A program made the position numbers and the translations under genes. The notes under the pieces were generated by a model, which did not search any database, had not been told where the DNA came from, and saw only the letters and a program-made list of their open reading frames with translations. 64,000 nt of DNA from Rhizophagus irregularis (taxonomy: Eukaryota > Glomeromycota > Glomeromycetes > Glomerales > Glomeraceae), in assembly GCF_026210795.1 (NCBI RefSeq), contig NC_089441.1, positions 868,001 to 932,000 of the forward strand, given 5' to 3'. Below are positions 1 to 64,000 of the stretch, piece by piece (position 1 is the stretch's first letter; every line of letters begins with the position of its first letter).

Positions 1-1345
1 GTCAGGCTTGACGTTTTTGTAATTAAAAAATCAAAAAAAATGACTTTTTTAGTTGAAAAACGTCAGGCTTGACGTTTTTGTAATTAAAAAATCAAAAAAA
101 TGACTTTTTTAGTTAAAAAATGTCAGGCTTGACGTTTTTGTAATTAAAAAATCAAAAAAATGACTTTTTTAGCTAAAAAATGTCAGGCTTGACGTTTTTG
201 TAATTAAAAAATCAAAAAAAATGACTTTTTCAGTTAAAAAACGTCAGACTTGACGTTTTTGTAATTAAAAAATCAAAAAAATGACTTTTTCAGTTAAAAA
301 ACGTCAGACTTGACGTTTTTGTAATTAAAAAATCAAAAAAAATGACTTTTTTAGTTAAAAAACGTCAGACATGACATTTTTGTGATTAAAAATAAAAAAA
401 ATGATTTTTTTAATTAAAAACGTCAGATTTGACGTTTTTGTAATTAAAAAATCAAAAAAATGACTTTTTTAGTTAAAAAATGTCAGACTTGACGTTTTTG
501 TAATTAAAAAATCAAAAAAAATGACTTTTTTAGTTAAAAAACGTCAGACTTGACGTTTTTGTAATTAAAAAATCAAAAAAATGACTTTTTTAGTTAAAAA
601 ACGTCAGACTTGACGTTTTTTAATTAAAAAATAAAAAAAAAAATGATTTTTTTAGTTAAAAACGTCAGACATGACATTTTTGTGATTAAAAATAAAAAAA
701 AATGATTTTTTTATTAAAAACGTCAGATTTGACATTTTTATGATTCAAAAAATCATTTTTTACGTTAGATTTGACAATTTTGTAATTAAAAATCAAAAAA
801 AATGATTTTTTTAGTTAAAAACGTCAGACTTGACATTTTTGTAATTAAAAAATCAAAAAAAATGATTTTTTAATTAAAAACGTCAGACTCGACGTTTTTG
901 TAATTAAAAAATCAAAAAAAATGATTTTTTTAATTAAAAATATCAGACTTAACGTTTTTGTGATTAAAAATCAAAAAAAATGATTTTTTTGATTAAAAAC
1001 GTTAGACTTGACGTTATTGTAATTAAAAAATCAAAAAAAATGATTTTTTTGATTAAAAACGTCAAGTCTGATGTTTTTGTTATTAAAAAATCAAAAAAAT
1101 GATTTTTTTAATTAAAAAACGTCAGACTTGACATTTTTGTGATTAAAAAATAAAAATCAAAAAAATATTGGTTTTTTTTAATTAAAAACGTCAGACTTGA
1201 CATTTTTGTTATTAAAAAATCAAAAAAAAAATGATTTTTTTAATTAAAAACGTCAGACTTTGACATTTTTGTGATTAAAAATCAAAAAAATATTGGTTTT
1301 TTTAATTAAAAACGTCAGTCTTGACATTTTTTGTTAAAAAAATAA
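1..1345. repeat. ~60-bp palindromic tandem satellite, about 22 copies
   Basis: A unit of 60-61 bp repeats from the first base to about 1345, with gradual decay rightward. Each unit holds a near-perfect palindrome whose core is ACGTCAGACTTGACGT (arms ACGTCA/TGACGT, loop GACT), extended by A and T runs to about 10 bp per arm, and a second hairpin of the form AATCAAAAAAAATGATTT. Copies to the right have more substitutions and indels, and the array probably continues left of the window. The TGACG half-sites resemble bZIP/CREB sites by sequence, but their repeat context makes a regulatory role speculative. Confidence 0.95.
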
Positions 1346-1398
1346 AAAATGAAGAAAAAACATTTTTGCGTTATTTTTTTTATAATTTTATATGGAAA

Positions 1399-1454
1399 AA
1401 TGCCAAAACGTTTTTTTCTTAATAGTAATGCAAAAAAAAAAGTTTTTGGCATTT
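1399..1454. repeat. Inverted repeat (hairpin) next to the satellite
   Basis: The arms AAATGCCAAAAC and GTTTTTGGCATTT lie about 30 bases apart and can form a 12-bp stem. It sits just past the last satellite unit in T-rich sequence and may be a terminus of the satellite-bearing element or a remnant of it. Confidence 0.5.
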
Positions 1455-1650
1455 TTTTTAATAATATTATATGAAAAAACGCTGAAACGTTTTTTTTACA
1501 ATTTTTTTATTTTTTTGCAATATTTTATGAAATTTTAATGATCAACAAAAAATGAAATTATGCAAATATTGAATGATGCAACAATTTAACAGGGACTTTT
1601 AGTGGCACAGGAAGAGTTTTTGCGAAAAGTTGGCATTAGAAGTTTTTTTC

Positions 1651-1714
1651 ATTGTCATTGACATTGACATTGACATTGACATTGTCACTGACATTGACGT
1701 TGTCATTGACATTT
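1651..1714. repeat. Hexanucleotide microsatellite (CATTGA)n
   Basis: Around ten copies of a CATTGA/TTGACA-type hexamer, some altered to CATTGT or CACTGA. Simple repeat, nothing more is visible. Confidence 0.9.
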
Positions 1715-3283
1715 ACATAAAGTTATATAAGATTAATCTGAGAGTTTTTTACCAAAAAGGAAATTTTTTTATAAAAGGGAAATGATTTTCAATTTCGAGG
1801 CAATTCAGCAGGTGTTTTAATAACAAATTGAGAAATGATTTCCATAGAAAATCTCGTGACAAAATTTATAATAAATTTAAAATAAATGATCAACAAATGA
1901 TCAACAAAATCGTTACTAGTTTTATAAAAAACGCCCAATAATATCTTTTTATTGTTTTAATTATTATAGTTGACTCAATCAATTCAACAATTGAATATTC
2001 GTTGTCTTAACATAGAAAAATATGATCCAAATCCTTTTTGACTTTCGAACATCATGGACAAATATCCGAACTAATCATATTTGTATTACGTTCGGATAAC
2101 AAAGAAGATTAGTAACAATATTTTTCATTTCCCAACGATGCGATCGGCCGCAGCAAAACTTTTTTTTTGGTTTTTTTTTGGTTTTTTTCCTTTTTAATAT
2201 TTTTTTTTTAATTTTTTTGGGGTTTAACTTTTTTTCTATTTACAATCTATGTATTTCACCTTTTAGGTTTGGATCGATCGGATTGATACTGCGGTGTACC
2301 TTTTTTCCAATTTTTTCTTAATAATTTTTTTCTGGGTTATTTTTTTTACTAATATTTTCTTTTTTTCTAATTTTTCATTGTTTTTTTGCCTTAAATTTAT
2401 TTTACATGATTTTTGGAAAATATTCAGCTAAAAAAAAATAATTTTAATCAATTTTTAATTTTTCACTCGCGTTATAATCCAATTTATAAATAAATTAATA
2501 CTCTAAATTAATATTATGTAATAACCAATTTTTCCTAAATATATATATCAGAAATTTCATGTTGATTTAAACTTTCGCTGATTAAAGAAAATTAAAAAAT
2601 TTCACTATTTGATTGTCTCAAATTAACAATAAAAATGACAAGAAGTAATTTTATTCTAATGATTTATGGGTTCAATTCATATTCATATAAACATTAACAT
2701 TAATATTAATATGAATATGAAGAATATGATTATATGATAAATATTACTAGTGATGTATTTGGACCTGTCCCAATGAATTGGCCAGAATATAGCGGATTGT
2801 GGCACAGTTATGGCAAAACCGTGTGAAACCCAAATGTGTTATTGATGTTTAAATAGATAGCATAAGATAGTTTAATCGTATACATAGCTTAACAGCATAA
2901 ATTTTTAAATCTTTCCAAATTTGTTATCAAAATTTAAAGTTTCCATACTGATTTTAAATAACTTCTTTGATTATAAATTTCATGGAACAATAATTTTAAT
3001 AGTGATATTTACATACTTTATTTTATACTTTATAATATATTTTTTTAAGAAAATTTAAATTTTAATAAAAACTACGCACAAGTTATAACACAGTTGTGGT
3101 ACGGTGATCGAGTTCCAACTGCATCTCTAATAAATATAAATAATATAATTCTTCGGGAAGTAAATTTAAATTAACATTATAATGATGCTAACAATTGACA
3201 TTTTAAAATTTTTTTTTTTATTTAAAAAAAAAAAGAAAAAGAAAAAAAAAGTAAAACCCAATTTATAGCATACTATACAAATG
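1715..3283. other. Gene-free A+T-rich spacer
   Basis: I see no coding segment, RNA gene or clear element here. It holds T-runs (2160-2400), short A+T-rich stretches and a few restricted palindromes. A phrase GTGGTACGGTGATCGAG near 3105-3115 resembles the terminal repeat of the element at 15238-17145 but is isolated. Confidence 0.6.
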
Positions 3284-4229
3284 GCCATGTGGCGCAGTAA
3301 ATTTAATAATTTAAAAAAAAATGATTTTTGTTTGATAATAAAAGATCAATGAATCATGGTTTTGATAATATAATAAAGATTTGTTTGCGAATTTATTGTG
3401 AAGTCTATTTGAGAAATTATTTTAAAAGCCACAAAATAATTGTAATACGCAAAATAAACAAAAATCATTATTGACTACTAAAAAAGAAGTTGCGAGACAA
3501 ATAGATTTTTTTTACACGAGTTTGATCATGTTTGTATGATTATTTAATACATTTATGGAAATTTGTGCAACTTGCTAAAAGAGTTTTTTTTTACCCCATT
3601 TTTTTTTTAAAAAAAAAAAGAAAATATGTAAAAGGAAAAAAACTGCATCGATTCGTTAGGAATGAGGATAGAGCGTTATGGGATTCAGATTCACCATCCT
3701 TTAATCCTAATTATATATAATCTAAGAATATTAAATTTGCAAAAGTTTCTGGTAGATAACAATTTTGATGATCATTTGATCATTTAACCTGCGAGTTTAT
3801 GGCTAAAAAATTTGTATCACCGTATTTTTAAAGTACAACGGGTTGGGTTACCGAATAGGAATAATTAGCATCTGCTTACTCTACGATAATCAATAAATCA
3901 AATGTATCCATTAAAATTCCCTTTTTAATTCTGACGGAATATATCAGTTCCGATTCTGAGATAAAATCAATCTTATTGTGAAATAAGTAATGGGTAACTG
4001 TATCAATGATTAATAATTATAGACTTTTTATTCTATTGATAGACTTTATCCATCTTTTTAAATAGACATAATAGTAAAAATTTCGAAATCTATTTTATTA
4101 TATCGATTCACAAAATCACATGTTGGTACTGCTACAAGTAAAAACCGGAATTCATAATATCTATACTTATTTTCATATAAGTAGATCCATTATTATTTTG
4201 CACTACATTATAGTTTTACTATTTGAAAA

Positions 4230-5936
4230 ATGACAGACTTTTTAAATTATTCTTCATTATTAATTTCTACAACAATAAAACATTATCTTAATGGACCTCC
4301 AAGACCTTCATGGAATTTGAAAAATCATTTATCTTTTGCAAAGTTTGTATTATTCAATAGTGCCGAAACAATTGAGCAATTTCAAAGTGTCAGTTCTCTT
4401 CCTGTTCCTGCAAAAACTGGCGTGATTATAAATGAATTTAAGATAAACAATAAATATAGAAATGAAGCACAAGTTTATCTTGATAAAATTTTGAAACCAT
4501 ATGAACATGTTTTAGACCCTGAATGGAAAAATTTAAAAGATGATGGAATTTTTGCTGAATGGGTTCAAGTTCCTAATGATGAATGGGAAAAAAGAGAAGT
4601 TAGGAAAACTATTTTGTATTTACACGGTGGAGCTTATTCTTTTCTTTGTAAAAAATCTCATCGTCCTATTACAAGCTCTTTTGCTAAAATGGCAAATGCA
4701 AGAGTTTTAGGTAAGCTTAATCTTGGAAGAATGAAATTTTTATTAATCTATAAATCTATATCTAACTAAAATTTTCGTTTATAGTAATCAATTACCGGCT
4801 AGCACCTCAAAATCAATTTCCTGCCGCATTACATGATGCATTATCTGCTTATTTATATCTTTTAAATCCTCCAAAAGATGCGGGATTTGAACCTTTAAAT
4901 CCAAAAAATATTGTCTTTGCTGGTAATAGTGCTGGAGGCGGTTTAAGTCTAGCTCTTGGTCTTGCTATACGTGATGCTGGTTTGCCATCATCGGCTGGTA
5001 TTATCGGTTCGGTAAATATAGATTATATTTTTTTTTCTTTGTATTATATTTATTAATCATTCATATGATAATATCACGACACATTACAGAGCCCATGGGT
5101 TGATCTAACAGTTAGCATGCCTTCAATAATAAATGATGAATGTGCTGATTTTCTTCCAAATCTGAAAAGTGGTCTTGCTGATAAATTTACAGAATCTCAA
5201 GCTAGTAAAGAATACAAAGAAAAAGATGCTGCGTTCGCAGCGAAGATTAAGAACCAAAATCTTGGTCCAAAAATTTGGCATGATTCCTTTAATAGACCTG
5301 ATGGAAGATTACAATTATACGTAGCTAATGAAGGTTTAGCAATTCCATATGTTAGTCCAATGTTAGCTGAAAGCTTATGCGATTTGCCTCCTTTATTATT
5401 GGTAATAAAAGATATCCCTTGATCCTCTCTTAGATTTTTTTTGTACTAAAAAAGGATTTATTTGTATAATATAGACTGCAGGAGATGATGAAAGATTACG
5501 AGATGAAATAATTTATTTTGCTCATAAATCTGCTGAACCAACTAAATATAAAGGTCCATCTTATAATGCTGGTAAATTTGAAAAATCTCCATTCCAAACT
5601 CCGACAAATACTACACTTGAAATATATGAAGAAATGCCTCACGACTTCCAAGTAAATATTACTAAAAATTGATTTTATTTTTTTTTTAAAAAAAAAATAA
5701 AAATTAACTCTTTTAATAATGTATTCTAGTTGTTAATGGAGCATGTTTGCACTACGAAGTCATATGAACGTATGGTTGAATTTATAAATAGGGTGACGAA
5801 TATTCTTAACGAACCTCTTCCTCCTCTTCCTCCTTCCTCTTATAATTACATAAATGTTAAAGGAGAGTTTGGTCCTTTAAAGGAACGTCATGAAAAAGTT
5901 CTTAATTGGGATAAAATTGGCATTGTACCAAGCTAA
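4230..5936 (+). CDS. Alpha/beta hydrolase, HSL-type esterase/lipase, copy A (5 exons)
   Basis: Exons 4230-4710, 4785-5011, 5090-5401, 5475-5651 and 5730-5936 join in frame to 467 residues; every junction is GT/AG. The product matches the alpha/beta hydrolase fold-3 (hormone-sensitive lipase) family: oxyanion motif HGGA at residues 132-135, the YRLAP block right after it, nucleophile motif GNSAG with Ser209, Asp in GDDE (about 344-345) and His396 in MPHDF. It should hydrolyse short ester bonds (steryl acetate, acylglycerol or xenobiotic esters); substrate cannot be read. No signal peptide is obvious. The third glycine of the family's HGGG is alanine here but glycine in copy B, a possible activity difference. 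The ATG is the first in frame and aligned in both paralogues. Confidence 0.9.
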
Positions 5937-6775
5937 TTAATCACACGAAATGAATTGAAATGAATTCAATGCTACTTCACTATTTCACGTAAATTGATAA
6001 GTAAGTTAATAATAAATTTTAAATTTGCGAAATAAGATCTTATTAATTTATCTGAAGATTTATTTTTAGTATACTGAAACTTTTGTATATATTACTGTAT
6101 ATTTCATTTTTTGTTATTTTTATTTATTTATTTATTTTATTTATTTTTTTATTTTTTTTTTACAATTGAAAATAAAATTTCAAATTGATTATAATAATTT
6201 TTCCGAGTGTTAAAATATAAAGTTCTATTTTAATTATGTAAGTCAGAAATTCAAATGTGTAGATTATTGTTGCAAAATCATAAAATCATCTACCCGCCCT
6301 AACATACTAAAACACGAATTGATACGAGACTTGTAAGTACGATGATAAGTTTTTAATTTCAAATTGCCGCAGCATATCCAATCCGAGTCACTGTTATCAC
6401 TTCACTAAGTTCGTGATTTTGTATAATATCATTTCCGGTAGAGTTGCACATTCCATTATTTATCTATGGATGTGCGAGAGAGAATAAATAATTTCAAAGC
6501 CTTATTGGAAAACGTAAAAACTTAAAAATTAATGGGTAAAATGTACCTGCTTTTTGAATATATGTTCGCTATGAGTACTATAATTCAAAATTTTTCAGTT
6601 AATGATTTTGATATTATACTTTAATAACAACCTTAATACTATATTTCACCTTCCAGAATGACATAAATACTTTTCACCTGTCAAAAGGTCTTATGTTTTA
6701 GGAAGAATATGTAAATGGGAGAGAATCTTCTTAGTAACCAAGTATTGGGTAAGAAATGGCAAATACATTAGGTGA
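5937..6775. other. 3' flank of esterase copy A
   Basis: Contains A+T-rich sequence with TTTA repeats (6115-6160) and otherwise only sequence shared with the flank of copy B. The stretch 6640-6775 recurs at 17255-17435. No gene seen. Confidence 0.6.
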
Positions 6776-6810
6776 GCCATATGGCGCAGTAAATTTAATA
6801 ATAACAATCA

Positions 6811-9741
6811 CTGGTCGAAGTGGGATGATTTGCATGAAGTTTATTGCCCATAAATAGCTTATACATTTGTTGATCTCAATTACGCTTAAGAAATCTCCAT
6901 CAAATTTAATTTATAGATTGAAACGGGTAAAATTTATTGTAAATTTTATGATTTTAAAACTAATTCGCTAATTATAATGTATAAATTCTAAATAAATTTT
7001 AATTAAATTTAATATCAATGTTTATTACGCATATAATAGCTTGAAATTTACTTGAAATATGATATTAAATTTGCAACAAGCCATTTACTTACTATTATTG
7101 AAATTTTGCTATACTAAAACAAAATTTATATTATTACAAAATTACAAAAAAAAGCAAAGAGATAATCATAAACTTCGTAGCCACGCTCAATTAAGGCAAT
7201 GTATTACTAGACCTATGCTAAAGATGACTTTAGCAAGGCTTTCTTTGTGAAATTAAAAGAAATTTCATACACTTTGCCAGCTGGTGAGAAAGCTTATGAC
7301 CTCTAATAATCTCAAGTCAATTTATATTAAAAAATCTAGAATGTTTGTGAGAAATAATAATTAATGTTATATTATTGTATTTGCTATTTGTGTCATTTTG
7401 TGATGGTTAAGTTGAACATATTCCAAGCATCAAAAACCATAATTGCAGTTTATTATTTTGAAGAGTATAAAAGAAAATGTAAAGAAAATTAAAAAATAGT
7501 TTATTCGTGATTAAAAATAGTTAAAATAGTTAAAATAGTTTAATATGTTATATCAATCCTCAAAATGGAATCGGGTCCTATTTTGTCATGTGTATCACAT
7601 GATATAATAACTGATAGGCGCAGTTCAATGACGGATAATCTTTCTTTAAAAAAAAAGTTTGTTCTTTCCCATAATTCCTTTCCCTCTTTCTCCTTCATTA
7701 ATTTTTTTTTCACAACAATGACATCAATGAGCTATTGGTATGAACAACTGACAAAAATTAAAGGAAATGAACAAATAATTCCAATGGCTCAAAGTTGAAG
7801 TTCAACTGAACATTTTCGCAAATAGTGCTCTCTTAGGTGATTTCTTTTTATTTTTATCAATTTTTTGAATTTTTTTTTGTTTTATCGTTATTTACTATAA
7901 TTTTCTTTTTTTTCTTATTATTTTTCATAAAATTTTTTCCAAGCCTATGATAGCTGGACTTGAAGAAAACAAAAGTAAAAATTATACTTTACAATAAAAC
8001 AAGAACTGGAAATTAAAATAAATGGCAAGTTAGTTTTGTTTTAATAGTTCATTATTAGTATTAGAAATGTATTAAAATTTTCTTTTTAATTTTTTAAAGG
8101 TAACAGAGAATCTTCAGACGATTGGTGATTATTGGGGAAAAAGTTTCTATAAAAAATGTATTAAATGTTCCTTCTTTTTTTTTTGGTAGGTAATGTTCTC
8201 TGGAGGGACTTTTTGGACAGTAAGTAAAATTTTTGGGAAAAGAATTTCGCCATTAATTATGAGGAACATACTAAATTTCCTTTTTTTTATTTTTTTGTAG
8301 GTAATGACTTGTCTGTGGAAGACTTTTGGATAGTGAGTTATTTCTTTTGAGAGGAATTCGTCATTTATCTGTAAGAAATGTCTGACGCTTCTTTTTTTAA
8401 TCTTTATAGGTTCTGTATTTCCAGACTTTGGTAAGCTATTTGAATTCAGAATTGACTTTAAGAAACCTATTTTAAAAGAATTTTATTAATGAAATTTTTC
8501 TTTTTTTATTTTTTAGCCTTATGGTACTTTGGATCTTTGAAGCAGAATTTTGTTAATGGAAGATGAAGTTTTTTCTCTCATTTTAACGTGGATTTTTTTG
8601 ACACATGGACTTCTGATAATTCTTTTTTTAAAGTTCTTTTTTTTAATTTAAAAAAAGGGAAAGTGATTTTTAAATTATTTTTAATGAATTCAGTTTTTTA
8701 GACGGCTTCATTAGGATCTTTAGACACGTAGGTTATGGTGTACTTTTTTTTATATTCTTAAACTTTTTTTTTAATATAATATTAACCTAACAACTTCATT
8801 TTCGTTCTTATTTGGATAAGTCTTCAGCTCTTTGGAGGCTGATTTCGGTAAGATATTTTTTTCTTTGACATTAAAAAATGATTACTAACTTTTTTTTCTT
8901 TTATAGATGACTTGCTCTTTGGTATCCAGAGATATTTTTGAACATGGATTTCGTAAGTTCAATTTTTTTCTTTAATTTTTCTTTTAACAAAGAATGATCA
9001 CTAATATTCATCATCTTTCTTTTTTCAGATGGTTGGTTTTTTGACTTTTTAAACACGTGAAAACTTGGTGAGATTTGTTTCTAATTATGCATTTCAATGA
9101 AATGTTTTTACTAACATTTCAATTTTCTCTTTTTTAGATGGTCTAGGTCTCTGAATCAAATGTTTAGGGATCTTGTAGAAAAGAAGTTTGAGGTTAGAGA
9201 TCATAGGCTTTCTCACCAGCTGGCAAAGTGTATGAAATTTCTTTTAATTCACAAAGAAAGCCTTGCTAAAGTCATCTTTAGTGTAGGTCTAGTAATACAT
9301 TGCCTTAATTGAGCGTGGCTACGAAGTTTATGATTCTTAAATAGAAGTGAAGTTTCATTATAATATACATAAAATTTATATAAAATTTATAATAATTTAT
9401 TGTATTTATTGTTAATATTTTAGCTATATATTTGCAAATATGAGCGAAATTTCATTAACATTTCTTATATCATAAAAAATTTCTGTTTAATGTATTATAA
9501 GTTTAAATGATATATAAAGAAGGTTTTATCACAATTTAAAATACATTTATATAATAGAAACTTGTAAATTTCAAATGACATATACACTTCATGGAAATTG
9601 GACAAGTTTACAACAAATTTCCTTAATATACACTTTAATTGGAATTAATTGAAATTACTGGTAAATCAATTTGAAATGTGACGTGTATATAAAATTTCTC
9701 TAGTGTAAATGTATTGCACATCCCCCTACTTCGACCAGTGA
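6811..9741. mobile_element. Inverted-repeat element carrying exon-intron array 1
   Basis: Outer ends are inverted copies of CACTGGTCGAAGTRGGG (left from 6811, right ending at 9741). A second, longer inverted pair of about 140 bp lies inside (about 7163-7307 against 9189-9340), sharing runs such as CTTCGTAGCCACGCTCAATT. A clear target-site duplication was not found. It lies directly beside the right end of duplication copy 1. The interior has no transposase; it contains a leader (about 7565-7640), a pyrimidine-rich stretch and the exon-intron array. The leader phrase TGTATCACATG...GATATAAT...GCAGTTCAATGAC recurs before array 2 at about 43190-43225. A non-autonomous DNA element is the likeliest reading. 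Confidence 0.65.
8095..9190 (+). repeat. Exon-intron array 1 (tandem micro-exon modules)
   Basis: About ten exon-like pieces of 21-50 nt alternate with 55-95-nt segments that start GTAAG/GTGAG and end in a long pyrimidine tract plus AG. Clear examples are exons 8821-8847, 8907-8952 and 9029-9067, with introns 8848-8906 and 8953-9028. Introns contain CTAAC or CTAAT branch-like sites 25-35 nt before AG. Exons resemble one another around TCTTTGGATC, TTTAAACACGTG and a final TTTCG or ACTTG before GT. Lengths are not multiples of three and no continuous frame results, so a spliced non-coding RNA or decayed module repeat is more likely than a protein gene. Confidence 0.6.
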
Positions 9742-9745
9742 ATAA

Positions 9746-10100
9746 AAAACTTCATGAACTTTATGTTATTCATTTCAAATATCAATAGAACTCCTCCTTA
9801 TAACAAATAAATTTAGGAAAGCAGAATATTTTATCTTATTCTAGCTATAGTACCCTATAAAAAACCCTAAAAAAAAATCATTCGAAAAATGTGTTAATTC
9901 ATATGATATTCATGCGATTTTGTATTTTATTCAATAAACATCCGAATTTAAAAAAAAGCAATTTTAGTTAAATTTTAAGCATTTAAATAGTATCCTCCGA
10001 AAATAATTTAAAAAATGTACAAAAAAAGTCGTAAACAAAATCATCATATTAACAATCAATTAATATGATACAAAAAAATACAATTTTTGTTACTTAATCG
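9746..10100. other. Gene-free spacer
   Basis: A+T-rich sequence between the inverted-repeat element and the minus-strand pseudogene; nothing recognisable. Confidence 0.5.
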
Positions 10101-10103
10101 TCA

Positions 10104-10700
10104 TCCCATTCTTCCATACAATCCTTATCAATAATATACGTTGTGCGTCCCAAATTCATAAAAACTACACACCTTTTTATTGCAGTAACATCAATGAATT
10201 GTGTAGCACCATCACCTGCTCCACAATATCTTCATTCATTAGTTCATCATATCTTGGCATTTCATCCATCATGATACTTCATCTAGCTATTGATCCATCT
10301 TTTGATGCTTCATCCACTGGCTCATCTTCTGATAATTCATCCATTGGTCCATCTTCTGATAATTCATCTATTGGTCCATCTTCCTGATGCATCGTCCATT
10401 GGTTCATCTTCTGATAATTTATCCATTGATCCATCTTCTGATGATTCATCTAATGGTTCATATCCTGATGCTTTATCCATCGGCACTAGACTATTATTTG
10501 CAAAAGCTAATATATTGGTAAATTATTATTATCTGTCCAAAAGAATCAACATACCCGAAATTATCCATTTCCATAGTATCATTACTATGGTTTATTATTA
10601 TTATTTCATTTGAATCCAAGGAATAATATTCTTGCTTATTATGTTGATAATGCTTACGGCTATATGTGCGTGTTGATTTACTAACATAAGAACCTGACAC
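10104..10700 (-). pseudogene. Decayed gene with acidic 9-residue repeats, unknown function
   Basis: Read on the minus strand from ATG near 10698, an open stretch of about 45 residues is followed by a possible intron. It then enters a repeat of the form EDGPMDELS, a 27-bp direct repeat at about 10305-10470, and ends in the acidic tail EEWDDD at about 10100-10107. One extra G near 10383 shifts the frame, and a TGA plus a further shift lie near 10270-10290. The plus strand gives a Ser/Ile-rich reading of the same repeat that I judge spurious, because the minus frame yields a sensible acidic protein. The family is not recognised. Confidence 0.4.
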
Positions 10701-11099
10701 TTATAACAGGTACATCATACTAAGTTAATAATTTTAAAATAATGTTATGGTTGTAATAGAAATATATTTTAATGTTAATGGTAAAAAGTGTAAATTGTAA
10801 ATTTGAAAATTAAATAATTTTTAATGTAACTTTTATAATTAATCATTTATTACGTCATTTTTTGATCATCAAATATACTTTTACTACAATGATTTATAAG
10901 CAAAGTTAACAAGTTGATTGAACTTAACCTTTTTATTAAAAATAGTCTGAAAAAAAATAGTATAATTTTTTAATTCTTTTACTTTTATTTTTAATATAAT
11001 AAACTCAACTTTCTTTCAAAACTACTTTTATAATTCTTTTTGCTCAAATAACAATTAAATTTTTATTTTATTATATAAAAATATAATTTTTTTACAATA
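10701..11099. other. Gene-free A+T-rich spacer
   Basis: Intergenic sequence between two decayed genes on opposite strands; no element or gene is visible. Confidence 0.5.
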
Positions 11100-11618
11100 A
11101 TGGAAAGAAAAAGAAAAGTAAAAGAAACAATTAGTAATGATTCTGAGGATGATTATAATTTTCACCAAGTGAAAACACGAATGATAATTCCTCTATATCA
11201 AATGATGAATTCGAGACTGCTAAACAGTCTCATGATAATAATCACAAGTTTACTATTGTTATGGAACGTATTGTGCTGAAAATGCACGTCTTCAAAAACA
11301 TCTTAATAAAGAAAAAAAAACAGCAAGCTGTTAATAATATAAGAAGTAAGTTAGATGATGATGATATTTCAAGTGATAATTCAGAGTTATCTAGGCTAAA
11401 GAAAATATCCAAACATGCTAAACTTAACCAACATTCATTTGATTTAAGTATTAATGAGCATGAGGTAATTATTATAATAAATTAAATGAAATTGTATTGC
11501 TGATAAAAATTATTGAGTAAAATTACTAGTAGCCTATTCCTAAGCCAAAAGTTGGTCGTAAATATTTGGATATTCGCAAAGTACTCAATATAGAAAAAGA
11601 AAAGTATAACAGTTATTG
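11100..11618 (+). pseudogene. Decayed lysine-rich coiled-coil-like gene, unknown family
   Basis: An ATG at 11100 opens a basic start (MERKRKVKET) and an Asp/Ser-rich stretch. At least two frame changes follow: near 11165, and in the AENARLQKHLNKEKK coiled-coil-like part near 11280-11330. A GT/AG intron (about 11465-11531) leads to a second coding-like piece containing KPKVGRKYLDIRKV and ending at a donor near 11619. The downstream part is absent; sequence from 11650 is unrelated. The layout suggests a nuclear or DNA-binding type protein, but that is inference and the gene is broken. Confidence 0.45.
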
Positions 11619-11639
11619 GGTAAGTATATTATTTACTAA

Positions 11640-12024
11640 AGATATTGTAGCGAACGGTCGATCACGTGACCAAAATTCAACTTGATCACGAGGCGACGAA
11701 TCAATGTTCCGAATGTTGCGTATATATATGCTACATATTAAATATGTTTCACATATTGAACATATTAAATATGTATAGAATTTTAGATATATATAGACCT
11801 GTAATAAATGTTAAAATGATATATAATATATTAAATAAATTTTTTAAAAGAAATTTTTCTTCCAGATTTGTATATTTATTTATTCAATTCAAAAAACTCT
11901 TTAACTTAAAGAAGAAAACTTTTTATATTAATTAAAAAAAACATTCTTTTTTTTTTAAAAAAAAAAAGAATGATTGCACTTTAAGATAAAAGTTTCATTT
12001 TTTTTTTCATTTAAAAAAAATATA
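11640..12024. other. Spacer between pseudogene and duplication copy 2
   Basis: Begins with a GGTCGATCACGTGACC-like palindrome at 11658-11671, then A+T-rich sequence with ATATTAAATATG repeats. No convincing gene. Confidence 0.45.
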
Positions 12025-12716
12025 TTGTTTGTTTGATAATAAAAGACCAATAAATCACGTTTTTTTATAATATAATAGCGAAATTATTGTGAAGTCTATT
12101 ATTTTAAAAGCCACAAAATATTTGTAATACGCAAAATAAACAAAGATCATTATTGACTACTAAAAAAGAAGTTGTGAGACAAATAGATTTTTTTTACATG
12201 TGTTTGATCCGGTTTTCATTGTTTGTATGATTAATTAATATATTTTTGGAAATTTGTGCAACTTGCTAAAGAGTTTTTTTTTACCCTTTTTTTTAAAAAA
12301 AAAAGAAAATATGTAAAAGGTAAAAAACTGCATCGATTCGTTAGGAATGAGGATAGGCGTTATAGGATTCAGATTCACCATCCTTTATATATAATCTAAG
12401 ATATTAAATTTGCAAAAGTTTCTGGTAGATAACCAAAAAAGAGTAATACTTTGCAATTTTGATGATCATTTGATCATTTAAATCTGGCTAAAAAAATTTG
12501 TATCCCCGTATGTATTTTTAAAGTACAACGGGTTGGGTTACCGAATAGGAATAATTAACATCTGCTTACTCTACGATAATCAATAAATCAAATGTGTCCG
12601 TTAAAATTCCCTTTTTAATTTTGACGGAATATATACATAGAGTCAGTTCCGATTCTGTGGTAAAATCAATCTTATTGTTCTTATCGTGAAATAAGTAATG
12701 GTAACTGTGGGTATCA

Positions 12717-12747
12717 ATGATTTTCAAAGCGCAGCCGTGAAAATCAT
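12717..12747. repeat. Small palindromic insertion in copy 2
   Basis: A hairpin with arms ATGATTTTC and GAAAATCAT around a G+C-rich loop. Copy 1 has simple ATGATTAAT at the matching place (about 4006), so this is an insertion specific to copy 2. Confidence 0.6.
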
Positions 12748-13024
12748 GATATTAATAACAATAGACTTTTTATTTGGGACTTTTTATCCATCTTTTTAAA
12801 TAAACCCCACCCAAATAGGAACCGTAGGATAATAAACAATATGTTATTTATAAGTACCAAAAAAATATTATATAACTAGTTATAGATATATTAATAGTAA
12901 AAATTTCGAAATCTTCACAGAATCACATGCTGGTACTGCTACAAGTAAAAACCGGAATTCATACTTATTCTCATATAAATAGATCCATTATTTTGCACTA
13001 CATTATAGTTTTACTATTTGAAAA

Positions 13025-14725
13025 ATGACCGACTTTTTAAATTATTCTTCATTATTAATTTCTACAACAATAAAACATTATCTTAATGGACCTCCAAGAC
13101 CTTCATGGGATTTGAAAAATCATTTAACTTTTGCAAAGTTTTCATCATCATCCAATAGTACCAAAACAATTGAGCAATTACAAACTGTTAATTCTGTTCC
13201 TGTTCCTGCAAAAACTGGCGTGATTATAAATGAATTGAAGATAAATAATGAATATAGAAATGAAGCACAAGTTCATCTTGATAAAATTTTGAAACCATAT
13301 GAACATGTTTTAGACCCTGAATGGAAAAATTTAAAAGATGATGGAATTTTTGCTGAATGGGTTCAAGTTCCTAATGATGAATGGGAAAAAAGAGAAGTTA
13401 GGAAAACTATTTTGTTTTTACACGGTGGAGGTTATATTTTTCTTCGTAAAGAATCTCATCGTCCTATTACAAGCTCTCTTGCTAAAATAGCAAATGCAAG
13501 AGTTTTAGGTATGCTTAATCTTGGAAGAATGAAATTTTTATTAATCTTTAAATCTATATCTAACTAAAATTTTCGTTTATAGTAATCAATTACCGGCTAG
13601 CACCTCAAAATCAATTTCCTGCCGCATTACATGATGCATTGGCTGCTTATTTATATCTTTTAAATCCTCCAAAAGATGCGGGATTTGAACCTTTAAATCC
13701 AAAAAATATTGTCTTTGCTGGCAATAGTGCTGGAGGCGGTTTAAGTCTAGCTCTTGGTCTTGCTATACGTGATGCTGGTTTGTCATCATCGGGTGGTATT
13801 ATCGGTTCGGTAAATATAGATTATACTTTTTTTTCTTTGTATTGTATTACCAATCATTCACATGATAATATCACGACACATTACAGAGCCCATGGGTTGA
13901 TCTAACAGTTAGCATGCCTTCAAGAGTAAGTGACGAATGTGCTGATTTTATTCCAAATCGTAAAGGTGGTGGTACTGCTGATAATTTTACAGAATCTCAA
14001 GCTAGTAAAGAATACAAAGAAAAAGATGCTGCACTCGCAGCGAAGATTAAGAATCAAAATCTTGGTCCAAAAATTTGGCATGATTCCTTTAATAGACCTG
14101 GTGGAAGATTACAATTATACGTAGCTAATGAAGGTTTAGCAATTCCATATGTTAGTCCAATGTTAGCTGAAAGCTTATGCGATTTGCCTCCTTTATTATT
14201 GGTAATAAAAGATATCCCTTGATCCTCTCTTAGATTTTTTTTATACTAAAAAGGATTTATTTGTATAATATAGACTGTAGGAGATGATGAAAGATTACTA
14301 GATGAAGTGATTTATTTTGCTCATAGAGCTGCTGAACCAACTAAATATAAAGGTCCATCTTATAATGCTGGTAAATTTGAAAAATCTCCATTCCAAACTC
14401 CGACAAATACTACACTTGAAATATATGAAGAAATGCCTCACGACTTCCAAGTAAATATTACTAAAAATTGATTTTATTTTTTTATTAAAAAAAATTAAAA
14501 ATTAACTCTTCTAATAATGTATTCTAGATGTTAATGGAACATGTTTGCACTACGAAATCATATGAACGTATGGCTGAATTCATAAATAGGGTGACGAATA
14601 TTCTTAACGAACCTCTTCCTCCTTCCTCTTATAATTGTGTAAATGTTAAAGGAGAGTTTGGTCCTTTAAAGGGACGTCATGAAAAATGTCTTAATTGGGA
14701 TAAAATTGGCATTGTACCAAGCTAA
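13025..14725 (+). CDS. Alpha/beta hydrolase, HSL-type esterase/lipase, copy B (5 exons)
   Basis: Exons 13025-13508, 13583-13809, 13887-14201, 14274-14450 and 14528-14725 give 466 residues in one frame with the same intron positions as copy A. Family motifs: HGGG at 133-136, YRLAP, GNSAG with Ser210, GDDE Asp near 346, and His398 in MPHDF. Relative to copy A there are two one-codon insertions (the SSSS stretch near residue 42, and the GGGT stretch after the third exon start) and a three-codon loss in the proline run near the C-terminus, all preserving frame. That pattern and the retained catalytic triad suggest both copies remain under selection. Predicted cytosolic or membrane-associated ester hydrolase; substrate unknown. 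Confidence 0.9.
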
Positions 14726-15236
14726 TTAATCACACGAAATGAATTGAAATGAATTCAATACTACTTCACTATTTCACGTAAATTGATAAGTAAGTTAATA
14801 ATAAATTTAATAGATTTTAAATTGTGAAATAATAAGATCATATTAATTTATCTGAAGATTTTCTTTTTAGTGTACTGAAACTTTCGTATATATTACGGTA
14901 TATTTCATTTTTTGTTAGCTAGTTTATTTATTTATTTATTTTATTTTATTTATTTTTTGTTTTTTTTTTCATTTTACAATTAAAAATAAAATTTCAAATT
15001 GATTATAATAATTTTTACGAATTTTAAAATATAAAGTTCTATTTTAATTAATGGAAGTATTTTGTAAGTCAGAAATTCAAATATGTTGATTATTGTTGCA
15101 AAATCATAAAATCATCTACCCGCCCTAAACAAAAAACACGAATTGATACGAGTACGATGAAAAGTTTTTAATTTCAAATTGCCGCAGCATATCCAATCCG
15201 AGAGTATCAGTCACATGTGATTTTGTATAATTTATG

Positions 15237-15322
15237 GATATTGTACGGTGTTGTATTTATATTGGTTAACGTCACGTCGTCACGATATGACGTTAACCAA
15301 TGTAAATACCACGTGCAATATC
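15237..15322. repeat. Long subterminal inverted repeat at left end of Crypton-like element
   Basis: Left arm (15237-15273) and right arm (15287-15322) are inverted copies of about 36 bp, sharing TTGGTTAACGTCA and the outer GATATTG, with a 13-base loop. The outer 13 bases, ATATTGTACGGTG, recur inverted at 17132-17145, at the other end of the element. Confidence 0.75.
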
Positions 15323-17145
15323 TACGGCTAATGCAGATCATGCTCCATTAAAAGTTTATTTAATTATAAGCTTTTTTTTCTTCCTAGTTCTTTTTTTTTC
15401 TTTATAAATAAATTTCTTTTTTGTCATTATGCCTCGTGAAAATAACAGAATTTATGAAAAAGCTTTATTAAGTTGTATATTAGATAGAAAATGTTTAATA
15501 TTATTCATAATAATTTTGATTTTTGAATAAGGCTTCAAGTGAAATTTAGAAAAAAATGTGAACTTCTTCTGTGAAATTGGAAAAGTTAAGAATACAGAAT
15601 ATTCTACCAATAATTGGATACGTGCTGTAGAATTATTTCGTGCTAAAAATAATTAGTATAAAAGAAAATTAGAGGAAATATCCGAAATAAAAGTGTTGGA
15701 TTCTCAATTAGCACAATATTTAGCAGCCATGAAACAGCAAAATGGCAATGAATATTCTATTTCTTCAATTAAAGTGGCTTTTTCAGCAATTTATCGTTAT
15801 TTAAATCAAAATCAGTCATATCAAATTCAATTTATATGATGATAAAATATATAAGCAATTCTGGCAAGTTCATTCAGGGAAAATTAAATATTTGACAGAT
15901 TTAGGATATGGAGAAAAAAATGGTTCTAATGGATTGTCTAATGAAGAAGTTCAAAATATTTTAAACCATTCTATAATGGATGGATCTACACCACAATCAC
16001 TACTTAAAAAAGTTTTTTTTTTTACAATGCAATATTATTAGGCTTACGTGGGGGAGAACATTTTTATTTAATGGATGAAGATTTTAAAAAACGTGAAGAT
16101 GGAGGTTTTGATATACTTATATATCAATCCAAAACAAATCGGCGAGTGGAAATCGGAAATCGTGGAAAGGCTGCTGATAAATTTATCTTACCAAATAATC
16201 CAGATATAATTGGAGTTTATGAAAATATTTGTCCTACTGCCCTCAAGTGGCTGAGCCAAATTTTTATCTTCAAGAATGTGACGAACCAGATGGTAAATTT
16301 AATGTTATTATTTATTTCATTAATCTGTTTATTTATTTAATTTATATCCGTTAATTTGTATTATTAGCTTTATATACAGGATGCTGGTATAAGGGAATTC
16401 ATGTTAGACAAAACTGATTAAAAAATTTTATGAATAAAATATGCAAAATGTGTAGTATTGATTATATTAACCAAAAAATTACAAACCATACTGGACGTAA
16501 AACACTTGTACAAGAGCTTCAAAAATTGGGTTTTTCAAGAGATTCAATGAAATTAGCAACTCGACATAAAAATGTAGAAAGTTTAGATTCATATGAATTA
16601 CCAAGAGAACAAGAACAAATTGGAATGATTAATAATTTGGTAGATAACATTCAATGTACTAAAAGAAAACAAGGTATGTAATAAACCAAATATTTTATCA
16701 TTATGTTAATGAAAAATATGAATTGATTTAAATTTATTATTTAGAGGAATTTGACGCTAATACATTTGATATTGATAACAATTATAAGATGAAAAAGAAT
16801 AAAGGATTTGTTACAGCTAAAGAAGGTTAGAAATATTATTGAAGTTTTTTGATTTCATTTTCTTTATTTAGTATATTTTAATTAATATTTTTTAATTTAG
16901 CTTTTGCCTCTAATTGTGAAATATCAAATACGAATAATTTGAAAGATTTACATAAATCTTTACAAGAAATTAATCCTAACAATACTAATCAATTTAATAA
17001 ATAGTGGAGTTTTACAACGTGTAAAATTAAACATTAATATTTCAGACACGTAAATGACGTAAATGTTCATCATTTAATTATTGCATAATCATGCTGATTT
17101 TGCTTGACCAATATTATCATATATTGCCGATCACCGTACAATATT
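15238..17145 (+). mobile_element. Crypton-like tyrosine recombinase element with 13-bp TIRs
   Basis: Terminal inverted repeats ATATTGTACGGTG/CACCGTACAATAT bound a 1.9-kb segment absent from the homologous copy at 3.3-6.8 kb, so insertion after the duplication is directly supported. The cargo is a decayed tyrosine recombinase gene. No convincing target-site duplication is visible. Cryptons are known for tyrosine recombinases and normally lack TIRs, so the inverted ends are unusual; the TIRs could instead belong to another element into which the recombinase was captured. Confidence 0.65.
15429..17004 (+). pseudogene. Tyrosine recombinase (Crypton / DUF3504-like), decayed
   Basis: Pieces in shifting frames read as a recombinase. 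The core-binding part has an in-frame TAG near 15653, and a frame change occurs near 15835. A run of Ts at 16012-16023 shifts the frame just before the catalytic Arg motif LRGGEH (about 16040-16060). Then come the beta-strand Lys in QSKTNR, the box II motif NHTGRKT (His and Arg, about 16485-16500), TRHKN and the candidate nucleophile Tyr in ESLDSYE (about 16590). C-terminal exons at about 16744-16826 and 16901-17004, with GT/AG junctions, finish at TAG. The full R-K-H-R-H-Y set is still visible, but several lesions make it inactive as written. Confidence 0.75.
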
Positions 17146-18079
17146 AAGCATCAAGTAGTTTATTTTTGTACAATATTAAAAGAGAAAAAATTGTTGATGG
17201 AACTCCTGTTAAATACGATCCTATAGGGCCGTGCGATAATATATTTTAATGAAAAACTATATTTCACCTTCCAGACTGACATAAATACTTTTCACCTGTC
17301 AAAAGGTCTTTATGTTTTAGGAAGAATATGTAAATGGGAGAGAATCTTCTTCCATTCAATAATCTGGAAAGATTTCTGATTTAAATTCGTAGCCAAGTAT
17401 TGGTAAGAAATGGCAAATACATTAGGTGAGCTTTGCCAGTTTATAATCATGCTGCAGTTCAATTGATTGCAAAGGATGTCTCATAAAAATATCAAGCAAT
17501 AGCCAATAGGAACGTTAAAAATAACAATTATAGACTTATAGTACTGATTAATTAATAGTTAAAATAATCATTATTAAAAATTATTACAGTTATGGCTACA
17601 CCCTATTTTATTTTATTTATTTTTATTTTATTTTATGTGAAGTCGGAAAGAATATCATATGGCTACACTCTATATAATCTTTCCATAATCGCTGAAGGTT
17701 TATGGTATCACGTGACATTGTGATAATCTGTAACCGCAAAATTGAATAGTCATGACTAATATTATAACAATACAATATAGATATTTGTCAGCGGTTTTTA
17801 CTGCAAGCAATTCAAAAAAGATTTATCAGCATAAAAAACTTTTCAATGTAAAAAGTAAAAAAAAAGTAAAAAAAAGTAAAAAGTCTCACGATCACACTAT
17901 AAATTCAGTTACGAGTTTATTTGTAGTCTATTTAACGATTTTAATGGCTTGATATTCATCATCAATAATAAAGTTAAGATATCACATGTATGATCAATAT
18001 AATCATGGGTCATCTTTCGAATTCTATTGATTTAAATATTGATCAAGCATTCTGACTATACTAGCAGATCCATAAAGGG
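17146..18079. other. Spacer with duplication tail
   Basis: 17255-17435 is the far end of the segmental duplication. The rest is A+T-rich with TTTTA repeats (17605-17640) and no supported gene. Confidence 0.5.
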
Positions 18080-18245
18080 TTTTACTTCCCGCTCTCCCTA
18101 TATATATTTCCCACTCTTTCCTTTTCTACCTTTCGTTCGTTGTCTCTTATTTATCTCACATTTTCTCTCCTTATTTTACTTATTTTACTGACTCCCTCCT
18201 TCTTTATTCCTTCACCACTTCCCTTCTTTTATCTTTTCATTTAAT
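18080..18245 (+). promoter_or_regulatory. TATA-like site and pyrimidine tract before structured repeat
   Basis: A TATATATAT run (18099-18108) is followed by about 130 nt that are almost entirely C and T. This arrangement resembles fungal promoters with CT-rich initiation regions, and points rightward into the hairpin-rich segment starting near 18310. Transcription is inference. Confidence 0.4.
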
Positions 18246-18310
18246 ATACTCCTTTCATCTTTACATTTAACTTTATAAAGGAATATTGCGGTGATAGATA
18301 AAGATTTTTC

Positions 18311-18628
18311 TTGTTTTTCGGGTGCTTTTGTTGGAGCAGCATGATGCTATGCACGGGTGGGAGCATAGGAGGCTTACTTTGTAAGCCTATGAGTACCAGC
18401 TTTTGCTGCAGTCTCATAGTAAGGGCTGGTTGGAACTTTTTGGAGCGGTATAGTACTATGCGAGGGTTAGAGCATAGGCGCTTGCTTTTAGTAAGCTCGT
18501 GGGTACCAGCTTTGCTGCAGTCCTGCGATAGGACCGGTTGGTTGTGGTACGGCATGGTGCTATGCGTAATTTCATGGGAGGAGCATAGTACACTTCTTAG
18601 GAAGTCCCTTGTGGTAGGGCCGTAGTAC
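18311..18628 (+). ncRNA. Candidate structured RNA: three ~106-nt hairpin-rich units
   Basis: Three diverged tandem units begin with GGAGC or GGTAC at 18333, 18442 and 18546 (spacing 109 and 104). Each has GCAT..ATGC-like inverted bases near its start, and GAGCATAG followed by a hairpin. In unit 1 the hairpin is AGGCTTAC-TTT-GTAAGCCT, in unit 2 CTTGC...GTAAG, in unit 3 ACTTC-TTAG-GAAGT, so the stem is kept while the bases change. CAGCTTTGCTGCAG recurs in units 1 and 2. G+C is far above the surroundings. Both strands are open for about 104 codons, but unit spacing is not a multiple of three, so coding is doubtful. Confidence 0.55.
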
Positions 18629-18639
18629 TTTTCATTATT

Positions 18640-19190
18640 ATATTAATATGCTTAATAATGAAAAATGGCAAGATTTAAAAATGTGATTAATAAAAATTCT
18701 GTTTTTGTATAAATTAATTCCAACCCACAAGATTTTTCGAATTATGATGGAAATAAACTAAATATTTTCAGGTAATTATTGAACTTAATGCACGAATAAC
18801 TGTCTTTTTTAACTGTTTATTTTCTTTTTTGATTAATCCCTGTTTATTAAAATAAATGTTTACTAATCACAGCCACCATGATTTTATGAAAACATTATTA
18901 TTAAATTAACAAAAAAGGGCAGAATTCGCGGTGTTGCAAAATATACTATTATATATAAAAAGATATCAAATTAGACTTGCAAAAATCAGACTCTTTATAT
19001 TCAATTTTATCTAATATATAACAATCATTTTGGGTAATTATAATATGACAAATAATTGTTCTCAAAATATTTCATTTTCATTTTATCAATTGACTATTAT
19101 ATAACTACAACATAAAATTTTTATGTCGCTATCCCGATAAATAAACTTTAAAATAAATATTTAAAATTACCGTTATAAATAATATCTACA
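18640..19190. other. Gene-free A+T-rich spacer
   Basis: No gene or element recognised. Confidence 0.5.
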
Positions 19191-19194
19191 CTTA

Positions 19195-19374
19195 CGCTGA
19201 TAAAGAATTTCTGCAAGCACATTGGAAATTTTTTTTACTTATTAGTATCAATTGTCCAGTAATTGTCCCAACAAATATGATGGGCGTTCTAGGTGCTTTA
19301 GGCGTTAGTTATTTATTGCGTGAATATAAGTATTATTTACGCATGATTACGCTTAAAAAATTTTCCGACGTATA
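19195..19374 (+). pseudogene. Wax-synthase-like gene fragment
   Basis: An open stretch contains NMMGVLGALGVSYLLRE, closely matching NMMGVLGAFAISSLLHE of the intact protein encoded at 20453-21847, preceded by an EFL...-like approach sequence. Only about 60 residues are left and the family's key histidine is replaced by arginine. It is a remnant of a tandem paralogue. Confidence 0.7.
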
Positions 19375-20452
19375 ACGAGTTCAAAACACTAATAAGAAAG
19401 CCAGACCATACTATTATTGACGTAAAATAGTATATTTAATTTATTTTTTCGAGGTAAATATTACATTTGCAAACCGACTTTATAAGTTTTATTGGTCAAT
19501 ATTTTACAATACCATTTACATTTTATTGGTTAGAATAGAACGATGAGATAGTTGAATTTTCTATACAGTAATAAGTGATGTAGTTTAGTTGATACGTTAC
19601 CATAAAATTATATATTTAGTAGTATGAATTTTTATATTACTGCATTCTTTAGATATGCGTACGTAATTTTGTTTTAATAATTAATAAAAGGATGGTGATG
19701 TGACTTTATATAACTTTTAAAATTAATTTATTTCTAATAAGAGTTAAATAAATTTTAATCATTACTTTATGTGTGAACTTGCTAATAGATTTAGTTCAAA
19801 AGGAAGTAGTGTAGTGCCATAACTATAGGATTAATTTTATACTTCGGAATTATAAGGATCGTCTATATTTTGTGTAACATTAATAGTCCGAAGTAAATTG
19901 GATCGGAAGTGAATATCATTTCAATAATAATTGTCATAGTAAATAATTAATATTTACGTTGATCAAAGGATCAATATATATAAACCCAACTTTTTGATTT
20001 AGTTTTAGTAGTTCTTTTCAACTCTTTTTCTTTAAGTCTCTTTTCTTTGAACAATTCTAATAATTTTTATAATTATTTTATAATGTTTTGACGAATTTTA
20101 TGATTATATTATTTATATTTGATAAATAATGGAGTTATAATAACATATTCTTACATAATAAAGAATAAACTTTTTATTAAATTATAAATTTTATGATTAT
20201 AATAAACAAACAAAATTCTTGTGGCGACAGAGTGGCAGAAGCTGTCGTTGCAGTAGAAAATTTTTTTTTCACGTTATTTAATTTGAATTTACGAAATATT
20301 CCGATTCTTAAGATTGGTTACACTATTTCGCTAAGCCACCTTTAATCACACCATCATTTGTAATCACGCCACATTATTGTGATCATCATTTAATTATATT
20401 AAGAGCAAGAATTTTTTAAGCAAGTGATTCACATAGATTACATATTTTCAAA
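19375..20452. other. Intergenic region and probable promoter of the wax-synthase-like gene
   Basis: Contains a TATATATAAAC-like site (19974-19984) followed by a pyrimidine-rich stretch (20010-20050), about 400-470 bases before the ATG. No other gene is evident. Confidence 0.45.
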
Positions 20453-21847
20453 ATGTCATCAACTTCTCGATCTAACTTTTATACAAAATCAAATCTGGTT
20501 TATATACCATTTTCAATAACGATCGCTCATATATTAATTTTTATCGTCAATTCGCCTTCATCAACGTGGCAAAAATTTCCACCTGAATTACCTAATTCAG
20601 TTTATTCTTCAGTATTTTTTGCTCCGATATTATTATTTATATCACTCACATATGAGCCAATTCATACAAGGAAACGTTTTTACGTATTATTATCTCTTGC
20701 ACTTTTATTTGTATCAATTCCGATGATTTATCGTGGAAACAAATCTTCACTTCACAATTGTTTTGTGACTATTGCTTTAGCTCATGGAATGAAAATGTTA
20801 TTATTCTTAAAATTAAATAGAACATACAAATATCCAAAGAATTCAAAAAATTTTAAACCGTACTTTTGGACATTATTTAATTGGCGTTTTAATTCTTATA
20901 TAATTCCTCCAAAATCGGATTATTCAAATGAAAAAGAGAAATCCTTAATTATTAAATCAACCACAACTTCACAAATTAACAAAAGATTACTTAAGTGTCT
21001 CATGATCATCATCGCGAAATGGTTAATGTTTGAACTTGTATTTTCTACTTTCCTAATTTCAACTAAATGGGCAACAGAAACCCCGGAAAAAGTTTATCAA
21101 GTTCGTTTATTAGAATTTTTTACAAAAGGAATTACTCCCACTACAATACCTTCAATTTTATACATCTTACATTTTTTCGCATGCGCATATTTATGGATGT
21201 CAATAAATTATGATGCCCCTATTTTCATTATTGCTATCATTTTTCGTTTATTTTTTCATTCCACATCAAAAAATAATCACTACCAATCCATTTTGATTCG
21301 ATTTGGTTTTCTCAACCCTTCAGAGTATATTTCTTTAAAAGAATGGATGATCACATTACTATTTAATACAAAACCTCTTTTTGAAGAACCATGGATGGCA
21401 TCAAATCCTCGTGATTTTTGGTCTACTCGTTGGCAATTATTCCTTAATGAATTTCTTAAGGAATATGGTTTTTTACCAGTTAGGAATTTATTAACTCCAA
21501 TTATTCCAAGAAAAATTGCAAATATGATGGGAGTATTAGGTGCTTTTGCTATTAGTTCTTTATTACATGAATTTCTTATGATTGCAAATTTTAATATTTG
21601 GACGGGAGAACAATCATTTTTCTTTATGATTCATGGTTTAATATTTATATTATGGGAAACTATATTTGGTTGTGAAAAGAAGGATGAAATTACAATGATT
21701 AAAAGGGTATTAAAATGGGTCTTATTATTAGTTATAAATTTATTGATTTTGCCTGCATTTGTTGAACCTTCACTAAGAAATTATAAATATTCCGAGATTT
21801 CAACTCTTACATCAGGTTATGCTCAACGCTATATGAAAAATTTATAA
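20453..21847 (+). CDS. Wax synthase-like MBOAT acyltransferase (intronless)
   Basis: A 464-residue integral membrane protein in one exon, with about eight hydrophobic segments (for example residues 17-33, 50-66, 80-96, and several after 180). The block NPRDFWSTRWQLFLNEF near residues 320-336 and the downstream SSLLHEF (about 370-376) match the wax synthase domain of the MBOAT superfamily, where the second block carries the catalytic His. The usual His of the RWH triplet is Gln here. The expected reaction is transfer of an acyl chain from acyl-CoA to an alcohol or sterol-like acceptor in the ER, plausible for a lipid-rich mycorrhizal fungus; the acceptor is unknown. A decayed paralogue lies upstream. 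Confidence 0.85.
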   Translation: MSSTSRSNFYTKSNLVYIPFSITIAHILIFIVNSPSSTWQKFPPELPNSVYSSVFFAPILLFISLTYEPIHTRKRFYVLLSLALLFVSIPMIYRGNKSSLHNCFVTIALAHGMKMLLFLKLNRTYKYPKNSKNFKPYFWTLFNWRFNSYIIPPKSDYSNEKEKSLIIKSTTTSQINKRLLKCLMIIIAKWLMFELVFSTFLISTKWATETPEKVYQVRLLEFFTKGITPTTIPSILYILHFFACAYLWMSINYDAPIFIIAIIFRLFFHSTSKNNHYQSILIRFGFLNPSEYISLKEWMITLLFNTKPLFEEPWMASNPRDFWSTRWQLFLNEFLKEYGFLPVRNLLTPIIPRKIANMMGVLGAFAISSLLHEFLMIANFNIWTGEQSFFFMIHGLIFILWETIFGCEKKDEITMIKRVLKWVLLLVINLLILPAFVEPSLRNYKYSEISTLTSGYAQRYMKNL

Positions 21848-22320
21848 AATCATGATATAAAAACTAATTTTAATATTTCATTATTATAATAAACAATATA
21901 TTTATTCAATTTAAAATTTACAAATAATACGTTAAAACAAGTGAGCAACCTTTTGGTTTGTAATGTTTGGCTGGCTTGCAGCGTTGGCTTGTGATGTTTT
22001 GCCATAACATCAGGTAATCTTTTTCCATGCGTTATGCACCAAAATGTACTTTCCTTAACTAATATTTACCATATTATATGTGTACCCACATTTGCTTTAT
22101 ATCATCAATATGAATTTGTCTATAATATAATTCTAAAAAAAAAATTACGTTTATTATATTTTTCTTTCCTGTTTGATTTTGTAAAAAAAAAAATTGTTTT
22201 CCGGGTTGGCAATCAAAAATCAGCTGATCTTTTTTTGGTATTGAAAAAATTAAAAAAAATGATTAGAAGAATTTATTTTCGGTATTAAAAAATAAATAAA
22301 TAAATAAAATAAAATATAAA
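21848..22320. other. Spacer
   Basis: 3' flank of the wax-synthase-like gene, with short GGCTTG repeats near 21970-21990 and A+T runs. No supported gene. Confidence 0.45.
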
Positions 22321-22321
22321 A

Positions 22322-22938
22322 AAAACGCCGGTGCAATGGAGGGCACGAATTGCGAATACTTAGCTCCTACAATCGATTCTGCTTATTTGCAGGTCACGGT
22401 GAGGGAAAGTTTCAGCGCCGGTTATTAGGAATACGAACGCCCTAAGACCATGTGGCGATCTGCTTTCGTTGCTGGAAGCCGATGATAAAAACCAAAGGAT
22501 TCATACCATTATGGATGGGGGAATTCATCAAGATGATTGAAGCTGAAGGTCTAATGCGGAAACATTGGGACAACGAACTGAATGTGCTGACCCCCTCTGA
22601 CCGACTTTGGTCCTTGCACAACAAGTGGGCTGGGCTAACACTTTACCCAGCGAGTCCATGAAAAACCTAGCGTATGTAACCTTGCCGAAGATTCCGTACG
22701 GAGCTTTTGCTCATGACACTATTTTTGCATTCAAAAGTTTGTGCGCAAAATAACCGCCTTCATGTTCCACTCCGATTACAAGTTCATTACTGATAAACTT
22801 CCGGCCAGAGAGAATACCAAAGGCTTTTCACCATTCCCGCAACCAATACCTCCAGAGCAGATTTCTGATAAATATGACCGGATTGAAGATCATTTGCGCC
22901 ATACATTAGAGGTTTATCGAAACTCATTAGACTGGTAA
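22322..22938 (+). pseudogene. Decayed coding-like island of unknown origin
   Basis: Base composition is clearly more G+C-rich than the surroundings. One frame is open at 22452-22661 (CWKPMIKTKGF...), another at 22680-22730, and a third at 22741-22938 ending EVYRNSLDW. A missing base near 22740 separates KIPYGAFAHDTIFAFKS from RKITAFMFHSDYKF, which would otherwise read on. I do not recognise the protein; a worn transposon or transferred gene fragment is possible. Confidence 0.4.
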
Positions 22939-23247
22939 TTGATTCTCACCTTTTACGCGTATTATTTTACTCCCTTTTTCTTTTTTCATTTAAAACCATT
23001 TCAACCAGAATTATTCTTCAAACATATTTACTAAATTTCATTTAATATTTTCCTTATCTCATTTTCGTTAAAAAATCACACTTTCGCAGATATTTTGCGT
23101 TAAATTTCATCTGGTTTTCTCTCCCTTTCTTTCTTTCATTAAAAAATTCCAATAAGAATCATTTTCACACATATTTTCGCCATTTCATAAAAAATTTCAT
23201 AATTACTTCCCATTTCCACATGTTTTTACTAACTTACTGAAGGTTAA

Positions 23248-23594
23248 TTAAGCCTTTTTTTTTGTTTCGACTAATTTAAAAGAATGGAAGGGAAATTGTC
23301 TAGCGGTTAGTATAATCAAATTTATTATGCTCAGTTGCAGTAGAATGTTGATCAAATTTATTTTTTTTCTGTTTTTTTTCAAACTTGGTTCTCCTGGTTT
23401 TATAATTGATAGACTATCATACTCCTTCTCATCGCTGACGAACTTCCGCACATCGACATGATGATAGAACCACCCGATAACTGCCCTGCAATGTTCCATA
23501 TCATATCTCGGATAGGCTGGGGATTCAACTCATGTCTTCTCCCAATAAGAGCCCGTCCTTTCTTAATAAATACTGACATGTTTGCGTCTGTCAT
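23248..23594 (-). pseudogene. Gene fragment on minus strand, unknown
   Basis: Two overlapping minus frames look coding-like: one starting MTDANMSVFIKKGRAL (23594) and one with HHVDVRKFVSDEKEYDSL (about 23470-23410). A frame change between them, at about 23490, would give one longer product. No family is recognised. A D-arm-like tRNA phrase, TCTAGCGGTTAGTAT, lies on the plus strand at 23300-23314. Confidence 0.3.
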
Positions 23595-23767
23595 ATTCGA
23601 CGATTTATAGCTGTATTAGTGTTATTATATAGCATAAACTTCATAAATTATCATATAAGTCTTTTTTTACTTATTCCAATCCAAGATATTCCTGCGATTG
23701 TTACATTGATTCATGCTAGTCCGGAATGCCGATCAACAGCTCGGAAGATTTTTGTTGCACGGTAGAC

Positions 23768-24014
23768 CAGTGTTGTGACTGGGACTGGGACATGTCCTTG
23801 GATGGGACAGGACGGGACAGTCCAGGACTTGGACAAGATGTTGTTGATGTCCAGGACAAAAATTCATTATAAGAGGATATATGATTTATATATATGATTT
23901 ATATATAATATTAATAAATTGGACAATATTTTGGACAGGACAGGACGGGACAAATGAAATTGGACTTGGACAGGACATCGAAATTTTGTGGGACACTGTC
24001 CCGCCACATCACTG
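23768..24014. mobile_element. hAT-type MITE, 247 bp, with 8-bp target duplication
   Basis: Ends are CAGTGTTGTGACTGGGACA and its imperfect inverse (CAGTGATGTGGCGGGACA read from the right). The element is flanked by a perfect 8-bp duplication CGGTAGAC (23760-23767 and 24015-24022). CAGTG ends and 8-bp duplications are hAT hallmarks. Inside are GGGACAGGAC repeats and an A+T core; there is no coding capacity. The joined flanks read continuously, so excision or insertion was recent. Confidence 0.9.
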
Positions 24015-24022
24015 CGGTAGAC

Positions 24023-26084
24023 TCTGTGCGACGGCTGAATTTCTCACATAAAATTTTACTCTTGTCCTCTCATACACCGCACTTTGCACCAATAGAATTT
24101 CGCAAAAAACAGTATAAACCCGAAAATGTCAGTCACGTTACTCTGTCTCATCAAAGGAAAATACGACTGCAAATTGCTTATATTATTAGTATGTTATATC
24201 CCGTAACCTAACCACTACACTATTTATATACGATAGTAAAAGAAAGCAATGAAATTTTCATTCTACATTTTCTGTTTTTACTATTTATATTGATGACATA
24301 TTTTAAAACTATTTCTTGAACTCCGCAGTAATATCTGTGGGTGAATCCCACGTATTCCGCTAAAGAATTCTATTGATTTCCAATGAGATTTACGATACAC
24401 GAAAATCTCAGAAACTGATCCACATATTTCTATTAGCTGGAAAATATGATTCTTTTATACTTTGCGCATGGAAATGGGAAATTAACCCGTTTTACTTAGT
24501 TGGATTATATAAAAATTATGTAATTTTTTCTACGATTATGTTTCTATGTTAGTAAAATTTCATCAGGGTACTTCAATAATTGGTGCTAAAAAGAAGATTC
24601 GAATTGGTTTTTCACTCTTTCGGATCACCCTGAAAACGGCAATCCGTTGAATGCTATTACCGATCTGTATTAAATCACCCAAATTAATGTGTTGAGTTAC
24701 GCAACCTTATCCTAAATCTGTGTAATGAGCGATTAAACTATATTTGTAATTTTGAGATAACTAAGTTAATGAAAATCTCCGAAGCAATTCGTTTCGCTCA
24801 ATTTCATTTTAACCTATTTACCACATCATGATCCGCAAAATGCAAATCGGGATTTTGCGTGCGTAATGGAAAGAAATGTGGCAAGAAACGCAAGCTATTA
24901 CTTCTATTTCATATCATACGATGGATTGTATTACGCTCAAATCCTATTATCATTACCGTTTAAGGGCAATTACGTTTTATAAATCAGTCACTCGTTCAGA
25001 TCTGCAAAATGTAAATCTGGGAAATCGTTACTAAGGATTTAAAGTTGCGTAATTGATGTAGTAATAAACATTATTCAAATATAAATGGAAATCTTTGGAA
25101 ATTTTATATTGAAACTTCTGATCGTAATCAGACAAAAGGGTATGATCAGGCAATTCATAGATATTGTCTAGATATAAGGTATGTTACAGTGTATTTGAAT
25201 ACTTATGGAACTCTGAAAGAATTAGAAATGAAAAACACGCCAGAACTTTCGGGAAAAACGTGATAAGTTATGCACCTCTTTTTCTATGATCATATTATTG
25301 TTATCATCTGTCGATCTATTTGTTCTTATTACGACTTAAGAATATAATAGATGTAATGTTAAGTAACTTCTACAAATAATTACAATAAAGTTGTAATATT
25401 AACATTCAAATAAATTGTTAGTAATTTTATGAAATATTATGTCATTTAAATTGTATATTACACAGCGAAGTTAATCTAGTAGAAAATTCATTGAGAGTCA
25501 TGTGATAAAGCGAATCATGAGATGAGACAATTTGGTAACCAATTAATGATGCATATCAACTAATAAATGATACAATGTATATCTAAAATGATAATCTTAT
25601 TTTCGTGTTTCATTTTTTTTAATTTTTGTATACCAATAATGAGTCTGGCTGACATAAAATGCTTGATTTTTTTCGCATTAAGATGTCAGTCCAAATCATA
25701 ATGCTAAATAATATTGGTACTGTTAATGCCGTAACTCCGGCCAAAACTACTATGATTTATATCAGTTGCGTATCATTTAGAGTCATTAGATTGTTCTATA
25801 ATAATGACACATAAAATACAGATACGATATTTATGTAGTATTGTTAATAAAAATTTTTTTTGTCAATTTTTTTGTATAGCCATTATTTGATCGATTAATC
25901 ATGACCGCATGACGACTCTTTATTCAAAATGAATTAATACGTACGGTGTCAAGTAGAAATGTGACTTCGTGATAATTATTCATGAGTCGTAATATTACGA
26001 CACATAAGTTTTAAACAGTTGTAATAACTAAAAGCGAGGATAAAAAAATGGTAATAACCATTTAATAGTGGTCATATACATCTC
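24023..26084. other. Gene-free region with SINE-like remnant
   Basis: Read on the minus strand, TAGTGTAGTGGTTAGGTTAC at 24222-24203 resembles a tRNA D-arm/A-box, suggesting a tRNA-derived SINE head whose body would continue toward 23650 and be split by the MITE. The rest (24300-26080) has no supported gene; duplicated phrases such as ATCYGCAAAATG occur at 24831 and 25000. Confidence 0.35.
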
Positions 26085-26110
26085 ATGGTGGTTCATGACG
26101 GTTGTTCCGA

Positions 26111-26119
26111 TATATATAG
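26111..26119 (+). promoter_or_regulatory. TATA box of the Crinkler-type gene
   Basis: TATATATAG about 110 bases before the chosen ATG. Between them is a short tandem repeat of ACAAAACTTGCATTA (26170-26226) that probably forms the 5' leader. Confidence 0.6.
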
Positions 26120-26225
26120 GCGCTTGGACTTTTGCATTTTGAGCAATTTGAAAGCAAGAGCATTTGCATTAACAAAACTTGCATTAATTATGAAAAACAA
26201 AACTTGCATTAACAAAACTTGCATT

Positions 26226-28452
26226 ATGAAAACAAAAGAGCCGACGGTGGACGAAATTAAAAAATATAAAACGAAGGAGCTCATTGACTTCTTGCGGCAG
26301 AAGGAGGACGACTTGGAACTTGAGGAGGAGGACTTGGAAATTGTTCGCAGGCAAAGGGTTAATGGCCGTGACTTTTTAAAGATAACTGAAGAAAAGCTTG
26401 AAAAATGGGGTATGTCTGGTGGTCCGGCGGCTAGACTTGCCGACTTTTCCGAGGAATGTAAGGAGAGAAAGTTGCGCTCGTTCTTCTCGCACAAGATCCA
26501 GAAAGACTTGAGTGGGGTTTGCATTAACGATATTCTTCGTAGGATAAGAAATATTGGACCAGTTAACGATATTCTTCATAGGATAAGAAATATGGGACCA
26601 GTTATAGATAGTAATGAGGCTATGCGTTGTGAGTATATTTCTACAATCTTGCATAACCTAGGGCAAACCATTTCAGGCGAGTGTATAATATATTGATTAC
26701 CTTAGTCTCTGCTTTCTTTATACTAGATAAAGGGTCCACTGATATATTCCGTGTCATTGCAAAATTTGGCTATCTGCCTCGACAAGGTACGTATAAGTTG
26801 GTATTCTTTAATAGCATTGTTCTATTTCTAACTTTCAGTCTTTTTCAGCTGACCTTGGTGGTATGTCGTTACCTTCTAATCTGGTAATAAGATCTTCCAA
26901 TGAAGGTGTTAATCCTAATGATCCAGCCGTCAGTCTAAGATTTGATATCATAAATCCTTTGGTCAGAGAACTTATGAATAAAAAGGTCATACTTGTTCAG
27001 GCACCTCCCTTCGCCGGAAAAACGGCAATTACCCAAATTTTGGAGCACTCCTTGGTTAATGCGCCAGAATACTCTCATTATAGGGTAATCCGAATTTCAT
27101 TGATTTGGAGAGGAGGTATCAATTGGGATAATTTTGGAGAGATGTGGGAGCAAATTGTTGGTGTAACTTGGAAAGAATGGGTACGTCAGTGCGATAAAAT
27201 TCCATCAATATTGATAATAGATGAGGCTCAATTGATTTACTCGGATAAAGAAATTACTGACAATGACGAAAAAACTGCAGATCAATTCTGGATGACTATT
27301 AAAGGCCTCCTTCAGGAAGTATCAGGTATAAATATTATAATGTTTGCAGCCTATGGATATAGAAGTTCTAATCATACAGGATTCTCAACTCCTGTCAAAT
27401 TACCGAAAGAATATTGCAAAAGTCTTATTGATATCAATTTTTCCCCAAGCGAGTTAAGAACATATGTTCATAAGTTCTGTAATAGTTACCTCAAATTAGA
27501 TCAGCAAAGCATCTTAGAATTATATAAATATATCCAAGTGGCAACAGAAGGACATGCGGGTTTGGTTAGCCACATCTTGAAGTATTTAGAAGTTGTAATG
27601 AATAATCAAAAAGCCCTAAACTGGGTTGAAGCATTCAAATGCTTAAATTCAAAGGATTTTGATTCATCTATCTATACCAACGTCCGTGCTGTACCAAATG
27701 TTCAATCACTTAAAAAGAATGGGGATGGGAAATTAAAATTATGTGAGGATACTTATATAAATGGAAAAGTTCCTTTCTCAATAAATAACATGGATCCAGA
27801 TGCTTCTTATCTAGTCAAAACTGGAGTACTTGCGGTTATGGACGATAAATATTTAACTTTTGCAGCACCTCTTCTTAGGCGGTCATTTTTTCAGCAATAT
27901 TATGGAATTGAAGATAGTGTTGATATTGCTCCCGCAGATTTATATCATTTTATTGTAAAGGTTTTCACAGCAATGTGTAATGAAAATAGTGGGAAAATTT
28001 TAAGAGAAACGCTTGGATTTGGATATGACGGAAGAATCCTGGAACAAACGTGGCAGAAGGAATTTTATAGAATTGGCACATGGGTATTGGGAAAAAATAA
28101 ATTTTTGTCATGTGAAGTAGGTTCAGTTTTTGGATGTGCAGGAAGGATAGATTTCTACGTGAACGAGTTAGATTGGGCCATAGAACTTTTGAGAGATGGT
28201 GAAGATATGCAAAGGCACGAGGACAAATTTGAACCTATAGCAGGAAAATATAAAGAGATTGTTAAATATGCAAAAAGTACAGCTATTATTGATATTCGCA
28301 GTGTAAATTTTACTGATAATACTCGCAGTGAAGCAAAAAATGTTCAAAAAATGAGGAAGGATTTCATATACGTGTCATGCTCCAAAGATTTTGATGCATT
28401 TAAAATAGAGAGTTTTGGTAAAGAAACTGTATTTATTAGGTCTCAAGATTAG
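26226..28452 (+). CDS. SAM-domain Crinkler-type protein with P-loop NTPase and nuclease-like C-terminus
   Basis: Exons 26226-26628, 26727-26786 and 26849-28452 join in frame to 688 residues. Residues about 5-80 are a SAM-like domain (KYKTKELIDFL ... GRDFLKITEEKL ... GGPAARL). A linker holds a short internal repeat, NDILRRIRN/NDILHRIRN, then the NTPase: Walker A in APPFAGKTA (Lys212) and Walker B ILIIDEA (274-280). The C-terminal part has CAGRIDF...WAIELL (about 585-601), fitting the restriction-endonuclease-like fold of Crinkler-type proteins. Such proteins are nuclear-acting effectors or nucleic-acid enzymes; AM fungi carry many. No secretion signal is visible. A second ATG at 26190 in the same frame is possible. 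Intron 2 has a CTAAC branch site. Confidence 0.85.
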
Positions 28453-28795
28453 TTTATTCTTCAATCAGACAAAGTAATATGTAACACATTGTTTCTTTTG
28501 AGCAAAATGTGAAATAATAATAAAAATCTTGACGCTAAAGAAAAAAAGGATGTATTTTTACTGATAATACTCGAAGTGAAGCAAAAATGAGGAAGGATTT
28601 CATATACGTGTCATGCTCCAAAGATTTTGATGCATTTAAAATAGAGAGTTTGGGTAAAGAAACTGTATTTATTAAGTCTCAAGATTAGTTCATTCTTCAA
28701 TCAGACGAAGTAATATGTAACACGTTGTTTCTTTTGAGCAAAATGTGAAATAATAATAAAAATCTTGATGCTAAAGAAAAAAGGATGTATTTTTT
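28304..28795 (+). repeat. Tandem duplication of the Crinkler-type gene's 3' end
   Basis: About 248 bp covering the last ~145 coding bases plus 3' flank (28304-28551) repeat immediately at 28552-28795. The second copy lacks about 12 bases (the NVQK region) and has scattered substitutions, yet keeps SCSKDFDAFKIESLGKET and the stop. It has no promoter or start and is a non-functional tail copy. Confidence 0.9.
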
Positions 28796-30300
28796 TATTA
28801 ATACTCAAAGAATGAGTTACATGCAATGCTTATTATAATTATTTGTTTTAATTAAAAATAATATTATGAAGAGATTATTTTGCATGGACTTTTTGCAAAT
28901 TAGAAATTTTGAATGATATAAATGATATATTATTTTAGCTGGTTGAAGAAAACCTATACCAAAATTTTTTGTGTTGGAGATTGCTGCGCAGTGTGCTGCA
29001 AAATTTCATTATACCTAACCCCTTGGAAAAATCATTTCAGTACTAGTACATGATTTAAATTACGATTTAGTAACCCTACAATGAATGTTGGAAATCCACA
29101 ATTCCTTTTTTATTTTTATAAAAATCATATAATAAAAAAGCAATTGAATTTATCAGTCATACAAATAATTTAAATAGTTTGCAATTATAATTACATAAAA
29201 AAAATCCAAAGATTTTTTATTTCAAGTTTAATTATTATTCCCAATATATTGTATTATAAACAAATGATTTTTGTCATGTATTAAATTATTAAATTTTTTT
29301 TTCCTTTTTTTATTCTTTTTTTTATTATACAAACTTGTAAAATATGAATCAAATCTCACCTATATATTTTTTTCCAATCCCTATTAATTTAAATTATTGG
29401 CAAAGGATAAGATAATTATACTACATTTAGCAAATCATAGCTTCTCGATCAAATTATTTAAAAATGTATTATCTATACGATAAGAAAAGAAAGTGGATGG
29501 AATTATATTTTTTCCATTATATTAAGATTTGTATTATTAATATGAATAGATATAATAGTCTCAACTTTGACTAGTTTGTATGAATTTGTGTTAAATTTAA
29601 TGTGTGATAATCCTGAAATAATTTTTGAATCAGGTGATTTCTTAAAATTATTCATTTTTTTCAAATGTCACGAGTTGGATTTGATAGAAAAAATGAGTCA
29701 CCTGACCTGATATACCACATGTAGCAACCGCTGATTATTGTTCACGTTATCCCGATTATTTATAATGTATGTAAATACTGAATTACAGAAATCATGATTT
29801 ATGAGTCATCACGAATTAAGTAATACAAGTAATACATACTATTTTTTCTCTTTATTCTCTTTAATCCCACATTACGTATATATACGTACGTATTTTATGT
29901 ATGTATGTACATAGTACGTATTGTGTATATATGTAAAACCAAGGGGGATGAAAAAGCTTATTTTTGATTTTACAAAAATAATTTCTTTCTTGATCTGATG
30001 CGCTTGTGCATTTGTTTTATTTGTTTTTTGATTTTACGTCTTTTTTTCTTTCTTAACTTGTTGTTTTGATGTACTCGCGCATAAGTAGTAGTATCTGGGC
30101 CAGAACATAACTAAAAAAACACAGTTTACATATAGAAATCAAAGAAAAGGGTCAAGTTGTATTATTTTATTATATATCTATACTATGTCCGAACTTCTCT
30201 GCTCAAATTTTTGTTTTTAACAACCCAAATAATATTTTATTTTATTTTTTAACCCTATTAATTATAAACTGGTTGTAAGTTTTAAGGTAAGTGGTTTTTT
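28796..30300. other. Gene-free spacer
   Basis: Mostly A+T-rich; 29877-29935 is rich in TACGTA and TATGTATG alternating repeats. No gene recognised. Confidence 0.5.
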
Positions 30301-30301
30301 T

Positions 30302-30361
30302 TTAACCTGAACGAAGCTTGCCACCTCTACGTGGTGTTCAGGAGAAACAGCTGTAGGTTAA
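30302..30361 (+). ncRNA. Candidate RNA hairpin, unknown family
   Basis: TTAACCT (30302) pairs with AGGTTAA (ending 30361); inside, CCTGAAC pairs with GTTCAGG as an alternative, with CCAC/GTGG nested. G+C is higher than the flanks. I cannot assign it to a known family; it may only be a miniature element end. Confidence 0.25.
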
Positions 30362-30830
30362 TTTACCAAACATCTGGCCAAGAGCAAGCATCATTTAAAT
30401 TACATGTTTTAGTTTTTTTTACGCCACTTTAGTATGGTTTTCTTATATTTTGTAATTATTACGATTTTTTTTAAATTTTTGCATTTGTAGATAAAGGAAC
30501 TGATGGTATCCGAAGATGAAAGACGTAAAAATGTTTATTCACGTATTTCGTGCGATGATCATAAAACTGACGCATGGCTGTATACTTTATTAAGTTGAAA
30601 TATCATGATGATTCTTTGGATGTTGCACAAAGCTAACCATTTGGATGTTGTGTAATCTAAATATTTAGTTGTTTACACGAGCATTGCATGAAAAAATTCA
30701 TTTAAGATTTTTTTATATGAAATAGTATTCCTAAGTACAATTTAAATAGAGTTTAAATAATTAATCCAAATGATATCCAAATTAACACAAGTTTCTCAAT
30801 TTTCCTTTGAAGAATCACCGTTTGTAAAAT

Positions 30831-32186
30831 ATGATTATATTATTTGTTACATTTATAAGCTTAATTATGCCCAATGTCTACGCTCAAGAATATAATCCTA
30901 CTTCTGATACCTACGATAATTTAATCAATGTACTACTGCCACGGCATTACTTATCATTTCATCATATAAAAGCAGATATAAACATTTAATTGGTCTATTT
31001 GAATGTTGTATTCTATGGGTATATTTATTTTTTTTCCCTCCTATTTATAATTATTTTGTTTATAAGAGCACTTCTAAATATGATTTTGTATGTATGATTT
31101 CGTGCATAATTTTATCAACATATTTTGTTGGTACATTCATATATGTAATTAAAAATAACGTAATTAAAATTATTGATAAACCTACAAAACCTCAACAACG
31201 GCAGAAACTTAGCACAAATCAATATATAATTTTAAGTTTATTAAGTATAATATTTGGTTCAGTAGTTATTCCAACATTTTCATTTACTTATGCAATATTT
31301 TGGATTAGAAAAGATGTTATAATTGAAAAAATTACTTATGAATGGTATATAGTAGTTTCAACAATATTTATTTTAATAGTTTTTATATTACTATTATTTG
31401 GTCGTCCACTTTTAGCGTTTTATTTTTATTTAGTAGTTTCAATAGGTTTATGTTTTTCTATAGCTTATTCAAGTAATTCTTATTTTACAAAATTAGTTTT
31501 GGTATTTATGACTTATTTTTTGGCACGAATATTTGATAGTGAAGTTTTATTAGGTAAATTTGTTAAAAGTATTGATGAATCAGCGTTTGTAAGAGATCTC
31601 TTTTATGTAGTTCATAGATGTTTTAGTTATTTCGCTAAGATTGATAGCACTAGAATGCTTAGAATTTATATTGGTAAGTTTTTTTTTTTAAAAAAAAAAG
31701 ATATATCATGAAAATATGACTTATTCATATAAATTAAAATTGTGAAACATTTTTGTAGATGAAGCTGCTGACAAAGCCATTGATGATATGGATATAAAAT
31801 TTATGGTTACAGATTATGTCAGTTTTGAAAAAGCTGAAACTACAATTCGGTATAATAGTAATGCTCCTCGAAGTGCTCATTATATTAAGAATATGTAAGA
31901 TTATTTATTAAAATGCTTTTTAGTTTGACGGTCTCAATAATGTTACTTTTTTTTTTATCAATATAGACGGTATTCTAACTGTTATCTAAACATCACGGTT
32001 AATGATGAAACCACGGTAAAGATTTATTATTTAATATTAAATAATTTGAAGAATAAAATTATTAAAGAATTCTTTCATTAATAGGATTACCCTCTTGATG
32101 GAGTACAAAAGAATATGTTGTTTCAAACAACCAAACTTCTAAATGGAATCATTTTGACCATGACTTTTCTTGATGAAAAAAATTAA
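30831..32186 (+). pseudogene. Multi-TM membrane protein gene with one frameshift
   Basis: From ATG 30831 a signal-like start (MIILFVTFISLIMPNVYA) runs about 35 codons. One base is then missing near 30935 and the reading continues in another frame with TTATALLIISSY and five or six further membrane segments to exon end 31673. Exons 31759-31894, 31967-32015 and 32085-32186 follow with proper GT/AG junctions and consistent phases, ending DEKN-stop. Only one lesion is seen, so an assembly error or very recent decay are both possible. The layout (about seven membrane spans after a signal peptide, soluble tail) is receptor-like, but no family motif is recognised. Confidence 0.6.
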
Positions 32187-33770
32187 TAAGAGAATAAATT
32201 GCATACTTTATTCTAATGAATAACTAATAATTCTTATAGGTTAAAATACATGGGAAGGAAGTTACAGTTATCTTTGATTAAACATTTAGATAGTGTCAAG
32301 ATTTTCAAGTTGGGCGACTTTGTTATGTTTACTCAACTAGAACAAATGTGTTGAATAAATTTATATCATAATTTATTCAAATTTAACCTTTTATGAATGT
32401 TGTTAATACACCAAACTTTAACCAAAAGCTTTTTGTGAGTACTAACGCTAGAAGTTTAGAAGATTATATAACGAGTATTTGAATCATGTAATTATTTACT
32501 ATTGCATTGTTACATAATTATTGAGCTTTTAACGTTGAAAATTAGAATCAATTCTCTGCGGAAAAAAATAATCATCTCAAAGTGAATTATCTGCGAAAAG
32601 AGAATAATCGTATGATATACTTTTCAAATACGTTATGGAAAATATGTAAATATTTTATTTAAATTTAATGTATTAAAAAATTATCCGAATTATAGTGATT
32701 TCATTGATTAGCTGAAAAATTTACTTAAAATGATTACATGTAAAAAATAAGCAAAATGTTAATATAACAATAGTATTAAAATGATATAGATTATTAAAAT
32801 AATTTTGTTTGAAGTTGATGAATTAATCCTAGAAATGTGTAAGATGATATTGATAAATGAACATTATTCACTTAACTAAGAAGAGGAAAGTAAAATAAAT
32901 TAATTATGAAAAAATAACTGCAAAAAAAAAAATAAACATTGTTCTTAAATATTATATTCTTGTACACAATAATTAGCTTATTAAATTCATTTTCATAATA
33001 ATACCAGTCAAATGACTAATTAATGTAAAAATTCCTTACACAAGGCCACATATAATTTTCCCAAATATGGTCAATAATAGTACAATATATATTCATATAA
33101 GTTTTTCGGAATGTTTTTATTTTAAAGTTTTTGCAATATAAGAAAAAAAAATAATACTAATTAAATCTTTTTTTCTGACTATTTCAAGGGTGCTGAGCAA
33201 TTTTATTTAGTATAACTTGTTTAGTTTAGACCATAGCTTCTGAGAAAACGCACACTATGGCGTTGAGCGCCAGTGGTGTGATTTACACCGTAAAAGTTTA
33301 TTTTTTTTTAATTTTTTTTTTCAGTACACCATATTACACTCGTAGCTGCTAGATACAATTGATACATGGCTATTTTTTTATCAAAATAATTTTGTGTAAT
33401 ATGTAAAAATAAATTATTTGTGATTCATGCGTTAGTATAGAAAAGTTTTGAAATTATGAATAACAAATTGCTACTCTTAAGTCAAAGTTGTAATTATGGC
33501 CGCACGTTAGAAGTCACGTGATTGATTGTGATTTGCGCAGCTGATCGCATTATGAAAGAGACATGATTAATAAAAAAAACTCAACCTTTCCCACTTTATA
33601 TTTAGAACATTGGGTGGTAGTTCCTCCAATCAAAATTTCATTAACCAGAACTAGGTTAGCCGCAAAAATCTTCATGAATTGGCTATCAGAACGTACATAT
33701 GGGCTAAAATGACCAAAAAATTTTTTAAATAAACTACTTCACCTAGTAATGTCAAATATTTTTAATACTG
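32187..33770. other. Gene-free spacer
   Basis: A+T-rich; no gene. An alternative last exon of the membrane-protein gene (32241-32281, VKIHGKEVTVIFD) is possible after an AG at 32240 but lacks a clear donor. Confidence 0.4.
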
Positions 33771-33776
33771 ACTAGT

Positions 33777-34060
33777 GTTCACCTGTTGTCTACGACAACA
33801 GTTAATATGTAATTCCGGCCAGAATTAAAAGATCTGCAAAGAATATCCTTTTTGGAAATTTGAGCAACACAATTTTTTTAATTTCTCTGAAAGTAACAGA
33901 AGACAAAATTTCCTTTTTTGGAAATTTGCGTAACCGACAATTTCCTTTTATGGAATCCCGTGTAACCCAAAATTTCAGTTTTTCGCCAGAAATAAAATTT
34001 CCTTTTTGGTCTTGTGTAACATTGGCGACGAATAGGAGTAGGGTTACACAATTCAAATGA
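33777..34060. repeat. Short imperfect repeats TTTCCTTTTTGGAAATTTG
   Basis: Four related copies of a phrase like TTTCCTTTTTTGGAAATTT followed by GYGTAAC occur at about 33845, 33908, 33941 and 33998. A CTGTTGTC-TAC-GACAACAG hairpin stands at the left edge (33783-33801). Both strands are open by composition only. Confidence 0.5.
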
Positions 34061-34849
34061 CTTATTTATATGGTTAATCTAAACATAACGCCCACGTGAT
34101 TGCAGTGTTTTTTAATATATAGATTCAAATTTATATAGATGAGATGCAGCAAGAAGAAAATTAATCTATCAAAAACCTGAGAGAAATTATTAAATTAAAA
34201 TATTAGTAAAGCCATATGTAAAATTATTTTTATGTATGCTGTATATTTTTATATTTTATTTATTATTTTGATTTAAATATATAAGTATAAAACATTTACA
34301 TGATATAAATTATTATTCAGATGGCTTATAAAAAGAACTCATTTATCACTTCAATGATCTTTTTATTGAAACTGAACCTCTTTATAGACAGAATTAAAAG
34401 AGTGTTTGTGAAATGAATATATTAAGTATTTATTAAAATGTATAAGTATATCATTCTAGAATTTATTAGAATATAATAATACTTGTATTATAATAAAAAA
34501 TATATCCTATGAATTTTGGGAAATTCCTTTACATGTACTGTAATCCTTGATTCTCAATTTGAGCAAGATAATCAAAATCTGAGACTCGGTTTAATAGTAC
34601 AAACTAAAGAAGTTGAAAATCATCCTAATTTAACTTGGATTTTTAGAGTTAATAGTACATTTTCTTGTTGTGTGGTGAACAGTAACAGATTTTTTACTCA
34701 AATTGTCTTGTAGAGTTTGTTCTGAATTCATATTCTCGTCAGAATTATTAGTTTGTTTATAATTAAAAACTACAAAATTTAATTATGATTATTTAATAAA
34801 AATTCTAAATCATATCAGATATAAAAATAAAAGTAAATCACAAATATAT

Positions 34850-37290
34850 TATATACTCACATTTATTTGTACATTAGAATAATTCAGCTTGAGATTTTGT
34901 GTTTGATTTATGTTTGTATTTGAGTTACTCAATACTTTGTTGTTTTTAAACATTCTCATCAAATCAAAAAAATAAAAGATTTTGAAGTTAACTTCAAAAC
35001 TTACCATCCATCGTTCTGTTGAATCCAACATCTAGGACTGAATCTACAAAATAAATAGATACATTAATGAATGTTTCATTAAAAAAATAAATGTTGAAAA
35101 TGGATTAAAAGGGCTGGATCTTACCAAATTTCACGTGTCTAAAGGTCCAGCTATCGAAAATGTTTCAATAATTCAACTCAACCAATTTACTAAAAATAGA
35201 AGCATGAATCCTACAAAAATTAAACAAAAGTCCTTCTTTTAAAAGATAGTTTTGAAAGTTTTCAGCCTATAAGATTAAAGAAATGCTCAAAGAATGTTTT
35301 AAATTATTTCCAAGGATTCTGAATCAAAGTCAAAATCCTATGAAAAAAAAAGGCAGGTTTTGAAAGTGATCTGAAACTTACTAAGAAATCTGCCTATAAC
35401 CCAAAAGTTGAAGCTGGAGTCCTTAGAAAATAGATAAAAAATAAAAAGTTATCAACATGATAACCTAGTAGTACCAGAATACTTAGTTTCTTCATACATT
35501 CCTATAAAAAGCCTAAAAAAAGAAAGGATTAACAAAATGTTGGTTAACATTTCATTAAAAATAAGACTTAAAGTAAAAACCCACATTCAAAATTCCAAAT
35601 GTCTAAAAATCAGAGGAACTAGTCTTCTAAAAAAAAGAAAAAAAGTAAAATTTCATTAAATTAATAAAGTCCATTAAAACCCATAGAAAACAAATGCCTA
35701 GATCAAAATTGCTGAATTCTGAGTGATACATCTAAAAAAAGAATAAATGAAATATTAGAATAATATTTTGTTAAAAGAGATATATTGAAAAGAACCCTCC
35801 TCCTACCAAATCCAACATGTTTGAAGGCTAAAATAAAGGAAAAATCCAAAAAAAAGAAAGATTAATATATAACAAAAAATACAACAAAATAAGAAGAAAA
35901 TCAGAAGAAACTAATGGGAATTTTGAGAAAAGACCTAAAAGAAATCTAGTACAGAAAAACTATAATAATTTCTGGATAAGGTGATAATTATGAAGATATC
36001 ACAGTGATAATTATGCAAATATTACAGTGATAATTACAAAGATGTTACAAAAGAATCACAGCAATAATTATTAAGATATCACAAGAGAAGTCACAAAGAA
36101 AAAATAGAAAATTTTAAGTAAAGAAAATACAGGACAACCAAAAAGAAGAAATGGCTGGAAAACTATAAAAGAAATATTACAAAAGAAAAAAATAAATAAT
36201 TTTTAATAAAATCATCAAATTTTATTAGAGATGAAATTCTAAATCATTAAAGAATTGCAACAATTAATTAATAGATGATTGACAAAAATGCTGAAAAAGA
36301 TAATTGACAAGAAGATCAACAAAAGTATAGAAAACAAACCAATGAAAATTTAGACCTGAAGTTATCAACCAGTTAGAAAAATATTTTGAGAGTAACACAA
36401 AAAAAATTGTATACCTACTATAATAGGGAGAGGATAAAATCTTGAATCAAATAATTATGATTGAGGTGCAGTATTGGAATACAAAATCAATACATACAAT
36501 TTGGAGGATCACAAGGCTTGAGTTCAATTCTTTTAAGGCATATAGATTTATAAAATTTTATAATAGAGATTTAAAAATATAATAATTAGACATGAGTTCG
36601 ATTCAATTAGATTTGTGAGAACACAAATTTTTAAAGGTGGAAATAATGTAACTGCCAAGTACCAAGCATGAATATCATAGAATAGAAAGTCTTAAATAGA
36701 GTAGAAAATTAGAAAATTAGAATATAATGCTAGTTATGTGGATAGCAATGCAGATTACTCCAGGTCATGAGTCTAAACTGATTCCATATATAGTGTTTTA
36801 TACTATATAGTTCTATGAAACATATTTTTATATTTGAAGGATCAAATTTTTGCTTGAATAAATAATGGACTTTATTTTGAAATTCAAGTTGTATTTTTGT
36901 GAAATTAATGAAGATGATTGTGTGGGAACACTTTAGTGGGAATCATAGGCTTCACCATTTAAAAAAAAGAAATGAAATGTTAAGTTTGCTTTCTTGCTGA
37001 ATTCCTATGCATCTCCTGGCCATCTAAATGAAACAAAATATAACATTAGCAAACATTTCAAAAAAAATAAATTTAAAATAAAGAAAAGAAAAACTAAAAT
37101 TACCCTACCAAAATTCCATATTTGAAATAACCACCTAAAAAAAAAGAAAGGAAATAAACTATTAACCACTTGTTAAAATAAAGAACAATTTAAGAAAAAA
37201 AAAACAGAAAAACTTACTAAAATTTTGTGCCTCAAAGATCAAAAAGAGAATAAAAGAACTATCTAAAAAAATAAAAAATATTCTGACATT
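34850..37290 (-). repeat. Exon-intron array 2 (minus strand)
   Basis: Read on the minus strand, exon-like pieces of about 25-50 nt sit between AG (after a T-rich tract) and GTAAG/GTAGG. Examples: 37134-37109 (26 nt, GTGGTTATTTCAAATATGG...), 35150-35125 (26 nt, holding CTTTAGACACGTG), and one ending at a donor near 35004. Introns contain GAAATGTTTGCTAATGTT, the same stem-with-branch-site phrase seen in the other arrays. The core CTTTAGACACGTG nearly equals exon cores at 8728 and 43676. No continuous frame is produced. Several modules are worn, so exact ends in the middle are uncertain. Confidence 0.55.
36480..36830. other. tRNA-like B-box phrases, possible SINE remnant
   Basis: GAGTTCAATTC (36522) and GAGTTCGATTC (36593) resemble pol III B boxes, with similar context and about 70 bases between them. 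No full tRNA cloverleaf can be built. Confidence 0.25.
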
Positions 37291-39105
37291 TTGATGATTT
37301 TTTAATAGAAAATATGAGAGTTGGAAAAGAAAAAATCCATGATAATAATATAATAATAAAAGGATTGTAATATACTATCAAAAAAACATATATTGATAGT
37401 AAAGTAATATATCACAACCAGATATTGTTCCTAGACAACAAGAATTAATTATTACCCAGGTTAGCCACATGAACCTGTTTTTAATATTTACTAATAAAGC
37501 TAACTAGTGTAGTACATCATTGTAGAATCAAGAAAAACATGATTCCCTCTTATGCTGTCTAAAAGAGAGCAATTGGAAGGTTGCATGATTTAATAATATC
37601 AATGAATTTTATTTGAAGGTTAACAAATGTGCATTTCAATATAGGTCAAGTCAATTTCTTTACAAAATTAGTGAAGATTTCAAAAATCTTTACAAAGAAC
37701 ATAATTATAAAGGTTGACAATGAGTCTTTAAAGACCATTTTTCAATTTTATATACATAATCACTTTTTTCCACGAAATTTTACTGAAATATGAAACATAT
37801 GGTGAAATTTCAATTCCAAAAATAACTGCCAATTCTTTTGAGGCAATGCTAAAGTAGATACAATTTAATATTTAATCTAAAACTAGTGATCTATTTTTCA
37901 GATCAGATCAAACCTGAAGTTGAGAGGCAGTAGTATGACTCAGCTTTCACTGAATCTGGTTCAGTGTGATTCAAATTTGGAACACTATTTAAAACAAAAA
38001 AAAACTGCTGTATTTGATTATTGATGTTGTAGATATATGTATTCTGGTATGATCTCACTGGATGACTACAAACTGTCAGATTTCTTTGATTTATTACACG
38101 CCACTATAAATCTTGAATTAACAGAAATTGTTGATTATCTGAAAATCAAAACAAAACTTGTCTTGTAACAATGAATGAATTTTTAGATGCAGAATTCTCA
38201 TTATATATACGCTATATAATATCTTATTCATTCTAATGAATGTGTTAATTGGCTTTATCTGAAAGTTATCTTAGAAAACTATGATAAGAAAATTTATGCT
38301 ATTTATTATACTGTTTTTTGTATTATTAATAAATAAAAAATTACATATCATCTTATGCTATTTTAACCTGTAACCTGATCTACATGTTTTTTAATTTTTT
38401 TTAATCATGAAATTAAAAATATAATATGGCTGAACTATCTTGGAACTTAAAGTTTTCAAAATTTTAGAGCATGAAAAGGGTTAATGGCCAAATTTGCTGC
38501 TACTTTGATGGCAAAAGCGATGCTCTTCTGAACCTTTCAAGTCTGAAGATAACTTCCATATATTCTTCAAATCAACCAAGATTTTCAAGATTATGACATA
38601 AAGGGAAGGACCTGCAACAGCTAAAGAGTCTAAGGAAAAAAGAAGCATTTACTTTCCATTCATCCATTTGACTTACAAACCCACGAAATTCAAGATTCTA
38701 ACAAGCATTTCAAGCATTGTATGGAGAATATTTTGAGCATTACAGGTAATGAATAAATCTCTTATCCTGTATTCCTGTTTTCATTTCTTGTTATTTACTT
38801 CATATGAGCATTTGAGTTGCTAGATATTCTGAGCGAAGCCTTTAGAAATGTTATGCTGGACCTTATCTTCTGTAACACTAATAAGGTTCTCATCTCCTGA
38901 AATGAAAGTTATAAGCAAGGGCACTGATAAGTTTTAAAAAAATGGCATGCATGGTCTCAAAAAAAAATTCTTATACCTTAACTACTCTTTCAGTTTTTTA
39001 ATAATATTCGTATAACAATAAAATGGAGCTTTTAAATATGTAAATATTGAATATTCTTTTGATTTTAAAATCAAGTCCCATAACAATTTTGTTCATTTCT
39101 TTCAT
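37291..39105. other. Gene-free region
   Basis: Includes an imperfect inverted repeat at about 37367-37425 (TTGTAATATACTATCA against TGATAGTAAAGTAATATATCACAA). A less A+T-rich stretch lies at 38460-38750, ending CATTACAG-GTAATG, and could be an exon of a non-coding transcript. No protein gene found. Confidence 0.35.
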
Positions 39106-39111
39106 TATTGA

Positions 39112-39425
39112 AGATAATAATTGTATTTATTGTGGTGATAAATATACTGAAACACTTCTTTGCTACCAAAAATATTGCAAAAAATGTTTATCACATTATA
39201 TTACCTAATGATGTCGTACTTGGATGTATACATATACACAACGAAGTCTGTAGTGAACATAAAATAAGTAAGGAAAGAAAACAACTTAAATTGTACAAAT
39301 TGCAGCAATTGTTCAGAAGTTTTATATTTTAAGAATAATTGCAAAGGTATGTATTATGATCACTATAATGACCACTATGTGACTATGAGGAAAAGCACTG
39401 TGAATTATGTAAAAAATCATCGTTA
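39112..39425 (+). pseudogene. Cysteine-rich N-terminal fragment of a kinase-type family
   Basis: Three frames in succession give CIYCGDKYTETLLCYQKYCKKC, then VCSEHKISKERKQLKL, then CTNCSNCSEVLYFKNNCK. This spacing of paired cysteines resembles the zinc-binding N-terminal region that precedes many Glomeromycotina TKL-like kinases. At least two frameshifts are present and no kinase domain follows. Confidence 0.5.
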
Positions 39426-39429
39426 AATT

Positions 39430-40023
39430 CACTAAATTAATGATTAGAGTGTAGATTAGCGGGTAGGAATTGAAACTATTAAAAGGGGGAAATTTTGTGA
39501 CTTTGGGATCTTTGGCAAGATTTATTAAGGAGAATATATATCTTTCTTTTTAAATTTTTATTTTTTATTTCACTTTTATTTTTTTTTTAAATATAGATTT
39601 TTAATTATTTTTAGTGGTGCAAAAACTTTTATAAAAATTTTTAAATAGGTTTTAGTCTTTTTTTTGTAATAAATAACAAGCTAATAAACAGAAAATATAT
39701 TAATATGTCTTTAAATTTGAAAAATGGAAGTTTTTAATTTTGGATCAACAAAAAAGTTAAAGATTCAAATAATTCATGATTTATAACTGAAGGCAAAGCA
39801 TAATAATAATATATGATACTAATTGACTTTGTTTTACCAAAAGGCAATTCTTTGACATCCAAAGAAACTGTCTGTGCATGTGGATCATTATAAAAAACGG
39901 AATAGAGAAATTTTCAAAAAAAAAAAAATTATAGAAAATCCGGTCAAATGAGAATGATTATAAAAAAAATTACCACATTAATTAAATTAAAAACTCTTGA
40001 ACTAGGGACTCTTATTATTCAGA
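39430..40023. other. Gene-free spacer
   Basis: Nothing recognised beyond A+T-rich sequence. Confidence 0.5.
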
Positions 40024-40025
40024 TA

Positions 40026-42384
40026 CAGTCAGTCATACTGTCATATGAGGCGCCATGCTGTTCAAAAGTCTGGGGTTTAAACCCCAGATCAAATCCCAGA
40101 TTTATCCGGGTGAAAATGGATTAATCCATATTTCATCCCAGATTTTCCTATATTTCACCCCGGATTTGATCCATATTTTATCCTGGATCTGATCCATATT
40201 TTATCCCGGATCTGATCCACATTTTACCCCAGATTAATTCCTTAAATTTCACCAAAAATTATATCACACCCAATTGTCAAACCCCGGATTAATCCATATT
40301 TCATCCCAGATTTGATCCATATTTTATCCCGGATTTGATCTATATTTTATCCCGGATTTGATTTATCCCAGATTCAATTTTATCCCAGATCTGATCTATA
40401 TTTTATCCGGATTATATTTTATCCTTAGACTATATCACAGGTTTTTAAGTCATGTGATCAGATTTTTTTGTTTATGAGATCATTTTAGAAACCTCTCTTA
40501 TAACTTTAAAATAAAGTAAAATTTCTATTAAAGTTTACATGAGATGTTTTGAATAGAGATAAAGATGACCCTGAAATTAGATTTTCCAAAATTCTGAACC
40601 CATAATCCGTAATTCCAAACTTCTGAAATCTGAAATTCCAGCCAAAATTGAAATTAAATATGTAAATTCAGCTGGAATTATGCACTTAATTCCAGCAGGA
40701 ACTATTGAATTTCGATTTTGGCTGGAATTACGGGTTAATTAATTTTAATTATGAATTAATTTTGGCAGAATTTCAGATTTCAGATTTTTGTTAAATTAAT
40801 TTCAAATTTCAGGGCTATCCTTAAATATAGAGATTACATGATTTTAAATTATTACCAGATGTCATACCCTTTACGCTTAATTTCAGCCAAGTTGCCAAGT
40901 TTGTAATGCTGGTTCCATTCTCACATTATATCATATGACTGAAATTTTAGGTAAGTTTTCAAAAAATATTTTTCAAAAATAAAATAATTTTTTAATTATT
41001 TTTTTTTCATTTTTATAGGAACTGACATTACACTTATTGAAATTTTAGTTCCAATAAAATTGGAAAATTATACATAAGGTTATATGACTTTTTAAAAGGA
41101 AAATTTTCATATCAATCATTTGGTATTATTTATTTTATTTCTCTTATCTAACAATTTTATAATTAGAAGGCAAAAAAAAACCAAGCCCTTTAGATAAATA
41201 TAAACAATAAATATTTTTAGATTATATAGGGGAGAAAATTTGTTGGTATTATTGAAAAAATATTTAGTATTATAATAATCATATATATAATTCATATTTA
41301 AAGTTTAAACATCCTATATATAAATAGAAACTTTATTATAAAAAATTTTTTAAAATTTTATTTTCAGAATTTTTCTAACTATTACTGGAGATGATGATCA
41401 CCAGGTGACTGAAATTATGATAATCAACCAGCATTAAAAAATATAATGCCAGTAAAAATTGATAATTCTGGCTAAATGAAAATAATTACCTGGTAATTTG
41501 AAGTAAAAAACTTATTTTCATACATTTTTTATAAATAAATATGTTGAAAAATATTTTGAGATTTTTTTAAAAATTTATTATTAACCTATTAACAGGGTGA
41601 TTAAAATAAATTATTTTTATTATTTATTCAGTGCAATACCTCTCGTATAATAGGTATCTCTTGTATTTTATATGATGATCTAATAATTAGAATTTTATAA
41701 AATTTTATAATTAAATAGTTTTTAATAAAATAAATTGATTAAGTAAATAAAAAATTTTCTCAATTTTTTTACTTATATAATATAAAAATTATGATAAATT
41801 TGATTGGTTAAAATTATATAATATTGAAATTTATATATTTAGTAATCATAATTCTGGCTAAATTTATAATGCTAACTAGAGTTAAGATTAATTATTAAGG
41901 TTTTTTTTTAAAATTTAAAGAGCAGCGTAAGGAGAATTTAATTTTATTGGTTGATCGGCAAGAATTCTAACTGGCTAAAATCAATAATTGACTTCGTAAT
42001 GTTGGATTTATATCACCAGGATAAAATCAAAATCAAATCCGGGATAAAATATAAATCAGATCCAGGATAAAATATGGATTAATCCGGGGTAAAATATGGT
42101 TTAAATCTGGGATGAAATATGGATTAATCCGGGGTTTGACAATTGGGTGTGATGTAATTTTTGGTGAAATTTAAGGAATTAATCTGGGGTAAAATGTGGA
42201 TCAGATCCGGGATAAAATATGGATCAGATCTGGGATAAAATATGGATCAAATCCGGGGTGAAATATAGGAAAATCTGGGATGAAATATGGATTAATCCAT
42301 TTTCACCCCGGATAAATCTGGGATTTGATCTGGGGTTTAAACCCCAGACTTTTGATCAGTATGGCGCTTCATACTGTCATACTG
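40026..42384. mobile_element. Foldback-type DNA element with ~380-bp inverted arms
   Basis: Arms at about 40026-40430 and 42000-42384 are inverted copies. Each begins near CAGT...GGCGCCAT, passes the 14-bp palindrome GGGGTTTAAACCCC, and then holds many copies of a ~27-bp unit like TTTATCCCGGATYTGATCCATA. A TA dinucleotide flanks both ends. The A+T-rich core (40440-42000) has no coding sequence. Repeated subterminal units inside long arms fit Foldback or non-autonomous Tc1/mariner-like elements; family assignment is uncertain. It sits just 188 bases before the kinase ATG at 42572. Confidence 0.85.
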
Positions 42385-43244
42385 TAAATTACCTCCTGTT
42401 ATTTGGTACTACACGTGTGTGTAATACAAAAAAGGACTAATGGCAAAATTATGTCCTATGTCCCATGCTCGACAAAATTAGCCCCTGTACTACTATGATA
42501 TAAACTTCTATAAATAATTCTTTAACTATGCAATAATACAAATTCCTTTTTTATAAATTTGAAAATAAAAAATGAGTTACAATAATAAGGACGAGATAGT
42601 ACAATTAGAAACTGAATTTAATGAATTGAATATTTCTGATAGAAATCCAAATTTCAATCATGAATATTGTTATAAACTAAAAGGTGACAAATTATGGTGT
42701 AAAGAATGTGTTCCTTATTATACAATTGAAGGATGGACCAGTGGGAATAATGGGATTGATGAATTCTTTGCTAACAATGCTAAATTTTCATAATGCATTG
42801 TGCAATCATTGTACAAGTCTTGTACAAGGTATTTTAAATCTGAAAATATATAGTACGATATTTCTAACAATACATTTTTAATATTAATTTATTCACAATC
42901 AATTGTAAAATATATAATTCTGATACATTTTCCAATGAATCTTAAAATCTTTTACAATGTTTTCACAAGATTTTACTTATATATATATTGTACAAAATAT
43001 TGTATAATGAATTTTCACAATTAATTATTTATAACATAATCTAATTACCATTAACGTTAATATATACTAGGTGTATAATCTAATTACATTAAAAACCCTA
43101 CGGGCTTTTCGTAAAATTTATATATTAAAAATATAAAAAAAAGAATTCGAATTTCGGAGAAACCCATGGCCCTATTTATATAAAATTATGTATCACGTGC
43201 ATTTGATATAATCCGCAGTTCGATGACTTTGATCAACTAACTTT

Positions 43245-43555
43245 TTTATAACTTTTTTTTTCTTTAAACTTTTTTTCTTATAAACTTTTTTTTCTTTAAA
43301 CTTTTTTTTCTTTCTTATAAACTTTTTTTTTCTCCTTTTAAACTTTTTTTTCTTCTTTTAAATAAACTTTTTTTTTACTTTTTGATTCATTCTTCCCTTT
43401 TCCTTCGTTCACCCTTTCACTTCCCTTCGTATCCTTCTTTCATCTCTTCCTTGTTCTTTCCTTTTCTTTTCCTCCCTTTTCCCTTTACTTTTACATTCCC
43501 CTTCTCTTTTCTTTCTCTTTTCCCGCTTCTCTCGCACTTTTTGTTGAAGAAATCT
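43245..43555 (+). promoter_or_regulatory. Pyrimidine-rich tract before array 3
   Basis: First a repeat of TAAACTTTTTTTTCTT (43250-43380), then about 170 nt of almost pure C and T, then the first exon-like piece. A similar leader phrase ahead of it (43185-43225) matches one in array 1. This is the probable promoter or 5' region of the array transcript; inference only. Confidence 0.4.
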
Positions 43556-45505
43556 TAAGCGTTTCCTCCTTAGGTGCAAATTTCTGGTAAGTTTGTCTTT
43601 TTTTTTAATTGTTTCATTTTAACGAACGATTTTTAATAGTTGTTTTTCTTACTTTTTTTTAGACTTCGAGTATTTAGACGCGTGAGAATATGGTGGGAAA
43701 ATTTTTTCTTAATATCTATTTTAATGAAACGTTTCTAACGTTTCAAATTTTTTCTTTTTTTTAGATGGTTCTTATGGTCTTCTTGGACGCAGCATTTCGG
43801 CAAGTTTATTAGAAATCATTTGTAAAATAAATAAAATGACAGTTTTTTCTTAACTTTTTTTAGACAACATGATTCTTTGGCTATTTGAACGCGTGGGAAT
43901 ATGGTGGCTAATATGGTGGGAAATTTTCTTTTTTTTTTAATTATCTATTTTAACAAAACGTTTTACTAATTCGATTTTCTCTTTTTTTTAGACATATTAT
44001 TTCGGTAGGAATTTCCAAAAAAAAAAAAAAAAAAAAAATATTTTTTTTTTATTTCTTTAACGAAATGTTTTACTAACATTTCGATTTTCTCTTTTCTTTT
44101 TTTAGACGGTCAGTCCTTGGGCGCGTATTATTTTGGTAGGGCTTTTTGAAAAAAAATCTTTTTCTTTAATTTCTTTCTTTTTAATGAAACGTTTTGCTAA
44201 CGTTTCGTTTTTCTCTTCTTTTATCTTAGACAGCAAGCACTTCAGGATCTTTGGATACGCGGAACTTCACTTTCGGTAAGTTTTTTCTCTGTTTTAGTCT
44301 ATTTATTTTAACAAAACGCATTTTAACATTCAATTTTATTCTTGTTTTTTAGATAGGGCTAAACGTTTCGTTCTTTCTTTTGGAGATTTTATTAAAATGA
44401 ATTTAAATTATAGTTATAAAAATGACCGAGGAAGTAATCATGAAATTACAGATTTTGAAAAACAGTAAGTGAAAACAACAGTTCCGTATTCTCTTTTGAC
44501 GGCAAAATGCGAACCAGAAGTGGAATTTGGTAGTGAGCTAACCTTTATGATTTTTTTTTACGCTTCTTTTCAGTACTAATATTTCATGTTCCTCTTTTTT
44601 TAGATGGCTGATACTTCGAATTTCTTTAGACATGCGAGAATTTGGTGGGTGGGTTTTTCTTTGAGACAGTTAAGTTTCAAAAAAAAAAAAATTTTTGAAC
44701 TTTAAAAAAAAAACATTTTTTGTGGGAACTTTGGTTCCAAATCGGACATGGCAGAATCAGGTAAGTTCTTAAAAATTATTTAAAGACCTTAAAAACATTT
44801 TATTGACGTTTTTTCTATTATATAGGTCCTGGATCATATTTTTAGTGTTTCAAAATTTTTGAAACTTTCCTTTTGTAGATTTGAATGGACTAAACCATCA
44901 GAAGAGATAAAGTAAGTTTCATCATGAACTTTGCTTCTTTTAATTTTTTAATAAAAGAAACGTATTGTTAATGTTTCTCTATTTTTTTTTGTAAGATTCG
45001 AATTCTGACCATGGAAGATTAAGTTTACGTATGTATCATTACAAAACTTAGTTTTATTTTATTTTTCTTTTAACTTTGATATTTTAACGAAGTCTTACAT
45101 CTTTTGCTTCTTTTTTTAGACGGCTAGTTTTTTAGATCTTTGAAGTTTTGACATGTAAAATTCATGTTAATTTAGTGGGATTCTATTCTTATTGTAAATT
45201 ATTCTTTAATTGTTTCTCTCCTTTTTAGATGGATTGTTCTTCGAGTATTTGTTGCATGGAATTCGGTAGATGATCTTTTCTTTGAACTATTTTTCTAACG
45301 GAATGTCTATTAACATTTCGTTTTACTTTTCTAGTCGGGTATAGATGTGTGAAATTAGTTGGATTATTTCTTTTATTAGGCAGCCAGTTTTTCGGGTCTC
45401 TCTGACTCTTTTTGAACATGTTGGTTTTTGGATTTCGGTAAGTGTATTTTTTTCATTAGTTTGTTTATATTAATGAATGTTACTTCATTCTTTTTTTTTC
45501 AGGAA
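43556..45505 (+). repeat. Exon-intron array 3 (tandem micro-exon modules)
   Basis: The clearest of the three arrays. Exons include 43765-43799 (35 nt), 43864-43903 (40), 44106-44135 (30) and 44230-44275 (46), plus one of only about 13 nt near 43994. Each follows a T-rich tract plus TTAG and begins A(C/T)GG or ACA, and ends TTTCG or AATATG before GTAAG/GTAGG/GTGG. One donor is GCAAG. Introns of 64-95 nt share a stem-forming phrase TGAAACGTTTTGCTAACGTTTCG, which contains the branch-site sequence CTAAC. Exon lengths do not keep a frame. Confidence 0.65.
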
Positions 45506-47401
45506 ATTTTTTTCGTTTCTTTTTAATAGTATTCGCATCTACACCAAAAAAACAAAGAATGGTAAAAAAATGAACACTTATAAGGATGTAAAGTAGTTGT
45601 ATAAAGAAAATGAAAATAAAAGAGAAAAGAAACTTGATTGCAAGGAAAGAGAGAAGAGTAATTAAATGAGGATAGAGGAGGATTGACATCTTACGTGTGA
45701 TGAACCATAGAATTAATTTTTAGATAATATTACATTAAATAAGTAAATTATAATGTATTTTATAATTAAATTTTACAATATATTTTCAATAAATATTACA
45801 ATAAATTTTACAGTATATTTTTCAATAAATTTTATAATATATTTTACAATAATTTGCTACAATTTATATTAAATATACATGTTAATAAATTAATGTTACA
45901 ATAAATTTTATACTAACTATTGTACAATGTCCCTACAAGACCAATAACGAGTATCTTAACATGGTTTGTATATAATATACTGTAATATTAATTTTACAAT
46001 GTATTTTAGAAATTTTAGGTTGTTAGCAAAGTTTATCAAGGATACGATTTATAATGCAAAAAATAATTATTTTTATAATGGCAAATTTTATCCAAAATTT
46101 CTTGAATGGGTACCATTTGATAGATTTGAGGATATAAACCAAATTGGTGAAGGTGGGTTTGCTAAAGTATATTCCGCAACATGGATTGATGGCAAAACGA
46201 AATATAAAAGACATGACGGAAGTTTGGAAAAAAGAGAACCTGAACCTATAAAAGTTGCTTTGAAAAAATTGAATGAATCACAAAATATTTCACCAGAATA
46301 TTTAAATGAAGTATATTTCCACTTTTTTTATTGTTATCTAATTTTAAAATATAATTATTAATTACAATTATTGATTTTTAAATTTTCATAGATTAAAATA
46401 CTTTGGAATTTTTACTTAAATGAAACTAGTGATACTTATTTAAAATTTTATGGAATAACTAAAGATGACAAAACTAAAAAGTTTATGATGATTATGCAGT
46501 TAGTAAATCAAGGAAATTTAAGAAGTGTTCTTTCAAGTAATTTTAATAATATCGTTTGGATTGAAAAATTACTAGTCTTACATAACATATTATATGATCT
46601 TAAAGATTTGCATAAATTGGGTTATTTTCATAAAGATTTAAATATATTACTGAATAGAAAAGAAGAACCTGATAAAAATCTTTCTTATGTTTCAGATTTT
46701 GGATTATCAGGACCATCAAATGAACATAAATCCGATAATAAAACTTGTGGAGTATTGCCATACATTTCTCCAGAAGTTTTGAATGGTGAACCATATTCAT
46801 TAATCATTATCTTCTGATATCTATAGTTTTGGTATAATTATGGCAGAATTATCATCTGGAAGATCTCCTTTTTATAATAGAAAACATGATTATAGCTTAG
46901 CATTAGAAATATGTAATGGAATCAGGCCTGAATTTGGAAAGGGAACTCCTGAAATTTATAAAAAATTAGCATATAGATGTATGAGTGCTATTCCAAATCA
47001 AAGACCAACAGCTAGTGAATTATATGACATATTAAATTTTTGGTATATTTCTCATTATAGATATTTATCAAGAAGAGGAAAATTTTGGTTATAAGGGAAA
47101 AGAAATTAAAGCTACTTTTGATGAAGCTAATAAAGAAATACCAAATATTTCAACTTCACATGAAAAAAATCCTGATGCCGTATACACAAGTAGGGTATTT
47201 ACATTTAGTAGTAATTTGCCAAAACCTATTAATTCATCTATTATTACTTCGTATCTTGATGAAGATAATAAAGGTATTGTACTTGAACTATTACTATTAT
47301 GATTATTCCTTCTATATGATTAGTCCTATAATTACTTTTTTTTTTATTGTTTTATAGATTGTCAAGATTCTAAATTATTTGATTTAGAGGTTTCTAGTTA
47401 A

Positions 47402-48725
47402 TTATATTCAAAATATAACATAATTATTCATTGAGTTTACTACAAATAATTACAGTATATATTCGTTTATCGTATTTTTTGTGATATATTCACTGTTTAT
47501 TTTATTAAATTATTATATTTATATACATAATATATAATTATTATAATAAAAGGCAAGTAAAATAACTATTTAACAATTAAACATTATAATATGATCTTAG
47601 AATGTGAAATTAAGTGGTAATTATACTAAGAAATATAATATATATTGCGACTGTGAACTCATCTTTCTATTGCCTTTACGATAACGACATATTCGAAGAA
47701 AAATAATTTAAAATAAACAACTAAAATTAAATCAGTAACTTCTTTGCATTATTAAGTAGTTCAATGATAAAGTTTTTACATTATCAAATGAGTGAGTGTT
47801 GATTTACTTTAAAAAACTGAAATTGAAATTTAAGCAAATTATCTATAATAATGAGTATAATCCAAAAATAATAAAATAAAGGAATGAAACTATAAATATT
47901 TTTAATAAAAAAATGAGCCATGAATTTTTTTATGTACTGTATTCGGAGATACGACAAATAAATATATTATTTCGAACGACCTACTGTAGAATTTCTGTCT
48001 TTCATCCATATCAGTGACATAACTACTTGCTGTATTGGACAAAAATATATTATAAAACTTCTATATTAACCTTATTAATCTTACAAATCCGTTTAAACTA
48101 TTTTATTATGAGTGCAGTATTTCTTCTTTTTTTTTTTGTTTCAATAAAACATATCAATTTTAATTCCAAATCCATTTTTAACCATAGAAATTGTGAGAAG
48201 CGTTCCTATTCCTCAATTTTTGTGCTATTACTTAGATTTAATGCAAATTTGTTTTGATAAGAATGCGAGATCAGAATAAACAATATTACAATAAAATAAT
48301 ATAATATAGTATATTTATATATTTAATAAATATAGATCATAAATTTAATAAAATATATTTGCTAAAGCTACCTCCTATAAATAATTATGATGAAAAAGTT
48401 AATTTCCTAACTTACCCGTAAATAAATGAAAGAAAGTAACTAAACCAACAAATATAAGATTTTTACCGTATATATGTTGTATGTTGTAATGCCGTAATAT
48501 ACCTAGTAAATTTATTAATTATAAGGCGCAGTATTATATTTAGAATTAATGTATAAAATTTAGTTTTTAAAATTGTATGACGTTATAAATGTGACGTCCG
48601 AGACGACGTTAAACTAATAGATAGTAAATGATCAAGTGATTAAGATATCAGGTGATTAATTTGTAGATCATGACGTTAAATATAAGGATAATTTAATTGG
48701 TTACTAAATGACATTACACTTAAGG
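47402..48725. other. Gene-free spacer
   Basis: Downstream of the kinase pseudogene. The short hydrophobic open stretch at 48027-48257 has no supporting motif. No element recognised. Confidence 0.45.
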
Positions 48726-48737
48726 AAATAGATTATG

Positions 48738-48893
48738 AATTTTTTTTTTTTTTTTTTTTTACAACTCGCGTAACCGCCTCTCTTTATTAATTAAATTGAA
48801 AAAAGCGCACTATTTACAAAATAAAAAAAGAGATACATTGAAATTGCCAACGTCAAGAATTGACAATCACTCCATACCGGGCGCTTCGGGTCA
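48738..48893 (-). mobile_element. Short retrocopy with poly(A) tail and 12-bp target duplication
   Basis: On the minus strand, a 130-bp sequence starts near GACCCGAAGCGCCC, carries AATAAAG near its end and finishes in about 22 As (the T-run at 48741-48760). The duplication AAATAGATTATG flanks it at 48726-48737 and 48894-48905. This is the signature of LINE-mediated retroposition, so the body is a truncated LINE, a SINE or a processed transcript of unknown origin. Confidence 0.85.
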
Positions 48894-49265
48894 AAATAGA
48901 TTATGGATTAGTAATGATAAACATTGCTTGTTTAATGTGGAACAATAGTTTTGAGGGCAACGCATAGTATAGGTTAAGTTCAACAGGTTACTATATTCAG
49001 ATTAATATAAATAGCAGAATCATTTTAATCTTGTTAAAAATCAGGATACGAATTTTGAAAATAAAAAGAAATTTTAGGATAAACATTCAACCGTTATTTA
49101 ATATTATTATGCAGCCAAATAGGATCATGTTGTTTTTAACATACTGATATTTTTTAGATAAACAAATATCTTTGATATTTTTGACGCATTACGTCATATA
49201 GATTATTATCACACATTTATTATGCTTTTCATATGGAACATGATCTTGGACGTCTGCATAATAAC

Positions 49266-49349
49266 ATAGTTATTAGGTAGGGGGGTTAAAATATCATCCG
49301 AACTGCTTCGCAGTTCGGTGATATTTCAACCCCTCTACCCAATAACTAT
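49266..49349. repeat. 84-bp near-perfect palindrome (miniature hairpin element)
   Basis: The arms extend from ATAGTTATT inward through GGTAGGGG...TTAAAATATCATCCGAACTGC to a 3-base loop, with few mismatches. It is higher in G+C than its surroundings. A tiny foldback or MITE is likely. Confidence 0.75.
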
Positions 49350-50029
49350 TATTTATTAAGCCAAGCATATTATTGTATTTATTTATATTATTAATAAATA
49401 ATCATTTTGTCAATATCTAAGGTGGTAAACGTGACTTATCACGGGCTTAGGTATTACAATGTGGATTCTGAATCCACACATGTGTTGGCCAGAATTAAAG
49501 CATAGTGCCGGACTAGAATTTCGTAATGCTGGCCAAGATTCGATTTTCACAAACTGTATATGTGCATCTTTTTATTCTTTTTTCTTTCTCCTGACAATCC
49601 CGATTTTATTACGGGAATCCGAAAAAAGGCCGATATATGTACATATATATTTATATTATTATTTATTTCATTTATTATTATATGTTTATTTATATATATA
49701 ATATAAAATATATATATTTTGTATTTTTTTTTTAGTTTCAGAGTACTTAATTTTGTCTCTTATATTTTTTACATGTGCTTCAATAATTTATTATTTATTG
49801 TTTCAATGAATGTAACAAAAAAAAAGAAAAATTTTTTTTTTTTTTTTTATAAAAATAAGGGTGAAGTTTCGAACTTTTCATTTTCATTTTTTTTTTTAAG
49901 CGCATCAATAGTTTCAGAGTTCAAAAAAACCTTTTTTTGAACAAGTACATTCATTTATTTCATTCATTTATTCCTTATATCACCCCCCTATACACTCGTC
50001 AGACATCACACATCAACATCACCATAATT
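49350..50029. other. Spacer and upstream region of chitin deacetylase
   Basis: Holds the short palindrome TGTGGATTCTGAATCCACA (49459-49477), A+T runs and a CACCCCCCTA stretch (49981-49990), resembling a C-rich stress-type promoter motif. No gene. Confidence 0.4.
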
Positions 50030-50039
50030 TATATATAAC
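50030..50039 (+). promoter_or_regulatory. TATA box of chitin deacetylase gene
   Basis: TATATATAAC about 90 bases before the ATG, followed by an A/T-rich leader. Confidence 0.5.
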
Positions 50040-50125
50040 TAAACAAAAAATTCCCAACAATTTTTTTTTTTTTTAAAAAAAAAAACAAATATTAATTTTT
50101 TCTTTATCAAGTTTATAACACAATC

Positions 50126-51375
50126 ATGAAGGTCACTATTTCTCTTTGTGTTTTCGCATCATTACTTGTTACGTTTACAGACGCGGCGGCGTTAACTGGT
50201 AAATGGCCACCTCTTGATCAACCTCCACCACCTGTGAAGGATTGGACCGCTTTGGTTGATTTAACAAAGGTTCCCAATGCTCCTTTAGTAAAAGCAGCAG
50301 ATGTAGGAGTCAAATGTCCAGACAAAAATACTTTTTGTAATTGGAGTTGTAATGGGTGTACTAAGCCCGACTCCGACGTCATCCTATGCCCAACTAAAGG
50401 AGGTTAGTACAAAAAATATTATTATTTTTTAACTAGAAAAAAATTAATATTAACTGTTAATAATTTTTTTCCAATAATAGATTGGGGTATCACTTTTGAT
50501 GATGGTCCAACGTAAGTTTTATTTCACATGTAATAGTTATTTATGTCATAACATGTCAACACCTCATGTTTAAAAATTTTTTTATATTTTATAGAGAATA
50601 CACAACCGGCTTGTTAGATTTCCTTGATAACACAGGGGATAAAGTAACATTCTTCGTTGTTGGTTCTAGAGTATATGAAAATCCAGAAATTTTACAAAGA
50701 GCGGCTAAGGCGGGACATCAAATCGGTATACATACTTGGTCTCATCCATATCTTACATCACAATCCAATGAACAAATAATTGCAGAATTCAAATGGACTG
50801 AAGCTGCAATAAAACAAGCTGTTGGACTTACACCTAAATATGTACGTCCTCCATACGGAGATTATGATGATCGTGTAAGAGGAATTGCAACTCAACTTGG
50901 TTACAAAGTTGTTATTTGGGATAGAAATACAAATGATTGGATGTCAGAAGATGATAAATCCTACCAACTTACATGGATTGAAGGAAATTTCACTGAATGG
51001 GTTAAGGAACCTGCTACTACCGGTCATATTTCTCTTGAACATGACCTTTATAAACAAACCGCTGAGAGAGCTCTAATAGCTTTACCAATCGTTACAAAAG
51101 CTGGATTCAGTATTAAACCCATCTCTGTTTGTTTAGGAGAAAACCCATATGTTGAAGATGTTTCCCTTAATACAACTACAACTACAGCACCAGCACCAGC
51201 ACCGACAGCAGCACCAGCATATCCTAGTTCAATACCATATGTTGTTGGTGAATCAACAGCTGCTATACCATCAGCTTCCTCTACCCCTGCTACTACCAGT
51301 GCTGCAAATACTTTAAACAGTGCTAATTTATGGTCATTTGTATCATTTATTGTGGGATCTGTCATGTTCATTTAA
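50126..51375 (+). CDS. GPI-anchored polysaccharide (chitin) deacetylase
   Basis: Exons 50126-50402, 50481-50511 (31 nt) and 50595-51375 give 362 residues. Residues 1-20 are a signal peptide. A cysteine-rich stretch (about 64-88) is followed by the NodB domain: TFDDGPT (Asp99, Asp100), HTWSH (His149, His153, metal ligands), RPPYGDYD (Arg187), WDRNTNDW, and SLEHD (His252). All five catalytic blocks are kept. A Thr/Ala/Pro/Ser-rich stem (about 275-340) and a hydrophobic C-terminus typical of GPI attachment follow. The enzyme should remove N-acetyl groups from chitin at the cell surface, giving chitosan; in symbiotic fungi this can hide chitin from host receptors (family knowledge, not shown here). 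Confidence 0.92.
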
Positions 51376-53090
51376 CATTTTAAATAATTTGCATACAAAT
51401 AGATTTTCTTTTTTTATGTAGAGAACAATAATAGTTAATAATAATAAAAAAAAATTAGTCGTATCTTAATAATTAATTACTTTTTTTAAAGGCTAAGTTT
51501 TTTCTTTTAAGATTTCGATAATAAAATTTCTTTTTTAACGTTAATTTGTTCTAGTATTTTTTATTATTATTATTATTTCGACCAAAACGAATAAGTTCAA
51601 GTAATAAATAATATGAAACGATGAATATAATATAATTAAAATAATTTTTATTGTTTACTAAAAAAAATTTCAAATGAAAAAAAAAAAGATATGCGCAAAT
51701 AAAAATAAATAAATAAATAAATAATGATCGTAATGTAATGTTATCGATATTTGAGAAGTATTTAACTTAACCAGATTTGTGATTTATATTTTTTTTTTAC
51801 GAAAAAAATTATTCGGAATTAGTAACGGAATTTAAAATCGAAAAAAGAAAATTAAATTTATAAAAATTATTATAATAAAAAATTGGATTTCGGATTATTG
51901 ACAGATAAGGGTCTTATTAACACGTCACAATTTGTCGCACACTCATGATAAACAAGTGATCAGATAATTTTGATCTTCAAAAATGACAAAAAAAATACAG
52001 TTGATCCCATTGAAATTATTAATTTTTTTTTTAAATAATATTATTTTAGGAAATTTTTTCGTTTATCAAATATTTTTTTTTTTGTTTTTTGACTTTTTAA
52101 GTTTTTTTCTTATATAAAGGATTCACGTTATAAATTTTGTAAAGCACATGTTAACTTGAGATTAACTATAAACTTTTATAATTTAACCCTTTTATTTAAA
52201 AATAGATTATTTAAATATAGATATCAATATATACAGTAAATACAAAATAAGATCAATTTATAGTACAATTATCGTCGTTCAAATGTACTTTTGGTACTTT
52301 TATATATTTTTAATGAAACGAATGATAAAATAAAGAATTTTTTTAGGATACTCGTTCTAATAAATATCTATTAATCAATATTCAAAAATTTTTAATATTT
52401 AGATAAAAGTTAAAAGTATTAATCTAAAAATAACGGACATGTGAACGGTGAATGTGTTACAAGAAATTTCCTAAATTCGGTTAGATCCTTTAACTGCGTG
52501 ATCACTCTTGATATCATGTGTAATATGAGTTGTCTTATTAAGATCATTAAGATCAGTGGCTGATCATAATTTTTCTGCTAGTTTAAATTACGTACTTATG
52601 TTTTTAAAGTTTATTTATCAAATGCCAAGATTTTTAACATTTTTTTAAAAAAAAGATTGGTTTTGCTAACAAATTTATAATTGGTTGATGTTTGTTTTCA
52701 TTAGTTTATATCAAATTATCATGTAATGAAACAGTATAATAACTTTTGAACTTTTTTAGAATTTACCACCCATATTCCAATATTTTGGCTATTTTAAAAA
52801 AAGATCATCTTCATGTATCTTGACCGTCAACTGTTTTCAATTATCGAAATAATTCAGTTTTATAATGTTTTACAAAGATTATATTTAATAAAAAAATATA
52901 GAACTTTGTATTTCTTGGATTTTTTTTTTGATTTTTTTTAAAAGGGTTTTTATATAATCGAAGTTTCTCTTATCAAATTTTGAATTTTACGTCTGTGTAT
53001 GATAATTTTGATTCTACCTTTAAACCTCAAGATTCATTTCTCATAAAATAAACTAGTGACAACTATACTTCTCATACTCAGTATTTTATT
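51376..53090. other. Gene-free spacer
   Basis: 3' flank of the deacetylase gene, then A+T-rich sequence with AAATA repeats at 51700-51724. No gene or clear element. Confidence 0.5.
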
Positions 53091-53093
53091 CAT

Positions 53094-53854
53094 ATGGAAC
53101 AAGATAATGATAACGCTAATGAAAGTATTACATTATCAACTTAAACTGGTTTGTATTTATTTTATTTGAGCTTTTGGGCCAGTTCTTTACATTAGTTAAT
53201 ATGGTTGGTTGCATTCTATTGTAGCTTTACTTGGTGTTGAATATATAAACTGCGGAGCCAATTTTCCTAGGTTACTCTCATGTCCTACAATTATGAAGGA
53301 AGCTACTTTGATATAGCTATTCACTTCTGTACAGAATATGGAAGATTCTATGGCTTTACTGTAAGAAAAAAAATGAAGTGAAAAGATTCTAATGGTAATT
53401 TGTGGCATAGGTGTCTTGATTGTGAATTATCTGGCTCTGAACCAAAAGAGAATAACCGTATCAGTAAGTGAGAAAACAATCAGGTATTAACTTGGGTTAG
53501 GGTTAGGGTTAGGATTAGGGTCAGGTATTAGGGTCAGTTAGGGTTAGGATTAGGTTTGGGTTAGGATTTGTGATAACTTTAAAAAATAACTAGGATTTTG
53601 CATTGACTAACCATATAATTTTTTTCTATAGATTTATCACGTATAAGTATGCTAAAGCACATTGTAATCAACCTCGTAATCAGTCTAAAAGGAAATTACA
53701 GGTGATGGAAAATAAGGAGCAAAAAGAAATAATTAGTGTAAATTATAATAGTAAAATATTGTTTAGTTCTGATGATGTAATTTATTCAACTGACGAAATT
53801 TTAGAACCACTTAAGCATTTAGGAAAAGGTGGACCATCTAGTAAACGTTTGTAA
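53094..53854 (+). pseudogene. FAR1/MULE-type DNA-binding gene remnant
   Basis: Pieces read EGSYFDIAIHFCTEYGRFYGFTVRKKM, then NGNLWHRCLDCELSG, matching the WRKY-GCM1-like FAR1 zinc domain that starts many MULE-derived proteins. A TGA splits the two pieces at about 53378. An intron (about 53467-53632) follows, and then an exon with NQPRNQSKRKLQVMEN and LKHLGKGGPSSKRL to a stop at 53852. Early frame lesions and the missing transposase core make it inactive. The intron contains telomere-like repeats. Confidence 0.65.
53493..53568 (+). repeat. Interstitial telomere-like repeats (TTAGGG)n
   Basis: About twelve copies of TTAGGG and variants (TTAGGA, TCAGGT, TTTGGG) in 76 bases, within the presumed intron of the FAR1-like remnant. 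Confidence 0.85.
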
Positions 53855-53957
53855 TCATCAGTTGAAAGGTAAAAATAAAGAAAATCAAAGGGCTATAGAT
53901 GAGGGTTATTGTTGTAGACGATGGGGTGATATGGTTCATACTTCATAATGTTAGAAC

Positions 53958-54048
53958 GGGACCCGATCAAAGACTGACAATCAAAAGACTGACATGCTGG
54001 CCCGCATTATTGTCGGCCTTTTGATTGTCGACCTTTCATACCAGACCC
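53958..54048. mobile_element. 91-bp palindromic MITE with 9-bp target duplication
   Basis: The arms starting GGGACCCGATC and, from the right, GGGTCTGGTAT share GACAATCAAAAG in inverted orientation. Perfect 9-bp duplications TGTTAGAAC flank it (53949-53957, 54049-54057). Duplication length fits the Mutator-like superfamily, in keeping with a FAR1/MULE remnant 100 bases upstream, but this is an inference. Confidence 0.85.
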
Positions 54049-54057
54049 TGTTAGAAC

Positions 54058-55688
54058 ATGTAAAATAACTTAATAATTTAACAGCAATTAATAATAATTA
54101 TGCTTACTTATATTACTAATTTCAATAATCATATTGTAACTTGATATATTATAATATAATAATAGTCATGTGATCATCCTGTGAATTTAACGGGGTTATT
54201 AATAAAAAATTTCTATTTTTATTTACTCATTTATTAAAAATAATAAAGTGGTTTACGTAATTTACTAATTATAAATTATCTAATTATCCTATTAAATATT
54301 CTTCTGCTGCGTTACCTTCCATTAAAATAAAAATGATGCAAGTAATTCTTAATATTGATAATTACAATAATTTTTGCTGCAACTAGCCATGTGTTGAAAA
54401 GCGCCCCGTAAATCTAATCACCATTGAACCATTAATCTTGACGAGAATATAATAGTAAATACTGTATATTGTATATTGTTGTACAATGTACATCGTGTAA
54501 AAATGTAAAATGGAAGAAAATAAATCAGTCATCCTGCTCCCACTTTAATACGAAAAGTAGTGAGCATAGTACGGTTATGCAACGAATAATTTTCAAAATA
54601 AAAATTTGATATGTGAACACATTCTTTACATCAATATTTGTCATAGAATGATTTTTATTTTACTCAACACATTATATTTGAATTTAAAATAGAAAATCTC
54701 GCCTCTTGAAAAAAACCAAATATACTCTTTTTTTATAATAAAATTTACGATCAGTTTGTATAATTATATGTTGAACTGATGAAGAAAACGTTTTTGAAAG
54801 TTCATTTCAGTCATTTGGATAATATCCAATCACATGATTTTAATCAAAAAAAAAATAAGTATAATGATCGGGTCATTTGTCATTTGTCATCTTTCATTTG
54901 CTGAATACTGTTTAAAACGGTATACCAAATTGAAACAAGCGTAAAAAAATTTGGGTAGCATCAAAAGCAAAGTAAAGCATAACCTCATAATTATAATTTT
55001 GTTATTTTCATTTTTAAATAAAGAAAGTGTAAATGGAATTTAAAGAATTTTTTCCAGCAATTGCATTCCTCAACATAATTCATTGAATATTTATGTTGTA
55101 ATAATATATACTGTACAATTATAGTACATATATATTTTTCGTTAAAGAATATACTATTATTTAGCGCAAAAAAACACGCGTTTAAATCGATCGGATTTTA
55201 TCCATGATGTACTAATATAAGCTGTGAGGTGAGTTTATAAAAATTATGAATAATTTAATTTTAAATTTTCGATATCATCTACTCAATATTATACGAATTA
55301 AAGGTACTCCATTAGTTAAATAATTATTTATTTTATCATATTACCGATCACGTTTTCAATATGTATATGTATGAATGAATACATAATAAAAATACTTAAG
55401 ATTGTAATGAATTTTTTTTTATTTTTCACGACATGATAATTATACAATATATAAAAAACTTTTTAGGTATAAATAACTGATAACTTGAATTTTGATGATA
55501 AAACTACATATTATGAAATAATAATGATAATATGATAAAAGTATGCTAATAATTAAATAAATAAACAAAAGCTAATAAATAATCTTTCACAAAAAAAAAA
55601 ATTTTGAAATAAAATTAATTAATTTCCGTGGCATTATTATAATTATTTATTTACTAATAAAATATATACATCGTATATATTACCTTTT
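54058..55688. other. Gene-free spacer
   Basis: A+T-rich; no gene or element recognised. Confidence 0.5.
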
Positions 55689-57094
55689 TTAATTTGGAAT
55701 CTCCATTTCTGCCAGCAGAGAATCTTGAAGATATGAAGTAATGATAGGTGAATTAATGGGTTTTGGTAAATCACTAAATATGAATGGCCTACTAATGTAT
55801 ATTGCACCAGGATTTTTCTCAAATGAAGTTGAAATACTTGGTATTTCTTTATCAGCTTCTTCAAAAATAGCTTTAATTTCTTTTCCCTTATAACCAAATT
55901 TCTTTATATCTTGACAATTTCCATACGTAGAATTATGCCAAAAATGTAGTATGTTATATAATTCACTTGCAGTTGGTCTTTGATCAGGATTGGCATTCAT
56001 ACATTTATAAGCCAATGTTTTGTAAACTTCAGGGGTTCCTTTTCCAAATTCTGGTCTGAGTCCATTGCATATATCTAATGCTAATTTAATATCATGTTTT
56101 CTTTTATAAAAAGGTGGCACCCCAGACGATAATTCTGTCATTATTACACCAAAACTATAAATATCAGATGATGATGTATATAATTTAGTATTTAAAACTT
56201 CTGGAGAAATATATGGTAGTACACCACATATTTTATTATCTGATTTTTGTTTATTTGATGGTCCAGCGGACAGTCCAAAATCTGAAATATAAGAAATATT
56301 TTCGTTATCTTCATAATTCAATAGTATATTTCCACTATGAAAATCTTTATGAATATATCCTAATTCATGTAAATTTTTAAGGTCGTATGCTGAATTCATT
56401 AAATTTAAAAGCTTATCTTCCCATAAAATTTTGTTGAAATTATTTGAAAGAACGCATCTTAAGTTTCCCTGGCTTGCATATTGCATAACCATCATAAATT
56501 CTATAGTATTCGGATCCCTGGTTATTCCATGAAAATTTAAAGAACCGGTGTTTGAATTGTACAAACCCCAATGTGTTTTAAGCTATTATAGAAATTAAAT
56601 TAAATATAAATTAATTAATTTTAATTATTAGTAGGAATTTAATTGAAATAATTGAAAATATATACATTAGAATAAACTATTACCTCATTTAAATATTCAT
56701 CCGACATGTTTTGTGATCCGTTTAATTTTTTCAAAGCAACTTTTATAGGTTCAGATTCTCCTTTTTTCCAACTCCCATTATTTCTAGTATATATTGCTTT
56801 ACCATCAATCCATGTTGCGGAGTAAACTTTGGCAAACCCTCCTTCACCAATCTTTTTTATATCATTAAATCTATCATATGGTATCCATTCAAGAAATAAT
56901 GGGTAATCATCATCATAATCATCATCATCATCATCAGAATATTTTGCATTATAAATTGTATTCTTGATAAATTCATCAATGTCAGAGTTTTCACTGGTCC
57001 ACTCTTCAATTATGCAACGAGGAACACATTCTTTACACCATAACTTTTTGACTTTTGGTTTATAACAATTTTCATGATTAGAATTCATACTCAT
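55689..57094 (-). CDS. TKL-like protein kinase (2 exons)
   Basis: Exons 57094-56684 and 56582-55689 give 434 residues. The N-terminal 30 residues keep part of a zinc-ribbon-like region (Cys10, Cys20, Cys23, Cys27) with the family phrase LWCKECVP. An Asp run (54-63) precedes FLEW. The kinase domain spans about 75-350: glycine loop GEGGFAKV, Lys122 in VALKK, HKDFHSGN with Asp217 and Asn222, DFG at 238-240, and SPE at 263-265. The C-terminal tail IKAIFEEADKEIP is shared with its paralogues. All catalytic residues are present, so an active cytosolic Ser/Thr or Tyr kinase is expected; substrate unknown. Intron position matches the neighbour. Confidence 0.92.
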
Positions 57095-57173
57095 TTTTAT
57101 GTTTTAAAAAAGTAAGTTTTTTCAAAAAAAATTGTTAAAAGGGAATTCAATGGTCAAAAAAAAAAAAATTTTT

Positions 57174-57187
57174 TGGGCGTTACTTTA
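57174..57187 (-). promoter_or_regulatory. Shared proximal promoter motif of kinase genes (copy 1)
   Basis: On the minus strand, TAAAGTAACGCCCA about 80 bases before the ATG, with TATAAATA just upstream. The same 14-mer precedes the other intact kinase. Confidence 0.55.
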
Positions 57188-57836
57188 TACTATTTATACA
57201 ATTAGAATAAAAAAGGTTAGTCGCAGAACATAGCCACATTCCTGATTTGTCGATCATACATGATGATCACTATCATTCTGCGGCGAAATACATCATAATT
57301 GATGATCATTTGTGTCGCAGTAATACATTACTATTGTTCGCGATTGTTGATTGTTTAGGCAGTTTAGTATATCGGAATATTCGGAATATCCGGAATTTTC
57401 GGTGCTCACTTGCATAAAGTTTGAAAGTTATTCTGGAATAGTACCATTTTTTGGTTTTTTAATTCGAAAATGAATGATTTTATTTCCAATTAGTAAAATA
57501 AGTTTATTCCATTTATTGATTACAAATGTATCAAAGTTAATCATTTTAAAATAAATTTTCAATATTTCCTCGCACTGTATATTGCCACCTCAACTTTGGC
57601 CTGTCCCAGACGATTTATTTTTTCTACTATAATAACTACTGAATTCACTAATAATATATTTGAATACTTATACCTCCCTTTCACCTTATCATATTAAATT
57701 AAAATTAATAATTTATATAAATATATATTTCGACATATAATTAATTTTCTGCATTATCTTTGTTATCATCTGTTTATTTATTAAATAATAAACATATACC
57801 ATTAGTATTAGTAAATTAAATAAAAAACATATACCA
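57188..57836. other. Spacer between the two kinase genes
   Basis: Contains short TGATGATCA-like inverted repeats (57244-57310) and otherwise A+T-rich sequence. No gene. Confidence 0.4.
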
Positions 57837-59410
57837 TTAGTAATATATATTGAATATAATAAAAAAAATGTTACCATTTAAATTTAATGAGTTAGAGATT
57901 TCTAAATCAATTAACTGAGAATCTTGAAAATCTATTCAAATAATAAAATTAGCAATTACTTTAATTATAGAAAAATATATTAAATATAATACCTATATTA
58001 TTTTCTTCATCATTGATATATGAAGTAATAATAGACGAATTAACAGGTTTTGGCAAATTATTAAATGTGAATATTCTACTAGTGTAAATTGCATCAGGAT
58101 TCTTTTCATATGAAATTAAAATATTTGGTATTTCTTTATCAGCTTCGTCAAATATAACTTTAATTTCTTTTCCTTTATAACCAAATACTTCTTTTTTTTG
58201 ATATTCAGTATAACGAAAACTATTAATATCAGAAGAATGCCACCAAAAGTTTAATATATCGTACAATTCTTCTGCTGTTGGCCTTTGATTAAAAATGGCA
58301 TTCATACATCTATAAGCTAATTTTTTATAAATTTCAGGAGTTCCTTTTCCAAATTCTGGTCTGAGTCCATTACATATTGCCAGTGATAAGCCAGTATTAT
58401 GTTGTCTATTATGAAAGGGCGGTTTTCCGGATGACAATTCTGTCATAATTACACCAAAACTATAAATATCAGATGATAATATATATGGTTCTCCATTTAA
58501 AACTTCTGGAGCAATATATGGTAATACTCCACATATTTTATTATCTGATTTTTGTTCATTTGATGGTCCTGATAATCCAAAATCTGAAATATATGAAGTA
58601 TTTTCATTGTTCTCATAGTTCAATAATATATTTCCACTATGAAAATCCTTGTGAAAATATCCTAATTTATGTAAATATTTTAGGTCTTGTGATAATCCAT
58701 GTAAATAATTAATTTTGTCTTTCCACAAAATGTTTTTAAAATTACTTGAAAGAAAACATCTCAAATTTCCAATTTTCGCAAATTCGATAATCATCATAAA
58801 TTCTTTAGTTTCCGGATCTTTAGTCATTCCATAAAATTTTAATGAATTTGTATATGATTTATTCAAATTCCAATGTGCTTTAAGCTTAATATTAAGTAAA
58901 ATAAATAAATAAATTTATATTAATATTAATAAAAAATTCTAATATTATATAAATATATACCTCACTTAAATAATCAGCTGACATATTCTGTGAATTATTC
59001 AACCTTTTCAAAGCGACTTCTATGGGTTTAGGATTTGATTTTTTCCAACTTCCAAAATCTAGTTTATAATATTCTGCTTGTCCATCGATCCATGTTGCAG
59101 AGTATACTTGAGCAAATCCACCTACACCAATTCGTCTTATATCTTCGAATCTATCAAATTGTACCCATTCGAGAAATCTAGCATCATCTTTATCATAATT
59201 CTTTCTTGTATCATAAATTGTATCTTTGATAAATGTATCAATATCATGATTGCAACGAGGATCGCATTCTTTACACCATAATTCTTCAATAAATGGTTTG
59301 TTGCAATAAGAACAATTTTCATGATTTATGTTCGCTGAATCATGGTCTTTTTTATTAGTGATATTACATTCAGATTCTATAGAAACTTGAGTTACGTTAT
59401 CTTTACTCAT
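57837..59410 (-). CDS. TKL-like protein kinase (3 exons)
   Basis: Exons 59410-58961, 58884-57993 and 57931-57837 give 478 residues. The N-terminus has a complete CxxC...CxxC pattern (Cys33, 36, 46, 49), with LWCKECDP as in the neighbour. The kinase domain has GVGGFAQV (95-102), Lys135 in VALKR, HKDFHSGN (Asp230, Asn235), DFG 251-253 and APE 275-277. The tail ends with a third exon (DFQDSQLIDLEI) that matches the end of the split kinase at 47.4 kb. A further donor in that exon (near 57873) could shorten it. Predicted active kinase; the paired cysteines probably bind zinc. Confidence 0.9.
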
Positions 59411-59434
59411 ATTTAATTGTAAGTGTTACTCGAG

Positions 59435-59448
59435 TGGGCGTTACTTTA
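59435..59448 (-). promoter_or_regulatory. Shared proximal promoter motif of kinase genes (copy 2)
   Basis: Minus-strand TAAAGTAACGCCCA about 25 bases before the ATG, identical to the motif at 57174-57187. Confidence 0.5.
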
Positions 59449-60417
59449 TTTTATTCCAATCAATGAGAACGAAAAAGGAATTTAATTTCCAAAATTAGTT
59501 AGAGTAATAGATCAAAATTAGTATGCGTCATACAACAAATACAATTTGGATGTAGGATATTCTAAGGCAACTATGTGAAACAATGTGATCACGGATCTGA
59601 TCATAAAATTTTTAATATACTTTTTTAACTAACATTGATAGACTTTTTCCATCTTTTTAAACAAACATCAGTGGGAATATAAATAATAAAAATCATGAAT
59701 AATATTATTAGGGGCTATCAGCCAATTTAGCCATGTAAATACAAATAATCTAAAAATTTAAATAAATTGACACATATATGGTAATACTGATAAATTATAT
59801 CTCAAATGTTACATTTTGTGAATTATTCAAATTAATATTTGTGCATCACAGCGTGTAATATAGTCATTTTTCCGATTTGTTCTCTGTGTTCTATTCAAAT
59901 CCACACTTCTGCAATATACTGAATATACTGTATATTATATTGTAAGCATATTAGATCGTTCTATTTTTATTTATCTTAAAGCGACATATTAAAAAAACAC
60001 ATGGTTTAATGAATTAATATATGATATTCCAATATGAATCTTAATAATTAATTTTATACGAAAAAAAAAGATTATTTTATCAATATAGGGTAATTTCAGT
60101 TTTATTATAATATACTTATTATAAATAATTTTTAAACTGGCCAAAATTTTAAAACTTAGTCATTGACTAATAATCAGTTAAAATCTTAACTGATTTGCAA
60201 CAATCGATGATACATTTTGTTAATAATGAGTATGCATGACTATCAATAAAAATTAAGAATATATAAATGCTTGTGGAAATAAAAAAAAAAATTTACAAAC
60301 AGTTGTTTGCTTAATAAACTTCAACAACTTCTCTCTCTTTATACCTCTCTTTCTTTTAATAATAACGGTATAACCTTTCTCTTTTCATTTTCTCTTTCTT
60401 TCTTTTTTTTTTTTAAG
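59449..60417. other. Intergenic region before the Uma2 gene
   Basis: A+T-rich, with a pyrimidine-rich stretch (60320-60415) directly before the Uma2 ATG that is likely part of its promoter or leader. No other gene. Confidence 0.5.
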
Positions 60418-61446
60418 ATGACGCAAAAAAGGAAGTTAATAGAGCCATTAGCCTCGGAAAATTCAGCATCAAAAAGGAAGAAATTTACCGATTCAGGAAA
60501 TTCGGCATCAAAAAGGAAGAAATTTGCCGATTCAAGGAAGAAATTTGGTAAAAAAAATTTTCCTTATAATTGATAAGATATAACATATATATCATATATA
60601 TTAACTCTTTTTTTAACTCTTTTTTTTATTAGATATTAATGAAATAGATTTCAACCGTACTTACAACCTTGAGGAGTTTGAATTCATCAAAGACCACATT
60701 AAGGATAATTATCCCAACTTTGAGTTTGTAAATGGAAAACTAGTTCCTGTTTCATATTCTCCTATTGTATATGAAGCTATTGTACATGAAATATCTAGAC
60801 AGCTTGGTAATTGGAATATTAATAATTCCAAGAATGGTGTTGTCACCACATCTAAAGGAGGTTTTGATTTTAACGTTTCTGGTGGTCAGAAAATTCGAGC
60901 ACCAAACGTTACTTTTACACCTGCCAATATTTATCGTTCACTTGATGAAGAACAACTTTGGTCTTTTAATGGGCAACCCTTTACCCCTTTTTTTGTTGTT
61001 GAAGTTGCAAATCTCAAGAAAAAAGAAGTAGATAAAGAAATTGATACTAAATTTAAGAAGGAATATTTTGCAATTGGTACTTCTGTGGAGTTAGGATGGT
61101 TAATTGATCCATTGAATCGCATTATCCAGGTTTACAAAAGAAATAAGAATGGTGAACCTTATCGTAGAAAGCGGCCATGGGTTTATTTGGAAGGTGGTAA
61201 ACATTTACCAGGTTTTACTTTAGAATTGTGGCCTATTGATGATATCATTGCTCAGGTAATAAATATATTATATGTTATAATAGTAGTTGTTAAATATCTC
61301 ATTTTTAAAATTTCACTATTTTTTAGGAAATAAATTATGAAGATGATAGTAGCGAAGAAGAAGATGAAGAAGAATGCCCTTACTGTAATGCAAGTATTAA
61401 AGGCGCCTCTCAAATGGTAAAACATATACAAAATAAACATAATTGA
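60418..61446 (+). CDS. Uma2-family nuclease-like protein fused to a C2H2 zinc finger
   Basis: Exons 60418-60547, 60633-61255 and 61327-61446 give 290 residues. The basic N-terminus repeats ASKRKKF twice, a likely nuclear localisation signal. Residues about 55-250 match the Uma2 (DUF820) restriction-endonuclease-like fold: FEFVNGKLVP, then RAPNVTF (131-138), VVEVANL (165-171), and the IGTSVELGWLIDP block. The usual Asp of the PD motif is Asn135 here, which may abolish or change catalysis. An acidic stretch (SSEEEDEEE) leads to a C2H2-like finger: Cys268, Cys271, His284, His289. Uma2 proteins are mostly bacterial; AM fungi hold an expanded set, so old transfer is inferred. The ATG is chosen because the upstream in-frame extension crosses the pyrimidine leader. 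Confidence 0.88.
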
Positions 61447-61817
61447 TGTACAGTACCGAAGATCTAATGAGAAATAATGAAAAGATAATTAATCAGAATG
61501 CTGGAAATATGAACCAAATGAACGACCAAATATACAGAAAATTGTTTCAACACTTAAATCAATAACGTTTATAGTATTATGCATTTATGATTTTAAATAT
61601 GATTATTATACATTTATAGGATTTATATATTTATAGGATTTATGTTATATAGGATTTATGTTATTAACTATTCACTTTATTATTACTATTCTTTAATATT
61701 TATATATTTAGGTTTAGAATAACTACTATAAGCTTTATGACTTAGCAAACAGATGCTTTAAAATAAAATAAAAAATATTATTTTGCATTATTATAATATA
61801 TATATATATGCTGTATA
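61447..61817. other. 3' flank of the Uma2 gene
   Basis: Contains short repeats of TTTATAGGATTTAT (61612-61655) and no gene. Confidence 0.5.
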
Positions 61818-61819
61818 TA

Positions 61820-63625
61820 CAGTGGTGAGCAAAATTATTTGGAAAACTTTAATTAACTTTTTAGAGAAGCTATAATAATTTGATATTTACGCCAAGTGTG
61901 TGTACAAAATTACAAATGCAGGAATAATTAACTACCTAAAATAGTATAGGTAGGTAATATATTCGTGAATTGCCGAGTGGACCGTCTCGAATTCAAATTA
62001 TTTTGTAAATTTTCAATCCGTATAATTTATTCAAACTTTTACATACGTTAAATAAATTCAGTCATTTATTACAATTATTAAAAATATTTAAAATTTAAAA
62101 TTATGAGATCTTTTAGATCATTAAATGATTCGTTGATATCATCTATTGTAACTTATTTTGCCAATAAATTACTCGAAAATAAAAATTAATAGATACTGCA
62201 ATAAACTTTACCGTTTATTGATACTTCACCAGAATTTAAAAAAGCAGAGAAAATATTTTATAATTTTTTTCCATACATAAATGTTGGTAATCATACAACG
62301 AAAAAATGTAGAAGTAAAAGTGCTTATCAAAAAAAATAAAAAAGAAGTGCATTAAGGTAAACTCAAAATGAAGATGCTTCTTTTGTTATGTCCAAATAAA
62401 TCACCGATGACCTTAGCATGACTACAAACGAAATATTTCATCAGTAATTCGTATTACTCGATGAATGTGACACGTATTTTTTATTTTACAAAGGGCAACT
62501 TTTATTCGAAGAATTATTATAAATATCTACTTAGCAAGGGCGTGCAAGCATTTCACGAATATTCTAAACACATATATTTTTGTAACGTTAATCAGAGTTA
62601 TCCTCTCGAAAAAAATGCAATCGAAATAAAGGTCTCAACAAATAAATTGAGAGTAGAGTCTTTTACAAAAGCACGTACCACTGTATTTTTCCTAATGAAA
62701 ACCCTCCTAAGTATATATGGAAATTTGACCTCAGCTAATTGAATTTACTCAAATAGTGATATATTTAAAAGTGCAATGCCATGAGATTTAAACTATATAC
62801 AATTAAAAAATTATCCTTCCTCATAACTTAATTTTATTAATTTAATAAAATATTTGTATCTTTATTAGAAATAAAATTTTCATTCCTTAACGTTCAACAT
62901 TCCCGAATTCTCCAAATTTAATGGTTTTCATATTCTTAGGTTTCTGTTAATAAGCTTTTACGTTTTTTGACCAGGTTATAATGTATTATTTCTAACTATC
63001 CAACAGTTTCTTCGTAATTCCAATTGTAAGATTAGTAAGTAAATAAGAAAGAATTTTTATGTGCCTAAAAACTATTATTATTCGTTTCTAATACTTTTTC
63101 AGCTAAATTATTGATCATTATCATAAAATTCTACCTAATGTATTGGCCTATAATATTTTTTGCTACAGTTAATTCAGCCTGACTGATCAAAGTTTAAATT
63201 CAGTCTGCATCGAAATTCACATGACTGTGCTAAAAATTGACATGACAGGACTCAGAAAAATCATCAGATTGATATTTGTGTCATTTTTAGTTAATTTTTA
63301 CTAGGTTTTTAAGCCATATCTTCCCATCCTCCTATTGTTTCGATAAAAAACCTGGTGACCACGATAGTATGAAGTTAAATTTCACTCAAATACTGCACTT
63401 CTTTTGACCCATAATCATAAATTTATTTTTTGCTGTCATTTTTCAATAAAATCTTTTATTTCAAGTTATTTTTTCTTATATAAAAGGTTGTGTAAAGATA
63501 GAATATTTATTTTGAGATGTGCAGCGTTGGATTAAGTATATTGCAATTTGATCTGCAAATATTTTAAAAGTCACTACACGTGACTGAAGTCACGTGAAAT
63601 TTTCAAAAAATTTTGCTCACCACTG
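61820..63625. mobile_element. Tc1/mariner-like element, 1.8 kb, without recognisable transposase
   Basis: Terminal inverted repeats CAGTGGTGAGCAAAATT...; after removal of the arms the flanks are TA on each side (61818-61819, 63626-63627), the usual Tc1/mariner target. Inside, 62461-62742 is open for 93 codons (Tyr/Lys-rich) but has no DDE/D or helix-turn-helix signature. Other coding-like stretches near 62100-62330 are broken. It is best read as a decayed or non-autonomous copy. Confidence 0.8.
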
Positions 63626-63627
63626 TA

Positions 63628-64000
63628 TATATTTATACTGAAACATTTTTATAATGGCAGTCTAATAGAAAAGAAATCCAATAATTAGTCATAATTTGTA
63701 AATTTTTCCTGTCATAGATGGCAAGGTATCACACCTATTTTGTAATGTTAATTTTGGAAAATCTTGATGCAATAAGTCTAACCAGAATTATGCAATAAAT
63801 AATTGCTAAATTGGGATACGTTTTAGTCAAATATTTTTATCTCATTTTTTTCATGCTATATTGGACACAGGGACCTTCATTGATTGGTGAAAATGGCCAC
63901 TACATGGCCCAATCTCATCCAATCATTCAGTCCTGTTGTAGTGCCATAATTCCAGAATTAACTTTAATTTAAATAATAGAGTATTTCGGAATAGGGATCG
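63628..64000. other. Window end, gene-free
   Basis: No gene or element seen in the last 373 bases. Confidence 0.5.

Follow-up and report, generated by a model that had tools for sequence, protein, structure and literature searches.

Arrays of predicted micro-exons and introns carried by two families of non-autonomous DNA transposons in Rhizophagus irregularis

Non-autonomous transposons with terminal inverted repeats (TIRs) are common, and several described systems resemble the arrays presented here. CACTA/EnSpm elements are recognized by CAC..GTG ends together with a target-site duplication (TSD) of 3 bp, and a TSD of 2 bp is reported for PlavakaA and some PlavakaB; in its available part, this CACTA/Plavaka account makes no mention of micro-exon cargo (PMC12730594). 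Schistosome micro-exon genes (MEGs), which our arrays resemble in their many tiny exons and in the association with transposable elements, are described in the accessible portion of the source as having short (≤36 bp), symmetric exons coding for exposed or secreted proteins (PMC8293314). In fungi of the Hypoxylaceae, introner-like elements and internally symmetrical stwintrons likewise form families of similar introns that have inverted-repeat symmetry; the available sections describe them at new gene positions without flanking duplications (PMC8469720), whereas the introns presented here belong to tandem exon-plus-intron modules inside TIR elements. The SP7-like effectors share with the arrays the same fungus, repeat units and dispersed paralogues, and in the part of the source at hand they are marked by a signal peptide, hydrophilic coding repeats, a Y[KR]Rx[AP]x[AP] motif, and a conserved intron before the first repeat (PMC11333574). 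Among the best-ranked results from the open-licence literature, no description was found of a TIR transposon with a tandem micro-exon/intron interior and covarying branch-site hairpins; the carrier is a known kind of transposon, and the cargo is new to us.

The genome searched was that of R. irregularis DAOM197198 (146,748,485 bp, 32 contigs), and the window, meaning the whole 64,000-nucleotide stretch analysed, corresponds to C13:868001-932000. An earlier note on this DNA had claimed three arrays of homologous micro-exons and introns; those at 43.6-45.5 kb and 8.0-9.1 kb are borne out, while that at 35-37 kb is weaker. Array 3 (43587-45502, plus strand) consists of two clusters separated by 408 nt without a predicted intron. 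In the first cluster (43587-44352), seven predicted introns (43587-43662, 43693-43764, 43800-43863, 43916-43991, 44005-44105, 44136-44229 and 44276-44352) enclose internal exons of 30, 35, 52, 13, 30 and 46 nt. The second cluster (44761-45502) has six introns and exons of 49, 33, 55, 37 and 103 nt. The note had placed this array at 43556-45505, where it is indeed found, but the interval is incomplete, as the full unit is an element spanning 42766-46031. Array 1 (8025-9137, plus strand) comprises a six-intron cluster at 8025-8701 and further introns at 8848-8906, 8953-9028 and 9068-9137. In the case of array 2, the splice-site model scan gives its clearest six-intron cluster at 35267-35952 on the minus strand, and the remainder of 37290-34850 (minus) is weaker than this cluster; terminal repeats were sought for array 2 and none were found.

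The exon pieces cited in the original claim are present beyond chance: with ≤1 mismatch allowed, the motif TTTRGACRYGTG is matched 9 times in the window, including 7 times within the three reported stretches; in 100 shuffles the mean was 1.15 and no shuffle reached 9. By alignment and exon consensus, homology extends to whole exon-plus-intron modules, both inside arrays and from one array to another; the modules are ~110 bp long, and in several clusters they are spaced at 106-131 bp. A simple tandem repeat was rejected, TRF giving no module array in 43587-45502 or 8025-9137. Both sequence reading and scans show donors of the GTAAG, GTGAG or GTAGG type followed by a branch-site motif, a long T tract and AG; the introns look ordinary, and their splice signals resemble those of the host. 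The splice-site model was applied to 27 regions (20 fetched loci, the three window arrays, and L051, L052, L053 and L055) and predicts 242 introns in clusters of ≥4, as opposed to 39 for the same sequences reversed, a ratio that is optimistic because these sequences also served to train the model. A cluster of ≥4 introns is present in 25/27 regions; among the fetched loci it is present in 18, L036 and L039 having only three-intron clusters. The clearest cluster of L051 lies on the opposite strand from two further introns. The predicted introns of the 27 regions have a median length of 78 nt (5-95% range 59-115), and most exons (178 of 207) fall below 60 nt.

The element carrying array 3 (42766-46031, plus strand, 3,266 bp) has TIRs and a 2-bp TSD and is inserted in sense orientation in a protein-kinase frame. 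Its left TIR, CTTTGCTAACAATGCTAAATTT (42766-42787, plus), pairs with the right TIR, CTTTGCTAACAACCTAAAATTT in the minus-strand reading (46010-46031); the outermost CTTTGCTAACAA matches at 12/12 bases, and the repeat continues imperfectly for ~40 bp. The duplicated TT is read at both flanks (42764-42765 and 46032-46033). The N-terminal part of the kinase frame (42572-42765, plus; MSYNN...NNGIDE) runs up to the left end of the element, and the frame resumes at 46032 with FIKDTIYNAK..., the kinase domain being located at 46392-46814. A relative in the window shows DEFIKNTIYNAK uninterrupted. A sister copy of the element lies 0.66 Mb away (C13:1576984-1580394), with an identity of 97.7% over 2,974 bp and 99.7% over 326 bp. 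Compared with one another, the copies end sharply at shared positions.

In the whole genome, the CTTTGCTAACAA TIR pattern has 56 matches and none when reversed (74 versus 4 for a looser pattern), and dispersal is further seen in at least 77 genome matches, for which 40 of 201 candidates were scored. There are 12 TIR pairs less than 15 kb apart, in addition to a pair on C16 at 13 kb, which, from the reading of its ORFs, holds a non-LTR retrotransposon. The pairs on C4 and C8 match the 3' part of array 1, and in the C22 pair 1.9 kb of sequence was covered. Predicted arrays are present in all ten two-ended elements of this CTTTGC family that were read, and each of the ten also has a 2-bp TSD (TT, AA, TA or TG), in which the family resembles Plavaka (TSD of 2 or 3 bp). 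In contrast, its ends (CTTTGCTAACAA..TTGTTAGCAAAG) differ from the CAC..GTG, TGT..ACA and CATCA..TGATG ends of CACTA/Plavaka. The note had also offered tandem introner-like elements, a reading that is not supported: what moves is the complete transposon, 2.6-4.7 kb in size (13 kb with the retrotransposon inside) and bounded by TIRs and TSDs.

Array 1 is found in another kind of element. This CACTA-type element (6809-9740, plus strand, 2,932 bp) has the ends CACTGGTCGAAGT..ACTTCGACCAGTG, a perfect TIR of 13/13 bp with CAC..GTG termini, and a 3-bp TSD, AAT, read at either flank of the window copy (1/1), so that in its CACTG ends and TSD it resembles CACTA/EnSpm (CMC). No ORF of ≥120 aa between 6809 and 9740 appears in the window ORF list. 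With 6900-9800 as the query, copies of 100% identity (rounded) are present on C19, C8 and C10, and copies of 96% on C7 and C4, all with the same right end; the near-100% copies on three other contigs indicate that array 1 moved very recently. Copies on C14, C6, C22 and C23 have internal gaps in or near the array. The array is flanked by a 143-bp inverted repeat (7164-7306, minus; partner 9194-9335, plus; 96.5% identity), single copies of which occur elsewhere, e.g. at C6:657079, C28:2737105 and C20:1527696, and which may itself belong to a separate small dispersed repeat. Within this recently moved element, a 26-codon ORF (MTSMSYW..., 7719-7799) lies between promoter-like sequence and the array. 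The element itself sits between the two copies of a tandem duplication (4069-6387 and 12892-15202, 91.9%) of a gene read as hydrolase-like from LHGGAYSF/LHGGGYIF; the first hydrolase-like ORF has no Pfam match. The ends of the CTTTGCTAACAA and CACTGGTCGAAGT families gave no convincing alignment with each other, and homology between them was rejected for this reason. At the level of sequence it is established, as the note had not seen, that non-autonomous DNA transposons carry the predicted arrays 3 and 1. These transposons belong to two families that differ in their ends and have copies on many contigs, and the modules look to have been multiplied inside them.

Upstream of array 3, the alignment of seven loci reveals a conserved promoter-like block (43171-43230, plus), with a TATA-like CCCTATTTATATAAAATT followed by TGATATAATCCGCAGTTCGATGA; the latter has 23 genome matches at ≤3 mismatches and 0 for the reversed pattern. 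A pyrimidine-rich tract (43371-43540, plus), likewise conserved in the alignment, precedes the putative transcription start and may have a role there. The predicted exon 1 (43541-43586, plus) begins with TTGTTGAAGAAATCTTAAGCGTTTC, ends in CTG before GTAAG, and contains no ATG; it has 14 genome matches at ≤3 mismatches and 0 reversed. The block, the tract and exon 1 together suggest a Pol II promoter and start. The best reading overall, and in our judgement a probable one, is that the transposons carry a promoter-driven, many-intron, non-coding transcription unit. The element's own promoter would drive transcription of the unit, the host spliceosome would join the micro-exons into a short non-coding RNA, modules would be gained and lost through unequal exchange inside the element, and a transposase would be supplied in trans; the exon sequence would be of little importance. 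At the weakest step of this scheme, efficient splicing and transcription would be kept, the many-intron transcript resembling a host gene and being in this way shielded from small-RNA or chromatin silencing.

The alternative that survives best, still rather unlikely, is a decayed or mis-modelled coding micro-exon gene family (e.g. for secreted effectors, on the pattern of schistosome MEGs) that was captured by transposons, with ~10-12 residues per exon and decay after capture. The exon size and the repeated modules fit such a family, the exon consensus is free of stops in all three frames, and the joined array of L043 has a 77-residue ATG frame; moreover, single copies need not keep the frame, because transposon copies decay. 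Against it, the exon lengths break frame, as the note had stated, with 72, 71 and 64 of 207 exons leaving remainders of 0, 1 and 2 modulo 3, which also sets the arrays apart from schistosome MEGs, where exons are symmetric; the arrays differ from MEGs also in keeping no frame and in being located, as entire units, within transposons. None of 26 joined arrays (lacking first and last exons, with gaps of up to 400 nt bridged) has a longest frame that beats shuffles at p<0.05, the lowest p being 0.14, in agreement with the earlier claim. This extends to the recently moved array 1, for which the joined part gives p=0.245. Homologous exons differ between copies by indels of 1, 3, 4, 13 and 15 bases, those of 1 and 4 bases speaking against a kept frame, as does the lack of ATG in the predicted exon 1. 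From the even modulo-3 lengths and the absence of long frames, the unit looks non-coding, and a coding gene was rejected on these grounds. A known structured RNA was also rejected: the window has no Rfam match at gathering scores, and 6800-9750 has none at E≤1.

Spliced retrocopies, as a proof of splicing, were looked for and none were found: the 93 matches to joined exons are single exons with small overhangs, except three that extend ≥15 bases across a predicted junction. Two of the three are located in known elements (C11:2344644; C17:2005371, 70%). The third, C17:2961203-2961283 (78% over query 285-356), could be a chance match or a spliced copy.

Less probable again is the explanation that the palindromes within the arrays are DNA-binding sites of a transposase, the arrays being unspliced and their GT/AG and T tracts incidental. 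The introns do share a branch-site palindrome, as the note had observed, e.g. GAAACGTTTTGCTAACGTTTC at 44186, with arms that covary across introns; a genome search for the pattern (≤2 mismatches) gave 197 matches and 0 for the reversed pattern. Its core, TTTGCTAAC, is present in the TIR CTTTGCTAACAA as well, in keeping with binding sites. CACTA elements have repeated subterminal binding motifs, which is a further point in favor of this explanation. Covariation alone is no proof of RNA pairing, since palindromes are symmetric in DNA, and the hairpin symmetry could act in DNA or RNA. Yet the repeats fill the interior of the element and not its ends, and donor, branch site, T tract and acceptor are ordered on one strand, as seen in the difference between the scans of direct and reversed sequences. 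The conservation of the promoter-like block and exon 1, and the presence of a like array in the element with unrelated ends at 6809-9740, also count against binding sites, as does the fate of the splice sites in diverged copies. There, predicted splice dinucleotides are kept at 77/83 positions, compared with 289/406 for other GT/AG of the same stretches (one-sided p ~6e-6, GC being allowed beside GT at the donors and not in the background). Taken alone, L038 (p=0.003) and L040 (p=0.013) are significant, and C16 (p=0.053) and L033/L037 (p=0.20) are not. The near-identical L041 and L047, kept out of this count, retain 28/28 and 26/26 splice sites versus 126/132 and 123/127 other GT/AG.

Stems of ≥6 bp spanning the branch site were found in 68 of 176 introns, compared with a mean of 34.4 when right arms were swapped (30 permutations) and 24.2 when left arms were shuffled; the arm-swap test does not yield a strict probability, because the introns are related and not independent. 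For the exon and hairpin sets the close copies L031, L042, L047 and L055 were dropped, and 18 of 194 introns were left out for short arms or as duplicates. The arms vary in sequence with pairing kept, as in AACGAACT/AGTTCGTT, GAAACGTT/AACGTTTC, GAACGGTT/AACCGTTC and AACGAAATGTT/AACATTTCGTT. In a comparison with 14 candidate host introns (two of which are L038 array introns), such stems are present in 4, namely one array intron and three composed of A/T only. Among the first 100 palindrome sites listed, 19 have a known end, promoter or exon-1 match no more than 5 kb away (0.85 expected at random). The other 81 are beyond 5 kb, five of them in the fetched loci L036, L039 and L050, and introns of this class are therefore not confined to the two transposon families. 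Four periodic sets of palindromes with 115-131 bp spacing (C1:3299654-3300040, C2:984120-984503, C7:5268815-5269201 and C10:2310100-2310363) are alike across contigs (GAAACGTTATATTAACGTTTC where read) and lie away from the known TIR families.

Exons and introns were also compared for conservation among close copies. In the three-copy set, the variable sites are 26/460 in exons, 22/1049 in introns and 6/465 outside the array, and in L033/L037 they are 19/243, 9/538 and 186/2768, respectively. The WIN/L031 pair shows the opposite (1/475, 5/982 and 15/1204), so that exons diverge more than introns in 2/3 close sets. In the pooled set (the L042/L047 pair excluded and columns within 4 of a gap dropped), all 38 variable exon sites involve G or C. 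At non-CpG G/C sites, 26/357 are variable in exons, 20/478 in introns and 148/1132 in the rest of the element; the difference between exons and introns has p=0.065 at these sites and p=0.81 at CpG sites, and L033/L037 taken alone gives p=0.022. Base composition accounts for much of the excess in exons. We read the exon divergence as probable G/C to A/T decay, with some constraint on the introns; diversifying selection on exons was rejected, most of the excess being change at G/C sites.

That the arrays arose by repeated tandem landing of introner-like elements, with the intron as the mobile unit, is very improbable: homologous introns do occur in many places, as the palindrome matches attest, but the TIRs and TSDs of the moving units lie outside the arrays, the spacing within several clusters is regular, and the exons are homologous too, which means that whole exon-plus-intron modules were copied. 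Scattered single insertions may nevertheless occur among the 76 of the first 100 listed palindrome sites that lie outside the fetched loci and away from known ends.

Returning to the spliced, non-coding transcription unit, a more far-reaching version of it can be put forward tentatively, as a possibility that we hold to be the less likely outcome: DNA transposons would use the host spliceosome as a device, consisting of a promoter and tandem modules in which hairpin introns are selected and exons are filler, and the spliced non-coding RNA would shield the element from silencing or serve transposition. We infer that the introns may help the transposon, for example against silencing, for which one precedent, a C. 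elegans study, describes in its available part introns that hinder nuclear RNAi (PMC5554785). If the arrays are spliced, exon-intron modules multiply within mobile DNA, from which new introns and exons can arise, and nature provides in the arrays a test of whether a high density of introns protects transposons against silencing. According to the accessible part of another source, unclassified repeats make up two thirds of R. irregularis transposable elements (PMC11075540), and array-bearing elements could account for part of them. For gene annotators they are a warning of false multi-exon genes.

With respect to the source of transposase, the genome contains at least 123 scored Plavaka matches, none of which is inside the 12 TIR pairs or the C16 pair. 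A transposase-like gene is present within the C22 TIR pair (C22:3635600-3637500, L056), and two relatives are located 4,402 and 4,412 bp inward from a variant TIR, CTTTGCTAACATCATAAAATTT. Four inward gene/TIR pairs occur within 8 kb, compared with 0.54 expected from random placement on approximate contig sizes (p ~0.01), two of the four being the two ends of C22. For the pieces of the gene, Pfam gave nothing above cut-off and PDB nothing noteworthy, and it is a candidate helper only. This transposase-like family has at least 148 scored matches in the genome; L057 (C13:611700-613400) reads VDLYYDDFGTYRNVYHSLGGVYIQFGNMP. An 11.3-kb element on C5 with a 545-aa ORF was considered as a transposase source and rejected, since the element is C5:823200-827909 and the ORF has no Pfam match. 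In L052 (C5:816450-822300), this ORF is overlapped upstream by a 173-aa ORF in another frame, with a variant TIR adjoining, and a 92-aa ORF there has a phage-lysozyme match.

Two other features of the window are worth recording. The Uma2 family (PF05685) is best known from bacteria, and an ORF similar to Uma2-type endonucleases is located at 60617-61333. The first 1,349 nucleotides (1-1349) are made of tandem ~60-bp units with GTCA and TGAC motifs.
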